Assembly: GCA_001770015.1 (NCBI GenBank)
Contig: MEQB01000031.1
Coordinates: 1-64,000, forward strand
Length of the DNA: 64,000 bases
Source: Bdellovibrionales bacterium RIFOXYC1_FULL_37_79
GTDB lineage: Bacteria > Bdellovibrionota > Bacteriovoracia > Bacteriovoracales > Bacteriovoracaceae
Direction: 5' to 3'
Shown in pieces: positions 1 through 64,000 of the stretch. The number at the start of each line of letters is the position of its first letter. The stretch's first letter is position 1. Under the pieces are notes generated by a model, which saw only the letters and a program-made list of their open reading frames with translations, had not been told where the DNA came from and made no database searches. The position numbers and the translations under genes are program-made.

Positions 1-71
1 GTTTGCCCAGACTGGGCATACAGATTGATAATACGTTCCCATTGCTCTCTTGATCTAGAATTTCTAGACAT
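1..71 (-). CDS. IS66-type TnpA-like protein, N-terminus only (runs off the window)
   Basis: A minus-strand reading frame starts at ATG 71-69 behind a strong ribosome site (AAGGAGGA a few bases upstream) and is open to the window edge, 23 codons. It begins MSRNSRSREQWERIINLYAQ and continues SGQ. The pattern Arg-rich start, W..II, then SG resembles the start of the small IS66-family accessory protein TnpA, which helps transposition. This is recognition from 23 residues only, so other HTH proteins remain possible. Confidence 0.45.
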   Translation of the reverse strand, partial: MSRNSRSREQWERIINLYAQSGQ

Positions 72-485
72 GCTTTCCTCCTTGAAAGTAGTGAAACTGA
101 TCACAGTATCTCAGATCAGAAAATTATTAAAAGATGTGGTTCATGGATCGCTTACGAAAGGCTTTTTTATTTCTAAGTTTTCAAAATTATTCAATAGAGG
201 TTTCCAGTATTTATCTTAAGCGTTTTTGAGTACCATTACAGAAAATTACAGAGCATTACAGACCTTGGCTACACGGTGGCTACTTTTTGGCTACATCATA
301 CACTTGTAATTCGTCTGTAGTCATAAGGCCTCCCAAAATTGGAGGGAATGTATCAGGAGAGTTTGGTCAAATCACACTTAGTTGCCGATGGGACACTGTT
401 TATGGAAATATCATCTTTTCGAAAGAATTTTTAACCGAGGTTAATATCTAATAGACTTTAAAAATTTTAAAATGAGTTTATGAGA
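72..485. other. Intergenic region with short direct repeats
   Basis: No convincing gene lies here. Two groups of short direct repeats stand out: ATTACAGA-like words three times at about 234-262, followed by GGCTAC three times at about 267-293. It lies between the IS66-like gene start and the end of the restriction-modification operon. It could hold an element boundary, but I found no clear terminal inverted repeat. Confidence 0.4.
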
Positions 486-755
486 TTAAGGTGTTGCTTC
501 AATCGGTTTAATGATTGTTTGTGATAAATTTTTCTTTTTAAGGCTAATCGCTTCCGAAAGCTGTTCGATTTTTTCTTCAGCTATTAGATATAGGGCATTA
601 TTAGCTGTTTCTTTCGCCACTGATTTTGTCTTAAGATAAGTGGTCATCATTTCGCCGATATCTTCATCGGACCACTTCGAAGCCGCTTTAATGTTAATCT
701 CTTTATCAAATTTCAGTTGAGCCAAAATTCCATTATTTGCGTTTAACATTTTCAA
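486..755 (-). CDS. Small hypothetical protein coupled to the type IIG enzyme
   Basis: An 89-residue protein whose start overlaps the end of the upstream restriction-modification gene by 23 bp, so the two are probably translated together. It is charged and predicted helical, with a lysine-rich stretch near residues 72-76, and has no signal peptide or membrane segment. I do not recognise the family. Conserved small ORFs behind Eco57I-like enzymes are sometimes modulators or specificity helpers, but nothing in the sequence proves this. Confidence 0.65.
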   Translation of the reverse strand: MKMLNANNGILAQLKFDKEINIKAASKWSDEDIGEMMTTYLKTKSVAKETANNALYLIAEEKIEQLSEAISLKKKNLSQTIIKPIEATP

Positions 756-3720
756 GAATCTCCATTATATGGTCGCTTGCTGGCTTACTGATGCCATACA
801 GCTTATATACCGATTTATTTACCTCATTTTTTAAATAAAGGCACTCCTTTTGGGTATCCTTTTTGCTATTTTTTTCTGTTAATGCCAGCAGCTTCTCAAC
901 ATTTTTTATTATGTTTTCTTTTTCCCGCACAGCGCCATTGTCTTTTAGATCAATTTTTATAACAGGAAAGTTTTTAAAGATTACATAGCTTGGTTCATAA
1001 AAACCACCGCGTAGTTTCGGTAGGTACATTTCGAACCAAAAATATGCAAGTTCTGAGTTTAAAATTCCAAGGAGGAATAAATCATCTGTTGGAATAATAA
1101 AGCATTTTTGATTTGTATAAAGCTTTTCCTTGTCATAAGAAAACTCTGGTTGTTTACAAATATTGGGATAGATTATTTTGTTTTTATCAAACTCTTTATA
1201 GTACTCGATACTATCTTGAATTTCATACCATTTATATTCACCTGGCTTTCTTCCTGACCACTTATCATTTTCATCCTTTGGTTTCCAATTTTTGGGTTTA
1301 GGCATCAGATTTTCTTTAAAACACTCAAGATAATTTTTTATTGCAGGATACTTCTCAATATCAATTCCTCTTCGTGTAAAAATCAAATAATTTTTAGGTA
1401 TAATTTTTGAATAAGCTTTAACATCTTTTCCTTCAACAAATGACTTAATTATCTCCGCACTCTTTCTACTAGTTTTAATAAGCTTATTCTTTATTTCTTC
1501 TGATATGACAAATGCATCGTTACAGCCTGTTACAATTCCCCTATATACACTTCTATTCACATACTTTTCAAACGACAGAGCGCATTTTTTTATTGAGCTA
1601 AGAATTTTCAAAGAATCTTCATCCGCAAGAAGCCATCCTTTATCATTAAGCTTAATCATTTCAATATCTATGGATTTTGCGATGTTATGGTTTCTAGGAT
1701 CACGGATTCCTTGCCTCAATAGGTCTATGAACAAAAAGCTTTTTTGAGAAAAGGATTTTTTAATTTTTACAATACATGGATAGGTTGTAGCATTTTCAAA
1801 TACAGGGAGATCGCCAAAATCCTTAATGGTTTGAATGCAAACACTCTTAAGCCATTTTCGTAACTGTTCACTGGAATTTACTCGAAACCATTTATTGGCA
1901 ACAATGATTGAAAACAATCCATTAGTGGCCATGACCTGATACGATTTTTCAAAAAAATAGGTATAGAGATCTGCAACGCCGTTAAACACTTCGTATTTTG
2001 TTTTTAGATAAGGTTTTAAATCAGTGAATAATTCCTGCCTTACGTATGGAGGATTTCCGATTACGATTTGAAATCCTCCATGCTCTTTGAAAATATTTTT
2101 AAAATGAGTTTCCCAGTTAAATGCATTGATTTTTCTTTTTACTCGCAAATCTTCCTCAAGATCAGGTGACAAGCCATAGATGTCAAAATCTACAAGCGAA
2201 TTACCACTTACAATATTTTGATCAATCGTTGGCAATACTCTTTCTTGGAATAATGACATTTGTGCTCTGAGCGAATCCTTGTTTTCTCCTTCAAGACATT
2301 TCAGAAGCAAGCTAAGTTTCGTAACTTCAACTGCGTTTCTATCAACGTCTATACCATAGATATTATTGAGAAGGATTTCCCCCTTAAATTTTGTTGTCAA
2401 TTCGCCACTTGGTGTAAGTATTTCATTACGAGCTTTTTTTGAAAGTTTAATATTTTTTCTTTCATAATATTTTTTATACCAATCTAATAAGTACTCAAAC
2501 GCCGTAAGTAAAAAAGTACCACTTCCGCAGGCGGGATCTAGTATTTTTATTTTTTTTACTTGGCCAGGTGTTGAATTTTTAATCATCACACCAAGAGTAT
2601 CTTCCACAATTGATTCAACGATATATTTCGGAGTGTAGAATACTCCTCCAGCTTTTTTTACTTCAGGTTTTTCAGTCACAGACAGCTTGTGTTTTTTATC
2701 TATAACAATAACTTTACCAAGAAATTGCTCATAGGCTTTGCCAAGAATATCTAATGGCAACACAGAAAATTCGTAAGGTGATCTCGGAAAATAAAGCTCA
2801 TTTATCATCGAAATAAAACCTTTATTTTCTAAAGACAAGCTTTTTAATAATTGGTCTGCTTCAAATAGTCCTGAGTTGTATTTATCATTGCCCCGACTAC
2901 AAATTTGCAAGAAATCTTCAAAGCAGTTTTGAGAATCAGTAATCTTTTGAAGTGTGCCATATGGCTCAATATCTCGATCTTCTGCAATTCTTAGAAAAAT
3001 GATCTGGTCTATAATTTTCTGAACTGCATAATTTAATTGAGCATCGTCAATCGAATTATTTTTAAAAATATTCTTTGCTAGTGCTGATCTCCAATTATCA
3101 AGTGACTTTAAAAATTCACCATCAACTGAGGATGCACCTTTTTTGTTTTTTACTAATTTAAATTTTTCGAGACTCCCATTAAGCACAGATTCATTAGAAA
3201 AGTTTTCCCAAATATATTCAAATTCACTTAGATATTCTTCAAAGTAAATAATTTTGAGACGGGAAAAACTTGCAGGCTGAGATTCAATTGGTTTGCTAGA
3301 ACAATCATAGACTGCAAGATATTCAAAACTAGAAAGAATACTAATTCCAATGTTGGCGTTCCAACCATATCTTCTAACCTGAAATGCAGAAGGTGCATGG
3401 GTAGTAATATTCACACTGGGCTTTTTTGACTCAAGGAAAAATTGCCTTGCACCATTTTTTAATCGGAAAGAATAGTCTGGAGCCTTGGTACGACCTTCGA
3501 CTTCAACCCTGTCTTCAGTAATAACCTCTCTATAAGAAGGTGAAAGGTTTTCTTTATTTTCAACGTCCCATCCAAGCGCATTTAAAAATTTGTTTAAATA
3601 ATCAATCCGTAATGTTGCTTCGTTGTATGAGGTTTTTTTATACTCACTGATGTGATCTTTAAAATTAGTAACAAGGACTTCTATCTTGTTTTTTGCATTA
3701 GCTTTACTTTCTTTTTGCAT
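733..3720 (-). CDS. Type IIG restriction-modification enzyme (Eco57I-like)
   Basis: A single polypeptide of about 995 residues that should both cut and methylate DNA. Near residues 80-100 a PD...ESKK pattern fits a PD-(D/E)xK nuclease. The methylase core follows: motif I DPACGSGTF near residue 400 binds S-adenosylmethionine, and NPPY near 558 marks an N6-adenine methyltransferase. The last 300 residues look like a TaqI/Eco57I-type target-recognition region. I chose ATG 3720 over the in-frame TTG at 3732. It is followed by a translationally coupled small ORF. This is a self-contained defence module; its recognition site cannot be read from sequence. Confidence 0.88.
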   Translation of the reverse strand: MQKESKANAKNKIEVLVTNFKDHISEYKKTSYNEATLRIDYLNKFLNALGWDVENKENLSPSYREVITEDRVEVEGRTKAPDYSFRLKNGARQFFLESKKPSVNITTHAPSAFQVRRYGWNANIGISILSSFEYLAVYDCSSKPIESQPASFSRLKIIYFEEYLSEFEYIWENFSNESVLNGSLEKFKLVKNKKGASSVDGEFLKSLDNWRSALAKNIFKNNSIDDAQLNYAVQKIIDQIIFLRIAEDRDIEPYGTLQKITDSQNCFEDFLQICSRGNDKYNSGLFEADQLLKSLSLENKGFISMINELYFPRSPYEFSVLPLDILGKAYEQFLGKVIVIDKKHKLSVTEKPEVKKAGGVFYTPKYIVESIVEDTLGVMIKNSTPGQVKKIKILDPACGSGTFLLTAFEYLLDWYKKYYERKNIKLSKKARNEILTPSGELTTKFKGEILLNNIYGIDVDRNAVEVTKLSLLLKCLEGENKDSLRAQMSLFQERVLPTIDQNIVSGNSLVDFDIYGLSPDLEEDLRVKRKINAFNWETHFKNIFKEHGGFQIVIGNPPYVRQELFTDLKPYLKTKYEVFNGVADLYTYFFEKSYQVMATNGLFSIIVANKWFRVNSSEQLRKWLKSVCIQTIKDFGDLPVFENATTYPCIVKIKKSFSQKSFLFIDLLRQGIRDPRNHNIAKSIDIEMIKLNDKGWLLADEDSLKILSSIKKCALSFEKYVNRSVYRGIVTGCNDAFVISEEIKNKLIKTSRKSAEIIKSFVEGKDVKAYSKIIPKNYLIFTRRGIDIEKYPAIKNYLECFKENLMPKPKNWKPKDENDKWSGRKPGEYKWYEIQDSIEYYKEFDKNKIIYPNICKQPEFSYDKEKLYTNQKCFIIPTDDLFLLGILNSELAYFWFEMYLPKLRGGFYEPSYVIFKNFPVIKIDLKDNGAVREKENIIKNVEKLLALTEKNSKKDTQKECLYLKNEVNKSVYKLYGISKPASDHIMEILENVKRK

Positions 3721-3952
3721 TGCAATTCTCAATAATTTTTTTAAATAATTGATATTTTATTGAATAAAGTATCGAAGGTCTATCCTTGTTTCCCTGATCT
3801 TGCATAATATTTAATCCAAAGATATGACCTTCCTCCTTCTACTGCTCAAAACAAGATATTAGAGGAAGCTTTTCACCACACTCATCACCACCACCACTTT
3901 ATCCTCCGTCCATCCATCTATCCTAACATAGGGGGAATTGGAACCGGTCACT

Positions 3953-5224
3953 CTATTCCTCATTCCCCTTAATTATTGGTTCAGCCTTACTATCAGTAAG
4001 CAAATGAACACCCAACATTCTTCTAAAATCACTACTCTTTCTCATAGTTTTTTTTGTCTTTTCATAATACGAGAAAAAACTTTTGATTATCAAATCAATT
4101 TCATCGTCAATTGAAGTCAATAAGTTTTTATCATTACAAAATTGATAGCTATTTCCCCATCCCTTCAAAATATTATTTGCGTCGTATAAAGCCCTCACGA
4201 AATTATCAGAATTAAATCGAGGAGACTGCATTTCTAATTTCGCTTTCTCTATACGGTTATTAATTTTTTTCTTTATTCTTCCAACGCTTTCCTTACTTGG
4301 CGAAATACGATGAGGCGATATTTTACAACCTAAAAATTCAAAACCTTTTTTGATTTCTCCAATTCCAGCTTTATTAGTATCTGTAAAAGGATCATAGGCT
4401 TCTAATCCGTACTTATTTAAAAATTCAAGACCTAATTTAAACTTAGCTTTTATCGCTTTTTCAGAAGGTCCAACTATCACAAAGTCATCTACAAATCTAA
4501 CGCAGGTTACATCATGAGAATTTGTAATATCATCAAATTCTTTTAAAAAAATATTTCCAAACAAAGGGGATAAGCATGAGCCTTGAGCCACTCCCTCTTC
4601 ATGAATGGGAAATAAATCCTCTAGGCCCTTCAATTCATTTAGGTTATCAAGCTCAATGGTCACCGCTTTTCTAAGTAGCGTCATAAACTTTTGATCATTT
4701 ATTAAAATATTGTTTTCAATATTTTTCAGAACATCCTCTCGTGGAATCTTTGTAAAAAAGTTCTTTATATCAGATCTAATATAGTAGAAAGCGCCCCTTA
4801 TAATTTTGTCGTGAATCATTGTGACAGCATCTTTAACACTTTTATTTTCTATGCCCCCAAAACTTGTTGGAGTGTCAAAATACTGAACTAAGGAATTGTC
4901 TCCATGCAAAACGTTTAAAATTGATCTTTGAACAATTCTGTTTTCAATTGGAGATACCACAATTGGTCTATGCGACTTCCCTTCACGATGAATTGGAATA
5001 CCTTTTGCTTTTTGAAATACAAAACGTTCTCTCATTAATAACTTTTTAATCTCTTCAATCTTCTTAGGTGCAATTTTAGAAAAATCTTCAACACCTCTAC
5101 GGGTAATAGGTGATGTAGACATTATACCGTTAGAAAAAACCTTCCTCCATGACTTATGAAGTATCTTTGGAAAAGCTACTTTTCGGTAATATTTATCTGA
5201 AATATCCTTAGATTCGTTTTTCAT
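3953..5224 (-). CDS. Stand-alone reverse transcriptase (group II-like or defence-associated)
   Basis: A 423-residue RNA-directed DNA polymerase. Motif A is SDIKNFF (Asp152), motif B GVAQGSCLSP (about 211-220), and the catalytic motif C is FVDD (244-247) instead of the usual YADD. GFEFLG (about 294-299) precedes a thumb-like segment containing ILKGWGNSYQF. Motif B and the thumb are closest to group II-intron-like enzymes, but there is no maturase/endonuclease tail and no recognisable intron domain V. The retron hallmarks NAxxH and VTG are absent, and QGS-SP rather than the DGR-type motif argues against a diversity-generating element. It sits 62 bp downstream of a 376-bp tandem array. No clear ribosome site is seen. 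A DRT-type or G2L-type role is inference. Confidence 0.85.
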   Translation of the reverse strand: MKNESKDISDKYYRKVAFPKILHKSWRKVFSNGIMSTSPITRRGVEDFSKIAPKKIEEIKKLLMRERFVFQKAKGIPIHREGKSHRPIVVSPIENRIVQRSILNVLHGDNSLVQYFDTPTSFGGIENKSVKDAVTMIHDKIIRGAFYYIRSDIKNFFTKIPREDVLKNIENNILINDQKFMTLLRKAVTIELDNLNELKGLEDLFPIHEEGVAQGSCLSPLFGNIFLKEFDDITNSHDVTCVRFVDDFVIVGPSEKAIKAKFKLGLEFLNKYGLEAYDPFTDTNKAGIGEIKKGFEFLGCKISPHRISPSKESVGRIKKKINNRIEKAKLEMQSPRFNSDNFVRALYDANNILKGWGNSYQFCNDKNLLTSIDDEIDLIIKSFFSYYEKTKKTMRKSSDFRRMLGVHLLTDSKAEPIIKGNEE

Positions 5225-5286
5225 ACTTAGTTAGTGTGCCCAGGAATTCGATTCACTTCACCCAAACATCAATACTAATAACCGGT

Positions 5287-6168
5287 CACAATCTTAAGGG
5301 AGAACAAGTATGCCCGACCCATCGGTTCTCTGCACTATTGTCCAGAGCTGCCGAGTCCTTGCATTCCTTGGCGCTTACTCTTATCGAATCTTGCCCAAGT
5401 TCTGCTAGAACTAAGAAATTGAGCTTGGAAATAATAATGTAAATAATCATTACTATCCTCCAAAATCTCAGCAAGTCGCAGACTAGCTTTGCAAACTTAC
5501 CCCATTGAACCATATCTTTTTGCTTGAACCTGTCAAGCGATGGTTTTTAATGACGCAGCGCATTGCCGTATCGGCTGACCTTTCTCTTGGTTTACAAAAT
5601 AAAGCCCTCCAACCGTTCGAATAACATGTGAAGTTACGGTGTAGTGGACATGTAAATCCAAGCACAATCTTAAGGGAGAACAAGTATGCCCGACCCATCG
5701 GTTCTCTGCACTATTGTCCAGAGCTGCCGAGTCCTTGCATTCCTTGGCGCTTACTCTTATCGAATCTTGCCCAAGTTCTGCTAGAACTAAGAAATTGAGC
5801 TTGGAAATAATAATGTAAATAATCATTACTATCCTCCAAAATCTCAGCAAGTCGCAGACTAGCTTTGCAAACTTACCCCATTGAACCATATCTTTTTGCT
5901 TGAACCTGTCAAGCGATGGTTTTTAATGACGCAGCGCATTGCCGTATCGGCTGACCTTTCTCTTGGTTTACAAAATAAAGCCCTCCAACCGTTCGAATAA
6001 CATGTGAAGTTACGGTGTAGTGGACATGTAAATCCAAGCACAATCTTAAGGGAGAACAAGTATGCCCGACCCATCGGTTCTCTGCACTATTGTCCAGAGC
6101 TGCCGAGTCCTTGCATTCCTTGGCGCTTACTCTTATCGAATCTTGCCCAAGTTCTGCTAGAACTAAGA
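5287..6168. repeat. Perfect 376-bp tandem repeat, 2.35 copies, upstream of the RT gene
   Basis: Copy 1 spans 5287-5662, copy 2 spans 5663-6038, and a partial third copy 6039-6168 matches the first 130 bp; I found no differences between copies. The unit is not a multiple of three and reading frames change at each junction, so protein coding is unlikely. On the RT-sense strand each unit can form several hairpins: AGTTCT/AGAACT with a 3-nt loop, GAGAAC/GTTCTC enclosing CGA/TCG, and GCTTGA/TCAAGC. The array is more GC-rich than its surroundings. Its position directly before the RT matches where retron and DRT non-coding RNAs lie. Confidence 0.93.
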
Positions 6169-6306
6169 TTTCATCGTTTTCTACCTCTGATTTCCGCATT
6201 TTGTCAATTAAACAGGGGGGGGCAATTACACTTTCTCGTGATTCCTTTTTGCCAATTCCGGCTAACGAACATATCAGAAATGATAATATCCAATGAGTCT
6301 AGGTAA

Positions 6307-7497
6307 CTATAAAATTTCTTCTGTAAAACGCCAAACATAACCATAAGCTTTTTTACGATACCCATATCCTGTAGTACATGGCTTGCAAAGACAGACGCTA
6401 CTTATCGAAGAAACGCAATTCAAATTTTTTGCCTTTCCAGTTTCTACTAACCATCTTGCCGCCTCATGTAGACTCGGAAATTCTTTTAATGTTTTGCCAG
6501 ATTCTAAGTCTATCATCGAAACAGCTTTACTTCGTTTTTCTGCCGCTGCTTTTGCTCTTTTTTGTGCATTTGCATGAGCTAATAAAGGATTATTTTCTCT
6601 CCATTCTTTTAATGAAATCCTGCGCTTTTCCTTGGCTTTCTGGCTTGTCCGTGATTTCTCCAGCTTTTCATTCCATGCTTTATATTCTTCAGGATGTTCT
6701 TTTGCCCATTTATCAAAACTTGCTCGTCGCTTGGCTTGAACTTCTGGAGTCTTAATTTTTTCACGGTTTTTTATTCTTGCTTCAGCATATTCTTCAGGAT
6801 TTTCATCTTTCCACTTTTTAATTCTATTACGAGACATCTCACGATATTTATCTGTGCTCATTACTTCTTTGATTCTCTTGTTACGCTCACGAAGAGCCGG
6901 TGTATCGCCTGAGCGAAAAGCTTTCTTAGAAGCTTCTAGCATGGGTGAAAATTGCTCAGGGTGATTTTTCATATATTCACGCTTTTTTTGACTTGTTTCT
7001 GCAATCGTAAGATGATTACTTGTGCCACCACCTCCAGCAACAAGGTTAAGACATTTTTCATCAGATAAAAGTTCTTTCGTAACAATAGATGCTTCAAGCT
7101 TTTCTGTTTCTTCTGCTGTTTCGCAAACAGCAATAAAATATCTAACAAACTCGCTTTTGCTCTTTTTGAATTTGTTTTTAAATTTTAATCCAGAACCTTG
7201 ATAGCGTTTTATTTCAGACCATTTTGGACGATTGGCCTTCCCAATATAATACTCACCACTTTCCATATTTATCTGAATATACAAAACTCTGTAATATCCA
7301 TCTTTTTCATTACGCTTGCGAATAAGTTCGCCTGGCGAAATAACATCAAACCATCGACCTCTGATTGCAACACGTTGTTTATTGAAAAATAATTTTGTTA
7401 CAGTTTCAGAAGAATTGAATGCATCTTTATTTGATGAGAAATCAAAAGGGTTAAATTCCTGCCAAATACTTATGTTGTCATTGATTTTTATTAACAT
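6307..7497 (-). CDS. GIY-YIG homing-type endonuclease with NUMOD-like tail
   Basis: A 396-residue protein. The nuclease core lies at about residues 70-155: LYI (72-74), YIG (84-86), RYQGSG, a catalytic-type Glu near 135, and Asn151. A lysine-rich middle (about 190-310) has repeated units of the form NPEEY..W, and the C-terminus (about 320-345) reads SMIDLESGKTLKEFPSLHEA, a NUMOD1/IENR-like DNA-binding module. Such enzymes make site-specific breaks that spread mobile genes. It ends 138 bp before the RT-linked repeat array, on the same strand, so it may belong to the same mobile unit. Confidence 0.85.
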   Translation of the reverse strand: MLIKINDNISIWQEFNPFDFSSNKDAFNSSETVTKLFFNKQRVAIRGRWFDVISPGELIRKRNEKDGYYRVLYIQINMESGEYYIGKANRPKWSEIKRYQGSGLKFKNKFKKSKSEFVRYFIAVCETAEETEKLEASIVTKELLSDEKCLNLVAGGGGTSNHLTIAETSQKKREYMKNHPEQFSPMLEASKKAFRSGDTPALRERNKRIKEVMSTDKYREMSRNRIKKWKDENPEEYAEARIKNREKIKTPEVQAKRRASFDKWAKEHPEEYKAWNEKLEKSRTSQKAKEKRRISLKEWRENNPLLAHANAQKRAKAAAEKRSKAVSMIDLESGKTLKEFPSLHEAARWLVETGKAKNLNCVSSISSVCLCKPCTTGYGYRKKAYGYVWRFTEEIL

Positions 7498-7541
7498 TTA
7501 CATTCAATCCTCTCGACCTTCGCTGCAGAAACTTGTTATCG

Positions 7542-8924
7542 TTAAAGAATTAGCTGTAAGGTTCTGCAAGCGTTGGCAACTATCTCGGCCCTACTTCCCT
7601 TGTCAGGGACATCAAAGCCTTCTTGAAAAAGTCCTTTTATCCTTTCATTCCATGGCTCCATTGCTTTGGGTTCAATCAACGAAGCGAGAACCTCATCCTT
7701 ATATTCTGAAATAAAGAATGCGAATACCGCCTTAACAATGTTTCGCTCGTTACTCTTTGACTTAAAATCTTTGAGTGTTACTCCAAGTATTGTTTCTAAT
7801 TCTTCAAGATTAAATTGTTTGTTCAATAAACGCTTCGTAGCCCTATCATCAAACGTGTACAAGAATACGCCAAATGATAACAACAACCCATACCCCCAAA
7901 TAGTATTTTCTTTGATAGCCCTTTCTCCTGCGATGGTGTTGTATACCAGCAAGTTGTTATAAAAAGTTTCTGCTTCTCTAAGAGATATTTTGTAATATGA
8001 AAAAATATACTCAAAGAAAGGAGCAGCACTTCCTCGTTCTGAAAAATGATGCTTGAGACCATCCGCTGTTTGAACGAGTGATAAAAACAAGTGATAAGAA
8101 TTTTGCTTGTTTTCATATCTGGTCGTATTAAAAGTATCAGGTAATTTCACAGAGAACTTGAAAAACTTGTTCAAATAATCCTCAGCATCTATTTCATTAC
8201 CGTACTGATTTTTCACAACAGCACAAAGTTGGGTTGTGTTGGTGGAAAAGAGAAAATTTACGCCAGGCACTTCAAAAACGTGCTTCACTTTTTCCAAAAC
8301 AGACAAAGCAAAGGAGGGCTTACATCGGTCAAGCTCATCAATAATTACAAGAAAGTGTTTATCTTTGGTTATTTCCTCAAGACACTTTTTGAATAACTCT
8401 AAATTTTCATCAACTTTTTCAAAGTCCTTAAAAATACGCTCAACACCCTTGTCTATTAAATCATTTCCACCGTCAGATAATGCGTCATCAATTTTTTCAA
8501 GTACTCCATCAGCATTTGTTTTAAGAAGCCAACCAAATCCAGCTTTGGCGACCGTTTTTCCAAGAACCTTTGTGATGGGAATAGCTTTTTTGAAATAATT
8601 CTTTTTTTGATCTTCATCAGGAATGGCTGCGGCGATACTGGAAATCATCATGACGAGCGGGTCATCAGAATGGTCAAATTTATATGCATCGATATAGACA
8701 CACGCCAATTTTGATTCTTTTTCCTTTATCAAATTGATTAACTTTGAGCAGAATTCTGTTTTGCCACTTCCCCAAGGGCCATCTAATACCGTCGGAGAAA
8801 CATCAAGAGGCGACTCAAGCAATAGGATTAACCTTTCAGCTATCGGTTTTCTGTTAAATTCATCTCTCTCTGTAAAAGTTGTTGCGCAACTCACAATATC
8901 CTCTTTTGAATAGTATCTATTCAC
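7542..8924 (-). CDS. KAP-family P-loop NTPase
   Basis: A 460-residue protein with Walker A GPWGSGKT at residues 49-56 and Walker B FLVIIDELDR near 190-200. The Asp-Glu-Leu-Asp-Arg form of Walker B, and the layout, are those of KAP NTPases. This protein lacks the strong membrane helices some members carry, although a weak hydrophobic stretch occurs near residues 340-355. KAP proteins are frequent in phage-defence loci, where they may sense or power an effector. Here it stands alone between the GIY-YIG gene and a repeat-flanked cassette, so its partner is unclear. Confidence 0.82.
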   Translation of the reverse strand: MNRYYSKEDIVSCATTFTERDEFNRKPIAERLILLLESPLDVSPTVLDGPWGSGKTEFCSKLINLIKEKESKLACVYIDAYKFDHSDDPLVMMISSIAAAIPDEDQKKNYFKKAIPITKVLGKTVAKAGFGWLLKTNADGVLEKIDDALSDGGNDLIDKGVERIFKDFEKVDENLELFKKCLEEITKDKHFLVIIDELDRCKPSFALSVLEKVKHVFEVPGVNFLFSTNTTQLCAVVKNQYGNEIDAEDYLNKFFKFSVKLPDTFNTTRYENKQNSYHLFLSLVQTADGLKHHFSERGSAAPFFEYIFSYYKISLREAETFYNNLLVYNTIAGERAIKENTIWGYGLLLSFGVFLYTFDDRATKRLLNKQFNLEELETILGVTLKDFKSKSNERNIVKAVFAFFISEYKDEVLASLIEPKAMEPWNERIKGLFQEGFDVPDKGSRAEIVANACRTLQLIL

Positions 8925-8972
8925 GCTACCAGTTCTTTATCATTTTGTCCTTTCCGATAAGGCTACTTGAGC

Positions 8973-8999
8973 GGTCTTCTCGATAAACAGTGGATGGCA
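8973..8999. repeat. 27-bp direct repeat, downstream-side copy
   Basis: This 27-bp segment beginning GGTCTTCTC and ending TAAACAGTGGATGGCA recurs at 11126-11152 with two differences (GA versus AG after CTC). The pair brackets the Ntn-hydrolase/membrane-protein operon, so it may be an insertion or exchange boundary. Confidence 0.8.
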
Positions 9000-9143
9000 T
9001 GTACGTGGCGGGATTTTAGTCTCGCCACATGATTTCGGGCTCTACAACAAGCCGCAGAATGGTGGAGGTGGCGAAGGATATTTTATCTATGTGATTTAGT
9101 TCATGTTTAGAAGTGCAGCATACTACAACGTACTACATTTCTT

Positions 9144-10085
9144 TTACGTCTTTTTTAAAATGTGCTTTTGTGACTCTTGACACTCTTTTAGAGATTTCTC
9201 AAATTCATCATCCAATTCTTTCTTCACAATATAATTGACTATCTTCGGAGCAAAATCAATCGTTGGATTATATATCACACCAAACTTCCCAAATTGAAAA
9301 TCGACAAGATATACAGGAAATGAAATTTCTCTTCCAGCTTGATAAGCAAAACTTCCTGTTGTCTCATTTCCAAACCATAATGGCTTATGTGGGCCGACAG
9401 CATTTGTTGCCTCTTTTGCTGGGCCGCTCATATAGATAACCTCTGAATAATTGAGACAATTCTTGTCGCCAACAACGATACTAGGGGTTCCTCCGACACT
9501 TGGACAAGATGAACTTTTTAAAGTTTCTAAGAAACTAATAAAATACCTATTTGCCTCAGTTCTTACACTTTCAGGAATATTCCTCTCGGTAGAACTAGCA
9601 ATTATACTCAATTCACTGTGGCCAACTTCTTGAACTCTCAATAAGCAGTCATTTAAATATCCTTGCAAAACTCGAAAGCCATCAATATCACCTATCCAAC
9701 ATGACGGACCAGCATTACAACATGAACCTTGAGAAATTTTATATATCTCATAGCCATTTACCAAGTTACCAACGACCATAAAATCAGTCTCTTGATTAGA
9801 CTCGTTATGCTTTTGCAAAAAATAATCATTTATTGGCTTAATATCATGAAAGTTTATACTCTCATTATAAATCCCTTCAATCGCTCTTTTTGCATATTCT
9901 ACATTGCCTGCAAAAGATATGGAAACGGATGGTGTAATCAATATTGTCTTTAGCCGACCTACAAAACTTTCTTTTGCTAACTGAAATGCTTTAGGATAAT
10001 TGTAATTAAGTGAATACGTTAGCTTCGTATCCGATAGAATGATCACCCCTTCATCAGATATTTTTTTTGCTACGACCAGAGTCAT
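9144..10085 (-). CDS. Proteasome/HslV-like Ntn hydrolase
   Basis: A 313-residue protein. After Met removal, Thr2 would be the N-terminal nucleophile (MTLVVAKK). It is followed by EGVIILSDTKLT (Asp19) and GRLKTILITPSVSISFAGN (Lys46). This is the Thr...Asp...Lys and central FAG pattern of proteasome beta and HslV subunits, with a slightly longer first loop. The C-terminal half carries a Cys-rich segment GSCCNAGPSC and has no family I recognise. It begins 11 bp after a two-helix membrane protein on the same strand. A proteolytic or amidase role is inferred from the fold pattern only. Confidence 0.65.
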   Translation of the reverse strand: MTLVVAKKISDEGVIILSDTKLTYSLNYNYPKAFQLAKESFVGRLKTILITPSVSISFAGNVEYAKRAIEGIYNESINFHDIKPINDYFLQKHNESNQETDFMVVGNLVNGYEIYKISQGSCCNAGPSCWIGDIDGFRVLQGYLNDCLLRVQEVGHSELSIIASSTERNIPESVRTEANRYFISFLETLKSSSCPSVGGTPSIVVGDKNCLNYSEVIYMSGPAKEATNAVGPHKPLWFGNETTGSFAYQAGREISFPVYLVDFQFGKFGVIYNPTIDFAPKIVNYIVKKELDDEFEKSLKECQESQKHILKKT

Positions 10086-10096
10086 AATTAACTCGT

Positions 10097-11092
10097 TTAA
10101 TCTTTCTTGATTAAGTACATTTTTTGGAGATGTTCTTTGAGATCATTCCAATTCATTTGGTTATTGAATTTATCTTTTAAAGTTCTGAAATACTCTTGAT
10201 ATTTTTTCTTATCATCAGTTAGTTCCACATATTTCGATAGATTGTACTCAAAGCTAATAAACACCTTTCTTAATGAGAACTCATCCTTTTCGTAATCATG
10301 ACCATTAACATTAACAAGGAAAAAATGGAAGGGGTTCGTTCTTGGATGAAAGTTGTTCATTCCACCACTAAACACTCTAATTTTTAAATCATAGAATCTG
10401 TTATTAAATGAAATTTCCCGCCATTCGTCTTTATATTGGTAAGATATTTCTGAATCTTTTGGCAAAGAAATCGATAATTTTTCTAGGTCGCTTCTGAACG
10501 TATCACTCCGATTATTAAATCCAAGTTTCTTGTTAACTTTATCCACCTGATCCTTACTAATCTGAACAAGACCATTTACCTTCGCAAGATCGCTTAACGG
10601 AAAAGACAGCTTCTCTGTAATAAAATCCATTTCTTCATTAGGTAAAATCCATCCATTACCAATTCGCTCTAAGAGAATATATTCAACGACATCTACATAA
10701 TCCTTCTCAACAGCTTCTCTTTCAATGTAATTTTCAATATAAGTAGAAGCAAACAATTGTTGAGTATAAGCTGTAAATTGCTTCAGGTTAGGGTCAAGTT
10801 CATCACTCAAAGGACTAAAGGGCTCAATTTTTACTTTATTTTTTACTAGCAAATTCATGTGACCCAAATAAGTTTCTTTCTCTTGATATAATCCCAAACT
10901 GGTTTTAAAAAGAAGGAAGATTGCTAAAAGAGCACCGCCAAGAGAAGGAAATAAAACTTCAAATGACTTGAAACTCCAAGCAGTGCTTTTAAAGATATGA
11001 GCTGCGTAAAAAAACGCAACCGCAAACACAAGTAGATATGCTACACAAACTATTGGGCCAATCATATTTTTTATTTCCTTCTTATTTATCAT
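10097..11092 (-). CDS. Two-helix membrane protein paired with the Ntn hydrolase
   Basis: A 331-residue protein with two N-terminal membrane helices (about residues 11-33 and 46-67), followed by a soluble domain of about 260 residues that is probably cytoplasmic. ATG 11092 has a GAGGG site just upstream. It is the first gene of a two-gene operon with the Ntn-hydrolase-like protein. Membrane-anchored partners beside an enzyme are common in abortive-infection modules, but this soluble domain is not one I recognise. Confidence 0.7.
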   Translation of the reverse strand: MINKKEIKNMIGPIVCVAYLLVFAVAFFYAAHIFKSTAWSFKSFEVLFPSLGGALLAIFLLFKTSLGLYQEKETYLGHMNLLVKNKVKIEPFSPLSDELDPNLKQFTAYTQQLFASTYIENYIEREAVEKDYVDVVEYILLERIGNGWILPNEEMDFITEKLSFPLSDLAKVNGLVQISKDQVDKVNKKLGFNNRSDTFRSDLEKLSISLPKDSEISYQYKDEWREISFNNRFYDLKIRVFSGGMNNFHPRTNPFHFFLVNVNGHDYEKDEFSLRKVFISFEYNLSKYVELTDDKKKYQEYFRTLKDKFNNQMNWNDLKEHLQKMYLIKKD

Positions 11093-11125
11093 TATCCCTC
11101 AAACAATACTTTTTCTAATTTCTCT

Positions 11126-11152
11126 GGTCTTCTCAGTAAACAGTGGATGGCA
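11126..11152. repeat. 27-bp direct repeat, upstream-side copy
   Basis: This is the second copy of the repeat at 8973-8999, identical at 25 of 27 positions. It lies just upstream of the membrane-protein gene start, so the two copies enclose the whole two-gene cassette of about 2.1 kb. Confidence 0.8.
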
Positions 11153-11303
11153 ATATATCACACTAAATTTAGTCAAAGAAGAGACATCGAAGTTTACATG
11201 AGTAAAATTTTATTGGTTATATAATTTTTTGGCCAGGAGAAAACTTTGCCCAAAAAATTGTAAAATAACAACCACAACTTTTCGATCTTGATTCGGATAA
11301 AAT

Positions 11304-12158
11304 TCAAACTTTTTCCACCAAATCTTCCTCTTCTTTTGAATCAGACGTTGCATACCTCCCAATATAAGCAAGTGATGAATGCCCTAACCGTTGAGCTGCA
11401 AATGAATCTCCTTTCAATTGTCGGACGTTATAGGCATGACGATGGCGGAACTTATGTGGAGTAACATGAATTTTCTCCTGCAATCGCAGGCGCACATTGG
11501 CCACGCCGGCTACTCGATGAATTGCCTTGGCAATACCATTTCTGCTAAGGTTATCCCCATAACGATTTGTGAACAAGTAATCACTGCCATCTGTACGATG
11601 AACACTAATGTATTCATTAATTAATTCGCAACACTCTTTACTTATTCTCACGTCGCGAATCTTTCCACCTTTACAACGAACCTCAACCAGTTTTTTACCC
11701 TTGTCGTGAAACTGCCATAGCTTTACCCCTAATATCTCATGAATGCGAAGGCCAGAATTATTTAACAAGGCCATCATTGTTTTGTTTCTAAAATTTTGTG
11801 AATGTTCACTCTGTTGACCACTTGTTAAAACATCAGATGTTTTCATCAGCCTGTGAAAAGAAAGATCATCAACACGCTTAGGCTTAAGTGGAGCAATCTG
11901 AAGCTCCCGAATTTTCCAACAGGGATCATGAGTAATAACTCCCTCATCTCGTAGCCATCGGCCAAAGGCTCTAATCGTAGCAAGAATTCTATTAACGCTT
12001 GCAGGTGCATATTCCTGTTTTATAAGTTCATCCACGAAAAGTTTGCTATCTCGCAAGTACCACTCATCGGCTTTTAGATGATTATTGATCCCGTGGAAAA
12101 ATAATAGAAACTTTTGCAAGTCTTCCTGTTTTGCTTTGATAGATAATGGTGATAACAA
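11304..12158 (-). CDS. Tyrosine recombinase (XerC/D-type integrase)
   Basis: A 284-residue integrase with a SAM-like N-terminal core-binding domain (about 10-90) and a full catalytic set: Arg138 in SGLRIHE, Lys163/Lys166 in CKGGK, His235 and Arg238 in HKFRHR, His260 in LGHSS, and nucleophile Tyr269. It cuts and rejoins DNA through a 3'-phosphotyrosine. No ATG is available; TTG 12158 is the first start after an in-frame TAG, so the N-terminus may be slightly shortened. It is a likely mobilising enzyme for part of this island, but I could not find its attachment site. Confidence 0.88.
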   Translation of the reverse strand: MLSPLSIKAKQEDLQKFLLFFHGINNHLKADEWYLRDSKLFVDELIKQEYAPASVNRILATIRAFGRWLRDEGVITHDPCWKIRELQIAPLKPKRVDDLSFHRLMKTSDVLTSGQQSEHSQNFRNKTMMALLNNSGLRIHEILGVKLWQFHDKGKKLVEVRCKGGKIRDVRISKECCELINEYISVHRTDGSDYLFTNRYGDNLSRNGIAKAIHRVAGVANVRLRLQEKIHVTPHKFRHRHAYNVRQLKGDSFAAQRLGHSSLAYIGRYATSDSKEEEDLVEKV

Positions 12159-12466
12159 AAGATTGAAGACCGTGAACTAAAGCGTCAGTAACAGTTGAGA
12201 GTCGGCAAGTTTCTGGGCCACGGCAGGAAGAAAGATCTACTGCATCATCAAGATATTAACAAAAAATCTTTTGTCGAATGCCAGAAGGCTTATTTGAAAA
12301 AATAATTCCACATGATTAATGTCGTTGAAAGGCAATAATGTAATCACTAGCCCCTTAATACCTTCAAATATTTGTAATTTTAAATTGTCCCATCTACAAA
12401 GCATAACCAATGAAGTTCATTATAGCGTTCTACTAAGAGAAATTCACATTATCTTAACTGATTCTA
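12159..12466. other. Intergenic region, nothing recognised
   Basis: About 300 bp between the integrase start and the end of the metalloprotease gene. It is AT-rich, with no convincing ORF, no strong hairpin and no repeat that I can see. An integrase promoter should lie near its left end. Confidence 0.5.
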
Positions 12467-14101
12467 TTATTTTCTATTTTCTTTTTCTACTGCCCATTTC
12501 CATAAGTGTTGGCCAATCTTAAGAAAATCATTTGATATTGCTTGAATATCTCCACTATTCATATTGACTCTGGTAAGTAATTCTATCTCAACATTCTTTC
12601 TTGCCAAGAAGAATCCTTCTGTAGAAAAGTTTGTACAAGCTGGAGGGAACATTTCAAAAAATTGATCAACAGGTTTAGTTATTAATTCTTCAAAATTTCT
12701 TACTTTATATTTATGAAATATTTGTTGTTTTTCCGTATTACTTTTTAAGTGAAATCTTTTTCTTAGTAACTTTTTAAATATTTTCCCTTGAGCATAGTAT
12801 ATTCCATGAAAATCGCTTTTCTGTCCTGGGATCATTAAATAAGGAAAAAATTTATTAAACGTTGAAAATGGATTATCAACAATTGATGTAATATCTGCCA
12901 TTAATTCATTTAAATTTTCAGTATTAATATTTTCTATTTCTTCAACGTTAGACAAAAGATCTTTAAGTACATTGTTGTTTTTAACTAAACTATTATAAAT
13001 AGGAACAGGAGTACCAAAAAGCTCCTTTCTTTCATGAAATTTTTTCATTCGAGCAATTATCAAATGTGTTGCTTCATGAACGATTATATTGTTTTGTTGT
13101 TCCGTATTAATCATTTGGTCATCGATAGCAAATAAATTAACAACCATGTAATTTTGATCATGCGCTCGTCCACCGAATGATGCATCTGGTGCTTTAATAT
13201 AACGTATTCCAACTGGTTGATTAAATATATTTTGTGAGATTTCATCTTTTGCAACTAGAGATAATAATTTTCTAGTTGTAGGGTCGATAATCGCAAATGC
13301 AATATAATTTCTTTTTTCAACAATTTTCTCACAAGGATTTATTCCGCTATAGGCATGATCTATAGGTGAGCAAAACCAATTATTGCTGAATGTAATATTT
13401 TCAAACTCGTCAGAAAGAATAAAATCTTTCACTTCTTCAGAATATAAAAACTTGTAATACATTCGAAATACCTTACTCCATAAGTTCGCAGGATTTTGAA
13501 TTTTTAAATTTTTATTTAATTTATTAAAATCTTTTATAAAGGTATCAGGATCACTTTTAATTTTTTCTACAGTATGATTATCAACATCAATCTTATTTAT
13601 AACTGCATTAATATTTGCAATATAAAGTGCAACTACATTTGGTAAAGAATCAGCATCCCATTCGTCTACTTTTCCGCTTAACCCAGGTTTGTAATTGAAG
13701 GATTCTTCTAGTGCTTTTATTCTTTTGTATAGTGCCGTTTTATTAATTTTATCAAAATCTGGATGATCTTTTAAATAAAATAATAACTTTTTGTCTAAGG
13801 CCTCTAGCAACCTTTCATACTGATCCCAAGTCTCAATTCTGTTTATTAAATTTGCCAAATCCGAATCTTTAAAAACTTCTCTAAAAGTTATATCTTGTAG
13901 GTTAGGGAGAATATCTGTTTTAAAATGTTCAAACTTTTCAGAATCATCTTCAGGACAAGGTAATCCTCTTAGGTATTGAGAATCCAGTGCCTCCAATTTG
14001 AGCTCATTAATTTGCTTACCAACTTTTATTTCTGTACATTGGGTTTTCTCTTCTACCGTCGCTGCAAGTGAAAAATTTACAAATATGCATGAAAAGCACA
14101 A
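12467..14101 (-). CDS. Secreted zinc metalloprotease-like protein (HEATH motif)
   Basis: A protein of about 544 residues with the zincin signature HEATH in IIVHEATHLII (near residue 340); the two His bind zinc and Glu is catalytic. The N-terminus is an export signal ending at about SLAA, but the annotated TTG at 14101 cuts into it. Reading upstream, the frame continues KKIIFIAIL, while a plausible TTG start with KALKK is one base out of frame across a run of seven A. A one-base homopolymer change would restore a perfect signal peptide. The rest is Asn/Lys-rich with no recognised domain. Confidence 0.72.
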   Translation of the reverse strand: MCFSCIFVNFSLAATVEEKTQCTEIKVGKQINELKLEALDSQYLRGLPCPEDDSEKFEHFKTDILPNLQDITFREVFKDSDLANLINRIETWDQYERLLEALDKKLLFYLKDHPDFDKINKTALYKRIKALEESFNYKPGLSGKVDEWDADSLPNVVALYIANINAVINKIDVDNHTVEKIKSDPDTFIKDFNKLNKNLKIQNPANLWSKVFRMYYKFLYSEEVKDFILSDEFENITFSNNWFCSPIDHAYSGINPCEKIVEKRNYIAFAIIDPTTRKLLSLVAKDEISQNIFNQPVGIRYIKAPDASFGGRAHDQNYMVVNLFAIDDQMINTEQQNNIIVHEATHLIIARMKKFHERKELFGTPVPIYNSLVKNNNVLKDLLSNVEEIENINTENLNELMADITSIVDNPFSTFNKFFPYLMIPGQKSDFHGIYYAQGKIFKKLLRKRFHLKSNTEKQQIFHKYKVRNFEELITKPVDQFFEMFPPACTNFSTEGFFLARKNVEIELLTRVNMNSGDIQAISNDFLKIGQHLWKWAVEKENRK

Positions 14102-14130
14102 GATAGCTATGAAAATGATTTTTTTAATGC

Positions 14131-14543
14131 TTTCAATTGTTATATTTGAACTCCCTTTCTGTTGATAACTTATCGGTATCTTGTGCTAATTATTGAAAGA
14201 ACGCTTAAGTCCATTCGATTTGTTTTTTTGCTTTCAATTCCTGTAATTACCAACAGTTGTCCCAATTTAGTATCTAGATGTTCTTTAACTCAGCAAAATA
14301 CGCAGTATAGGTCCGACAGCAAAAAATATAATATTAATACAGGTAAGGTATAAGCCTCCATGAATTTTTGAGGTATTTTGTAAATTTATCGCCGTATATT
14401 TTAAGCAAAATGCTTTTCTTCAAACTTTAGCTGTTTGGTAAGATCTCTAAAAAATCTTATGCATTTAATATAGATAAAGATATTTGATATCACAAATTGT
14501 AATATCAAAACAAGAAACCATTCAGCAATGATAAATCTACAAA
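14131..14543. other. Intergenic region with a possible lipoprotein-like short ORF
   Basis: This lies between the metalloprotease start and the end of the HTH gene. On the plus strand a frame ending at 14353 reads FVFLLSIPVITNSCPN, which looks like a lipoprotein signal, but it has no ATG and no ribosome site, so I do not call it a gene. The rest is AT-rich with no clear terminator. Confidence 0.35.
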
Positions 14544-14978
14544 TTAAGCACTCATCGCCTGTGAATACAGACCTTTTTTGGATGGCGTTTTATCTTTCTG
14601 ATATTTTTCTCTAAGACTCTTTATTGCAGCTTCTGCAATTTCAATCAGAAATTCATTTTGAATACTGCCCAAATGAATAGCAGACACAACATCAAGCATC
14701 GTTTCGTCTGCCATTTTGTATCGGGGAATAGTGAGGACATGAAGGATAACTTCAGGAGAAAGAGTCTGATCTTTTGAAAGGGCCTCAACAACGTATAACA
14801 AGCTGAGAAGTCGTTTACCAAGCTTGTTAGTCTTAACTTCAGAAAAAGGTTTTTCAATATTCATTGATAAGGTGGTAGGAGTCACTCCTAACAAAGAAGC
14901 AACCATCTTCTTTTTGCACTTCAAACTATCCATCAACTCATCTATGATAGTTCTTGTTAAAATATTTTGAGTTTCCAT
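14544..14978 (-). CDS. HTH protein, possible antitoxin or regulator
   Basis: A 144-residue protein with a helix-turn-helix at about residues 20-42 (KKKMVASLLGVTPTTLSMNI), followed by a helical region. The layout recalls the N-terminus of Xre/ParS-type antitoxins, but the usual C-terminal set domain is not evident. It is divergent from an unknown 232-residue gene, with 155 bp between the starts that could hold shared operators. A toxin-antitoxin role is inference from arrangement. Confidence 0.65.
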   Translation of the reverse strand: METQNILTRTIIDELMDSLKCKKKMVASLLGVTPTTLSMNIEKPFSEVKTNKLGKRLLSLLYVVEALSKDQTLSPEVILHVLTIPRYKMADETMLDVVSAIHLGSIQNEFLIEIAEAAIKSLREKYQKDKTPSKKGLYSQAMSA

Positions 14979-15133
14979 AAGATACCTCTTTCTCCTATCT
15001 TGTCGGAAGCCATCTGGATTAATTTAAATTAAAACGCCATATTTATCTTATTTTAACATAATATTTAGATTTTTTCAGCACAAAAATTTAAATATCACAC
15101 AAATGGTTAAAATTACGTATTAGGGTTAACTAT

Positions 15134-15832
15134 ATGAAAAGAGGTATTAGAGCACGAGAATTCATAAGAAAATATAGTAATTTCAGGGAGATAGAGAAAA
15201 AAGACATTGAAAAGGCCATACATAGAGTTTTGGCCAGTCCTGAGGATAATTCCTTCAAAAGGGACTATTTAGCCCCTTACAGGCAAGAGCACCCTACGAA
15301 TAAACAACTCACCATTTTCTTTGAAAATTTCGCCGATAAAGACAAAGTTTTTTTCGTATGGATTAACGATAACTCATGTCCTCATGATACCCATAAAAGT
15401 CACGGGGAAGATCCATGTCTGGTTCAATTTAAAAAACTTCAGCAAGGCGGACAACTTGAAGAGTATTGCCCCGAATTTCATGAAGGAAAATTACAAATTA
15501 CTCCAAGAGCAACCGATCCGCACTTTCTTAGATTTTCAGCAATTGATATTGAAACCTATACCAATATCTTAAATGACGGGGAAACCTATTATTGCCTATC
15601 TCTAACTTCAACTGATAGGCAAGGGGATGAGAATGATGATCTATTTATTCATCACCTATCCCTGTTTTTGAAAGTAATCAAAGAACACTTCAAAAAAAAT
15701 AATCAAAATTTTGAATTGAGAATCCCCCCTTATTTTAACGAAGAAATCATTGATCATTTGAAAGCTGCATACGATGCTTCTGATTGGGAAAAAATTGAAG
15801 AAGAGAATATATTTTCTCTAAAACTATTATAA
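15134..15832 (+). CDS. Hypothetical protein divergent from the HTH gene
   Basis: A 232-residue soluble protein with a basic N-terminus (MKRGIRAREFIRKY), no signal peptide and no membrane segment. A central stretch contains CPHDTH..HGEDPC, where Cys and His could bind metal. The start is ATG 15134. I do not recognise the family. Its divergent HTH neighbour and the island context make an effector/regulator pair possible. Confidence 0.65.
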   Translation: MKRGIRAREFIRKYSNFREIEKKDIEKAIHRVLASPEDNSFKRDYLAPYRQEHPTNKQLTIFFENFADKDKVFFVWINDNSCPHDTHKSHGEDPCLVQFKKLQQGGQLEEYCPEFHEGKLQITPRATDPHFLRFSAIDIETYTNILNDGETYYCLSLTSTDRQGDENDDLFIHHLSLFLKVIKEHFKKNNQNFELRIPPYFNEEIIDHLKAAYDASDWEKIEEENIFSLKLL

Positions 15833-15870
15833 TTTTCCTTTAGTTCCATACTATGTAAAAAGATCACCCA

Positions 15871-16059
15871 TCAATGGTTCTTTAAAATGCTGTAGACCGA
15901 TTTTGAATGCCACTGGCCCTTTCTAGTCTTGGTAGGAATTTTGAGAATATTAAAAATATCTGCAATCTTATGATAACTAAATCCTTTAATGAGAACATTG
16001 AAATATTTTCTGGCGAAAAAAGCGTTAGGATAGAGGAGATTAATGACCCCATTTTTATT
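15871..16059 (-). pseudogene. Serine recombinase remnant (Recombinase-domain fragment)
   Basis: About 62 codons are open on the minus strand but lack a start. They include GFSYHKIADIFNILKIPTK and then GQWHSKSVYSILKN. The order G.S..KIA..LN...I.T..G.W....V..IL.N is the hallmark of the Recombinase domain of large serine recombinases. No catalytic resolvase domain is found nearby, so this is a decayed tail of a lost integrase. The flanking stretches 15833-15870 and 16060-16281 hold no gene that I can see. Confidence 0.5.
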
Positions 16060-16281
16060 TTATCCTAACCCAAATCCAAGAAATTTCTTTATAACGATTG
16101 TATTCAATCTTTCTGTTACCATCACAAATAATATTATAAATAGAAATTTCATTTTCACTCCCAAGTAACCAATGCTGGTTCATTTATCCTCTCTAAATAA
16201 GTGTTCTATCCAATTAAATATCGATGGATAGTTCCTCTTAAATTCTTTGTTATTAAACAAGTAATGCTCAATATTATTCGC

Positions 16282-17727
16282 TCACAAGCTCAACTGTTTA
16301 TTTGAACTACCATCAATTATCATGTTTGGATGACTTGAGTAGTCAATTGAATTAAGTACACTTGAGGTAATTGGCCGCTTTGAGTCCCAGAAAATTATTG
16401 AATCAATTGTCTGCAAATATTCTTCACTATTCAGAGCTTTTAAAATACTTTTGGCTTCAAGCTCAGAGTCACACGCAATAAAATAGCAAGTATCATCTAA
16501 CATACATGGCTTGCCGTCCACTGGTCCTATTAATTGGAAACTTATTTTTTTATACAACCCAGAAATTGCTACCTTCCAGGGCTTGAAAGAATAAGTACCG
16601 ATTCCAAAAATAGAAAATCTTGGGGCTTTTGTATAGATAGAGCTTTTTCTTGCATCCAGATACTCTCCATACTCTAACAAATACTTCCAAGTTTTTGGAT
16701 ACATTCCACAAATTGAATCTGTTTCTTGCCCGACTAATTTCTGTGTAACAAGAACCATTTTTCGAGGATGCAATCTACCGTTTGCTATATCTGAACTCTT
16801 CAGCAACGGATAAAGTAAGTCTGCTTCAATATCCACTTTCTTCTCAAACCCATTTAGCAAGGCTCCATCATCACCAACCATAAATTCCATAACTTTAGAG
16901 CAATCATGCTTAAGGCCTGAACGCCAAACGACTGGAGGGGCTACCCTCTTAAAAGATGAGTCCTGGCTTTTTTTATCACTTAACCTTCCATGAGTTGTAA
17001 CAATTATTTTTTCTGGCTCCTGGTTTTTCTCCAACGATCCATACACGATAAATTCGCTTGAAGTGACATTAATTTGATTAAGGTCAAGTACAAAGAAACC
17101 TGCATCTACGCTTACGCCAAATTCCTTTAGTGCATTGATTCTATAAAATTTTGCAACAATATTTTTTTCTGCGGAAAATGTTTGGAATAATTTTCTCGCA
17201 ACAGAACTCTTTATTATAAACGCCGCTATTCCATTTTTTCCTGAAAATTTTCTAATTAACTGCTCAAGCATCCATTCCGAAATATCAAAATTACTTTTTC
17301 CAGAAATATTATCAAACCCATTTTTAAATCGGGCTTTCTTTTCTGGATTATTTGTAAAATTAATTGCCCCCAACGTTGAACTAGTCACCCAAGGCGGATT
17401 TCCTAATAGAAGAAATGGCCCATCTTTTTTTAATAGACTTTCATAAAAATCAGATGAAAAAAAATCTTCACACTCTAGTTGTAATTTTTTTACTTTATTG
17501 GACAAGGTTTCTCTGGCTAATTCTATGTACTGCTGATTTATATCAAATCCAATATAAGTGGGCTTATCCCCAAAACATGAACTTGCAGCGGCAATAAACG
17601 CCCCGACTCCACATGTAGGTTCCACGATATACTGCGGGGCAATTTTCTTGCCTAGAATCACACAACAAGATTCTGCAAGGCTTAATGGAGTCTGGAAATC
17701 ACCATGTGCAATTTTTTGCTTACTCAT
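16282..17727 (-). CDS. Type II DNA adenine methyltransferase
   Basis: A 481-residue S-adenosylmethionine-dependent DNA methyltransferase. Motif I is EPTCGVGAF (36-44) and the catalytic motif is GNPPWV (109-114), the NPPW form of an N6-adenine enzyme. The C-terminal half should hold target recognition. It starts 4 bp after the restriction endonuclease gene ends, making the last gene of an HTH-REase-MTase operon. It protects host DNA from the paired endonuclease. Confidence 0.85.
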   Translation of the reverse strand: MSKQKIAHGDFQTPLSLAESCCVILGKKIAPQYIVEPTCGVGAFIAAASSCFGDKPTYIGFDINQQYIELARETLSNKVKKLQLECEDFFSSDFYESLLKKDGPFLLLGNPPWVTSSTLGAINFTNNPEKKARFKNGFDNISGKSNFDISEWMLEQLIRKFSGKNGIAAFIIKSSVARKLFQTFSAEKNIVAKFYRINALKEFGVSVDAGFFVLDLNQINVTSSEFIVYGSLEKNQEPEKIIVTTHGRLSDKKSQDSSFKRVAPPVVWRSGLKHDCSKVMEFMVGDDGALLNGFEKKVDIEADLLYPLLKSSDIANGRLHPRKMVLVTQKLVGQETDSICGMYPKTWKYLLEYGEYLDARKSSIYTKAPRFSIFGIGTYSFKPWKVAISGLYKKISFQLIGPVDGKPCMLDDTCYFIACDSELEAKSILKALNSEEYLQTIDSIIFWDSKRPITSSVLNSIDYSSHPNMIIDGSSNKQLSL

Positions 17728-17731
17728 TTAA

Positions 17732-18385
17732 CTAACCAACCTTTAAAATTCCTTTTTCTTTTCCTGCAAAATCAATCACTCTTTGATACTGAAGTCTCCA
17801 CTGGAGAGCATTTGAGATAGTTAAATATCCTTGATCTAATTTTTTCAGCAGAATCTCTTCCGCAATTTTTTCTACCTCAATTTCATCTACAGGAAGATTC
17901 CTATCATTTAAAATTGAGACGATGTCTTCTTTATTTGCCCCAGCCTTTTTTGCATCATTTAGCAATTTCGTAAGAGTGAAATCTGCTGTTCTTTCTTGTT
18001 GTACAAATACAGTATGTAAAAAATTAAGTCTCCCAGCTTTCGTTTTTATATCGTCTTTTTTTTCATAAACGAAAACTAAAAGGTGATACCCAAGGCCAAA
18101 TATTTTTTGTCTTGCCGAACGAAATGGACATGAAGACTGTGGCTGCCTAATACTTGTTGTTTTTATATCAACATTTAAAGTCGGAAGATCCAATCCAGAA
18201 GCAACATTTCCTTTAACTGAAAAATCATATTTCGTTTCAAGAGATGATCGAAATAATTTTTCAATATGAGTTCCAACGGCCTTTCCGTCAGTAACACCGT
18301 AAAGAAGCTCGTGGGTGACTTTTGATTCACTAATTGCAAATATTGCAGCTTCTTCAAGTAATTTTTTTATAGTTAGTACAGACAC
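17732..18385 (-). CDS. Type II restriction endonuclease
   Basis: A protein of about 217 residues. The segment SGLDLPTLNVDIKTTS supplies D...D-x-K of a PD-(D/E)xK nuclease core, with Glu upstream at about residue 50. I place the start at GTG 18385, because the only strong ribosome sequence (GGGAGGGG) lies just before it; an in-frame TTG at 18397 is the alternative. Tight coupling to a DNA methyltransferase and an HTH gene supports the call. The family and target site are not recognised. Confidence 0.72.
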   Translation of the reverse strand: MSVLTIKKLLEEAAIFAISESKVTHELLYGVTDGKAVGTHIEKLFRSSLETKYDFSVKGNVASGLDLPTLNVDIKTTSIRQPQSSCPFRSARQKIFGLGYHLLVFVYEKKDDIKTKAGRLNFLHTVFVQQERTADFTLTKLLNDAKKAGANKEDIVSILNDRNLPVDEIEVEKIAEEILLKKLDQGYLTISNALQWRLQYQRVIDFAGKEKGILKVG

Positions 18386-18417
18386 CGCCCCTCCCAATGT
18401 TTAGACAAAAAACAATT

Positions 18418-18642
18418 TTAAAGATTTGCTTCAGAAACAAGTTCAACTTTCCTATTATCTATTGCTTCCGAAGCAGCTGAGCCATTAATAATCCAATTAT
18501 CAACTTCACTGGTTTTAAAACGCCAAAACTTCCCAACTCTGTGAGAAGGAATTTTCTTTTTATCGAGCCAGCGATAAATAGTTTCCTTGGAAACGCCTAG
18601 GTATTCCGAAATTTCATCTACAGAAAGCCAACGATCATTCAT
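18418..18642 (-). CDS. Excisionase-family HTH regulator of the restriction-modification operon
   Basis: A 74-residue protein with a MerR-like winged helix: WLSVDEISEYLGVSKETIYR, then HRVGKFWRFKTSEVDNWI (about residues 5-52). Such proteins bind DNA as small regulators or excisionases. It is first in an operon with the endonuclease and methylase (20-35 bp to the next gene), so it likely plays the part of a controller protein that delays endonuclease expression. Repeated TTGTT words just upstream are candidate binding sites. Confidence 0.8.
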   Translation of the reverse strand: MNDRWLSVDEISEYLGVSKETIYRWLDKKKIPSHRVGKFWRFKTSEVDNWIINGSAASEAIDNRKVELVSEANL

Positions 18643-18672
18643 AGTTAATATCCGTTTATTTTTATGAGTAAA

Positions 18673-18722
18673 AGATTAACAACAATGACAACTAATAACA
18701 ATCAATAACAAACAACAAACAC
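18673..18722. promoter_or_regulatory. Iteron-like TTGTT repeats upstream of the HTH-REase-MTase operon
   Basis: On the operon-sense strand this 50-bp stretch contains at least six TTGTT/TGTT-type words, spaced roughly 4-10 bp apart and all in the same orientation. It ends about 30 bp before the HTH gene start. Repeated words next to a regulator gene suggest an autoregulatory operator. It could also be simple low-complexity sequence. Confidence 0.4.
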
Positions 18723-18902
18723 TATCAATCTTCGAGAACCTGCTTCCTATTTAAACAAATTGAATCTAGAATTTTAAATAATAATCCCAAATGCCAACCT
18801 AACGCATTGCGAATAAGAAAATTTATGTTCCAATTCCTCGGAACATACAATTGAAAATAAACCTAAAATACACTCAATTTTTCGTGCCATACCTAACTTA
18901 TG

Positions 18903-18930
18903 ACCATTTTCGTGACGTCACGAAAATGGT
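18903..18930. promoter_or_regulatory. Perfect 28-bp palindrome with TGACGTCA core
   Basis: The arm ACCATTTTCGTGAC is followed directly by its exact complement, giving a 28-bp dyad with no spacer. The inner 18 bp fit TTTC-N-TGACGTCA-N-GAAA, the same consensus as a palindrome at 22653-22670 near the KilA-N gene. A dimeric regulator site is likely. Confidence 0.6.
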
Positions 18931-19183
18931 TCATGTCTTCGTCTATAAAGTCGCTCTTCTTTGGTTTTACAACTGCTAAGCGGCGAACTCTTGCATTTTT
19001 CGCAACAGTTCAGTTGTTGCAAACTTTGAAACAACTCATCCCTTGCGGATGTATTTTTGTTTTAAGGACGGATAATCGAATTCGAATACCGGACAAGAAG
19101 TGGGCAAAATACACAGATGCACAAGGGCCGACATATTCACGCTAAAAAAACGTATGATGCTCATTCGCAAGAGCATTGTAATA

Positions 19184-19222
19184 TATAAAAACGAAAGGAG
19201 AACGTCTGCTGACACTCTCCTT
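19184..19222 (-). terminator. Intrinsic terminator of the 19241-19666 gene
   Basis: On the minus strand AAGGAGA (19222-19216) pairs with TCTCCTT (201-195 side) around an inner GTC/GAC stem, followed by TCGTTTTTATAT. It lies directly after the stop of the secreted-protein gene. Confidence 0.6.
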
Positions 19223-19240
19223 CCAAAAATGAAAATGAAA

Positions 19241-19666
19241 TCACTTAATAAATGCCTTAAAGAGCACTCCAATTGCACTAACCGGAAAATTATTTGTATC
19301 ATTCCCCACGGGGGATGCACCAATAGAGAGTGAACCACCAACTGTCTCCTTAAATGGCTTAAAAGTCACTCCATCAAAACTCATTGTTACTTCACTATCA
19401 TAAATTCTTATAAAGAAATTTTTCTTAATTTCAATGAGGGTTGAATTATTATCCACTGATTCAAAAAGATCTCCTTCAGCCCGAATATTAATCGGCAAGT
19501 GATCACCTTCTCTAAATTCGATCGTCACATTTTGAATTTCTCCTTTTTGAATCTTGGTTAAAAAATTAATACCAAGCTCAGTTGCTCTTATTGAGTCCCT
19601 CACTTGGGCCATCAAAGAGGTACAAAGTAACAAAGCTCCAAATAAAACAGTCATTTTCTTAAACAT
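19241..19666 (-). CDS. Secreted hypothetical protein
   Basis: A 141-residue protein with a clear signal peptide (MFKKMTVLFGALLLCTSLMA, cleaved near residue 20). The mature part is short, beta-rich in appearance, without cysteines or a known motif, and ends in a hydrophobic stretch. It is probably periplasmic or outer-surface. It has its own terminator and no close partner. I do not recognise the family. Confidence 0.7.
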   Translation of the reverse strand: MFKKMTVLFGALLLCTSLMAQVRDSIRATELGINFLTKIQKGEIQNVTIEFREGDHLPINIRAEGDLFESVDNNSTLIEIKKNFFIRIYDSEVTMSFDGVTFKPFKETVGGSLSIGASPVGNDTNNFPVSAIGVLFKAFIK

Positions 19667-19774
19667 TTCCTACTCCTTGTAATTGTATTATTAAAAAATT
19701 TACAAAAAAACACCTCAGTTCTCGTCAGAACCTTCTATTCATTCAACATGTTGATAAAAATTATTTTCTAATTA

Positions 19775-20395
19775 TTATTCTTTTAATCGCTTCCTCGAAA
19801 AAATATGGTAACTGGCAATATGATAAAGAATCAAAAACAGTATGATACTCTCTTGCGTAAGGGGTATCCCATCTACAGTAAGAATATTTTCATTTTTGGT
19901 TTGAGTGGACTCAGTATTATTCTTTTGAGCTGAGTTAACAAACTCAAATTTATAACCAATCGTTATGGTTCCACGTTTTCCATCAATAATTTCTTCCTTT
20001 GGTTTCTTATAAATATGAAGATGTAATCCAGAAAGAAAAAATAGTAAAATCAAAGCGGCTAACGTTGAAAAGAAGGTGGCCCTAGATGCTCTTCCTGAAA
20101 TGTAAGACTCTCTTTCATCTCTTTCTTTACTAAAAGTTAATACCGTTAATATTTTTTCTCGAAACGCTCCCCAGCAAAAAAGCGACACAATAAAGTAAAC
20201 AAGGAGGACAAACCATATCATGAAATGCCAGCCAAAAATTTCCCAAAGAATCGACTTGAATCCATGCAGCTCATTACCTCCTCCTGGAACAAAGAGGGCC
20301 CAAATAACTGTTCCCACCACGGTAGGCAAAGCAAAAAGAAGATACTTACTGATCCACATATTAATTCTTAAAAACTTCTCAAATTTATTATTCAT
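19775..20395 (-). CDS. Membrane protein of DUF2178-like type, coupled to an XRE regulator
   Basis: A protein of about 206 residues with four likely membrane helices (two early, one around residue 120, one near the C-terminus). The cytoplasmic motif KERDERESYISGRASRATFF matches the DERE...A pattern seen in small membrane proteins that sit beside XRE regulators. I chose ATG 20395 because it overlaps the upstream XRE stop by 8 bp, a coupled start; a longer form from 20437 would overlap much more. The function of the family is unknown. Confidence 0.75.
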   Translation of the reverse strand: MNNKFEKFLRINMWISKYLLFALPTVVGTVIWALFVPGGGNELHGFKSILWEIFGWHFMIWFVLLVYFIVSLFCWGAFREKILTVLTFSKERDERESYISGRASRATFFSTLAALILLFFLSGLHLHIYKKPKEEIIDGKRGTITIGYKFEFVNSAQKNNTESTQTKNENILTVDGIPLTQESIILFLILYHIASYHIFSRKRLKE

Positions 20396-20618
20396 TAATG
20401 TCCTCCACATAAAAAATATCCTGAATGTTTTTTCCAAAATACTGAGCGATCTTAAAGGACAGTTCTAAAGAGGGATTATAGTTTCCTTTTTCAATGGAAA
20501 CGATTGTCGCTCTTGTAACTCCCACAGCATCTGCCAATTCTTGTTGAGTAATTCGCTTCTCTGCTCTACAAACATGAATTTTACTTTGAATTTTTAACGT
20601 ACTTGGTAATTTGCCCAT
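20388..20618 (-). CDS. Small XRE-family transcriptional regulator
   Basis: A 76-residue HTH_3 protein: RAEKRITQQELADAVGVTRA at about residues 18-37, then TIVSIEKGNYNPSLELSFKI. This is the compact YozG-like form that often controls a following membrane-protein gene. Its stop overlaps the next start by 8 bp. It probably autoregulates from the 20619-20700 region. Confidence 0.88.
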   Translation of the reverse strand: MGKLPSTLKIQSKIHVCRAEKRITQQELADAVGVTRATIVSIEKGNYNPSLELSFKIAQYFGKNIQDIFYVEDINE

Positions 20619-20822
20619 TTAAAAATCTCCGATTATCATCTGATGTACAATAAACTATACATTAATCGGTGAAATGTCAACTTTATTATTCTTTTTGATC
20701 ATTATATTAACAATATAGTAACTCCTACTGTCCCTGCAAAACCGATTGTCCTATGGCGAGAAAAACCAGAAAATCACGAACACATAGAAGCCGAGTTTGT
20801 TCGCCTCTGCAAAGATTTTAAA

Positions 20823-21494
20823 TTGGTTGAGACTCTCAATTCTGTCGACTCCTCGCATTTCACTGCTCTTCCAAGAAAAACAATTGACCTCAATACTTTT
20901 TCATATAAGGATGCCTACGCTCTTGCTGAAGAAGTGCGTGGTCAACTTGGTGTTGGAGATTATCCAGCGACATCACTTGTAAAAATTCTTGAGGAGAAAT
21001 ATGGTATCAAATTTTTCTTCAATGAGCTTGGTGGTAACGGCTCTGCTGCGGCATCTGCTTCAGAATACGGATTATGTATTCTTATTAGCGCTTGTGAACC
21101 AGCATGGAGACAGCATTTCGGTATCGCTCACGAATTATTCCATATTATTACCTGGGATGATTGTTTAATTAAGCAAATTATAGACGATCAAACTCTTAGA
21201 AATTTAAATGAAAAATTAGCAAATGCTTTTGCGGCAGGCCTTTTAGTTTCTACAGAGTCTTTAAGAAGAGAAATCAGATCTCTTGCAAAACCTAACGCTG
21301 CCGGTATTGTCTCTATTGCCAGACAATTTGAAGTTTCACTTGAAGCACTTCTTTGGAGAATGGCATCGATCCATATTATCGGAAGGGATTTAGCAAAAAT
21401 GTTGAATCAATCACTATCGGCACTTGCTGATTATTTAAAAAACTTTGGTCTGGCAGAAGTCTCTAATAATGAAATCACGATTAGTAATTCTTGA
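20823..21494 (+). CDS. ImmA/IrrE-family metallopeptidase, N-terminally truncated
   Basis: A 223-residue product from TTG 20823 with the zinc motif HELFH in HFGIAHELFHIITWDD. ImmA/IrrE proteases cleave repressors, usually with an XRE domain in front. The frame is open upstream to 20673 and still looks coding (AKPIVLWREKP, EAEFVRLCKDF), but it has no start codon there and the XRE domain is missing. Together with the broken PIN gene that overlaps its end, this looks like a decayed XRE-ImmA plus PIN toxin module. Confidence 0.7.
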   Translation: MVETLNSVDSSHFTALPRKTIDLNTFSYKDAYALAEEVRGQLGVGDYPATSLVKILEEKYGIKFFFNELGGNGSAAASASEYGLCILISACEPAWRQHFGIAHELFHIITWDDCLIKQIIDDQTLRNLNEKLANAFAAGLLVSTESLRREIRSLAKPNAAGIVSIARQFEVSLEALLWRMASIHIIGRDLAKMLNQSLSALADYLKNFGLAEVSNNEITISNS

Positions 21495-21534
21495 CGCCAA
21501 CGTCATTATCAAAGCCTACGCTAGGAACTTTTGA
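21469..21534 (+). pseudogene. PIN-domain toxin remnant
   Basis: ATG 21469 starts MKSRLVILDANVIIKAYARN, the classic first strand and catalytic Asp of a PIN ribonuclease, but the frame stops after 21 codons. It overlaps the ImmA/IrrE stop region by 26 bp, the usual coupled layout of ImmA-PIN pairs. The next 200 bp (21535-21733) show no continuation that I can read with confidence. Confidence 0.65.
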
Positions 21535-21733
21535 AGTGTTTTAGGAAATTTATTCTCAAACACTTGGGAAGAAATTGTGTATCGATGCCTTATTATGATG
21601 GCCTCACTCTATGCATTTAAAAATTCGAATCGCCGTTGGTGTTGTGGGATACTCTTTCAGATGGGTTTATTTCAAAACAAAAAACTTCGCCGCTTTGATC
21701 ACTGCACATTGCGTATCTGATTGGATATTAGAT

Positions 21734-22555
21734 TCACTCTTCTCCTGAATTCTTTTCAAGCTTTTTAACAATCGAGTCTTCTGTCAAAATTTTCATTTGC
21801 TGAATTGCAACCATATTTAATTTCTCTAATCTTTGAGATTGAGAATATCCTTCGTTAATAAACAATGCATTCATTGCTTCAAGGTTTGCAAGGCAAACAA
21901 GTTGAGCAACATCGGCGTAGTCACGAATATTTCCTTTTTTATCTGGATTCTGTACTCGCCACTCGCTAGCCGTAATGCCAAATAGTGCCATATTCAAAAC
22001 ATCCGCTTCACTTGCATAGATATGATTAATCTGTTTTTTATGAAGCTCAACAGGAATAAAATTTTGCTTAATCGCATCAGTATGAATCCGATAATTAATT
22101 TTCGTAAGATTTCTTTTTACATCCCAACCAAGCGATTTTTGTTCTTCATTTTTCAAACGCTGAAATTCTTTAATCAGATAAATCTTAAACTCAGCACTAA
22201 TCCACATGCCAAATTCAAAAGCGATATCTTTATGGGCGTAGGTTCCACCATAGCGACCAGCTGTTGCTTTTAAGCCAATAGCGTTAGTCTTCTCTGCCCA
22301 TTCCTTCACACTTATTTTATAGTTATTTAAACCCGTCTGACTTTTAATTATGGCGAATTCGCCATAATTAAAATCTGGATTATAAATACGCTCCCAAATG
22401 CCTAAAAACTCAACAGTATTTCTATTTCTAAGCCAGTCAGAAATAAAAAAGTCACCGTCTTTGGCCTTCAGCATATCTGTTAAGGAAATATAATCCTCAT
22501 CACGAATGGTCATGATAGAAATAAAAGTACCTTGAACTTCAATTTGCTGACTCAT
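21734..22555 (-). CDS. KilA-N domain protein
   Basis: A 273-residue protein. The KilA-N fold spans about residues 15-135 and includes YISLTDMLKAKDGDFFISDW and GRYGGTYAHKDIAFEFGMWI. KilA-N is a phage/virus-type DNA-binding domain, also widespread in bacterial islands. The C-terminal half is predicted helical and may oligomerise. It has its own promoter region with a TGACGTCA-core palindrome about 100 bp upstream. The role is unknown; a phage-derived regulator is the best guess. Confidence 0.88.
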   Translation of the reverse strand: MSQQIEVQGTFISIMTIRDEDYISLTDMLKAKDGDFFISDWLRNRNTVEFLGIWERIYNPDFNYGEFAIIKSQTGLNNYKISVKEWAEKTNAIGLKATAGRYGGTYAHKDIAFEFGMWISAEFKIYLIKEFQRLKNEEQKSLGWDVKRNLTKINYRIHTDAIKQNFIPVELHKKQINHIYASEADVLNMALFGITASEWRVQNPDKKGNIRDYADVAQLVCLANLEAMNALFINEGYSQSQRLEKLNMVAIQQMKILTEDSIVKKLEKNSGEE

Positions 22556-23081
22556 CTCTCTTCTCTTTTGTTCTGTAGATTATAATAACTTTAACCCCAA
22601 GCTACAATTCTAAATCCTGATTTATTTCAGTCTTGAAATATCCATCGGTCAATTTCCTGACGTCAGGAAAATAACTTCAAGTTTTATTAACACTCTAAGT
22701 GAGATTTTGAAGAAAAAAATTTCGAAATAAAAATCTTCTGCCCCATTTTTCCAACCGCTCTTGATAACTCCTTTTCAGTGCAAGACATAAATAATCGGAT
22801 TTTGGGGCATCTTTGCATATCCTTGCATGTGAGAATGGAGAATCAATCACTATGAAGTGTATTTCGATACCAACGAAAACAGACCAAAAATGAATATTGC
22901 AAAAATCAAGAAAAAATATATTTTGACCTAAATACTGTGTAGAAAATACATACCGCTACTACGAACCCGAAGATGAATTAAATCATTATTTAATCAAAGC
23001 AAGATTAATAAATTATGTGTGCCAATTCATGGTATAAATGAGTTACCGAGTAATGAGAATGCTTACCAAGGAGTTTGAAAA
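22556..23081. other. Intergenic region, probable island boundary
   Basis: About 525 bp with no credible gene. The notable element is the palindrome at 22653-22670. Beyond it the gene content turns from mobile/defence to ordinary chromosomal genes, so an integration boundary may lie here. No attachment-site repeat or tRNA fragment is evident to me. Confidence 0.4.
22653..22670. promoter_or_regulatory. 18-bp palindrome TTTCCTGACGTCAGGAAA
   Basis: A perfect 18-bp dyad upstream of the KilA-N gene on its sense side. It shares TTTC-N-TGACGTCA-N-GAAA with the larger palindrome at 18903-18930, suggesting the same dimeric DNA-binding protein. Confidence 0.55.
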
Positions 23082-23483
23082 ATGAAAATGCTTGTATTAG
23101 GTGTGATTGTTTTAGCTTCAATGTCTTCATTTGGTAGTGAAACTATTAAGGCAATTATAAATTGTGATATTGCCCTTGATATGGATCAAAAATATATTGA
23201 TTTGAATAAAAATATACTCGCCAAAGCATTTGATACGAAGGTGTACAACTCAGATTTTAAAAAAATTGAGCAAACCGATTTCCCACTAGATCAGGAATTT
23301 GTATTAAAGGCGAGATATGAAAGGATTGTTGGCCGAGTGGTAAAAACAGAAGTAATACTTAAGCAGCGGCTAGAAGAAGAGGGTGATTCTTCTGTTGTGT
23401 TTAAGAAAACTTCCTACGGATCAAGTCGCCTGGTTTCCCTAGAAGATGCACTTAAATCATTACCTGAATGTAGTCTAAAGTAG
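23082..23483 (+). CDS. Secreted hypothetical protein
   Basis: A 133-residue protein with signal peptide MKMLVLGVIVLASMSSFGS and a strong ribosome site (AAGGAG) before ATG 23082. The mature part has two cysteines (INCDIA and near the C-terminus PECSLK) that could form a disulfide in the periplasm. The family is not recognised. Confidence 0.75.
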   Translation: MKMLVLGVIVLASMSSFGSETIKAIINCDIALDMDQKYIDLNKNILAKAFDTKVYNSDFKKIEQTDFPLDQEFVLKARYERIVGRVVKTEVILKQRLEEEGDSSVVFKKTSYGSSRLVSLEDALKSLPECSLK

Positions 23484-23506
23484 AAAAGATAGACATCAAT
23501 AAAAAA

Positions 23507-24556
23507 TTACAACTGCTCCATATCTATAACAAATCGATAACGAACATCACTTTTTACAACTCGTTCATAGGCCATATTCACTTGATCAGGAGTAATGAGT
23601 TCTATTTCTGGAGTAATGTTATGTTTAGCACAGAAATCAAGCATCTCCTGAGTCTCTTTAATAGAGCCAATGACCGAGCCTGCATAACTTCTACGCATCA
23701 TAATAAGCGGGAAAGGATGTATGGTAAGTGGTTTTTCTGGAGCTCCCACTGAGACAAGTGTTCCATCCAATCTAAGAAGGTTGAAATAACTCTCCATCTT
23801 AAGTTCGTGACTAGAAACCGTATTGATAATTAAATCGAATGTGCCCGCATGTTCCTTAAAAGCACTTTCATCTTTGGTCGTTATAAAATGATGGGCACCC
23901 ATTTTCAAAGCATCTTCACGCTTTCGATCTGAGTGGCTTAACACCGTCACTTCCGCTCCTAACGCAACTGCAATTTTAACCCCCATGTGGCCAAGTCCTC
24001 CAAGTCCCATGATACCAACTTTTTTGCCAGGACCAGCATTCCAGTGCATGAGAGGAGAATAGAGGGTGATCCCTGCACAAAGCAGTGGAGCTGCCTTATC
24101 GAGTGGAACTTGTTTTTGAATTTTTAAAGTATAATTCTCATCCACGACAATCACATTTGAATAACCACCATAAGTGGGAGTTTTACCATCTCGTTCGTAA
24201 CTATTGTAAGTAAGTGTGTTCCCTCCAAGGCAATACTGATCAAGATCTTGCTTGCAATGATCACACTCACGACAAGAATCCACAAAGCACCCCACTCCAG
24301 CATGATCTCCAGCTTTAAATTTTTTAACTTTTGATCCTACCGCAGCCACCACCCCCGCTATTTCATGTCCAGGCACCATTGGATAAATTCCCCCTGGTCC
24401 CCACTCAGACCGAACATTATGAATATCCGAGTGACAGATGCCACAATATTTAATTTCAATCACCACATCGTGTTCTTTGGGCTCTCTTCGTTCAAAAGAA
24501 AATGGACCGAGTGGTTCAGTGGAAGAAAATGCGGCTATACCTTTTGCTTTAATCAT
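23507..24556 (-). CDS. NAD(P)-dependent zinc alcohol/aldehyde reductase (YahK-like)
   Basis: A 349-residue medium-chain dehydrogenase of the cinnamyl-alcohol-dehydrogenase group. Catalytic zinc ligands are in CGICHSD and GHEIAG; the structural zinc has four Cys in [20 protein letters not shown]; the cofactor loop is [10 protein letters not shown]. It likely reduces aldehydes to alcohols using NADPH in the cytoplasm. It forms a single-gene unit on the minus strand. Confidence 0.93.
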
Positions 24557-24585
24557 AAAATCTCCATAATATATAAATTTTCAAT

Positions 24586-24792
24586 TCATTCTTTGACTTT
24601 GGGGTTTACCAAATAAGTACTGGTTACATGCATAACGAGACCACTCACAACAGTGACCTCTGAACAAAACTTTTTGATATCCATCTCACTTCGTCCCAGT
24701 ACACTTTCTTCATGAGTGCAAAAAGGAACGATAAGCTTACTAAAAAACTGATCAAATATAAATTGATACCCAGCCAAAAAATTTAAGGCCAA
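24586..24792 (-). CDS. Doubtful short ORF upstream of the dehydrogenase
   Basis: A 68-codon frame from TTG 24792 ending 30 bp before the dehydrogenase start. It has no ribosome site and no recognised domain. It may be a remnant or chance; I list it because it occupies most of the gap 24557-24918 and its composition is not obviously noncoding. Confidence 0.25.
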   Translation of the reverse strand: MALNFLAGYQFIFDQFFSKLIVPFCTHEESVLGRSEMDIKKFCSEVTVVSGLVMHVTSTYLVNPKVKE

Positions 24793-24918
24793 TTGTTCTC
24801 TGGAATAAGCTTAGATTTAGAGAGATTTAAAAAAAAGACCTGGGGCGTTAAAAGTTTTTGGTGATTTATTAAATTTTTTAATTGTAATATTAAAATTTTT
24901 AATTTAAATTGCATAAAT

Positions 24919-25356
24919 ATGAAGAAAATTAATTCAAACATCCAATGTCCATCTTGCCAAAAACCATTAACGCCCAAAACATTGAGTTGTGATCATTGCG
25001 AATTAACTGTTTCTGGAAATTTTGCTTTAAATGAATTTTATGCATTATCTCCGGAGGAGCTCCACTTTTTAAGGATATTTATCCACTTTGAAGGCAGGAT
25101 TGGAGACATGGAAAAGGCCTTGGGGGTTAGCTACCCCACCGTAAAGGCCAGTTTAACAAAACTTAAAAAGGCCCTTAATCTTATGGATTTTTCAAACGAC
25201 TCAAAACTGGCAAGAAATGAGCACGTTGAACATGAAGTGAGAAAGAAGGGAACAAGTGATTCGCATAACTCATTATTAGATGATTTGGACAAGATGAAAC
25301 GAGGTGAGATGGACTACCAGGATGTCTTGAAAAAAATCAAACAAAGTAAGGAGTAA
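24919..25356 (+). CDS. DUF2089-family regulator-like protein
   Basis: A 145-residue protein with an N-terminal zinc ribbon (CPSCQKPL..LSCDHC, about residues 10-27) followed by a helix-turn-helix with GDMEKALGVSYPTVKASL (about 57-75). This is the DUF2089 pattern, probably a DNA- or RNA-binding regulator. It is followed after 3 bp by a repeat protein on the same strand, a pairing typical of the family. Confidence 0.88.
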   Translation: MKKINSNIQCPSCQKPLTPKTLSCDHCELTVSGNFALNEFYALSPEELHFLRIFIHFEGRIGDMEKALGVSYPTVKASLTKLKKALNLMDFSNDSKLARNEHVEHEVRKKGTSDSHNSLLDDLDKMKRGEMDYQDVLKKIKQSKE

Positions 25357-25359
25357 ACG

Positions 25360-26253
25360 ATGAAAGAAGAAATAGAAAAAATTATTGCTTTAAACAAAGA
25401 AGGAACAATTTCAGATGCGCAAATGGCAGAACTAATTTGTGCTTTAAAAGAAACTAAAAATGAGAAAGAGGAAACTAAACTCGATAATAAGGAGAGTGAT
25501 TGGGAAAAATCTTTAGAGGAATCGGTAGAGGGTTATGTAAGCGGTGCTATTAATCAAGGATTGAAAGGAGTAATGGGAGCTTTAAACAGTGCTAAAGGTA
25601 AATTTATTCATAATGATGACAACGATAATGAAATAAATTTATCAAGATTTAATCAGCCTACTGGCGAGAATTTTACTTTTGAAGATAATAAAATTCATGT
25701 GTCCAATGTTTCTGATTTGAAATTTTATAACTCTGGTTTTAGTGATAATTCCGTGCAAGCCTCAAATCTTAAAAATTTCGATCTGAAAAATAGTCAGATA
25801 ACGGATATCTCGTTTAATGGCAGTTCGATGGAAGAATGGACGCTGATTGATTCAAGTATTTCAGACGTAAAAGTAAACGGAAGTAAAATATCCAAACTGT
25901 GTCTTGAGCAAAAATCAAATATCAGTGACACGAAATTTAATGGATGCAGTATCAAACAATTGACTTTGCTTAACGGTTCAAATTTACAAGATATGTCGTT
26001 TAATGCCGGATCAATTACAAATACTAAATTTGATCGATCTGAATTTTGTGATGTCTCGATTAACCTTGCACAATTTAGCGACACCTCCTTTGAAAATGTT
26101 CATTTTTCCGATTGCAAGATGGATCACTTTCAAATAAGTGGCTGTACGCTTAAAAATGTTGATTTGTCCGATTTTAAAATTAATCACCTGAAACTGATTG
26201 ATAAAACCATCGATGGTAACGAAGAATTTAAAAAACATTTGAATAATCAGTGA
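25360..26253 (+). CDS. SHOCT-like plus beta-helical repeat protein
   Basis: A 297-residue protein. The N-terminus (about 1-30: IIALNKEGTISDAQMAELI) resembles a short SHOCT-type helix pair. Residues about 95-285 are made of degenerate pentapeptide-like repeats such as FNGSSMEEWTL, FNGCSIKQLTL, FNAGSITNTKF, FENVHFSDCKM, predicting a right-handed beta-helix. It has no signal peptide. It is translated directly after the DUF2089 gene. The product may bind or sequester its partner or act as a scaffold; this is inference. Confidence 0.8.
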   Translation: MKEEIEKIIALNKEGTISDAQMAELICALKETKNEKEETKLDNKESDWEKSLEESVEGYVSGAINQGLKGVMGALNSAKGKFIHNDDNDNEINLSRFNQPTGENFTFEDNKIHVSNVSDLKFYNSGFSDNSVQASNLKNFDLKNSQITDISFNGSSMEEWTLIDSSISDVKVNGSKISKLCLEQKSNISDTKFNGCSIKQLTLLNGSNLQDMSFNAGSITNTKFDRSEFCDVSINLAQFSDTSFENVHFSDCKMDHFQISGCTLKNVDLSDFKINHLKLIDKTIDGNEEFKKHLNNQ

Positions 26254-26263
26254 TATTTTTTCC

Positions 26264-26290
26264 GCCCTCTTTTTTAAGAGGGCAAAAAAA
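26264..26290. terminator. Hairpin after the DUF2089 operon
   Basis: GCCCTCTT (26264-26271), loop TTTT, then AAGAGGGC (26276-26283), with a T run before and an A run after that extend the stem. A U tract does not follow the hairpin on either strand, so it is not a canonical intrinsic terminator, but its place after the stop suggests that role. Confidence 0.45.
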
Positions 26291-26700
26291 TTGGGTTACC
26301 TCCACAAAAGAATCAATACTTCCATTAATATTTTGTTACCCACTGCTTTCGCCAATCAGGGGCCGGATAAGCATCTCCGTATCAAGCGACTCCATTTACT
26401 ATAAACAAAACAATCTAATATCACAATTAGTGAGATCAAAACAAGGCAGCAATCATGTAGTACCAAAATTACAGCCTAAACCACCTCGTTGAGTAACTAA
26501 TTATGAAAAAAGATATAAAGCTCGAAAATTTATGAGCAAAATCCTTGGCAGGCATTGAGAGTTTAAAAACTTTCAATGCCTCACATGTGACAAATAAAAA
26601 CTATCCAAAACATTATTGAACTCATTACCTCTTTTTTTTTTATGCAAAAACTGCTAAAAAGGCTTTTCTAAAAAATTGTTAACAAATAAAAGGAAACCTT
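26291..26700. other. Intergenic region with a strong hairpin and a short palindrome
   Basis: No gene is credible here. GGCATTGAGAGTTT (26551-26564) pairs with AAACTTTCAATGCC (26567-26580) with one G-U pair, followed at once by the palindrome TCACATGTGA (26581-26590). The hairpin has no U tract. A ribosome site AAAGGAAA lies just before the next gene. Confidence 0.5.
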
Positions 26701-27144
26701 ATGTTAAGTGAATCAGGACTTATCGACAAATTTCAAAAAATAGAAGCTCTGTTTCTTGGAGCTACGACCCTAGGAGAAAAGACAGCTGCGGCAATTGCGA
26801 TGGCCAATATTCAAAACAGGCTGGACAACTATAAAAAAGAAGAGCCCGCCACCGAGTGGAGTTTTAAATTTGGAAACCATTTTGAAAAAAAATTATTCAA
26901 AGCATTATTAACTAAATATAATCTGACATCATATCGCTATAAAGGACAACGATATACCACTGTAATGGTTCTAACTACTCACTCTTTTGTTAATAAAATC
27001 CTTTGGCCACAATATCTTGAAATGTGCAAGATACTTCGCAGCCACTTAAATGACGTTACCGATGACGTTATCAAAAAAACTTTTGGACAAGAGGAAACTG
27101 AAGATGAAATTAGAGAAGAAGTTGCCCAAATATCTTACCAGTAA
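26701..27144 (+). CDS. Hypothetical protein, DUF2786-like N-terminus
   Basis: A 147-residue protein. The first 45 residues (IDKFQKIEALFLGATTLGEK then AAAIAMANIQNRLDN) resemble the helical repeat at the start of DUF2786-type proteins, but the match is weak. The rest is basic then acidic at the C-terminus. It is soluble and stands alone, with no recognised active site. Confidence 0.65.
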   Translation: MLSESGLIDKFQKIEALFLGATTLGEKTAAAIAMANIQNRLDNYKKEEPATEWSFKFGNHFEKKLFKALLTKYNLTSYRYKGQRYTTVMVLTTHSFVNKILWPQYLEMCKILRSHLNDVTDDVIKKTFGQEETEDEIREEVAQISYQ

Positions 27145-27382
27145 TAAAATTTACAGAAAAGTTAAAAATATGCTTACCATTTTCATCTAAAAGTTTTTCT
27201 TTACACAAGTTTGAAAAAAAGTCTTTGTAAGGATCAACTTTACAAGAAATTTTACTTCACTAATCTTGGATATTGATATTTTCAAAAAGATAATTTCGAT
27301 ATTTTTAATCGTCCCCCAATTATTTTAAAAATTGCTGAGCATAACCGCGTGAAATTACAAGAAGATGATTTGCATGTAAAAA

Positions 27383-27394
27383 TGAACACGTTCA
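27383..27394. promoter_or_regulatory. Operator site 1, TGAACACGTTCA
   Basis: An inverted repeat TGAAC-AC-GTTCA, repeated exactly at 27446-27457 (63 bp apart). The 5-2-5 dyad is typical of TetR-type repressor sites. It lies upstream of the candidate -35 element. Confidence 0.6.
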
Positions 27395-27403
27395 ATAAAC
27401 ATG

Positions 27404-27432
27404 TTGACCTCCTCAAAAAACCAGTGTACAAA
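27404..27432 (+). promoter_or_regulatory. Candidate promoter of the 27499 gene
   Basis: TTGACC at 27404-27409 and TACAAA at 27427-27432 are separated by 17 bp, a good sigma-70-like layout. The promoter sits between two identical operators, so a repressor could loop or block it. Confidence 0.5.
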
Positions 27433-27445
27433 CCACTCATAAAAA

Positions 27446-27457
27446 TGAACACGTTCA
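27446..27457. promoter_or_regulatory. Operator site 2, TGAACACGTTCA
   Basis: The second identical site, here extended to ATGAACACGTTCAT. It lies just downstream of the candidate -10 box, where a bound repressor would block transcription start. Confidence 0.6.
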
Positions 27458-27498
27458 TATAGAATGGTTCAATTAACAATTAAACTACGAGGTGTATT

Positions 27499-28182
27499 AT
27501 GAAAAACGGTTTTAAAATTTTAACAATTGCATTATTAATTACATTGTCTTCAAATATTTTTGGAGCGGGTGTAACCACATTAAAGTTAACCGGTAATATT
27601 AAAAAAAACATTTTCCTTTATGCACATGTTAGTTATAGTGCTAAAAATAAATTCATTCCAGGTTGTGGTAAAACCGAATTAAATACTGATGGTGAATATG
27701 TGCCATCCCTAAACATATACAGAGATGGAAATTCTTTTGGGGATACCTTTTATCCTACAATTGATGAAAAGGGGCGATATTCTTTAGAAATAAAATATAA
27801 GAAAGAAAAACATGGTTTGTGTGGATGGAAAATTGAAAGCATGAATATTTTTTGGTCCGATAGACCATTTCGGGCAAATACCAAAGATACTCTCGGGAGA
27901 AATGCCTACCAAATGAGTCTTACGCAGGCAAATGATTCTAATATTGCAGGGAACTTTTTGGATTTGACAACTTTAAGATGTAAAATGATTCCAGTAATCT
28001 ACGTGGGAAATGTTTCGAATGGATTTAAACCTGGATGTTTAAATGATTTTAATCAGGAGAATGATTTTCTCAACAATGACTACGGGACTTATAGGATTCA
28101 ATATTCTTTAACTTCATTTCATTATGACATCAAGAATAATGATGACAAAGACGTCAATATTGATTTTACATTAATTGAATAG
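27499..28182 (+). CDS. Secreted hypothetical protein under operator control
   Basis: A 227-residue protein with signal peptide MKNGFKILTIALLITLSSN ending near FGAG. The mature domain has several Cys (GCGKT, GLCGWK, LRCKM, PGCLND), suggesting disulfides in the periplasm, and looks beta-rich. Ribosome site and ATG are good. Two TGAAC..GTTCA operators upstream imply tight control by a regulator not encoded nearby. The family is not recognised. Confidence 0.75.
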   Translation: MKNGFKILTIALLITLSSNIFGAGVTTLKLTGNIKKNIFLYAHVSYSAKNKFIPGCGKTELNTDGEYVPSLNIYRDGNSFGDTFYPTIDEKGRYSLEIKYKKEKHGLCGWKIESMNIFWSDRPFRANTKDTLGRNAYQMSLTQANDSNIAGNFLDLTTLRCKMIPVIYVGNVSNGFKPGCLNDFNQENDFLNNDYGTYRIQYSLTSFHYDIKNNDDKDVNIDFTLIE

Positions 28183-28253
28183 TGGTTTAAAGAAGTACAA
28201 GATGTATTGCGAAAGAATAAGATCCTGTATGAGTATCTATTCAGACATTGCAT

Positions 28254-28279
28254 AAGGGAGGAGTAAAAACTTCTCCCTT
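28254..28279 (+). terminator. Hairpin terminator between convergent genes
   Basis: AAGGGAGGAGT (28254-28264) pairs with ACTTCTCCCTT (28269-28279) across a 4-A loop, followed by AATTTTGG. It should end the secreted-protein transcript and may also serve the convergent cysS operon. Confidence 0.55.
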
Positions 28280-28328
28280 AATTTTGGGGCAATGACTACC
28301 AAATCATTCATCCAATACTTACCACCAA

Positions 28329-29747
28329 TTAACCTTTCTTAATTTTTATCCCCTCTTTCCTATCTTCAATTAAATATCCAAGCTCTTTGATCTTTAACCG
28401 AATACTATCTGCTCGTACGAAATTTTTTTCACTTTTGGCCTTGGACCTCTCTAAAACAAGCTGACGCACTTCTTCTGGAACCTTCTCTATCTTCTCTATT
28501 TTTTTTAAACTCTCCACAAGATCAAGTCCCAGGAGAGCATCAAATACATCAAGCGATGCAATTTTGGTTGAGGCATTAACTGAATAATCTTTAAGAAGCG
28601 TAAAAAGATAGGCCAGTGTCTCTGAGGAGTTTAGATCATTGTTGATAATTTTTTTGATTTTACCCCTAATCGCTATCAGCTTTTCATTTTCAACTTGCAA
28701 ATCTTTTGATTCGGCCATTAATCTCCTTAATTTTGCAATCAACCCAATATAACCCTGTTGGGCAGCATCAAGTGACTCATAAGAAAAATTTAATTTACTC
28801 CGGTAATGGGAACCCAGACAATAAAAACGATAGGCCAAGGGTAAATAACCTTTTGATTTAAGCAGCGAAAGAGTCAGAAATTCCCCTGTTGACTTACTCA
28901 TCTTTCCGGATTGATCGATTAAAAACTCTGAGTGCATCCAATAACGGACCCACCTTTTTTTTGTCAGAGGTTCAACCTGCGCAATCTCATTGCTATGATG
29001 TATTTTAATATGATCAACTCCTCCGCAATGAATATCAATTTCTTCACCCAAGTGTTTCAAAGCCATCGCACTACACTCAATATGCCACCCGGGAAATCCC
29101 ATTCCCCAAGGAGAAGGCCATTGCATAAGACGTTTTTTGTTTTGAGGTGACACTTTCCAGAGAGCAAAGTCACTAATATTCTTTTTACCTTCAGTAAAAT
29201 TTATTCGTGCCCCGGCTTTTAACTCTTCTAAATTTTGTCCTCCAAGCCTGTTGTAATCTTTAAATTTGAAAGTATCGTAATAGATGCCATCATTTTCAAT
29301 TTTATAAGCAAGTCCTGCCTCTTCTAACCGCTTCACAAGTTCAATCTGTTCATCAATATGATCTGTGGCCTTACTCCAAAGCGTAGGCTTAGTAATATTG
29401 AGTTCTTGGAAATCATTCATAAAGGCATCGGTGTACTTTTGGGCAACCTCCCAAATTGTTGCTCCTTCTTTGGCTGCGCTTAACTCCATCTTATCATCAC
29501 CAGAGTCTTCATCGCTCGTGAGATGACCAACATCCGTTATATTGATCACATGTTTGATTTTAAAACCATTAAATTTTAGGGCCCGCACCAAAAGGTCTTG
29601 ATTGATGTACGTTCGCAAATTACCGATATGTGCGTAATTATAAACAGTGGGGCCACACGCATATATTTTGACCAGTTGATTACTTAGGGGAATAAAAGGA
29701 ACAATCTTGCGTTCAATGGTATTATAAAGTTCAAGTGTTTCTGACAT
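28329..29747 (-). CDS. cysS: Cysteinyl-tRNA synthetase
   Basis: A 472-residue class I synthetase that charges tRNA-Cys. CGPTVYNYAHIGN (31-43) holds a zinc Cys and the HIGH-type motif; GWHIECSAM supplies a further zinc Cys; HHSNEIAQ is the zinc/active-site stretch; KMSKSTG is the KMSKS loop. The length is normal. It starts 16 bp after aspS on the same strand, so both are read from the aspS promoter and share its leader attenuator. Confidence 0.97.
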   Translation of the reverse strand: MSETLELYNTIERKIVPFIPLSNQLVKIYACGPTVYNYAHIGNLRTYINQDLLVRALKFNGFKIKHVINITDVGHLTSDEDSGDDKMELSAAKEGATIWEVAQKYTDAFMNDFQELNITKPTLWSKATDHIDEQIELVKRLEEAGLAYKIENDGIYYDTFKFKDYNRLGGQNLEELKAGARINFTEGKKNISDFALWKVSPQNKKRLMQWPSPWGMGFPGWHIECSAMALKHLGEEIDIHCGGVDHIKIHHSNEIAQVEPLTKKRWVRYWMHSEFLIDQSGKMSKSTGEFLTLSLLKSKGYLPLAYRFYCLGSHYRSKLNFSYESLDAAQQGYIGLIAKLRRLMAESKDLQVENEKLIAIRGKIKKIINNDLNSSETLAYLFTLLKDYSVNASTKIASLDVFDALLGLDLVESLKKIEKIEKVPEEVRQLVLERSKAKSEKNFVRADSIRLKIKELGYLIEDRKEGIKIKKG

Positions 29748-29763
29748 GCAATCTCCTACAATT

Positions 29764-31035
29764 TTATGGGAACAATCTCGTCACATCTCTTGGAAACATT
29801 GTCGCTTCCTTAATGTTATTAAGGCCAATAATTTTTTGCGTAAAACGTTCAAGACCTAAACCCAAACCGCCATGTGGTGGTAAACCGTATTTATGGGCTT
29901 CAGAATAAAAAGCAAACTCTTCAACGTTCATTTCACGGTGTTTCATTTTTTCTAAAAGTTCCTGGTACTCATGTATACGCTGTCCACCTGTCGTCACCTC
30001 CATCCCTCTAAATAATAAGTCAAAACTTTCCGTTTCTTCTCTATTATTTGGATTTTCCTTCGCATAAAATGGTCTTTTCGCTGTAGGGTAATGAGTGACA
30101 AAAACAAATTCGGAACCAGTTTTCTCCTTAATGAGTTCACATATTTTAATTTCCTCAATAGGCGAAAGGTCAAGCTCTTTTCTTTCATCTATCCCGCACT
30201 CCTTAAAAACCAATTCTTTTGCTTCAGAAAATACTAACATAGGAATTTTATTAATTACCGGCAAAGTTATTTGTAAAAGATCAAGTTCATATGAGCAACG
30301 GGACCCGATTGTCCATATTATTTCTTTTAAAATTTCTTCTTCGGTTTTCATGATTTCATAGAAACTTCTAATCGGTCCCATTTCCATATCCATAGAGGTA
30401 TATTCATTGATGTGACGATTAGTATTATGCTTTTCAGCACGAAAGACCGGGCCTATCTCAAAAACTTTTTGAAATACACCACAACAAAATTCTTTATAAA
30501 ATTGAGGACTTTGAGCAAGATAGGCTTTCGAACCAAAATAATTAAGTTCAAAGATATTTGCGCCACCTTCTGCTCCAGCTTTCACAATCTTAGGAGTTCG
30601 TATCTCCGTAAAGCCATTATTTTGAAGATAAGAACGAAAACCGATAACTATTGCCTCTTGAATTTTAAAGATGGCCTTAATTTTAGGATGTCTCATGGAA
30701 AGGGCACGCATATCAAAAAGGACATTGTTACCAATGTTCAAATCTTTTTTAGTAATATCAAAAGGAAATGATTCTGACGGAGTGGACATCACCTGCAAGG
30801 TTGTCAGTTTAAGCTCTAAATCATTTGAAAAAATCAATTTATCCTTAATCTGAGCTTTTTGAAATATACCTGTAAAAAAAACTGCCGATTGCTCTCTCAC
30901 TTTTTCAGGAAGTTCTCCTTCTAAAATAGCCTGAATGATTTTTCCATCGAGAATGATATGCAAAAATGAAAAGCCTTTCAACTGCTTGATGCGATAGATA
31001 ATTCCTGTCGCACTTATTTTCTCATTCTCTTTCAT
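29764..31035 (-). CDS. aspS: Aspartyl-tRNA synthetase, archaeal/eukaryotic type
   Basis: A 423-residue class II synthetase. An OB-fold anticodon domain (about 1-110) precedes the catalytic core with motif 2 GPVFRAEKHNTNRHINEYTS, the flipping-loop region, SFDLLFRGMEVTTGGQRIHE and motif 3 GLGLGLERF. It lacks the GAD insertion of the roughly 590-residue bacterial enzyme, and these motifs fit archaeal AspRS better than AsnRS. Such enzymes are often non-discriminating (they also charge tRNA-Asn). GGGAGGG lies just before ATG 31035. It is preceded by a terminator and a Cys/Asp-rich leader ORF. Confidence 0.93.
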   Translation of the reverse strand: MKENEKISATGIIYRIKQLKGFSFLHIILDGKIIQAILEGELPEKVREQSAVFFTGIFQKAQIKDKLIFSNDLELKLTTLQVMSTPSESFPFDITKKDLNIGNNVLFDMRALSMRHPKIKAIFKIQEAIVIGFRSYLQNNGFTEIRTPKIVKAGAEGGANIFELNYFGSKAYLAQSPQFYKEFCCGVFQKVFEIGPVFRAEKHNTNRHINEYTSMDMEMGPIRSFYEIMKTEEEILKEIIWTIGSRCSYELDLLQITLPVINKIPMLVFSEAKELVFKECGIDERKELDLSPIEEIKICELIKEKTGSEFVFVTHYPTAKRPFYAKENPNNREETESFDLLFRGMEVTTGGQRIHEYQELLEKMKHREMNVEEFAFYSEAHKYGLPPHGGLGLGLERFTQKIIGLNNIKEATMFPRDVTRLFP

Positions 31036-31052
31036 TTTACCCTCCCAAAAGC

Positions 31053-31077
31053 AAAAAAGCCTCGATTATTCGAGGCC
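31053..31077 (-). terminator. Intrinsic terminator directly before aspS (attenuator)
   Basis: On the minus strand GCCTCGA, loop ATAA, TCGAGGC is followed by six U (31058-31053), a canonical intrinsic terminator. It ends only about 17 bp before the aspS start, with the aspS ribosome site in between. A segment UGAGGUC inside the leader ORF (31123-31129) can pair with GGCCUCG (31071-31077), competing with this hairpin. Confidence 0.85.
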
Positions 31078-31104
31078 TTTACTTAGTGATGTTATTTTTT
31101 AATT

Positions 31105-31206
31105 TTATGCACACCCAAGCATGACCTCATTTATAATCGAATCATCGCAATCACAATACTGTGATGTTGGAAAAGAAAAAATAAGTGATGTGCTGAAGTT
31201 CAACAT
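31105..31206 (-). CDS. Cys/Asp-codon leader peptide of the aspS-cysS operon
   Basis: A 33-codon ORF from ATG 31206 to TAA 31105, too short for standard gene calls. Codons 17-23 read YCDCDDS, that is Cys-Asp-Cys-Asp-Asp in a row (31155-31141). The downstream operon encodes exactly AspRS and CysRS. Ribosome stalling there when charged tRNA is short would leave UGAGGUC, about 12 nt further on, free to disrupt the terminator. An in-frame ATG at 31215 is an alternative start. No ribosome site is seen; the predicted transcription start falls at or next to ATG 31206, so translation may be leaderless. Confidence 0.7.
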   Translation of the reverse strand: MLNFSTSLIFSFPTSQYCDCDDSIINEVMLGCA

Positions 31207-31213
31207 ATAAACC

Positions 31214-31242
31214 ATTATTTCACTAAAAATTGAAATAATCAA
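31214..31242 (-). promoter_or_regulatory. Candidate promoter of the leader-aspS-cysS unit
   Basis: On the minus strand TTGATT (31242-31237) and AATAAT (31219-31214) are separated by 17 bp, close to sigma-70 consensus. Transcription would start about 7 nt downstream, almost on the leader ATG. Confidence 0.5.
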
Positions 31243-31284
31243 CAAGAGAAATTTTGAGAAAATAAATCATTAAACTCTAAATCC

Positions 31285-31764
31285 TTATTGAGTTATTCCT
31301 GGTTCTTTTTTCATTCTATAAAAACCATCTTTTTGTGAAATTATTTTCCAATCATGCTTTTCATAAAATTTTAAAGCATTTAGATTCTTTGAAAAAACAT
31401 TAAGCTCAAAGTGTGAACACTTATATTTCTTCAATAAATCCAGTGCATACTTTTCTAATTTTTTCCCAAGACCTTGTCTGCGAAAAACCGGCAAAAGATA
31501 GATAAAGGTGACAAAGCCAACTGCCGGATAACCTTTTCGAGGAAATACGTCTAAGAAACCAATAATTTTTTGATCCAAAAAAGCAAAGACCGAAAAATCA
31601 GGACTTATTTCTTGCCGCACTTTAATTGCCGTGCGGTAGGCGTCAAACTCCTCATCCTCCAGCTTCATCCCGCCAATCCCCTTAGTATCTGCGAGAAATT
31701 CTCTAACTAAATTTTGCTCATCCTTATTTTCAATATTTATTGGCCTAAAAAGAATACTTTTCAT
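31285..31764 (-). CDS. GNAT-family N-acetyltransferase
   Basis: A 159-residue acetyltransferase. The acetyl-CoA loop is FRRQGLGKKLEKYALDLL (about 101-118), followed by NVFSKNLNALKFYEKHDWK, the usual GNAT C-terminal strand and helix. The substrate is unknown. It ends about 45 bp before the candidate aspS promoter region and is a separate unit upstream of it. The 287-bp gap to copA holds no gene that I credit. Confidence 0.88.
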   Translation of the reverse strand: MKSILFRPINIENKDEQNLVREFLADTKGIGGMKLEDEEFDAYRTAIKVRQEISPDFSVFAFLDQKIIGFLDVFPRKGYPAVGFVTFIYLLPVFRRQGLGKKLEKYALDLLKKYKCSHFELNVFSKNLNALKFYEKHDWKIISQKDGFYRMKKEPGITQ

Positions 31765-32051
31765 TATTTTCTAGCTCTCTATAATCATTTGATACCTGAC
31801 ACAGCAAAATGCATTTGAGTAACCAACCTTATTTCTTTGAAAATTTATATCAAAAACATTGGGTGTAATCAATACCACAAAATAGTCACTAAGAAGATTG
31901 AAAAACTTGTAAGTTATGCCTTGATTTTGATTAAGGATTGCTTTCGATGGAACAAATGGCTCCCTGATAATTATGCAAATCAGTTCAATAATTGTATAAC
32001 GGTTCTCATTCACTTTTTGATAAACTATGGTAGTAAGAGAAGGGAGGTAAT

Positions 32052-34274
32052 ATGCAATCACAGATCACATTAAATACCACCGAAAAATATACCGTCGCAG
32101 GCATGAGTTGTGCCTCATGCGCAGCAAATATTGAAAAAAAATTAAATAGCACCTCAGGTATAATAAAAGCCGAGGTCAACTTCCCCATCAAATTGGCATC
32201 CATTGAATTTGACGCTAAAAAAATAGCAGAAAAAGACATCAAAAAATTGGTCAAAGCCTGGGGTTATGAAATTCACAATCAAACCCAAAACAGTACTAAA
32301 GATGAGGAGGAAATTTCTAAAAAATATATTAAGGGACTAAAAAGCAATACCCTCTTTTCAATGATTCTTTCCATTCCTATTGTCATATTAAGTATGTTCT
32401 TTCACGATTCAATTCCTTACTCAAACTGGATTCAACTCATTCTTGCCAGTGTTGTACTATTCATCTTCGGTCGATCATTTTTTATCAACGCCTTCAAACA
32501 AACAGTTCATCTGAGCGCAAATATGGATTCACTGGTGGCATTAAGTACTGGCATCGCCTTTTTATACAGCACCTTTAATACCATCTATCCTGAATTTCTT
32601 TTAGGGCGTGGATTAACCCCGCACGTCTATTTTGAAGCAGCGGTAGTTATCATAACTTTTATTCTACTAGGACGAACCCTGGAAGAAAATGCAAAATCCC
32701 ACACTACTTCGGCCATAAAAAAACTGATGAATCTCACTCCTTCCACGGTAACCAAAATTTCAAAAGATCACCAAGAAGTTGTCAATCTAAACGAAATAAT
32801 TGTCGGCGATATTTTAATAATAAGACCAGGGGAAAGAATCCCACTGGATGGAACCGTAAAGTCTGGCGAATCTTATATTGATGAAAGCATGATCAGTGGT
32901 GAAGCTGTTCCGGTTAAAAAAAAGTTAGGTGCTAAAATTTATGCCGGAACCCTAAATCAAAACGGCAGTTTTATATTTGAAGTCAATGAAATTGGAGAAC
33001 ATACTGTATTGGGTAAAATCATCAAACTGGTGCAAGAGGCCCAGTCAAGTAAAGCTCCCGTACAACGTCTGGTTGACAAGATTGCCTCCATATTTGTCCC
33101 CACTATTATGGGGATCTCCATCATAACCCTGGTGCTTTGGCTTGTGCTGGGACAAGAACAGGCCTTGACTCAAGGTCTACTTGCCATGGTAACGGTTTTA
33201 ATCATCGCTTGTCCGTGTGCCTTGGGACTTGCCACTCCCACCGCCATAATGGTTGGAATCGGAAAAGGTGCTGAGCAAGGAATTCTGATCAAAAATGCGG
33301 AAGGGTTGGAATTAATTCAAAAAGTTGATACTATCATTTTCGACAAAACGGGGACCCTTACCGTTGGTAAACCAGAAGTATCAAAAATAATATGGAATAC
33401 TGATGAGGAAAAAAAATATTCATTCATCATTTATTCCATAGAAAAACTATCAGAGCATCCTTTGGCGAGTGCAATTACCAAACACTTTGATAAAGATGAT
33501 ATAAAAGCAACCGCTCTCACCGATTTCAACAACCTCCCTGGACTTGGAGTATCGGCAAATGTTCAGGGGCAACAGTACATAATTGGGAACAAGAAAATTA
33601 TTAACTCTAAAAATATCACCATTAGTGAGCGCATACTAAATGAAATAAAGACCCTAGAAGCTGAGGCCAATACTCTCGTTTACTTTACTGATACCACTAG
33701 GCTGCTGGCGGTTTTTTCAATTGCCGACCAAATCAAAGACTCCGCCAAAAATGCAATCGAAAAAATAAAAGAGATGAAAATAACACCGTACCTGCTTACT
33801 GGGGATGGATACTATGTTGCCCAAAAAGTAGCCGCTTATCTGGGAATAGAAGATTTTAAAGCAGAGGCATTTCCAAACGATAAATATGAATTCATCAAGG
33901 AACTTAAATCACAAAATAAGATTGTGGCCATGGTAGGAGATGGTATCAATGACTCTCAAGCACTTGCCAAAGCGGATGTCAGCATTGCCATGGGCAAGGG
34001 ATCAGACATTGCAATTGATGTGGCCCAGATAACCCTTCTATCCTCTGACCTACGGAAAATTCCAAAAGCAATTGAATTATCTAAACACACAGTTGCTACC
34101 ATCAAGCAAAACCTATTTTGGGCCTTCATATACAACATCCTGGCAATTCCAGTTGCTGCTGGACTTTTCTATCCTTTATTTCAATTTCAAATCAATCCAA
34201 TGATTGCTGGGGCGGCGATGGCATTTAGTTCTGTTTCGGTAGTACTCAATTCCCTTCGGCTTAAAACCAAGTAA
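32052..34274 (+). CDS. copA: Copper-exporting P1B-type ATPase
   Basis: A 740-residue membrane pump with one N-terminal metal-binding domain (GMSCASC, 17-23). The transport motif is CPC in ACPCALGLATP (387-389), the phosphorylated Asp is in DKTGTLT (near 431), the phosphatase motif is ISGEAVP, and the hinge is GDGINDSQAL (near 629). There are eight membrane helices. The CPC plus CASC set indicates Cu(I) export from the cytoplasm. A ribosome site GGGAGG precedes ATG. Confidence 0.95.
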   Translation: MQSQITLNTTEKYTVAGMSCASCAANIEKKLNSTSGIIKAEVNFPIKLASIEFDAKKIAEKDIKKLVKAWGYEIHNQTQNSTKDEEEISKKYIKGLKSNTLFSMILSIPIVILSMFFHDSIPYSNWIQLILASVVLFIFGRSFFINAFKQTVHLSANMDSLVALSTGIAFLYSTFNTIYPEFLLGRGLTPHVYFEAAVVIITFILLGRTLEENAKSHTTSAIKKLMNLTPSTVTKISKDHQEVVNLNEIIVGDILIIRPGERIPLDGTVKSGESYIDESMISGEAVPVKKKLGAKIYAGTLNQNGSFIFEVNEIGEHTVLGKIIKLVQEAQSSKAPVQRLVDKIASIFVPTIMGISIITLVLWLVLGQEQALTQGLLAMVTVLIIACPCALGLATPTAIMVGIGKGAEQGILIKNAEGLELIQKVDTIIFDKTGTLTVGKPEVSKIIWNTDEEKKYSFIIYSIEKLSEHPLASAITKHFDKDDIKATALTDFNNLPGLGVSANVQGQQYIIGNKKIINSKNITISERILNEIKTLEAEANTLVYFTDTTRLLAVFSIADQIKDSAKNAIEKIKEMKITPYLLTGDGYYVAQKVAAYLGIEDFKAEAFPNDKYEFIKELKSQNKIVAMVGDGINDSQALAKADVSIAMGKGSDIAIDVAQITLLSSDLRKIPKAIELSKHTVATIKQNLFWAFIYNILAIPVAAGLFYPLFQFQINPMIAGAAMAFSSVSVVLNSLRLKTK

Positions 34275-34331
34275 AAAATAATAAGCAAGGCCTCAATTTT
34301 TTTTAAATACATATTTGAAAGCACGACATGA

Positions 34332-34757
34332 TCAATTACTTGTTTTTTTCTTGGGCAGTTTGAGTCTTTTAGTCTTGTTTTTAATCAACTCTTTTTTCAG
34401 GATAGATATTATCTGGCCTAGAAAAAGTTCATCATCAGGCAACGGGAGATTGCATTCTGGATGCATATTTTCGCCATCATCGTCATCTTCTTCTTTCTCA
34501 TCTTCATCTTCTTCTTCCAGACCGTTACGTTTATTGGCCATCGAATCACAACCTGATCTTATCAAATCCTCTAAGATGGACAGTTCCTCTGAAATTGTTT
34601 TTAGCAACTGTCCAATACCATAAAACTCATCACTATCAAGACAAATTTCCTTCTGATCTTGCGTAAACAAACTTCCAATTCCCTTTAAACTACCGCTGGC
34701 AATCCAAAGGCGTTCGCATATTTTATCCAGGAGTTTGTTATTATCTAAATGTCCCAA
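34332..34757 (-). CDS. Hypothetical protein with acidic central tract
   Basis: A 141-residue soluble protein. The first 75 residues look helical; a run of Glu/Asp (about residues 80-95, EEEDEDEKEEDDDD) is followed by HPEC and a basic Lys-rich C-terminus. The convergent copA gene ends 58 bp away. It has no recognised domain. The acidic/basic halves suggest a nucleic-acid or protein-binding role, unproven. Confidence 0.6.
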   Translation of the reverse strand: MGHLDNNKLLDKICERLWIASGSLKGIGSLFTQDQKEICLDSDEFYGIGQLLKTISEELSILEDLIRSGCDSMANKRNGLEEEDEDEKEEDDDDGENMHPECNLPLPDDELFLGQIISILKKELIKNKTKRLKLPKKKTSN

Positions 34758-34980
34758 GGTTGTTCCTTTTTTATTAAGAAGAATGTTGGAGGATTATTAT
34801 GACAATTGCATAACCGTCATCCTTCAAAACGACCTAACTAATTCAATTTAAAAAAGCCCAATGCCAGTCAGGTAAATTTTTGCACCAAGAGATTCGATGG
34901 TCTCAAGAAACTTTCCAGGCTACATTTTATACAATTAATGGTAACATTTATCATCATCATGATTTTGAAAGGATACCGAC

Positions 34981-36153
34981 ATGCTCTTTAATATTGCGTT
35001 GGTTGCCACCGTGGCACTCATTTTTTACATGCTTTTTGAATTAATTAAAATTCCAGGGATCATCGGAATGATCCTGGCGGGAATATTACTTGGACCTAGT
35101 GGTTTCAATTTTATCCTGCCAGATGTTCTCAAATTCTCTACTGACTTAAGATCAATCGCACTAATCGTTATCCTGATTCGAGTCAGCTTTAGTCTTAAAA
35201 GATCTGAAATGTATCTCATCGGTCCCGTAGCAATTAAAATGGGAATCATTCCCGTCGTAATTGAAGCAAGTTGTATCGCCTTGTTGGCTGTTTATTTTCT
35301 TCACCTGACACCCTTAGTGGCCCTAATAATGGGACTAATTATTTCTTCGGTTTCTCCAGCTATTGTGGTACCTCACATGATGGATCTCAAGGAAAAAATA
35401 AATGGAAGTCAGAAACATATTCCCACCATTCTGTTAGCGGGGGCGGCTCTCGACAATATTTTTGTGATCACCATATTTAATGCCCTCATTCAATTATACC
35501 TGAACCAGAATGAACATATTAGCATTCTCCTTTTGAAGATACCTTTGGGAATATTGCTTGGAGCCATCCTTGGAATTATGCTTGGATATTTATTTATCAA
35601 ATTTTTCAAAAAATATCATGTACGAGATACCAAGAAGGTTATTGTTTTTTTGGCCATTGCGATTGTACTTTTTAAGATTGAAACCATCATTCCCGTTCCT
35701 ACGTCAGGTCTCATTGCAATCATGGCCATGGGATTTATTATTCTTGAAAAATATGAGATTTTGGCCCATCGATTGTCTTTGAAATTTAACAAAGTCTGGG
35801 TAATTGCCGAGATTATTTTATTTGTACTGGTCGGTGCCCAACTAAACCTTAATTCTCTTCTTGGTGTTTGGTCTTTTGGCTTACTTCTTATTTGTCTTGG
35901 ATTAGTTGGTCGCTCACTTGGAATTTTATTATCTTTGCGTGGACAAAAATTAAATTGCACAGAAAATACCTTTTGCGTTATTGCTTTCACTCCCAAAGCC
36001 ACCATTCAAGCAGCACTGGGAGCAATCCCTTTGTCCCTCGGCATCCCTCATGGTGATATGATTCTGGCCATTTCCGTGCTAAGTATCATTGTTACTGCAC
36101 CACTTGGTGCGCTTGGGATAAAATGGTCAAGTAAACGTTTGCTAAAAGCTTAA
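34981..36153 (+). CDS. Cation/proton antiporter (CPA family, Na+/H+ exchanger domain)
   Basis: A 390-residue protein with 11-13 membrane helices. Typical features are the N-terminal GIIGMILAGILLGPSGFN and a mid-protein ILLAGAALDNIF, where Asp in a hydrophobic helix is the likely ion-binding site. It lacks the TrkA/RCK tail of KefB-like proteins. It likely exchanges Na+ or K+ for protons. ATG 34981 follows AAAGGA. Confidence 0.88.
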   Translation: MLFNIALVATVALIFYMLFELIKIPGIIGMILAGILLGPSGFNFILPDVLKFSTDLRSIALIVILIRVSFSLKRSEMYLIGPVAIKMGIIPVVIEASCIALLAVYFLHLTPLVALIMGLIISSVSPAIVVPHMMDLKEKINGSQKHIPTILLAGAALDNIFVITIFNALIQLYLNQNEHISILLLKIPLGILLGAILGIMLGYLFIKFFKKYHVRDTKKVIVFLAIAIVLFKIETIIPVPTSGLIAIMAMGFIILEKYEILAHRLSLKFNKVWVIAEIILFVLVGAQLNLNSLLGVWSFGLLLICLGLVGRSLGILLSLRGQKLNCTENTFCVIAFTPKATIQAALGAIPLSLGIPHGDMILAISVLSIIVTAPLGALGIKWSSKRLLKA

Positions 36154-36244
36154 TCTCCAGGGTTGGTCAATTTATAAATTTGGCACATTCCAAACTTTCC
36201 TATATGATGACCAAGATACCATTACATCACTGGAGAAATATTTT

Positions 36245-36622
36245 ATGAAAATTTGTATTCCTGTAAATGAAAACAATGGAATTAACAGCACCGTATGCGA
36301 ACACTTTGGCTCAGCTGCCTTCTTCATGCTCGTTGATACTGATTCGCTGGCATGTAAATCAATAACCAACACCAACCAACATCACGCCCATGGAATGTGT
36401 CAACCGCTGGCAGTCCTTGCTAGCGAAAAATTTGACGGTATTGTGGTCGGAGGAATCGGTATGGGAGCACTTAATAAATTACAAGCTGCCAATATTAAAG
36501 TTTATAAGACCGAATATGCCACCATCCAGGAAACTGTTAATGCTGTTAAAAATAATAAGTTACAGGAAATGGCGTCCCACATGGCCTGTAGTGGGCATGG
36601 GCATCACGAACACAGAAATTAA
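36245..36622 (+). CDS. NifX/NifB-family iron-molybdenum cluster-binding protein
   Basis: A 125-residue protein of the dinitrogenase iron-molybdenum cofactor family: MKICIPV, VCEHFGSAAFFMLVD and IVVGGIGMGALNKL are its core blocks. Members are found far outside nitrogen fixers as metal-cluster carriers. His/Cys-rich ends (HHAHGMC; CSGHGHHEH) suggest metal binding. No nif genes lie nearby. It overlaps the convergent tag gene by 4 bp. Confidence 0.88.
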   Translation: MKICIPVNENNGINSTVCEHFGSAAFFMLVDTDSLACKSITNTNQHHAHGMCQPLAVLASEKFDGIVVGGIGMGALNKLQAANIKVYKTEYATIQETVNAVKNNKLQEMASHMACSGHGHHEHRN

Positions 36623-37200
36623 GCACAATTTTTAATTTCGTTATATCTAAAACAATCTTTCATATGATCATTCACCATTCCCACTGCCTGCATATGAGCA
36701 TAAATAATAGTTGACCCTAGAAATTTAAATCCTCTTTTCTTAAGATCTGCGCTAAAAGCGTCCGATTCACAAGTTTTTGCGGGTATATTTTTTAAAGTTT
36801 TCCACTCGTTGATAATTGGTCTGCCCCCCACAAATTGCCAGCTATATGAAGCAAAGCTACCAAATTCTTTTTGAATTTTTAAAAATAATTTAGCATTATT
36901 AATTGCCGCTTCAATTTTTAATCTGTTCCTAATAATTCCCGGATTGTTAAGCAAACTCTCTACCTTACTCTTTGAAAACCTCGCCACTTTTTCCGGATTG
37001 AAATCGCTAAAAGCTTTTCGGTAATTTTCTCTTTTATTAAGAACAATGGACCAGCTAAGTCCCGCTTGTGCACTTTCAAGAACTAAAAATTCAAACAATT
37101 TATAATCATCCAAAGTGGGGACCCCCCACTCATGATCGTGATAATCAATCATCAAGGGATCGCTTCCGACCCACTGACATCTTTTCTTTATTGTATCCAC
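36619..37200 (-). CDS. tag: DNA-3-methyladenine glycosylase I
   Basis: A 193-residue base-excision repair enzyme that removes 3-methyladenine. The N-terminus RCQWVGSDP..IDYHDHEWGVP (Cys8, His21) and the C-terminal NDHMKDC supply the Cys/His zinc site, and the LSWSIVLNKRENYRKAF block contains the substrate pocket and HhH region. The length is normal for Tag. Confidence 0.95.
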   Translation of the reverse strand: MDTIKKRCQWVGSDPLMIDYHDHEWGVPTLDDYKLFEFLVLESAQAGLSWSIVLNKRENYRKAFSDFNPEKVARFSKSKVESLLNNPGIIRNRLKIEAAINNAKLFLKIQKEFGSFASYSWQFVGGRPIINEWKTLKNIPAKTCESDAFSADLKKRGFKFLGSTIIYAHMQAVGMVNDHMKDCFRYNEIKNCA

Positions 37201-37258
37201 GACGATTCTCCTGTCTTTCCGTTTCCCCTATCCCGTTGCCGGCCGCCATCACTTTTTG

Positions 37259-37290
37259 AAAAAATCCCCGCAACTTATTTAAGTGCGGGG
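37259..37290 (-). terminator. Intrinsic terminator of the ArsR operon
   Basis: On the minus strand CCCCGCA pairs with TGCGGGG around an inner CTTA/TAAG stem, followed by A and six U (37264-37259). It lies 8 bp after the small Cys-rich gene and before tag. Confidence 0.85.
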
Positions 37291-37297
37291 ACTAACA

Positions 37298-37459
37298 TTA
37301 CTTTTTACGATCAAAAAAATCAGCGACCTTTCTAAAAAGGGATCCCACCTCTTTTTTAGACAGACAACAACACTGAACATCGTTGCAGCATTCTTCTGGT
37401 ATGGTATCTTCTTTTTTTTCTTCTCCACAGCAGCACTTATCATCTTGTTGGTCAGTCAT
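37298..37459 (-). CDS. 53-residue Cys-rich protein in the ArsR operon
   Basis: A short gene from ATG 37459 with a strong AAGGAG site inside the end of arsR. The product has CCC at residues 9-11, CC at 24-25 and CCC at 30-32, plus many Glu/Asp, and ends in a small basic helix (LFRKVADFFDRKK). Clustered cysteines beside a metal-sensing ArsR protein suggest metal or metalloid binding. A terminator follows directly, closing a two-gene operon. Confidence 0.75.
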   Translation of the reverse strand: MTDQQDDKCCCGEEKKEDTIPEECCNDVQCCCLSKKEVGSLFRKVADFFDRKK

Positions 37460-37463
37460 AGTT

Positions 37464-37796
37464 TCACTCCTTGGTTAAGGTACAATTACATGAATCTAGA
37501 TAGTCCGCCAGTTTACGCAAATGAGTCGCAAGCTCTTTGGTATTAATGGAATAAAACACTTCTTTACCTTCTTTACGTGCACTAAGCACCCCTGCTTCTT
37601 TCAAAATAGAAAGATGACGAGAAACAACTGACAAATCCAAATCGCAACAGGTAGATACCCCTTTTACATTAGACTGCTCCTCTCCTTCAAAGGAGCAACA
37701 GCAAATGCGATTAAAAATCGCCATCCGGTTTGCATCTCCAAGCGCTTTAAAAAGAGAAATGTATTTATCCAAATCAAAGGAGGACTTCTTTTTCAT
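37464..37796 (-). CDS. ArsR/SmtB-family metalloregulator
   Basis: A protein of about 110 residues. The winged helix includes LFKALGDANRMAIFNRI, DLDLSVVSRHLSILKEAGV and RKEGKEVFYSI. Cysteines cluster as CCC (about 32-34), CC (about 50-51) and CNC at the end, suitable for binding As(III) or a soft metal. I chose ATG 37796; an in-frame TTG at 37832 would begin inside the operator. Palindromic ATTTGCA sites upstream indicate autoregulation. Confidence 0.9.
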   Translation of the reverse strand: MKKKSSFDLDKYISLFKALGDANRMAIFNRICCCSFEGEEQSNVKGVSTCCDLDLSVVSRHLSILKEAGVLSARKEGKEVFYSINTKELATHLRKLADYLDSCNCTLTKE

Positions 37797-37806
37797 AAAT
37801 AGTATA

Positions 37807-37861
37807 TTTGCATATTTTTGCAAACGTTGCAAGAGATATTTGCATAAAAATGCAAATATCT
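37807..37861. promoter_or_regulatory. ArsR operators (ATTTGCA palindromes)
   Basis: AGATATTTGCAT (37834-37845), spacer AAAA, ATGCAAATATCT (37850-37861) is a perfect 28-bp dyad. A second weaker pair TTTGCA/TGCAAA lies at 37807-37824. Both are directly upstream of the ArsR gene, the expected place for an autoregulatory operator. Confidence 0.75.
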
Positions 37862-37914
37862 ATCAAAGCAAGTAGCATATAGACGTATTTTATACAACAA
37901 TATATAACAATAAC

Positions 37915-39780
37915 ATGCTTACTCTTGGTAAAAAAATATTACTCTTTCTCCTCCTGCTAATAGCCGGGATATGGGCATTAATTTTCATTAATTTGAACAC
38001 CATTTCAGAGCATGTCATTAAGACAAACTTAAAGCGAAGGGGGATCAACCAACTCGATTTTAAAATCAAAAAAATTTCCCTGCATCATCTTATCATTGAA
38101 AATCTCACATGGGACAAATACTGCTTAAAAATTCAAAAGATCAACCATAACTTTTCTATTAGTAAACTCCTAAACCATCAATACGGTGAATTATCGGCTG
38201 AAAATATTAATAGCTGCTATACCCACCAAAGTGCAAACCACAACCAGACAACACCGCTCACTCTTCCCTTGGTTTTTCCGTTTTTAAAAAACATCAACTT
38301 TGAAAGAATTGGTATCAAAAATTTAAAAAATACTTTGCACACCGGTAATACCCCTCTAGAGACAACCCTTGATCTGGAGTATGTATCCCATCCCAATGCC
38401 AAAGAAATTAATCTTCAGGTAAGGCTGATGAAAAATTCGGTCACTGCTGATTTCACACTCAAAAGTTTTTTTTCTAACCAAACCGAAAAAATTCACATAC
38501 CCTATCTCAAACTCCAAGCTTCAGATAAAATTAAAATTATCGCACATAATATTCAGTATTCTACCGCACCAAATGAGAAGAATTTTACATTCGCCTGTAA
38601 CCTGGATAAATTATCCTTCAATCACTACACCCTTAAAGATATTTTAATAATAAACAATATTATTAATCTGCCTAACAATCAACACCAAGGAAAACTTACC
38701 ATCAAACAGATGGAAGACCAGAAATCTGGTATCCGCAATTTAAACCTGGAAAGCACTTACAATCTGGATAATCAACTGATCTCATTTAACGCCAATATAG
38801 CTCCAATAAATAAACTTTTTACACTAAATATCCTGGGTAAATACGACTTGGATAAAAAAAATGGGCGTTTGACCCTGCTTATCCCCCCGGCAAAGGTTGA
38901 TAATATAACAAGCATTGGGTTTTTTTTTCCAATCAGTCAACCTGCCGAACTTAAATCTTTAATTTTCAATTTTGATCTCAAGGGTAAAATTGAGATCAAG
39001 AATAATATTGCCAAACCATTCTTAACACTTGGTTTGACTGATCTTTCTTTGGCGCATAATCAAATAAACCTTCAAGGTGTCCAAACATTATTAAAACTTC
39101 GCAGTTTTTCACCACCCGAGATCAGCGGTGAGATCAAAGCCCCCATACTGGACGGACCTATCCCTATTAGAAATTTTCAAACCAGTTTTGCACTTCACAA
39201 CAATCAGATTGACTTAAGCCGGTTAAGTTTCAGTCTTTGGGAAGGTATATTTAAATTGACTCCTATGGTTTTTACCCCCCTTAAAAAAACCCTAACTTCC
39301 ACCGAACTTAGTTTTTCCTCACTTGACCTCGCACAGGTCTTTGCCTTTCTGGATAAACCGAATCTGAAAGGAACTGGCAAAATTGGCGGAAAGCTCCCGA
39401 TTACATTCAAGCATTTTCTTCCCCTCATTACTGATGGTCACCTTTATTCAGAAGGAAGTGGCAATCTAAAGCTTCAACTTACCTCAGAAACCAAACAGGC
39501 CATGGGTAAAAATCAATACATCAACATTCTCACTGACTATCTGGATAATTTAAATTACAGCAAAATCAACCTTGATTTATCTACTAACGATAAACTTGAC
39601 ATAAAGTCTCAGATAAAAATTTTTGGCACCAACCCTATGATTCAAAATAAATATCAGGGACGCCCGCTGGATTTTAAGATGACTTTGAATTTCAATATTG
39701 TTAAGATGTTACAAAGTCAGGGAGCGTCCTTACAGCTACCCGAAAAAATTGAAAAGCTTTTTTTAAAAGATGGAAATTAA
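37915..39780 (+). CDS. ydbH: YdbH-like intermembrane bridge protein
   Basis: A 621-residue AsmA-like protein with one N-terminal membrane anchor (about 6-26), followed by a long beta-rich periplasmic part. Family knowledge: YdbH forms a hydrophobic groove carrying phospholipids to the outer membrane together with the lipoprotein YnbE and the chaperone YdbL. Both partners follow directly here, which secures the call. It is shorter than the E. coli protein (about 880), implying a shorter bridge or a trimmed core. Confidence 0.85.
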   Translation: MLTLGKKILLFLLLLIAGIWALIFINLNTISEHVIKTNLKRRGINQLDFKIKKISLHHLIIENLTWDKYCLKIQKINHNFSISKLLNHQYGELSAENINSCYTHQSANHNQTTPLTLPLVFPFLKNINFERIGIKNLKNTLHTGNTPLETTLDLEYVSHPNAKEINLQVRLMKNSVTADFTLKSFFSNQTEKIHIPYLKLQASDKIKIIAHNIQYSTAPNEKNFTFACNLDKLSFNHYTLKDILIINNIINLPNNQHQGKLTIKQMEDQKSGIRNLNLESTYNLDNQLISFNANIAPINKLFTLNILGKYDLDKKNGRLTLLIPPAKVDNITSIGFFFPISQPAELKSLIFNFDLKGKIEIKNNIAKPFLTLGLTDLSLAHNQINLQGVQTLLKLRSFSPPEISGEIKAPILDGPIPIRNFQTSFALHNNQIDLSRLSFSLWEGIFKLTPMVFTPLKKTLTSTELSFSSLDLAQVFAFLDKPNLKGTGKIGGKLPITFKHFLPLITDGHLYSEGSGNLKLQLTSETKQAMGKNQYINILTDYLDNLNYSKINLDLSTNDKLDIKSQIKIFGTNPMIQNKYQGRPLDFKMTLNFNIVKMLQSQGASLQLPEKIEKLFLKDGN

Positions 39781-39781
39781 A

Positions 39782-39970
39782 ATGAAAGTTATCACAATTA
39801 ATTTATTCCTCCTTATGTTTATTCTTTCATCATGTGCGCCAACCGTCAGAGTTGAAGCTCCCGACAAACCCATCGAAATCAATCTTAATGTCAATATCGA
39901 ACACAATGTTAAAATCCAGATGGATAAACAACTTGATAACTTAATGAAAAACCAGAAAGATATTTTTTAA
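39782..39970 (+). CDS. ynbE: YnbE-like outer-membrane lipoprotein
   Basis: A 62-residue lipoprotein: MKVITINLFLLMFILSSC with lipobox LSSC, then PDKPIEINLNVNIEHNVKIQ and ending KNQKDIF, very close to YnbE of E. coli. It is thought to complete the beta-groove of YdbH at the outer membrane. I chose ATG 39782 with GGA eight bases before; the longer frame from 39770 overlaps ydbH. Confidence 0.9.
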   Translation: MKVITINLFLLMFILSSCAPTVRVEAPDKPIEINLNVNIEHNVKIQMDKQLDNLMKNQKDIF

Positions 39971-39986
39971 TATTTAGGAGCAAGGC

Positions 39987-40265
39987 ATGAAAACCTCTCT
40001 ACTCGTTTTATTTTTACTTTTTTCCTCTTCGCTTTTCGCTTTTGACCTTGAGACCGCCAGGAGTCAAAATAAGGTGTGCGAAGAACCCACCGGCTATTTA
40101 AAAACACTTGATCCTGCTATCCAGGCAGATGTCGATGATATTAACGCCAAAAGGAAACAAAAATACCAAGAAGTGGCAACAGCGGCGAAACCTCAGCAGG
40201 AACTGTCTGTTGCAGCGGCCTTGATGGGTAAAAAGCTGGTAGATAAATACGGCGCCTGTAAATAG
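39987..40265 (+). CDS. ydbL: YdbL-like periplasmic chaperone (DUF1318)
   Basis: A 92-residue protein with signal peptide (MKTSLLVLFLLFSSSLFA) and the DUF1318 core DVDDINAKRKQKYQEVA followed by VAAALMGKKLVDK. Family knowledge: it keeps YnbE from misassembling so that it can dock on YdbH. Third gene of the ydbH operon, 16 bp after ynbE. Confidence 0.88.
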   Translation: MKTSLLVLFLLFSSSLFAFDLETARSQNKVCEEPTGYLKTLDPAIQADVDDINAKRKQKYQEVATAAKPQQELSVAAALMGKKLVDKYGACK

Positions 40266-40360
40266 CCTGGTTGGTATCCAAGCAACACCTCGTATTATCA
40301 TTGACACTCTAGAGTTTAAAAATGACTATGTAATCATTAAAAATTAATTAAGGAGAGCAT

Positions 40361-41182
40361 ATGACCGAATTTGAAAAAATGATTAATAATTTATTTTCCT
40401 CCAACCCTTTTTTCAAAGGCGTATCTTTTTTTGTAATTTTTCTAGTGGTGATTGCTTTTTTAACCTCCTACTATATTGTGGAACCAGGCCATCGCGGAGT
40501 TATGGTCACGCTTGGTTCAGTTTCAACTGATTTTAAAAACGAAGGTTTAGGTTTTAAACCACCACTTATTTCCAAAGTAATTCAAATTCCTGTTAAACAA
40601 ATCACTCAAAATTTTAATGCCGAATGCTATTCGTCTGACCTTCAACAAATAAATATAACAATTGCTACACTGTATCGAATTCCAGAAATCTCGGTTGTCA
40701 CTCTTTACCGTCAGTATGCCGGTAATGCTTTTGAAGCCTTGATTGAACCAAGGGTGCAAGAGGCCATCAAAGAAGCGGTCGCCTTGGAAAGTGCAGAAAG
40801 TATCGTCACCAAAAGAGAACAGATCAAAACCAAGGCCCTGGAAATAGCTAGAAAAAAAATCGGTAATATTTTAATTTTAGAAGACCTGGTTATTAAAAAT
40901 ATCAATCTCTCAAAAGAATTAGAAAGTGCCATCGAACAAAAAATGGTGCAAGAACAAGAAGCCGCCAAGGCCAAATTCACCCAGCAAAAAGCAGAAATTG
41001 AAGCCACCACGGCCATCATCAGGGCAAAAGGCGAAGCTGAAGCTATTACCATCCGGGGCCGGTCTATCCGAGAAAATCCTGCAGTTATTGACCTTCAACT
41101 AATTGAAAAATGGAATGGAGTCACTCCCTTAGTAGTCGGTAGTGGAAAAGGGGCCAATATCTTGCTCCCATTAAAGCAGTAA
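40361..41182 (+). CDS. SPFH/prohibitin-family membrane protein
   Basis: A 273-residue protein with one membrane helix (about 20-43), an SPFH core starting EPGHRGVMVTLGSV, and a long helical tail rich in Ala/Glu (EQEAAKAKFTQQKAEIEA, AKGEAEAITIRG). Prohibitin-like proteins form large rings at the inner membrane that shield or modulate FtsH-type proteases. ATG 40361 follows AAGGAGA. Confidence 0.92.
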   Translation: MTEFEKMINNLFSSNPFFKGVSFFVIFLVVIAFLTSYYIVEPGHRGVMVTLGSVSTDFKNEGLGFKPPLISKVIQIPVKQITQNFNAECYSSDLQQINITIATLYRIPEISVVTLYRQYAGNAFEALIEPRVQEAIKEAVALESAESIVTKREQIKTKALEIARKKIGNILILEDLVIKNINLSKELESAIEQKMVQEQEAAKAKFTQQKAEIEATTAIIRAKGEAEAITIRGRSIRENPAVIDLQLIEKWNGVTPLVVGSGKGANILLPLKQ

Positions 41183-41282
41183 AATTTACAGGCTATTTGT
41201 CGAGACGATTTTGGCCGTGCTACATCACCATCACCTACCAATTAAGATGGGTCATGATTGAATTTTACAAGGAGCCACCAAC

Positions 41283-41555
41283 ATGAAAACATTATTTGCA
41301 CTTTTATCTTTAACCTTCACACTAAATTCATTTGCTATAGTTATGTTGACTGAAGATGATGTTATGACTAGGCTTTCCGCCGACAAGGTCATTCAAATCT
41401 CTAAATTAGCCGCCGCTGAGATTAAGGACAACGCTTGCTCTCAGATATTTGAAAGCAAATCTACCAGGGCGTTTGTTGTAAAAATTGGTAATCAAGCATC
41501 CCTGTATGCCACTCTTGAAAGATTGGACCAACTGGAATTTTGCAGAGATCTCTAA
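41283..41555 (+). CDS. Small secreted hypothetical protein
   Basis: A 90-residue protein with signal peptide MKTLFALLSLTFTLNSFA; two Cys (DNACSQIF and EFCRDL) may form a disulfide. It is helical, with no known motif. It has its own terminator. A good ribosome site (AAGGAG) precedes ATG. Confidence 0.7.
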   Translation: MKTLFALLSLTFTLNSFAIVMLTEDDVMTRLSADKVIQISKLAAAEIKDNACSQIFESKSTRAFVVKIGNQASLYATLERLDQLEFCRDL

Positions 41556-41576
41556 TTATAAAGTATTACTAAACCG

Positions 41577-41610
41577 GCCTGGATTAAATTAAAAAAAATT
41601 TAATCCAGGC
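41577..41610 (+). terminator. Strong hairpin terminator after the 41283 gene
   Basis: GCCTGGATTAAATT (41577-41590) pairs perfectly with AATTTAATCCAGGC (41597-41610) over a loop of six A, followed by AAAAATTTTTC. The 14-bp stem with a nearby U tract fits an intrinsic terminator. Confidence 0.8.
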
Positions 41611-41707
41611 AAAAATTTTTCTTTCATTTACTAGCAGAAAACATTTTCATCATTTCAAAAAATAACATAAACTTATATTTTATCAATAAATTCCAAGAAG
41701 AATCTGC

Positions 41708-43402
41708 ATGAATTGGTTTTTCAAACGATGGTATTACGCTGGGATATTCCTTGTATTAGCACTTGCTTACTCCCACCACCATTTATCAAAAAAGAATGTC
41801 GAATACATCAACAATACCATCAAAGAGCAATTAAAGGCCCGACAATTATTTGAAACCGGACAAAACATCCGGCAAGGACATTCACTTTTTCTAGCGGCCA
41901 TAACATTGCGAGATGACAACCTTTTGGAAAAGTCAGCCGCACTAATAGCAAACGAAATAAAAAATAACTCGAAAAGCTCCTTTGATACTCAACTTACCAA
42001 TGAATTTGAAAAGGTTATCAAACAAACCAAACTGCTCCAACAGACCAACTTCAATCAAATTACTCAAAAAAAGATTGCCGAATTATCTGATCAGATCGAG
42101 ACGTTTCATTCACGGCTGGTAAAAAATGAACAGGCAACATGGGATGCCATTATAAAAAATACTTTATCCCTTTTAAAAGCCCAGGAAACCAGTAATCACA
42201 CATTAAAGTATTCATTGATACTTTTGGCCATTTTCATCCTGGCGCTATTAATAATGGCCACCATGAAAGAAAAAATTCAAACCCAGTATCAAAACAAATC
42301 TCTGCTTCAAGAATCATTATTTAAATCCCTAACAGACAGTGTAATCCATTGCCAGCGAAATGGAGAAATCATTTCCATTAACCGGAGTGCCCAAGCTATT
42401 TTAAAACAAAAACAAGCAGCTCTAACTCACCAAAAGATTCAGGATTTATTTCCCCAACTTTTTGATAAATATGGCATCACTTACACAAAAAACGATAATC
42501 CTTTATTAAATGGACTGGAGGGACAGGAGATTCATAAACAGACCGTAGGATGTTTTATCAATTTAAATTTTCTTTGGCTCTCCCTCAACATACATCCGGT
42601 ATATAAAAGCAATAAAAATGAATTTGAATCAGTACTTATTTCCTTTGTCGATTTAACAGAACAAATTAAGGCATTGAATTTGATTTCCGACCAACAAAAA
42701 AGTTTGCAAGAAACATCTAAGATGTCCTCCCTGGGAGTCATGGCCGCATGTATTGCCCACGAAATCAATAACCCCTTAAGTGTGCTTAAAATACATGCAG
42801 AAATGATAAAGCTTCATGCGACATCTGAATCAATAAACCACGAATCCTTGATAGATTCTGCCCAAAAAATAAATGATACCATTACTCGCATTGGCAAAAT
42901 CATTAACGGAGTCAAGATGCACTCCCGGGACACCTCCAGTGATCCTTTTCAGCGATGTAATATCAAGGAAATTATTGACGACACTCTGGAATTTTCCCAT
43001 TACAAAATCTTAAAAGAAAATGTGAATGTCACTATCAAGGAAGCAATGGTCCTGGAGATAGACTGTATCCCCTCCCAAATTTCACAAGTACTGGTCAATT
43101 TAATTAAAAACTCTATTGATGCTATCAGGGATCTAAATGAAAAATGGATAGAAATTGAAATTGATAAAAATGATCAATCACTTATGCTAAAATTAACCGA
43201 CAGCGGAACAGGTATCCCTCTTGAAATTCAAACCAATATTTTTAACCCCTTTTTCACTACCAAAAAGGCCGGGCAAGGAACCGGACTGGGTCTGGCGATT
43301 TCCAAAGGCATAATTGATAAACATCACGGCCGACTATATATTGACAATAAAAGTCCCAATACCAGGTTCGTTATAGAGTTACCTCTACGCTTAATCCCTT
43401 GA
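41708..43402 (+). CDS. Membrane sensor histidine kinase (NtrB-like core)
   Basis: A 564-residue kinase. Two membrane helices (about 8-24 and 164-184) enclose a periplasmic helical sensor of about 140 residues; a PAS-like domain follows (about 200-320). The phospho-His is His351 in AHEINNPL. The ATPase has QVLVNLIKNSIDAI (N box), DSGTGIP (G1) and GQGTGLGLAISKGI (G2). No response regulator is adjacent, so the partner lies elsewhere. It overlaps the convergent propeller gene by 12 bp. Confidence 0.93.
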   Translation: MNWFFKRWYYAGIFLVLALAYSHHHLSKKNVEYINNTIKEQLKARQLFETGQNIRQGHSLFLAAITLRDDNLLEKSAALIANEIKNNSKSSFDTQLTNEFEKVIKQTKLLQQTNFNQITQKKIAELSDQIETFHSRLVKNEQATWDAIIKNTLSLLKAQETSNHTLKYSLILLAIFILALLIMATMKEKIQTQYQNKSLLQESLFKSLTDSVIHCQRNGEIISINRSAQAILKQKQAALTHQKIQDLFPQLFDKYGITYTKNDNPLLNGLEGQEIHKQTVGCFINLNFLWLSLNIHPVYKSNKNEFESVLISFVDLTEQIKALNLISDQQKSLQETSKMSSLGVMAACIAHEINNPLSVLKIHAEMIKLHATSESINHESLIDSAQKINDTITRIGKIINGVKMHSRDTSSDPFQRCNIKEIIDDTLEFSHYKILKENVNVTIKEAMVLEIDCIPSQISQVLVNLIKNSIDAIRDLNEKWIEIEIDKNDQSLMLKLTDSGTGIPLEIQTNIFNPFFTTKKAGQGTGLGLAISKGIIDKHHGRLYIDNKSPNTRFVIELPLRLIP

Positions 43403-44926
43403 AACAGAAAGACCATTTCGGGTTGCCACCCATACTTTCTCTTGTAAATCGACAAACACACTCTGAGTTTCCTGATCTCCTAATCCTTGGGTTTCATTAT
43501 AATTTCTAAAACTAACCCCACCATTAACTGAAACCGACAAGCCTTCACTTGTAGCAACATAAATCACATTATTATAAACATAAACCCCATTAACCTGTGA
43601 ATCCCCCATTCCCTCAGCCTCGGTTTTATTAACAAAACTCACACCATAATCAGTAGAAATAGATAGTCCACCCGCAGTAGCAGCATAAATATTATCGAAT
43701 CCATCCACATAAACCTGAGCGGAATCATCACTCCCCAAACCATCACCACTATCCTTGTTAACAAAGCTCTCTCCACCATCATATGAGATGGAAAGGCCCT
43801 TTGCAGTAGCAGCATAAACAACGCCAGCATGAACAAATATTCCCTTTACAATCTTATCACCCAATCCATCCGCTTCATTTTTATTAACAAAACTCACCCC
43901 ATTATCAGTTGAAATAGACAAGCCTTTTTTGGTAGCCGCATAAATGACACCGGCATCATCCACAAAAACATCATTCACCTCTTTATCCCCCAGTCCATTA
44001 CTGTCATCCATATTAGTAAAACTATCTCCAGCATCTATAGACAAGGAAAGGCCAAATTTATTACAAGCATAAATCCGGGATAGACTATCTACAAATATGC
44101 AAGTAATTTTTACGTCTCCCAAACCATCACTTTCATTTTTATTGCTAAAACTTATACCATCATCGTACGATATTCCAAGGCCATTGGTGGTAGCGGCATA
44201 GATGGTCCCAAAGTTATCAACATAAACGTCACTGATAGCGTTACTCCCCAGTCCCGCCTCAATAATATTACTGAAAGTCAAAGTTAGTTCATCTTCCGGC
44301 GTACTGCCTATGTCTTCTGAGACACTTGTTACATTTAAAACACTTACCGGTTCATTTTCCACTTCAGGCTCCATTGCCTCATTTGCTGTACTTGCCAGCT
44401 TACTATGAGTGATCGCCTGGCTTTCCAAGCTAACCGCAATATCTTTTGGATCAAATTGGATCAACTCACTTTCCTGAAGCATTTCATTTTTTATCAATTG
44501 CGACGCAAGATGAGGGGGTGAAACCTGGTCACTCACGTTAACTGACTTGCTTGGTTTCATATTTGTGTGCTGAGAGGATGGTACGCTCGAATTGACTGAG
44601 GAAGAAAAAAAGTTTTCCCCTGAATTTGATGAAGCATACATTGCCACTGAACTATTGGGATAGGTGGTTAATCCTGAATTTTTAAAATAATCAGACCAAA
44701 ATCCGCTGGTCGATACATTTTGTTGGTGTGGGTTATCGCTGGTTAATGTACTTTCTAACTCCGTAATCAGACCCGTATCCGTGATTGGTATATTACTAGA
44801 AATAATAACTGTGGAAAAAACAGGAAGAATCACCGCAGCTGTTTTCAAAGAAGACAGCGCAGCCACAACACTGGGAGAAGTGGTGACACTTTTTAATACC
44901 TGAATGGCATTCAATATTATTTTCAT
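43391..44926 (-). CDS. Membrane-anchored beta-propeller repeat protein
   Basis: A 511-residue protein. An N-terminal hydrophobic segment (about 20-45) is followed by a Ser/Thr/Asn-rich linker to about 210, then about seven repeats of roughly 43 residues of the form VNGVFVDN.GVIYAATKKGLS then IS.DGGVSFVNK.E.DGLGD. This is the two-component-regulator propeller or BNR-like pattern. It is probably periplasmic or surface-exposed and may bind ligands or the neighbouring kinase. The repeats are near-identical in places, suggesting recent duplication. Confidence 0.8.
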   Translation of the reverse strand: MKIILNAIQVLKSVTTSPSVVAALSSLKTAAVILPVFSTVIISSNIPITDTGLITELESTLTSDNPHQQNVSTSGFWSDYFKNSGLTTYPNSSVAMYASSNSGENFFSSSVNSSVPSSQHTNMKPSKSVNVSDQVSPPHLASQLIKNEMLQESELIQFDPKDIAVSLESQAITHSKLASTANEAMEPEVENEPVSVLNVTSVSEDIGSTPEDELTLTFSNIIEAGLGSNAISDVYVDNFGTIYAATTNGLGISYDDGISFSNKNESDGLGDVKITCIFVDSLSRIYACNKFGLSLSIDAGDSFTNMDDSNGLGDKEVNDVFVDDAGVIYAATKKGLSISTDNGVSFVNKNEADGLGDKIVKGIFVHAGVVYAATAKGLSISYDGGESFVNKDSGDGLGSDDSAQVYVDGFDNIYAATAGGLSISTDYGVSFVNKTEAEGMGDSQVNGVYVYNNVIYVATSEGLSVSVNGGVSFRNYNETQGLGDQETQSVFVDLQEKVWVATRNGLSVSRD

Positions 44927-45275
44927 GGTTATTCCGCAAACGTACTGCTTAACTAACCTGATAAATTACCCAATACTTGATTATAACACTATAACAAAAG
45001 TCTGCGAAAACATCCTCCAACATTAATTAAAAGGTTAACTCATTGAGATGATTACATGACATCCCCGAATCAAAGGATGATCTTTTAACAGGTTGAAAAT
45101 TTATATAATAAATGTATAGATAATGGCCTTATTTCTAAATAAAAATTTATAAAACGACAACTTTTTGAGGCAATTTTACCAACCCAATAGCTACAGGGGT
45201 TCAGGGTAATTTTGAATTTAATAATAGTAACCTGAAACCGATAAGATAGGGAAACAAGGTTGGGTTAGTACAAAT
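44927..45275. other. Divergent intergenic region
   Basis: A 349-bp gap between divergent genes that must hold both promoters. I see AT-rich stretches but no strong palindrome, hairpin or ORF. Confidence 0.4.
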
Positions 45276-47699
45276 ATGGGTTCAGATTCATATCTCAAAA
45301 TATTATCAAGCGCAGTGGCCAGGGCAGTGGAAATTCCCTTTACTTGTTATCTCTATTTAAAAATCAATAATAGATACGTTGCTTATATTCGCAAAGGGGA
45401 CATTCCTTCCGAAAAAATAATAAACAAAATCAACACTTCCATTCAGTCAGGTCTATTTATCAAAAGCGAAGACATTGATGCATACAACGAATTCATTAAT
45501 AACGATAAGATCGTTAGTGAAAAAAAAGAAAATGAAAATGAAAATGAAAACAAGCAACTGAATACTTTAGGTGCGGAAATTAAAAAAGACATATTTATCT
45601 CCAATTTAAATTCTGACCCCGGCCAATTTAATATAAGTTTCAATCATGTTTTTGCTGATTTTGCCAGAACATTACATACAAACGAAGTTCTAAATTTTTC
45701 CAACAACCATCCCGATTTTCAATTAGATTTTGATTTATTATGCCAGGCCTTGAAGCCTAAACTACAAGAGATTAATTTCAAGGACCCGACTCATCTTGAA
45801 TCAGAATTGATTAAAGCACTATATAACCCTGAAAGTAATTTATGGCGTGATATCTTCAAAGTAACCGGAATATTTAATGATGATTCACAAGAAATTAACA
45901 TCGTTAAAGGAAAATTTACTGCAGACAATCAGGAAAAAACAGTAGTTGAGGGAAATATTGAGGAAAAACAAAATGAAAATGTTTTGGTCAAAGGTAAAAC
46001 TTTTAATAACAATCCCCAAGTAATCATCGTCAAGGACCATGAAGCCCATAAAATGAAAGAGGATATCGTTCGAATATTTGGAGAAAAAATTGAAAGTGAA
46101 TTTCTACCCCAACTTATTAAAAATCAAGAAAATGAAGAGGATAAGATTTTTAGATCGCATGGAATTTATTTAAACGCCGCCATCAATTCAACCCACAACA
46201 TCAAAAAGCATCTGGCAGACTACTCTGAAAAAATCCTTGATGCAAAAAAAAATAACCCAGAAGAAATTGAATCGGTAGGTATGGAATTTTATCAAAGCCT
46301 TTTGGATGAAGTCGGCTCCACGGAAGAGACGTTAATTAAATTAAGAGATGATTATCATTCCCAAGAAAAGAAAGGCAGCCTCTTTTTTTCGAATCAGAAC
46401 CAATCTGAGCTAAATCATCACATTTCGAGCCTGGTATTGCTGCAAGATAAATGTGGTGAGCTTAAAAATTGGAATAATTTAAACTCTGACAAAACCGGGC
46501 ATATTGATGGCACCCCTTTGAATAAGATTGAAAATGATACCGGTGATTTAGTAATAGCCCTGCGTGGTATTATAAAAAAACAAAAGGAAGCAATTGCTTT
46601 TTACAATAAGGAAAACACCAAACTTAAAAATGAAATAACTCAAAAGCAGGATGAAAAAGATGAAATTGCTTCTCTCAAAGACCAAATCCAACAACTAAAG
46701 GCCCAGATCGCCCAACAAGAAAAACAAATCCAAGATCAAAATCAACTGGTCAATGATTTAGACAGTGAACTATCATCCAAAATGGAAGAATTGGAAAAAA
46801 ACAAAAGTCAAATCTCCCAAAACGATATCCAAATTAAAGAATTTGAGGATTTTGTATTTAATCATACCGAATACATTGGCAACATTGAAAAAGAAAATCA
46901 AAATATTCAAAAACTTTATGAGACTAAAAGAAATGAAGTCGATGATTTAAAAAAAGAAATACGAAACTGGGAAGCCCGCATGCAAGAACTGGAAATTCTG
47001 CTTAAGGAGCACCAAGATAAAAACACAGATTTAAAACACAATATTGCTGATTTGAATTTCAATGAGTCGTATTTAAAAGGCCAAATCGCCAAATTGCAAG
47101 AGATCATAACAAATTTTAATGAAAATCCCAACGAAAGCATATCATATGCGCAAAGTAATAAATCCCTAACCAATATGCTTAAAGATCATGAAGAACGCTA
47201 TGAAAAAGAATCGGAAAAATTAAAAATACTCAAAAGCAGAATTGAAATGCTTGAAAATGAAAAAACCGCCCGGGATGTACAAGATGAACAAATTAATAAA
47301 CTCAGACGAAAATTATCCGATAACCTGGATTTAATCGAGGAAAAAAACAAGATTTTTATTCAACAAGAAGAGAGCGCTCAGGCCAAAATCACCATGCTGC
47401 AAAACCATAATGAACAAAACCGTGCCACCATTCAACGGCTGACCAGATTTCATGAAAAACTAAAAACTCAGCACGCAGAAATGATTCAAAAATTAAATAC
47501 CAATAACGAACATACCCCGGATTATAAAAAACTGTTAAATGACGTGAGCGTGGAATTATCAAATAATAAATTAATGCTTTCCCAATTAGAAAAAAGATTT
47601 AGCAACGTTTCCCAAGAGAAAAAAGATTTGCAGGCAAAATACAATGATGCCCTCAAAAAAATCAAACTCCTTGAATTCAATTTAAAAAAGGCTTCTTAA
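45276..47699 (+). CDS. Large coiled-coil protein with small N-terminal sensory-like domain
   Basis: An 807-residue cytoplasmic protein. Residues about 1-75 (FTCYLYLKINNRYVAYIRKG, then LFIKSEDIDAYNEFI) match the short domain seen before HD domains in this group, and resemble a segment of the HD protein at 57853. Residues about 410-800 form an almost continuous coiled coil rich in Glu, Lys and Gln. No motor motif. It may be a structural or polar scaffold protein. The function is not known. Confidence 0.75.
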   Translation: MGSDSYLKILSSAVARAVEIPFTCYLYLKINNRYVAYIRKGDIPSEKIINKINTSIQSGLFIKSEDIDAYNEFINNDKIVSEKKENENENENKQLNTLGAEIKKDIFISNLNSDPGQFNISFNHVFADFARTLHTNEVLNFSNNHPDFQLDFDLLCQALKPKLQEINFKDPTHLESELIKALYNPESNLWRDIFKVTGIFNDDSQEINIVKGKFTADNQEKTVVEGNIEEKQNENVLVKGKTFNNNPQVIIVKDHEAHKMKEDIVRIFGEKIESEFLPQLIKNQENEEDKIFRSHGIYLNAAINSTHNIKKHLADYSEKILDAKKNNPEEIESVGMEFYQSLLDEVGSTEETLIKLRDDYHSQEKKGSLFFSNQNQSELNHHISSLVLLQDKCGELKNWNNLNSDKTGHIDGTPLNKIENDTGDLVIALRGIIKKQKEAIAFYNKENTKLKNEITQKQDEKDEIASLKDQIQQLKAQIAQQEKQIQDQNQLVNDLDSELSSKMEELEKNKSQISQNDIQIKEFEDFVFNHTEYIGNIEKENQNIQKLYETKRNEVDDLKKEIRNWEARMQELEILLKEHQDKNTDLKHNIADLNFNESYLKGQIAKLQEIITNFNENPNESISYAQSNKSLTNMLKDHEERYEKESEKLKILKSRIEMLENEKTARDVQDEQINKLRRKLSDNLDLIEEKNKIFIQQEESAQAKITMLQNHNEQNRATIQRLTRFHEKLKTQHAEMIQKLNTNNEHTPDYKKLLNDVSVELSNNKLMLSQLEKRFSNVSQEKKDLQAKYNDALKKIKLLEFNLKKAS

Positions 47700-47703
47700 A
47701 AAA

Positions 47704-48156
47704 TTAGTAGGGAAAAACATACTTGAAATATTTTTCCGAGTTATCCCCCTCATATCTAATGAAGCCCGCCCTTTCGAGCGTTTTTTGGGCCGGAATATTA
47801 TTTTTAAGCGTTCCTGCTTTAAGTACTTTGTTTTGGTTTATCTCCCTCACTTCCGCCAGATGTATTTTAAGAATTTCTGCCATATGCCCCTTGCCCCGAA
47901 ATTGATCATACAAATAGAAACTGATACTGATATGGGTATCACCTTCCCCGTCAATAGCTGTCACCCAACCGACATATTGCTCATCAAGAACAACCACTTT
48001 AAAAAATTTCTGCATATTAAAAATGATTCTTCTTTGTTTAGCCTGATCACAGGATGCAAAGGGTTCAGAAGATGGATTTTCCTGTCTTCGATACACTTCA
48101 TAGATGGTGGGGATATATTCTTCTGGAGGAGTTATAAGCTTTAAATTTTTCATCAA
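47704..48156 (-). CDS. GNAT-family N-acetyltransferase
   Basis: A 150-residue acetyltransferase. The acetyl-CoA loop is YDQFRGKGHMAEILKIHL, then GTLKNNIPAQKTLERAGF, the RimJ/RimL-like C-terminal motif. It may modify a small molecule or a protein N-terminus. It ends 5 bp from the convergent coiled-coil gene. Confidence 0.85.
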   Translation of the reverse strand: MMKNLKLITPPEEYIPTIYEVYRRQENPSSEPFASCDQAKQRRIIFNMQKFFKVVVLDEQYVGWVTAIDGEGDTHISISFYLYDQFRGKGHMAEILKIHLAEVREINQNKVLKAGTLKNNIPAQKTLERAGFIRYEGDNSEKYFKYVFPY

Positions 48157-48363
48157 CTTTGCACCTTCATTACATCACATCTAAATACTACCACTTTTCA
48201 TCTGATTTATTCCCTGACCGGTATTTTTTTCTAGTTCAGGACGCTAACTTTACGGTTATAAAATCCCCTAGATAAGCTTTAGATACATTTATTTGTAAGC
48301 CTGACCAAGATTTTCCCACTAACCTTTCGAAGTGGTGGATTATGACCAAAAGGAGTAAGTTAA

Positions 48364-48819
48364 ATGACCAAACTAAAAATCGGTGACAAAGCCCCTTTGT
48401 TCACCTTGAAAGATCAAAATGGCGTAAGCGTCAATTTAAGTGATTATTTGGGGAAAAAAAAGCTGGTGGTCTATTTTTATCCCAGAGCGATGACCCCTGG
48501 GTGTACAACCCAAGCTTGTGGTATTACCAATAATCGGGCCAAAATTGACAAATCCAACACCGTTGTACTTGGAATCAGCCCTGATCCTGTGTCTAGACTT
48601 CAAAAATTTACCGCCAAACATCAATTAAATCTGACCTTACTTTCAGATGAATCCAAAGAAGTGGCTGATCTCTATGGGGTTTGGGAAAAAAAGATGTTTT
48701 TGGGAAAAACATTTCTGGGTATTAAACGAACGACTTTTCTTATCGATTTATCAGGGAAAATTTCTAAAATAATAGACAACGTAAACACGAAAACTCATCA
48801 CGAAGATATTCTGAGCTAA
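48364..48819 (+). CDS. bcp: Thiol peroxidase of the Bcp/PrxQ type
   Basis: A 151-residue peroxiredoxin reducing peroxides. The active site is TPGCTTQACG: peroxidatic Cys47 and resolving Cys52, the Bcp spacing. ISPDPVSRLQKF and LLSDESKEVADLYGVW complete the family core. A ribosome site AAAGGAG precedes ATG. Confidence 0.93.
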   Translation: MTKLKIGDKAPLFTLKDQNGVSVNLSDYLGKKKLVVYFYPRAMTPGCTTQACGITNNRAKIDKSNTVVLGISPDPVSRLQKFTAKHQLNLTLLSDESKEVADLYGVWEKKMFLGKTFLGIKRTTFLIDLSGKISKIIDNVNTKTHHEDILS

Positions 48820-48903
48820 TTAACTTCAGTGTAAATAAGTACACATCCTTGCTAAAATTCTCTAAACAGGCTAAGTTGACCAAAATTATACAAGGTACAT
48901 CTT

Positions 48904-50160
48904 TTGGACAGCAACATTTCATTTAAAAAACTTAATCTCATTGAACCATTAATGAAAGCACTGGCTCAAAGCGGTTACACTCACCCAACCCCGATTCAAT
49001 TACAGGCCATCCCCGCATTACTTAACGGTCAAGACTTAATCGGTTGTGCCCAGACTGGAACGGGAAAAACGGCAGCCTTTGCTCTTCCCCTCTTGCAAAA
49101 TTTGTCTCAAAAACCCCGCAAATATAATCCTAAACAACCAAGGGTGTTAGTGCTAACTCCCACTAGGGAACTGGCTATTCAAGTACATGATAGCTTTAAA
49201 ACATACAGCCGATTTTTAAATATTAAAACCAGTGTAATTTTTGGTGGTGTTGGACAAACTCCTCAAGTAAGAAGCATATCCACAGGAGTGGACGTATTGG
49301 TAGCCACCCCTGGACGTTTACTGGACCTAATCAATCAACGTTTTGTTTCACTAAAAGAACTTGAAGTTTTTGTGTTAGATGAAGCGGATCGGATGTTGGA
49401 TATGGGTTTTATTCATGACATTAAAAAAATTGTATCCCTCCTGCCCATAAAACGACATAATCTTTTTTTCTCAGCTACCATGCCCAAAGATATTGAGAAT
49501 TTGGCCAATTCCATTTTATTTAACCCGACGAAAATTGCCGTCGCCCCTATATCTTCAACTGTGGATCTTATCGATCAAAGCGTGATGTTCTTGGAAAAAG
49601 AAAAGAAAAGAGATCTTTTAGAACATCTTTTTAAAAACCATGAATTAAAAAAGGTGATGATCTTCACCCGAACCAAGCATGGGGCCAACAAGATTTCTGA
49701 GTATTTATCGAAATTGGGCATAAAAACCAACGCCATTCATGGCAACAAATCGCAAAATGCCCGACAAAATGCCCTGAACGAATTTAAAAAAGGACATTTG
49801 CGTGCTCTTATTGCCACCGACATTGCAGCTCGTGGGCTAGATGTCGATGATATCACTCATGTGATTAATTTTGACCTTCCCAATGAACCGGAAAGTTATG
49901 TTCACCGAATTGGGCGAACCGCTCGTGCCGGGGCTTCAGGAAAGGCCATTTCTTTTTGCAACGGAGAGGAGCGATCTTTTCTTCGAGAAATTGAAAAATT
50001 GATAAGAAAAAAGATTCCCCTGAATACCAACCAACCTTATCATTCAAGCAATGTTGAAAATTTTCAAATCCTGTCTCCCGGGAAAGCCAAGGCCATCATC
50101 GATAATCGACAACCCCATAGATCCCATAATAATTCTTTTAAAAGAAAAAATAGTAAATAA
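48904..50160 (+). CDS. rhlE: DEAD-box RNA helicase, RhlE-like
   Basis: A 418-residue helicase. Q motif HPTPIQLQAI; motif I AQTGTGKT (49-56); motif II DEAD in VLDEADRMLDMGF; motif III SAT; motif VI HRIGRTAR. The basic tail after about 390 (NNSFKRKNSK) should bind RNA. The start is TTG 48904, the first possible start before the conserved region. It probably unwinds RNA in ribosome assembly or mRNA decay. Confidence 0.94.
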   Translation: MDSNISFKKLNLIEPLMKALAQSGYTHPTPIQLQAIPALLNGQDLIGCAQTGTGKTAAFALPLLQNLSQKPRKYNPKQPRVLVLTPTRELAIQVHDSFKTYSRFLNIKTSVIFGGVGQTPQVRSISTGVDVLVATPGRLLDLINQRFVSLKELEVFVLDEADRMLDMGFIHDIKKIVSLLPIKRHNLFFSATMPKDIENLANSILFNPTKIAVAPISSTVDLIDQSVMFLEKEKKRDLLEHLFKNHELKKVMIFTRTKHGANKISEYLSKLGIKTNAIHGNKSQNARQNALNEFKKGHLRALIATDIAARGLDVDDITHVINFDLPNEPESYVHRIGRTARAGASGKAISFCNGEERSFLREIEKLIRKKIPLNTNQPYHSSNVENFQILSPGKAKAIIDNRQPHRSHNNSFKRKNSK

Positions 50161-50164
50161 ACAA

Positions 50165-50707
50165 TTAGATACAACCAATTTTTTTTTGTTCCGCCTTGAC
50201 TCGTTCGGGAAGCATTTCTGGGGATTTAATACTGTTTTTATCAATTGAGTCAAGTCGAAAAACTTTTAAGGCATTATCAAAGTTATCACATGCTACATCT
50301 TTATCTCCTGCATTTGAATGCATAATACCCGATGTCCACAACAACATGGATTCTGTTATATAGTGGCCGGCAACATGATAATTTTTAGCCGCTTTTTGAT
50401 AAGACAAGGCAGCTTGCTTGAAATCAGGAAGAATTAATGAGTCTTGAGTTTTTCCAAGTTTATATAAATCCCCAAAAACAGCATGGGTATGTGCAATCAT
50501 TAAGACATCTCCTGCTTTTTCTGACACCTCCAGAATTTCTCCAATCAGTTTGTATGCGTCCAGTGATTTACCATCTGACATAAGTCGATACACATGTTGT
50601 AATTTATTTCTAACGTCACTTGTAACAGGCATTACCGCAGTAGTGCACGAAATCAAGGAAATAAAAAGCATAATCAAAATGATTCGGTTTAAAATAGTAT
50701 GTATCAT
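50165..50707 (-). CDS. TPR-like lipoprotein
   Basis: A protein of about 180 residues. MIHTILNRIILIMLFISLISC ends in the lipobox LISC, so it is a lipoprotein. The rest is made of helical pairs (YKLIGEILEVSEKAGD, SYQKAAKNYHVAGHY, CDNFDNALKVF) that look like degenerate TPRs. I chose ATG 50707 with GGGGAG upstream. The start lies close behind the yaiI stop (about 15 bp), so the two may share an operon. Confidence 0.78.
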   Translation of the reverse strand: MIHTILNRIILIMLFISLISCTTAVMPVTSDVRNKLQHVYRLMSDGKSLDAYKLIGEILEVSEKAGDVLMIAHTHAVFGDLYKLGKTQDSLILPDFKQAALSYQKAAKNYHVAGHYITESMLLWTSGIMHSNAGDKDVACDNFDNALKVFRLDSIDKNSIKSPEMLPERVKAEQKKIGCI

Positions 50708-50722
50708 GATAATCTCCCCCAT

Positions 50723-51181
50723 TCACCTACTGGCTTTATTTTTTATCATTTGAATAATCCGATCAAGGTTTCCAAGAAAGTTGGACCGATCCCGTTTTTC
50801 CATGGGAGGCGGCCCCCCCATGATTTGACCCGCTTCCCTTAGCTGCTTCATAAGATCCCGGACTGCCATAGCGTTACCAATCATATCTTCATTGAATTCC
50901 TCACCACGAGTATTCAAGACCTTTGCCATTTTTTTCAAACATTGATCCGCCAGGGGAATATCGTTAGTAATACAAATATCATTTTCTTCTATCTGTTTGG
51001 CAATCCAGTTATCTGCTTCGTCCGGCCCCGCCTTGACCACCATCATCTCGATTAAAGGATGAAGAGGTATTGTCATATATTTATTGGCCACTACCCAGAC
51101 CTTCAACTGATAACGAGCAGCCACTTTATAAGTTTCTTCTTTAACTGGGCAACCATCAGCATCAATAAATATTTTTAACAT
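50723..51181 (-). CDS. yaiI: YaiI/YqxD-family protein (DUF188)
   Basis: A 152-residue protein with the family core IFIDADGCPVKEETYKVA, ADNWIAKQIEENDICITNDIPLADQCL and a C-terminal Gly/Pro loop MGGPPP. It is a PIN-like fold protein of unknown substrate, possibly a nuclease. The start is set at MLKIF (51181); the longer frame adds an unlikely hydrophilic stub. Confidence 0.9.
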   Translation of the reverse strand: MLKIFIDADGCPVKEETYKVAARYQLKVWVVANKYMTIPLHPLIEMMVVKAGPDEADNWIAKQIEENDICITNDIPLADQCLKKMAKVLNTRGEEFNEDMIGNAMAVRDLMKQLREAGQIMGGPPPMEKRDRSNFLGNLDRIIQMIKNKASR

Positions 51182-51227
51182 ATAATATCGATCATACAAT
51201 AATTCGTTTGATCAAACCAGAACGCCA

Positions 51228-53069
51228 TCACACAATTCTAAAATGAGCAATTCCTTCCGCTAAATCAACGCCGTTAACTTTTAAATCAAGTTCTTCATTA
51301 AGTGAAACATGTCGGCTCGAAGTTACTCTCGCTTCAAAAGCAAGGGTTGGTATTAGAACAATACAATATCGCTCTCGTATCTCAACCACTATCCCCTTCC
51401 CCCGCCAGTTCGGATTTTGCATCAAATAAACCAGCGTAAAATGACGATTGGATTGCCGCTCACACGTTGCGATCAACCCCACCGTGGCTGCGGATACGCC
51501 TATGCGATTCATCAATTCTTGTTCACTCAGCATTGGTTGGTTTAAAAGAAATGCACGCAACTGTTGATGAGCAATTAAATCCAAATAACGTCGTAGCGGA
51601 CTGGTAACCCTTCCGTAATGCAAAAGCCCCATTCCACTATGCACATCCGGACTTAATTTGACTTCACTTGGCCGAAGCTTTCTTCGATAAGCAAACATTC
51701 CGGCCAGATCAGTGGGGATTTCATAATTTTCTGGAGGAGATTGAGTTACATATGGAAATAAAATTTTATTATCAATAGCAAAACGCGCCGCCGCCTCTCC
51801 AGCCATAATCATGGCATCCGTTACCAGGTCTTTTGAATCAAGCTCTGGAAGTAATTTGATATCCACTTTTTTATCTACGACTTTAATTTTAACTTCAGGA
51901 AATGCAATTTGACTTGCTTGATGGATTACTCGATTCTGACGGTAACGTTTTGTCATCGCCAATATCCCACTTAGAGGAGATTGCCCGAGTAACGCTTGTG
52001 CTTGGGTATAAGTTAATCTGGTCACTTTAACCGTTGAGATCACGATTTCCACTTTTTCAATTGCTCCGCTGGAATCAAGGGTTACCCCAAAAGAAAGTGC
52101 CGGAGAGGTTTCTTGCAACCCAAGACCTAGAATTTCGGTAACCTTTGGTGGAAGCATATGAATAGTTTTTTCTGGCAAATAAAGATTGGCTGCCAATTTT
52201 TTGGCCAGCAAATCCATGGGACTATCAGGAACAACCAGGACTGCTACATCTGCCACATGAATCCACAACATATCGCCCTCAATACTTATCGCATCATCTG
52301 GATCTGTGTTGCCTTCATCATCAATTGCAAATGCCTCAAGATAAGTTAGATCCTTGCGAGGCCCTACCCCGAGTTCACCAAGAGGAGGATAAATTACATC
52401 CCATGAAAAACCATTACGCAAGACATAGGGATTAAACGTACTATCCCAGATTCCCAATTTTAATAACAAAGCATGAGCCTGTTCTATTGATTCAGATAGG
52501 CCCAATTCTTTTAATATACGACTACTGGAACTTTTTTTGCAAGCAAAGTCCGTAAGATCTCTCAATCGCAGTACATCCTCATCAACTAAATGCCCTGCCT
52601 TCACTCGACCAAGAAAAGCTTGCCAGGCCAACGCCTCAGTCTTTTTTGACAAGCGCATCGCCTTCTCTTTTTCATATTCCTCTTTGGTACGCACTTGGAT
52701 GGCATCAAGACTTCCAGTGAAATATAGATTTTCTTGGAATAACTTGTAAACCGCCCAAACACTTTCAGGTGAATAACTACCATAAATCAGCTCAGATAAA
52801 TCTTTTAAAGTAACAATCTCACCGGCAAGCACTTCACAGGCTGCTTCAATCTCGCCCGGAACATCCATCAATTTTGACAAAGAAGTAAGGGGGCCTGGAT
52901 GAAGCAAGATAACATCTTTATCGCGTACACTAAGAATTTTACCATCAGAGAGTTCAATTTCAATCTTTACATCAACTTTCACCACTCTGGCAGGATAAGA
53001 CTTATACAAAACCAGTGCATTGGATTTTATAGAGGTTACTGCAGACATCAAAGTTAGCAATCCTTTCAT
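51228..53069 (-). CDS. RNB-domain exoribonuclease (RNase II/R family)
   Basis: A 613-residue 3'-to-5' exonuclease. The RNB domain carries AIDDEGNTDPDDAIS near residue 250 with the four catalytic Asp, and continues to HYGRVTSPLRRYLDLIAHQQ near 490. A short S1-like end follows. It lacks the long cold-shock N-terminus of RNase R, so is nearer RNase II or the cyanobacterial/plant form. ATG 53069 overlaps the upstream protease stop (ATGA), a coupled start; MSAV at 53048 is possible. Confidence 0.9.
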   Translation of the reverse strand: MKGLLTLMSAVTSIKSNALVLYKSYPARVVKVDVKIEIELSDGKILSVRDKDVILLHPGPLTSLSKLMDVPGEIEAACEVLAGEIVTLKDLSELIYGSYSPESVWAVYKLFQENLYFTGSLDAIQVRTKEEYEKEKAMRLSKKTEALAWQAFLGRVKAGHLVDEDVLRLRDLTDFACKKSSSSRILKELGLSESIEQAHALLLKLGIWDSTFNPYVLRNGFSWDVIYPPLGELGVGPRKDLTYLEAFAIDDEGNTDPDDAISIEGDMLWIHVADVAVLVVPDSPMDLLAKKLAANLYLPEKTIHMLPPKVTEILGLGLQETSPALSFGVTLDSSGAIEKVEIVISTVKVTRLTYTQAQALLGQSPLSGILAMTKRYRQNRVIHQASQIAFPEVKIKVVDKKVDIKLLPELDSKDLVTDAMIMAGEAAARFAIDNKILFPYVTQSPPENYEIPTDLAGMFAYRRKLRPSEVKLSPDVHSGMGLLHYGRVTSPLRRYLDLIAHQQLRAFLLNQPMLSEQELMNRIGVSAATVGLIATCERQSNRHFTLVYLMQNPNWRGKGIVVEIRERYCIVLIPTLAFEARVTSSRHVSLNEELDLKVNGVDLAEGIAHFRIV

Positions 53070-54787
53070 TCAGGGATTTGGTAAATAACTTCCACTTCTT
53101 CAAGTAAAAATCCCCAATCATTAATAAATGAGTCACTAAAAAATTTAAGATGCAATGTATCTCCACCAATAACTGTGGTGACCATCGATTCACCATTACC
53201 CCCCGATAATGTTTCCATCACAATACCATCCTTCCCCATTACATTCATCAAATCCCGGTCGGCTTCCGTTTGAAACCTGGTAAACCTGGCCCGGATCAAT
53301 TTTGCATTTGGAATAACAACTTTTTTTTCCATAAAAAATTTATGGGCATATGGGTGGGTACTTTCAAATATTTCCGGTAAAGGAACTCTTATCCAATCAC
53401 TTTCCCCTGGCTCCCACGGGTGTGGTGGACGAGTATCCGTTATTAAATTATAAACATTTAATCGCCCGTTGCTTACTATTTTATTTTTATAATTCATTAC
53501 AAAACTGGAGGTCATCAATAGCCTATCCCTCATTTCATTATGGGGCATCCTGCCAGTGTGACTAACCATTAAACCCAAAGCTCCAGATACATGAGGTGCT
53601 GCCATGGACGTACCGGATAATACTTCATAACCGCTTTTTTTATAGGTTGAATAAATATTACTTCCAGGTGCTACAACATCGACTGAGTTGGGCCCGTAGT
53701 TAGAAAAATCTGATAAAATATCCTCATTGGAATGAGATGCTACAGTAATAATGTTAGCCAGATCATAGCTGGCGGGATAATGATTTTCACCATCATTGTT
53801 AATACCATCGTTACCTGCCGCCACCACGAAAATAATTCCTTCCTCACCTGCCTGTTGGATGGCATCGAATAAGACCTGCGAAAATTCTCCGCCCCCCCAC
53901 GAGTTACTCATAATATCAACACCCAATCTGGTCGCATAATCAATTGCTTCCGCTGCATCCAAATTTGATCCGTAATTATTGTCAGCTAAAAATTTTAATG
54001 CCACCAATTCCACCTGGCCCATGACTCCTGCCACGCCCATGTTATTATTATGAACTGCACCGATGATTCCTGAACAATGGGTTCCGTGCCCATTGCCATC
54101 CATGGGATCACCATCCTTATTGACAAAATCGTAACCGTGTATATCATCCACATATCCATTATTGTCATCATCAACACCCGGTCTGCCACTTACTTCTGCC
54201 TCATTGACCCATATGTTATTTATTAAGTCTGGGTGATTATAATCAATTCCAGTATCAATAACGGCAATCTTTACTTTTTTATTTCCCGTAGTGATTTCCC
54301 AAGCTTTGAGGACATTGATATCTGCCCCCCTCACTCCCAAAACTCCTTCCGGATCATTGGTTCCAGTATTTAAAAATCCCCATAAAATATTAAATTCAGG
54401 ATCGCTAGGAACATAGGGAACATTCACCCTATCTCCAAAAATAAGATTATTGATCACCCGATGATGAATAGGATCATCAATAGTGTAAATATAGTTGGGT
54501 TCTGCATAGAGCACTTCAAGACGCTTGGAAACCGATTGGGCTAGTTTTTCCATATCCAATGTGGGGTCAAACTTGGTCAAATATAAATTTCCGCTTAATA
54601 ATTTAACTTCCCTTTCTACTCTGCCTTTAAAATCTATTACCACCCGGTTTATATTCATTTTCAAGTCATCTTTTAATTTGATGATAAGTTCTCCCTTCAT
54701 GTATTGACTTGCTACAGCTGTATTTAAAGCCGTTAAAAAAAACCACAAAAGAAAAAAACCTTGCCCAATACGCCCCATCTTGATCAT
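53066..54787 (-). CDS. Secreted subtilisin-like serine protease (S8)
   Basis: A protein of about 573 residues: signal peptide (GFFLLWFFLTALNTAVA), an inhibitor-like propeptide (about 25-110), then the peptidase with Asp in VIDTGIDYNHPDL, His in GNGHGTHCSG and Ser in SGTSMAAPHVSG. The C-terminal 100 residues are beta-rich. It is exported and self-activating by family rule. I chose ATG 54787 with AAGGGGA upstream. Coupling to an exoribonuclease gene is unusual and may be coincidental. Confidence 0.93.
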   Translation of the reverse strand: MIKMGRIGQGFFLLWFFLTALNTAVASQYMKGELIIKLKDDLKMNINRVVIDFKGRVEREVKLLSGNLYLTKFDPTLDMEKLAQSVSKRLEVLYAEPNYIYTIDDPIHHRVINNLIFGDRVNVPYVPSDPEFNILWGFLNTGTNDPEGVLGVRGADINVLKAWEITTGNKKVKIAVIDTGIDYNHPDLINNIWVNEAEVSGRPGVDDDNNGYVDDIHGYDFVNKDGDPMDGNGHGTHCSGIIGAVHNNNMGVAGVMGQVELVALKFLADNNYGSNLDAAEAIDYATRLGVDIMSNSWGGGEFSQVLFDAIQQAGEEGIIFVVAAGNDGINNDGENHYPASYDLANIITVASHSNEDILSDFSNYGPNSVDVVAPGSNIYSTYKKSGYEVLSGTSMAAPHVSGALGLMVSHTGRMPHNEMRDRLLMTSSFVMNYKNKIVSNGRLNVYNLITDTRPPHPWEPGESDWIRVPLPEIFESTHPYAHKFFMEKKVVIPNAKLIRARFTRFQTEADRDLMNVMGKDGIVMETLSGGNGESMVTTVIGGDTLHLKFFSDSFINDWGFLLEEVEVIYQIPE

Positions 54788-54950
54788 AAAAATCCCCTTG
54801 AATATTTTTATTAATCTTGCCAAAAAGGATCACTATATAATCCCATAGAATTCGCTGTGATAACATAAAAAAGTATCCATAAAAAAGACTTTAGCAATAA
54901 AAGCAAAAGAGTCAGATTGTCTTTTTAAAACTCAATTGTTATCTTACTTT

Positions 54951-55634
54951 ATGAACAAAAACAGTATACCACTCCCCAGTGAAACTTTTTTCAATTCTAT
55001 AGATGCGGTTGTCCTTGATTTGGGGGGAGTCATTGTTAACTTGGATATTCAATTAACCCTTAATTCCTTTTTGCCTTATGTAAAAAATCCCAAGGTCATC
55101 CAAGAATTCCAACTGGGGCATTGGCCGATTTTTATCTATCAATACGAAAGAGGTGAAATTACCACTACCATTTTTCGTCAACAAATGCGTGAGACACTCG
55201 GTATCCCTTCAAATGCCATTATCGATCAGGATTTTGACAAATACTGGTCGGCTCTTATCTTGGGAATCCCCTCTTCTCGCCTGGAATATTTAATTCGTTT
55301 GCGGACTAAACTCCACAATAATAACAAGCGTCTATTACTTTTAAGCAATACCAACGAACTCCACGAATCCGCCACCCTATCCATCCTTCCAAAACCTCGC
55401 CAAAAATGGTCATACTATTTCGATCACACCTATTTCTCTTACCAAATGGGTTGCCGCAAACCAGAAGGGACGATATTTCAAAGACTACTTGATAGTGAAC
55501 ACTTAAATCCTGCCAGAACCTTTTTCGTAGATGATTTGTCAAAAAACGTGGATGCAGCACGCTCTCTTGGAATACAAGCAGAAACACTTAATGTTGCAAC
55601 TGAGGATTTGTTGCACTTGCTTGCTAGGCACTGA
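54951..55634 (+). CDS. HAD-superfamily hydrolase (subfamily IA)
   Basis: A phosphatase of about 227 residues: motif I VVLDLGGVIVN (the second catalytic Asp replaced by Gly, as in YihX-like and epoxide-hydrolase-like members), motif II LLLSNTN, motif III Lys in GCRKPEG, motif IV FFVDDLSKNVDAA. It probably dephosphorylates a sugar phosphate. The start is ATG 54951; an upstream in-frame TTG (54936) adds five residues. Confidence 0.85.
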   Translation: MNKNSIPLPSETFFNSIDAVVLDLGGVIVNLDIQLTLNSFLPYVKNPKVIQEFQLGHWPIFIYQYERGEITTTIFRQQMRETLGIPSNAIIDQDFDKYWSALILGIPSSRLEYLIRLRTKLHNNNKRLLLLSNTNELHESATLSILPKPRQKWSYYFDHTYFSYQMGCRKPEGTIFQRLLDSEHLNPARTFFVDDLSKNVDAARSLGIQAETLNVATEDLLHLLARH

Positions 55635-56928
55635 CCTGCGTTTGGTTTTTTTTCTCTCTCCAAGGAGCCACCCAGCACAGCAGAATCATTCCAGGCAACG
55701 CCAAAAATGTACAAATATAAAAGAAGTATGTGTACCCAACCCCATTCATCGTTCCAAAAACAAAAAAGAATATACCATCACTAGCTTTGACCCCCTCAAT
55801 AAGAATTCCTGAAAGCATACCAGCAAATGATTTGGGAATTGCAAAAAAAGAAGACAAAAGGGCCAGTTGCGTCCCCGTGAAATTCTTATTGGTATTTTGA
55901 GCTATAAAGGCCATGAGAGCCGCTGAACCTAGACCAACTCCTAAATACTCAAGGCCCACCACCACTCCTAATGCCAAAACATTAGGGCCAAGTTCATTCA
56001 ACACCGAAAAACCCAGAATCGTTACCATCTGCACGATTCCAAAAATCCAAAGGGATTTATTAATTCCCCATTTATACATGAGAAGTCCCCCCAAAAAACC
56101 TCCCACAATCATCGACCAAAGACCGACAATCTTGGCCACAGTGCCAATAACGGTCATGGAAAAACCAACATCAATATAAAAGGGGGTGATCAAGGAAGTT
56201 GCCATCACATCACCAAATTTATAAAAGAAGAGAAATAAAAGAATCAACAGTCCCGTCTTCACCCCATCTTTTGCAAAAAAATCCTTAAAAGGCCCGATTA
56301 CTGCCTCCTTGAGCGATTTGGGGGGCATAACATCTTGAGTTATTTCTTTAATGGCAAAGGTATGAATAATACCAACCAACATAAATAAAGACACAATAAC
56401 AAAGCTCCAATTCCAAGAAAGATAATCAGCTAAAATAAGACCCAAAGCCCCTGGGATAAAACCTGAAATTCGATAAGCGTTGGCGTAGAAAGAATTTCCA
56501 AGCCCCAGCTCCTGATCGGGTAGTAATTCACGTCGATAAGCATCCAAAACAATATCCTGGGTTGCAGAAAAAACACCGATCGTCAATCCGAGATAAAGAA
56601 TAACTTGAATATTCATCTGGGGATTCATAAAGGACAATGACAGCATCACCAACAAAAGCAGAATTTGGGTTATAAGCATCCAACCTCGTCGCCGCCCAAG
56701 AAAAGGAGGAATATAACGATCAAGCACCGGTGCCCATAGATATTTGAAGGAGTAAGGAATCATGACCAATCCAAAAAAACCAATTGTTTTCAAATCCACC
56801 TGTGCCGTTCTAAGCCAAGCGGGAATCATCTGGGACAAAAAATACAAGGGTAATCCAGCCGTAAAACCATTAAAAATGCAAATAAGCATTCTGGTATTAA
56901 GTAGTGCTTTCATTAAGCCTGATGTCAT
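55624..56928 (-). CDS. AmpG-like muropeptide MFS transporter
   Basis: A protein of about 434 residues with 12 membrane helices and a typical AmpG start (FNGFTAGLPLYFLSQMIPAW), the LGRRRGWML loop, and FSATQDIVLDAYRRELL. AmpG imports peptidoglycan fragments for recycling. ATG 56928 follows AAAGGA with good spacing; a longer frame from 56955 is less likely. It overlaps the convergent HAD gene end by 11 bp. Confidence 0.9.
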   Translation of the reverse strand: MTSGLMKALLNTRMLICIFNGFTAGLPLYFLSQMIPAWLRTAQVDLKTIGFFGLVMIPYSFKYLWAPVLDRYIPPFLGRRRGWMLITQILLLLVMLSLSFMNPQMNIQVILYLGLTIGVFSATQDIVLDAYRRELLPDQELGLGNSFYANAYRISGFIPGALGLILADYLSWNWSFVIVSLFMLVGIIHTFAIKEITQDVMPPKSLKEAVIGPFKDFFAKDGVKTGLLILLFLFFYKFGDVMATSLITPFYIDVGFSMTVIGTVAKIVGLWSMIVGGFLGGLLMYKWGINKSLWIFGIVQMVTILGFSVLNELGPNVLALGVVVGLEYLGVGLGSAALMAFIAQNTNKNFTGTQLALLSSFFAIPKSFAGMLSGILIEGVKASDGIFFFVFGTMNGVGYTYFFYICTFLALPGMILLCWVAPWREKKNQTQVSA

Positions 56929-57160
56929 AACTATTCCTTTGATGAGCAAATTCAATAATATTCATAACCATTCTATCCAATTAAAAAGAGAAGCACCAGA
57001 CAACTTATAATCTCTTGACCTAGACAAATTTATTCAGTTCAAAGATCGAAACCGTGCTTTTTAGAATTTTTGTCCATTCTAGTGTTATCTATGATTGGCA
57101 GAATAGACAATTATTGTATATTGTTTTAGTATGGTTTTTTACTTTTACAACGGAGATTAT

Positions 57161-57694
57161 ATGAAAAAAATCCTTATGCTAGTCACATCTTTGCTCATTT
57201 CTTGTGCCGCTTTTGCGGAGGAAGGTCAGGAACTTACCACTATTCATGGCACCAATATTGATATGAAAATATACGACCACGCCATGGCCGGAGCAATTAA
57301 AGATTATGTAGCATGGGGTTTTTTTGATGAGGCTGCCGGCGTGGCAGAGCTTATTGTTAGAAAGTACGAACTAACCATCAAGACTATTTTCACTAAACAG
57401 GAAAACGGAAAAGTTGGTGGAACCATTGTCCACACCAAAGACGGTGTTGAATACAAAACCCAAATTGAGTTTGCCGGTATTGATTCCGCCAACAAGATTA
57501 TCAAATTAAAAATCAATGACGAACTGGTGTCTGTGCATGTTGTTCCTGAGTCAATGAACGAATCCCATATGGTTAACCCAACTTTTACAGCAGTTGTCGC
57601 CGGGGAAACCATCTCTTACCAAATGGGCGGGGAAGGATGTTACGGCAAATCAATGTTTTTTGCTATGATGATTTTAGGAGCTTACATTCACTAA
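57161..57694 (+). CDS. Secreted hypothetical protein
   Basis: A protein of about 177 residues with signal peptide MKKILMLVTSLLISCAAFA and a good ribosome site (CGGAG). The ISCAA segment could also be a lipobox, so a lipoprotein is possible. The mature part is beta-rich with a short hydrophobic C-terminus (FFAMMILGAYIH). It has no known motif. A strong terminator follows. Confidence 0.75.
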   Translation: MKKILMLVTSLLISCAAFAEEGQELTTIHGTNIDMKIYDHAMAGAIKDYVAWGFFDEAAGVAELIVRKYELTIKTIFTKQENGKVGGTIVHTKDGVEYKTQIEFAGIDSANKIIKLKINDELVSVHVVPESMNESHMVNPTFTAVVAGETISYQMGGEGCYGKSMFFAMMILGAYIH

Positions 57695-57737
57695 TCGGCT
57701 GAAAATAAATATTTAGAAAAAATTAATAATTTTTAAA

Positions 57738-57768
57738 AAACCTCGGATTATAAACCCGGGGTTTTTTT
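57738..57768 (+). terminator. Intrinsic terminator after the 57161 gene
   Basis: AAACCTCGG (57738-57746) pairs with CCGGGGTTT (57756-57764, one T-G pair), followed by further T to 57768. A canonical stem plus U tract. Confidence 0.8.
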
Positions 57769-57852
57769 ATCGCAGAAAAGATCAGTGACTATTTTGCATT
57801 TAACTTAATTCAATGTTTGCACAAAAAGATCTTGCGGATATAATTATATTCT

Positions 57853-59265
57853 ATGGGATCAAAAAAAGAAGATCAAGAAAAAACAAAACCTATCGAAATT
57901 ATAGAAGAAGTTTTACCTCCTCCCGAAACCACCACTCTTTTAGTGGAAGATGCTCCAGCACTAAAAAGACTCTTAACTTTAAACCTAGAAATCTATACAG
58001 CCACGAAGGTTGTTAATAAATATAATGCTGATGACCTGGTAGAATATTTGAAAAAAAATAAGAAAGTTGATCTAATCATATGTAAAAATATGATTGGCAA
58101 GGAAAACACAATTTTAAAAACTTATTATTATGTAAAATCAAATCGTTTAAAAATCCCGATCATATTGCTGGGAAAAAATCCCAAACTCCATAATGAAGTC
58201 CAAATGATCGATCCAGGCGATTGGAAATCGGTTATAAAAACTTCTGCTAAATTACTTAACGTAAAAGCCCAAAACATGATCCGCCAAGAACTGCCAGATT
58301 ATTACCCTATCGAGACAAAAACCTTGCTCATCCTGAATAATGCTCCTATAGACATCATGAAACAGTGTGATGATGGAACATTTGAAATACTATATAAGGC
58401 CCAAGATAAGATTGATAAATCAAAACTACGTCAAATCGCCATTGAGGGTGCTCATTTTTTATATATTAAAAAGAAGAGTCGTTTAAAATTCGCACAAAAT
58501 TTTTCAAACGATGTGCAAAGTGTATTGCAAAAAGAAATGACCGATAATGATAGAATATATGCAACTGGTGCAACTTTCTCTTATTCAAAACAATTAATAA
58601 CCACCTCCGGTCTTACTGAAGGTGCCATCGAAATGGCCCAAACCACCATTGGCTCCATGCTCAAACTCACTGAAAGTTCCAAAGAATTAACCAAACTTTT
58701 AGAGATATTATCTGAATCTGAAGAAGGCTACTTATATAAACACAGTGTCATGATTGCGATCATCGCCTCCAACGTTATTTCCAAAATGGAATGGGGAAGC
58801 AAATCACAGAAAGAAAGTATCTGTTTTATGGCCTTTTTTCATGACATCACCATTCCCGATGATGATTTATGCCAGATCCAGACTAATAGCGGTCTGGAAA
58901 AAGCCGAGGTCAGTCCTGAGCTAAAAAATAAAGTCAGAAATCACGCAAAAGATGCCAAAGAATTAATAGCCTCCTACCCCAACGTACCATACGGAGCAGA
59001 ATCATTTATTCTCCAACATCATGGGACGAAAACTGGAATCGGTTTTTCAGAAAATCCAACTGATCCCAATATTTCTCCCATGGCCATTGTTTTTAAAATT
59101 GTTGAAGAATATGTTGATGTTTGTATTCATCCACCTAAAGGCGGGTTAAAAAGAGAAGAATACATCGAACATTTAAAAAAAATATATAAAGCCGGACAAT
59201 ATAAAAAAGTGGTTGAAGCTCTCGAGCAAGTACTAATCGCACCACCTAAAAAAGAAGAAAAATAA
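57853..59265 (+). CDS. Pseudo-receiver plus HD-GYP-like regulator
   Basis: A 470-residue protein. Residues about 30-140 (TTLLVEDAPALKRLLTLNLE) look like a response-receiver domain whose phospho-Asp position is replaced (LIICKN). A middle segment (FEILYKAQDKIDKSKLRQIA, FLYIKKKSRLKF) matches the short domain in the coiled-coil protein at 45276. The C-terminus has HD in FFHDITIPDDDL and QHHGTKTGIGF, where a GYP site appears as GIGF. It may be a c-di-GMP phosphodiesterase or a degenerate sensor. Confidence 0.82.
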   Translation: MGSKKEDQEKTKPIEIIEEVLPPPETTTLLVEDAPALKRLLTLNLEIYTATKVVNKYNADDLVEYLKKNKKVDLIICKNMIGKENTILKTYYYVKSNRLKIPIILLGKNPKLHNEVQMIDPGDWKSVIKTSAKLLNVKAQNMIRQELPDYYPIETKTLLILNNAPIDIMKQCDDGTFEILYKAQDKIDKSKLRQIAIEGAHFLYIKKKSRLKFAQNFSNDVQSVLQKEMTDNDRIYATGATFSYSKQLITTSGLTEGAIEMAQTTIGSMLKLTESSKELTKLLEILSESEEGYLYKHSVMIAIIASNVISKMEWGSKSQKESICFMAFFHDITIPDDDLCQIQTNSGLEKAEVSPELKNKVRNHAKDAKELIASYPNVPYGAESFILQHHGTKTGIGFSENPTDPNISPMAIVFKIVEEYVDVCIHPPKGGLKREEYIEHLKKIYKAGQYKKVVEALEQVLIAPPKKEEK

Positions 59266-59294
59266 CGTCTATGCCGCTGCACCATTTTCAAAAA

Positions 59295-59927
59295 TTATCT
59301 CACAAAACAGGTGACTTCTTTTTTCTCAGCTACCGGCGCTGGCACTTCTTTTTTTCCAAGCTCAACCACTTTAAGTAGCCACGCCATGTTTTTACCAAGG
59401 ACTCTGGCAATCTGCACCCCTTCACCATCTTGTTCAACATCCCCAGGTACAGTTCCATGAATAACGTTCCAGTAATTAGAGGTTGGAATAAACATTTCCG
59501 AATAGGTAAAATAATTATTTAAAGATTGAAAAGTCGGCAAACCTCCTGATCTTCGGACTGCGCATATAGCCGCTCCAACCTTATGACGAAAAAAATTTCC
59601 ATTTGCCGAGGAAACATAAAATAAACGATCCAAAAACGATTTCATCGTTCCTGCAATTCCTGAATAATAAACAGGTGAGCCCAGAATAAGTCCATCTGCC
59701 TCCATTAATTGGGGGATAATAAGGTTAAGATCATCATTCATACTGCATTTGTTATCCTGATTTTTTTTACACAAACCACAGGCCGTGCACCCCCTGATTA
59801 CCCTATTTCCAATATGTAAAATTACAAAATCAATTTGTTGCTTTCGTAATTCAGCCCCTACTATTTCAAGGGCCCGGTTGGTATTACCCTTATTTTTAGG
59901 GCTTCCATTGATTGCGACAACCTTCAT
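59295..59927 (-). CDS. NADPH-dependent FMN reductase / flavodoxin-family protein
   Basis: A protein of about 210 residues. The FMN loop is AINGSPKNKGNTNRAL; CTACGLCKKNQDNKC has Cys residues that could bind a metal or form a disulfide; DGLILGSPVYYSG is the flavin contact. A reductase of quinones or metals is likely. I set the start at MKVVAINGSP (59927), since the longer frame adds a hydrophobic stub without a ribosome site. Confidence 0.9.
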   Translation of the reverse strand: MKVVAINGSPKNKGNTNRALEIVGAELRKQQIDFVILHIGNRVIRGCTACGLCKKNQDNKCSMNDDLNLIIPQLMEADGLILGSPVYYSGIAGTMKSFLDRLFYVSSANGNFFRHKVGAAICAVRRSGGLPTFQSLNNYFTYSEMFIPTSNYWNVIHGTVPGDVEQDGEGVQIARVLGKNMAWLLKVVELGKKEVPAPVAEKKEVTCFVR

Positions 59928-60102
59928 AAATTCTCCCAGTTGATAATAATTAAAGCATATCAAAGTTAAAATGTAATCTATTACCAACTAATTTGTGTTT
60001 GTTCTTCTTTTAGTCTTAAGAAATATCAAAAAACTTGAAACCATCAAGGAAAGAGGTATTATATATCAAAGTCAAATAACTTTTTTCCTTATGGATGCCC
60101 CT

Positions 60103-60378
60103 ATGAAATATACTGTTTGTTTACTAGCATTCTTATCAATTTCTACTTTTACTTTTGCAAAAGACGAAGAAAAAATCTGGAAGAAATGCAAGGCGGATTC
60201 GGATTGCAAGATTGCGCTTGGTCTTTCTTGCAATGGACTTTGCTATAATAAAAATTTTGAAAAAGAGGCTTTTGACTGGGAAAAAAAAATTGTTTGGGAT
60301 TGCATGCCTGCCGTTAACAAAAATAATGCAGCTTATTGTATAAAAGGACTTTGCTCATGCGAAATAAAATCATTCTAA
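60103..60378 (+). CDS. Small secreted Cys-rich protein
   Basis: A protein of about 91 residues with signal peptide MKYTVCLLAFLSISTFTFA. The mature part has eight Cys (KKCKADSDCK, LSCNGLCYNK, WDCMPA, YCIKGLCSCE), which should form several disulfides in the periplasm. The start MKYT (60103) is preferred over a longer frame. Its stop overlaps the next gene start by 22 bp, so the two are coupled. Confidence 0.75.
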   Translation: MKYTVCLLAFLSISTFTFAKDEEKIWKKCKADSDCKIALGLSCNGLCYNKNFEKEAFDWEKKIVWDCMPAVNKNNAAYCIKGLCSCEIKSF

Positions 60379-61793
60379 AAATCTTTGTTCTATTCGGCTT
60401 ACTTTTGTCTTCTAATTTATTTTCTGCCGGCTGGGCAGACCTTCTCAAACAACAAGCTGAGAAAGCTTTTTGGGATAGCATGAAACAACAAATTCCAGAA
60501 AACGGTAAAATTCCCCGCTGTGATTTGAAAAACATCATAGGCTGTGTGGAGCTTGGTAATATGCTTTTTGGACAAGGAAAAAATCAGGAGGCTCAAGCCA
60601 ATTTTGGCCTTGCCTGCGATAACGGTCATAGCGCTTCTTGTTTTGCTGCTGGAAGAAGTGCGGAACTTACCGGACAAAGAGACAGCGCCATCGCCTACTA
60701 CGAAAAATCATGCGCCTCATCCTTTAATTTAGGTTGTCACAACTTGGGCGATTTATATCATCAAAATGGGTTTAAAGATAAGGCCCATGGCGCTTTTGTG
60801 CTTGGATGTAAATTCAAATACGGCGGAAGTTGTTCAAATCTTGGTGTTTACGCCAACGAAAAAAATTCTAAAACCGAGGCGATAAAATATTTTCAAGAGG
60901 CCTGTGACTTGGGAAGTGCCAAGGGATGTTTCAATCTAGGTTCAGAATATCTTTTAAAAAAAGAATTTAGCTCTGCCGAGACTACTTTTTCAAAGGGATG
61001 CGAACTTGGATACATACCTTCATGCAATGATTTGGGAGTTGCCCAGGAAAAAGCTGGGAAAAAAAACGAGGCGCTTGCCAATTATTTAAAAGCATGTGAA
61101 GGAAAATATGGGATGGGATGCGCTAATTATGGAATGCTTCAAAAACAAAATAAGAATATTGAGGTGGCCAGAACTTATTTTAAAAAATCCTGTGATGAAA
61201 ATGACTATGCAGGCTGCGGTGACCTTGGATTACTCCTGAGTGAAGAGGGAAAAAATGAGCAAGCGAGACCATTATTTGAAAAGGCTTGTACCGGCGGAGA
61301 AGCACAAGCCTGCAATAATTTAGGGGTCGTTTTAGATGAAAGTAAAGATAGTGAGGGCGCACTTTCGCTCTATAACAAAGCGTGCGAAATGAAATATGCC
61401 CTAGGATGCACAAACGCCGGAATAGTATATGCCAACCTTAAAAATGAAGTAAAAGCTAAGGAATTTAATACTAAGGCTTGTGATATGGGTGACATCAATG
61501 GTTGTTATAACTTGAGTCTTGATTTGTACTTTGCTGGCAAAATAGATGAAGCTAAACCCCATTTTGAAAAGTCATGCAAGGCCCTCAACAACGAAGCCTG
61601 TTATAATTTGGGCTGTTATTATAGTCGAAAAAATAATATTAAAGCAGCACTCAACGCCATTGAATCCGCCTTGAAACTTAAATATTATGAATGGCAAGCG
61701 TTCGAAACTGACGAGGATTTAAAAAATGTGAGATTATCCTCGGAGTTTAAAAAACTTGTAAGTAAATACAAAACTCTATCTCAAAAAAAATGA
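60357..61793 (+). CDS. Sel1-repeat, Hcp-like Cys-paired secreted protein
   Basis: A protein of about 478 residues with signal peptide (MRNKIILKIFVLFGLLLSSN). About eleven Sel1-type helical repeats of roughly 36 residues carry regularly spaced Cys, for example ACDLGSAKGCFNLGSEYLLK and ACTGGEAQACNNLGVVLDES, the disulfide-bridged arrangement of Helicobacter Hcp proteins. It should form a periplasmic solenoid for protein binding. It is coupled to the small Cys-rich gene upstream. Confidence 0.9.
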   Translation: MRNKIILKIFVLFGLLLSSNLFSAGWADLLKQQAEKAFWDSMKQQIPENGKIPRCDLKNIIGCVELGNMLFGQGKNQEAQANFGLACDNGHSASCFAAGRSAELTGQRDSAIAYYEKSCASSFNLGCHNLGDLYHQNGFKDKAHGAFVLGCKFKYGGSCSNLGVYANEKNSKTEAIKYFQEACDLGSAKGCFNLGSEYLLKKEFSSAETTFSKGCELGYIPSCNDLGVAQEKAGKKNEALANYLKACEGKYGMGCANYGMLQKQNKNIEVARTYFKKSCDENDYAGCGDLGLLLSEEGKNEQARPLFEKACTGGEAQACNNLGVVLDESKDSEGALSLYNKACEMKYALGCTNAGIVYANLKNEVKAKEFNTKACDMGDINGCYNLSLDLYFAGKIDEAKPHFEKSCKALNNEACYNLGCYYSRKNNIKAALNAIESALKLKYYEWQAFETDEDLKNVRLSSEFKKLVSKYKTLSQKK

Positions 61794-61818
61794 TAATCAT
61801 TTTTATCAGGATCAGCTA

Positions 61819-62355
61819 ATGTTACTCAACCTAGAAACCCCTCAATTATTATTACGTCCATTCACTTTAAACGACACCAGCATTATTTTTTCTTTAAGCC
61901 AAGAAACGGGCATGAAACAATGGATTCCAGATCAAGTGTACCAGGATTTACAACAAACGACTGATATTTTAAAATATTTGATTTCTCAATATCACAAAAG
62001 GCCAAATCCCGCCGTTGCACCAATTGTTTTTGCTATTGTCTTAAAAAAATCTAATTTAGTTATTGGTCATGTGGGACTTAGTCCATACAAGGATTCTATA
62101 GAAATTGGATATGCCATAGGAGAAAAACATTGCGGCAAAGGGTATGCATCCCAAGCTGTTTTGGCCTATAGTAATTGGGCATTAGACGAACTTGAAATTA
62201 GCAAAATCTGGGGGATAGTAGTAAGCCAAAACCAGGCTTCAAGAAGAGTGCTGGAAAAAGTTGGCTTTATTTTTTTGAACGAAAAAAAACAAATGTATCA
62301 TGGAAAATTTCAACCGTGTTGTACCTATTATTTAACTAACTCATTAGCTTCCTAA
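61819..62355 (+). CDS. RimJ/RimL-type GNAT acetyltransferase
   Basis: A 178-residue acetyltransferase: start LETPQLLLRPFTLNDTSIIF, acetyl-CoA loop IGEKHCGKGYASQAVLAYSN, then VVSQNQASRRVLEKVGF. The RimJ/RimL form often acetylates ribosomal protein N-termini or small molecules; the substrate is not predictable. It overlaps the convergent regulator gene by 20 bp. Confidence 0.9.
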   Translation: MLLNLETPQLLLRPFTLNDTSIIFSLSQETGMKQWIPDQVYQDLQQTTDILKYLISQYHKRPNPAVAPIVFAIVLKKSNLVIGHVGLSPYKDSIEIGYAIGEKHCGKGYASQAVLAYSNWALDELEISKIWGIVVSQNQASRRVLEKVGFIFLNEKKQMYHGKFQPCCTYYLTNSLAS

Positions 62356-63808
62356 TTTCTTGAGCTACTTTTTCTACAGCGATCTCCATTTCTGCTTTTG
62401 ACAAGAAAGCGTAACCAATTTTAAATCCATGAGAGTGCGGCTCACTAAAAAAAGCATTCTTGGATAATTGGATCAATACACCTTGCGCTTTAAGTTTTAC
62501 CAATAGTTGGTCAAGATTAACTCGCTTGGGAAGTTCCAACCAAAGCACCGGGCCACCACCTGGAGTTGTCCATTTTACCTCCTCAGGCATCTGCTCACGC
62601 AATAAACTCAAACAATATTGATAACGAATATCCAATTCTTTTTGTACATATTTCAAATGAGCATCATAGTACCCCCGATCTAAAAATTCAAAGAGTGCAG
62701 CCTCAATAATTCCCGGAACTGCGATGGTAGAAACTCTTTTTGCCATCATAAGTGGCCCGATCGTCTTTTCATTTGCAGCAATATAACCAAGTCGTAGCGA
62801 TGGTAACACTTTTTTGGTAAAGGAATTCATATAAAGCACATTACTGCCTCCCATCGCACGTAGTCCTGGTTTAAATTCCGAATAAGAAAGCATCTCGGCT
62901 CCCCAATCATCTTCTAAAATTCCAAAATTAAATTCTTTGGCCCAATTAACAATACTTGAAATTTCCAGACTGGAATAAGAGTAGCCGTTAGGATTTTGAA
63001 AACTAGTTGTAAGATAAACCAAGCCTGGTCGATGTTCGGCTAAGCGTTTTTGCCAAATATTCGCATCAATCCCAATAAAAGGATCTATCGGAAGACCAAA
63101 GGTTTTCATGCCATTCATCTCCAATAAATATTTTCCCAAGTGGTATGAGGGATCTTCGGTACCAACCACTTTGGAGGCTAGAGCACGCGTCACTAAATCC
63201 AGCGCCTGCTGAGATCCGCTGGTAAGAATAATATGATCCATATCCACTTCTATTCCACGATTTTTCAAGCGAGCAGCAATTTTTTTTCGAAGGGCCGGCA
63301 TACCTTGATGATCATGAAATTCAGGAATGCCTGGAGATTTTAATACGGACCGAAAACAGGCCGTCAATTTATCCTTTGGTAAAATTCTTGGATCAATAAA
63401 TACTGAACTTAAATTGATAGCATCATGATCTTTAAATCTAATAAATTCATCATATGAAATTTTTTTAAATTCAAGAGCTGGAACATTAATCGGATTATCA
63501 AACAAGCGCGGTTTTTCTCCCCTGGTTACAAAAAATCCCGAACGATCTCTACTTTCAACCAACCCTTGGGCGCGTAATTCATCATAAGCAGTCTGAATAG
63601 TATTTTTTGAAAGGCCTAGTTGATGTGCCAGTGCTCTCACTGGAGGAAGACGACACCCCTTAAAATGATGATCCGAGAGAATTTGATCCTTGATAAGTGT
63701 CACTAATTGCTCAATACTCAAATGTCTGCCTGAATTCTTAGTATCAAGATTAAATCTAATATAGGGTGGCCTTTCTATAATGCACTCCTTAAAAAAGAAC
63801 TGTCCCAC
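62336..63808 (-). CDS. pdxR: MocR/GntR-family regulator, probably PdxR
   Basis: A protein of up to 490 residues. N-terminal GntR winged helix (LPPVRALAHQLGLSKNTIQT, about 53-72), then an aminotransferase-I fold (about 110-480) with the PLP Lys in NSFTKKVLPSLRLGY. MocR proteins sense pyridoxal phosphate. The divergent neighbour begins PdxS, the vitamin B6 synthase, so this is most likely the PdxR activator. The start is uncertain: a perfect AAGGAG lies at about residue 7, ahead of an ATT codon, while GTG 63808 lacks a ribosome site. Confidence 0.85.
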   Translation of the reverse strand: MGQFFFKECIIERPPYIRFNLDTKNSGRHLSIEQLVTLIKDQILSDHHFKGCRLPPVRALAHQLGLSKNTIQTAYDELRAQGLVESRDRSGFFVTRGEKPRLFDNPINVPALEFKKISYDEFIRFKDHDAINLSSVFIDPRILPKDKLTACFRSVLKSPGIPEFHDHQGMPALRKKIAARLKNRGIEVDMDHIILTSGSQQALDLVTRALASKVVGTEDPSYHLGKYLLEMNGMKTFGLPIDPFIGIDANIWQKRLAEHRPGLVYLTTSFQNPNGYSYSSLEISSIVNWAKEFNFGILEDDWGAEMLSYSEFKPGLRAMGGSNVLYMNSFTKKVLPSLRLGYIAANEKTIGPLMMAKRVSTIAVPGIIEAALFEFLDRGYYDAHLKYVQKELDIRYQYCLSLLREQMPEEVKWTTPGGGPVLWLELPKRVNLDQLLVKLKAQGVLIQLSKNAFFSEPHSHGFKIGYAFLSKAEMEIAVEKVAQEIRKLMS

Positions 63809-63910
63809 AATGTTTTTTTATTCTGTCCCTTCTTTTACAAGCTGTTTTGTATCATACTCCAAAAACAAATTGCTGAACAGCCTATGACGATAGGCAAAAG
63901 GAGTTATTCC

Positions 63911-64000
63911 ATGAATAAATCATCAACCCAAACTCATATTAATTTAAAAACTGGTCTTGCCGAAATGTTGAAAAAAGGCGTCATAATGGATGTGGTAAAC
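63911..64000 (+). CDS. pdxS: Pyridoxal 5'-phosphate synthase PdxS, N-terminus (cut by window end)
   Basis: Thirty codons from ATG 63911, open to the edge, with AAGGAG upstream. It ends LKTGLAEMLKKGVIMDVVN, the highly conserved start of PdxS/Snz (GLA.M.KGGVIMDVVN). PdxS builds PLP from ribose 5-phosphate, glyceraldehyde 3-phosphate and ammonia from PdxT. It is divergent from the MocR/PdxR-like gene, sharing a roughly 100-bp control region (63809-63910). Confidence 0.9.
   Translation, partial: MNKSSTQTHINLKTGLAEMLKKGVIMDVVN

Follow-up and report, generated by a model that had tools for sequence, protein, structure and literature searches.

A predicted leader-peptide attenuator with conserved aspartate codons upstream of auxiliary aspartyl- and cysteinyl-tRNA synthetase genes in Bdellovibrionota

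The short leader preceding aspS2 in the window (the whole stretch of DNA analysed, 64,000 nucleotides long) is predicted to be a transcription attenuator of the ribosome-mediated type, which responds to the charging of tRNA-Asp and turns on the auxiliary aspS2 gene and, in the window, cysS2 as well, a reading to which a probability of about 0.87 can be assigned. Leader-peptide attenuation of the aspS operon, as put forward in the original prediction, is strongly supported by an Asp codon cluster, a terminator and a co-varying antiterminator in seven leaders.

Rereading of the sequence placed the leader ORF, its Cys-Asp-Cys-Asp-Asp codons, the terminator and the antiterminator where they had originally been located. 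The features of the operon are the following:

31214..31242, minus strand: candidate sigma-70-type promoter, TTGATT-17-AATAAT, 9/12 matches
31105..31206, minus strand: leader ORF, 33 codons, peptide MLNFSTSLIFSFPTSQYCDCDDSIINEVMLGCA
31185..31194, minus strand: candidate region 1, AGCACAUCAC, predicted to pair with UGUGCA close to region 2; putative anti-antiterminator, weak in the window
31141..31155, minus strand: control codons Cys-Asp-Cys-Asp-Asp, inside the leader ORF
31111..31130, minus strand: region 2, predicted 5' strand of the antiterminator, within the 3' end of the leader ORF
31071..31091, minus strand: region 3, predicted 3' strand of the antiterminator, overlapping the 5' arm of the terminator
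31053..31080, minus strand: intrinsic terminator, AAAGGCCTCGA-ATAA-TCGAGGCTTTT plus U tract
29764..31035, minus strand: aspS2, archaeal-type AspRS, 423 aa, with a Shine-Dalgarno sequence GGGAGGG at 31046-31040
28329..29747, minus strand: cysS2, second CysRS, 472 aa, 16 nt past aspS2 and with its own Shine-Dalgarno sequence

As read from the sequence, the leader ORF extends from an ATG at 31206-31204 to a TAA at 31107-31105, with alternative in-frame starts at 31215 (ATG) and 31245 (TTG). The terminator, comprising a stem at 31080-31055 and a U tract at 31058-31053, is also detected, and 17 nt were counted between the U tract and the aspS ATG (31035), matching the distance of about 17 bp first proposed. 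The pairing of UGAGGUC (31129-31123) with GGCCUCG (31077-31071), 7 bp with two G-U pairs, was likewise recovered, and is part of a longer predicted antiterminator (31130 to ~31111 against ~31091-31071) whose energy in the window is -19.7 kcal/mol, dinucleotide shuffles averaging -9.5 (p = 0.001). The -35/-10 pair at 31242-31214, a match near chance level in a search where the number of promoter-like sites was not clearly above shuffles, would set the RNA start about at the 31206 ATG, making the leader ORF itself leaderless. Inspection by eye revealed -10-like boxes 6-7 nt 5' of the leader ATG in four relatives (G023, G022, G111 and G091); candidate boxes in five leaders thus put the RNA start at or near the leader ATG, so that translation of this ORF may start without a Shine-Dalgarno sequence.

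Both genes behind the leader are auxiliary, i.e., duplicated synthetases standing beside housekeeping genes. The names aspS and cysS proved correct, with family models above cut-off (NCBIfam NF003483, 477.7 bits against 353, for the aspS2 product; TIGR00435, 422 bits against 340, for that of cysS2), but the operon consists of two second copies, because G000 (the 4.36-Mb assembly to which the window belongs, and whose close relatives are Bdellovibrio or Bdellovibrionales metagenome genomes) also carries a bacterial AspRS of ~590 aa at C36 and another CysRS at C40, the window pair lying on C31 and an AsnRS at C9. The aspS2 product falls below the cut-off of TIGR00458 (aspS_nondisc; 332 bits against 368), and its nearest solved chain is 1n9w, the AspRS2 of Thermus. 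This auxiliary status of both enzymes makes spare-enzyme induction, rather than housekeeping control, the likely biology. No comparable leader was seen at the native aspS, at gltX-cysS or at the gene before asnS in G000, nor, by eye, at ten other candidate synthetase loci of this genome, and a general attenuation of synthetase genes in G000 was rejected for the inspected housekeeping genes, where no leaders were seen.

Among 129 genomes of the Bdellovibrionota family, only 12 encode such an AspS2, and its gene is preceded by the leader in seven of them (the window, G023, G022, G111, G091, G059 and G103), always before the same AspRS gene; the remaining five have none, indicating that the enzyme does not need the leader. 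The enzymes behind the six other leaders are 53-82% identical to the window AspRS2, and the leader-bearing proteins cluster together in the tree (88/88), with leaderless relatives next to them. A common design, an ORF of 25-35 codons, unites seven widely divergent sequences, the six peptides other than that of the window being MLRYSTSPLSDCDDSDDSNLELGDLPRCA in G023, MKMVKSQLHSPVLVKFIDRNDDDCCDYSWGVCLS in G022, MEMINYQTQIHSLAPFIDRNDDDSLVYSRGSVWTR in G111, MLSLLRSTFSAPIFDQDDLDCDYYFASGAC in G091, MSISQTTPHSKVFKSDDDRSSLFRGRLN in G059 and MKTSRRPHSTFKFDDDSWDYLMAFV in G103. At least three Asp within five codons are found in 7/7 leaders, as opposed to 1.0% of control ORFs (1764 ATG ORFs of 22-40 codons), and the Asp total is 30 where 5.3 are expected from the short-ORF background (p = 2e-14). 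The distance from the leader stop to the U tract is ~46-54 nt, and a terminator hairpin with a U-rich tract stands just before aspS in all seven, the U tract of G023 being imperfect. In G059, a divergent tRNA-Asp (GUC) gene (L066:8130-8206) lies immediately upstream of the aspS2 leader.

This distribution also bears on the simplest alternative, namely that the terminator merely ends the transcript of the upstream GNAT acetyltransferase gene (31764-31285), the ORF and its codons arising by chance and aspS2 having its own promoter. The GNAT gene does point toward aspS2, with nothing else between, but the 17 nt from the U tract to the aspS ATG leave no space for a promoter past the terminator, and the six other genomes also have the leader, pairing and terminator in front of aspS2, with different genes upstream. 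A simple end-of-GNAT terminator is therefore extremely improbable and was rejected.

The pairings were compared across the seven leaders, taking region 2 as the final 24 nt of the ORF, the stop codon and 6 nt more, and region 3 as starting 6 nt past the stop codon and reaching the top of the 5' arm of the terminator. The summed duplex energy of regions 2 and 3 from the same species was the lowest of the 5040 assignments among the seven leaders, in a set of tests whose independence is limited by species kinship and shared base composition; against shuffles, which preserve composition, six of the seven leaders were individually significant (p < 0.02), G091 giving p = 0.19. When region 2 was slid upstream, own pairing ranked 1/5040 at -27 and -18 nt and 6/5040 at -36 nt and was unremarkable farther upstream, confining the effect to the ORF end. 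These comparisons argue that a predicted antiterminator excluding the terminator is kept by compensatory change in the seven leaders. Own pairing of regions 1 and 2 ranked 1/5040 over the set as well, but only four leaders show the signal individually, the window giving p = 0.68 against shuffles.

Beyond the anatomy, conservation, co-varying pairings and auxiliary status of the enzymes, which are observed, the stalling, termination, readthrough and purpose can be inferred as follows. A ribosome would begin the leader ORF nearly at the 5' end of the RNA and, with Asp-tRNA scarce, would stall at the Asp cluster, leaving the downstream region 2 free to pair with region 3; the resulting helix would prevent the terminator from forming, and aspS2-cysS2 would be transcribed, providing a spare enzyme upon failure of the housekeeping AspRS, e.g., under an AspRS inhibitor. 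In a stall model with a 15-nt downstream footprint, a ribosome on any Asp codon of the window leader frees region 2 fully or nearly so, while with a ribosome at the leader stop the terminator alone remains. The minimum-energy structure of the stalled state in the window contains both the terminator and the distal helix of the antiterminator; since the two can coexist in the computed equilibrium, antitermination would have to be kinetic, with an advantage assumed for the helix made earlier. Such kinetic antitermination is usual for attenuators of this sort.

Cognate leader ORFs are predicted to belong to other auxiliary synthetases of the family as well. In 10/10 genomes found to carry a short auxiliary ThrRS (394 aa long in G023, with 46-74% identity in the others), its gene has a Thr leader ORF (nine by scan and L139 by eye; loci L134-L143, with L126:1810-1863 and L127:4026-4079, both on the plus strand, as examples), as opposed to none among 20 housekeeping thrS genes in the same scan. 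In these leaders the Thr codons lie just 5' of a Pro-stop end, and the stop codon sits in the loop of an ACCCC-(U/G)UA-GGGGU hairpin; a second hairpin is present without a U tract directly 3', so that the mechanism may differ. Two serS genes each are found in G023, G090 and G103, and the ORF upstream of the auxiliary one ends in VSSFSSLSSC-stop in G090 and in VLSLSSK-stop in G103; these Ser ORFs, in L078 and L079, lie ~80-180 nt upstream of serS and are followed by similar CCAUCC...GGAU...UUGGG hairpins. In G090 (L127:2763-5375), the auxiliary serS is followed by the auxiliary thrS, with the Thr leader between them. Judged by their leaders, these genes seem to form part of a broader group of spare synthetases, apparently not described before, that are induced by failure to charge their own tRNA.

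The presence of Thr and Ser leaders on auxiliary ThrRS and SerRS genes speaks in favor of the Asp cluster being a sensor. Inducible resistance leaders of the ermC type respond via translation slowdown or an arrest peptide, and the attenuator could in principle work in the same way, without sensing Asp-tRNA; this is very unlikely, given that the Asp cluster is the sole conserved feature among otherwise divergent peptides and that Thr and Ser take its place in the leaders of the auxiliary ThrRS and SerRS. Another explanation is that the leader serves asparagine supply, a non-discriminating AspRS2 making Asp-tRNA(Asn) for GatCAB as in Thermus. AspRS2 is indeed closest to the non-discriminating Thermus enzyme, and a GatB homolog is present in G000 and G022; however, Asn is not enriched in the leaders (7, with 10 expected), a search for GatB in the other five genomes with a leader found none, and G000 has an AsnRS, which together make this explanation unlikely. 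Asp is the conserved sensor predicted from the seven leaders.

A more delicate question concerns cysteine, the original prediction having described a dual Asp/Cys leader in which shortage of either Asp-tRNA or Cys-tRNA induces both synthetases. The Asp part holds in 7/7 leaders, whereas the Cys part is found in four, three of them without an adjacent cysS, and a dual sensor is best regarded as a tentative possibility. The upstream regions of aspS in relatives, where conserved Cys/Asp codons had been anticipated, similarly retain the short ORF, Asp codons, terminator and compensatory antiterminator in seven leaders, but Cys codons in only 4/7. Consistent with dual sensing, two Cys codons lie within the control cluster of the window, where cysS2 is the second gene and a Cys stall would free region 2 too, and a Cys at most two residues from an Asp is found in 4/7 leaders versus 5.7% of control ORFs (p = 3e-4), or in three of five lineages (p ~0.002). 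On the other hand, Cys clusters are present in the leaders of G023, G022 and G091, yet no such cysS was found in these genomes or beside their aspS2, and Cys codons were accordingly rejected as an indicator of an operon containing cysS, whose presence they do not track. Furthermore, three leaders lack Cys, Cys is modestly enriched overall (10, with 4.6 expected; p = 0.02 with the short-ORF background, a fairer choice that replaced the whole-protein background and its p of 4e-4), and no Cys leader was seen at the cysS2 of G019 and G105, which with G000 are the only family genomes in which a cysS2 of this type was found. The aspS2 leader is also found without cysS in the operon: the second gene is an auxiliary serS in G023 and no synthetase in the other genomes examined, and with cysS2 adjacent to aspS2 in the window only, dual Asp/Cys sensing is unproven. 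The Ser codons of the G023 leader (aspS2-serS2) were rejected as proof of a match between leader codons and the second gene, because Ser is raised in all seven leaders. The Cys codons may nonetheless be true control codons in the window. More doubtful still is the broadest reading, that this Bdellovibrionota family possesses a shifting, sporadic complement of auxiliary Asp, Ser, Thr and Cys synthetases, most of them under cognate leaders and induced only when the housekeeping enzyme is blocked (e.g., by antibiotics or toxins from prey or competitors that poison synthetases), with the window leader reading Asp and Cys for a two-synthetase operon.

Leader attenuators on synthetase genes are known or predicted elsewhere, and what is new here is the unusual target and possibly a new regulon. 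Leader-peptide attenuation of pheST is textbook knowledge, and TrpRS1 of Streptomyces coelicolor is under ribosome-mediated attenuation. The Phe_leader of pheA/pheST (RF01859) follows the same logic and has the same size, but was rejected as an identity for the window leader, which matches it below threshold (25.8 bits against a gathering score of 55) and has Asp instead of Phe codons. Rfam gave no T-box match to the leader at gathering or at E<=10 and only sub-threshold matches; the T-box riboswitch likewise induces synthetases on uncharged tRNA, whereas the window leader would sense it via a translated ORF. By architecture (a cognate-codon leader ORF, an antiterminator and a terminator before a synthetase gene), it resembles the candidate attenuators before trpS2 of S. 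avermitilis and leuS of Streptomyces (PMC1262725) and that of the auxiliary TrpRS1 of S. coelicolor, a second, inducible copy. TrpRS1 is indolmycin-resistant and has devoted expression (PMC9437257). The window leader differs from these in sensing Asp, in its occurrence in Bdellovibrionota, in its archaeal-type AspRS and in the CysRS or SerRS behind it in two genomes. A second synthetase made when charging fails would be an analog of the indolmycin-resistant TrpRS1. Duplicated synthetase genes under cognate leader peptides are also known from the hisS*/hisZ paralogues of bacilli, preceded by histidine leader peptides (PMC2965389), which differ in amino acid, phylum and enzyme. The AspRS2 of Thermus (1n9w/3kfu) is the closest solved relative; the window enzyme differs in sharing its genome with a bacterial AspRS and an AsnRS and in lying behind an Asp leader. 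The literature searched, with incomplete coverage, contained no aspartate-responsive leader peptide and no leader-peptide attenuator in Bdellovibrio-like bacteria; a Shewanella screen (PMC2659441) predicted an RNA element before aspS, with no Asp leader peptide mentioned in the accessible part of that article, and in a review (PMC9437257) no auxiliary role in charging is listed for second copies of AspRS or CysRS.

If the attenuator reading is true, such leaders flag which spare synthetases are stress-inducible, indicate unknown inhibitors of AspRS, SerRS and ThrRS in the surroundings of these bacteria, and provide ready-made biosensors of uncharged tRNA-Asp and tRNA-Thr. Resistance to microcin C can be of the acetylation type, and RimI-like GNAT genes lie beside aspS2 in the window (31285-31764, upstream) and in G022 (L065:3645-4046, downstream); they would fit such a resistance, but this is only a lead, as GNAT genes are common. 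AspRS is poisoned by microcin C-like compounds (PMC9239234). Elsewhere in the window, a 141-aa ORF (34332-34757) with a long acidic run (EEEDEDEKEEDDDD) has no NCBIfam or Pfam match, and a 297-aa ORF (25360-26253) appears by eye to be pentapeptide-repeat-like in its second half.
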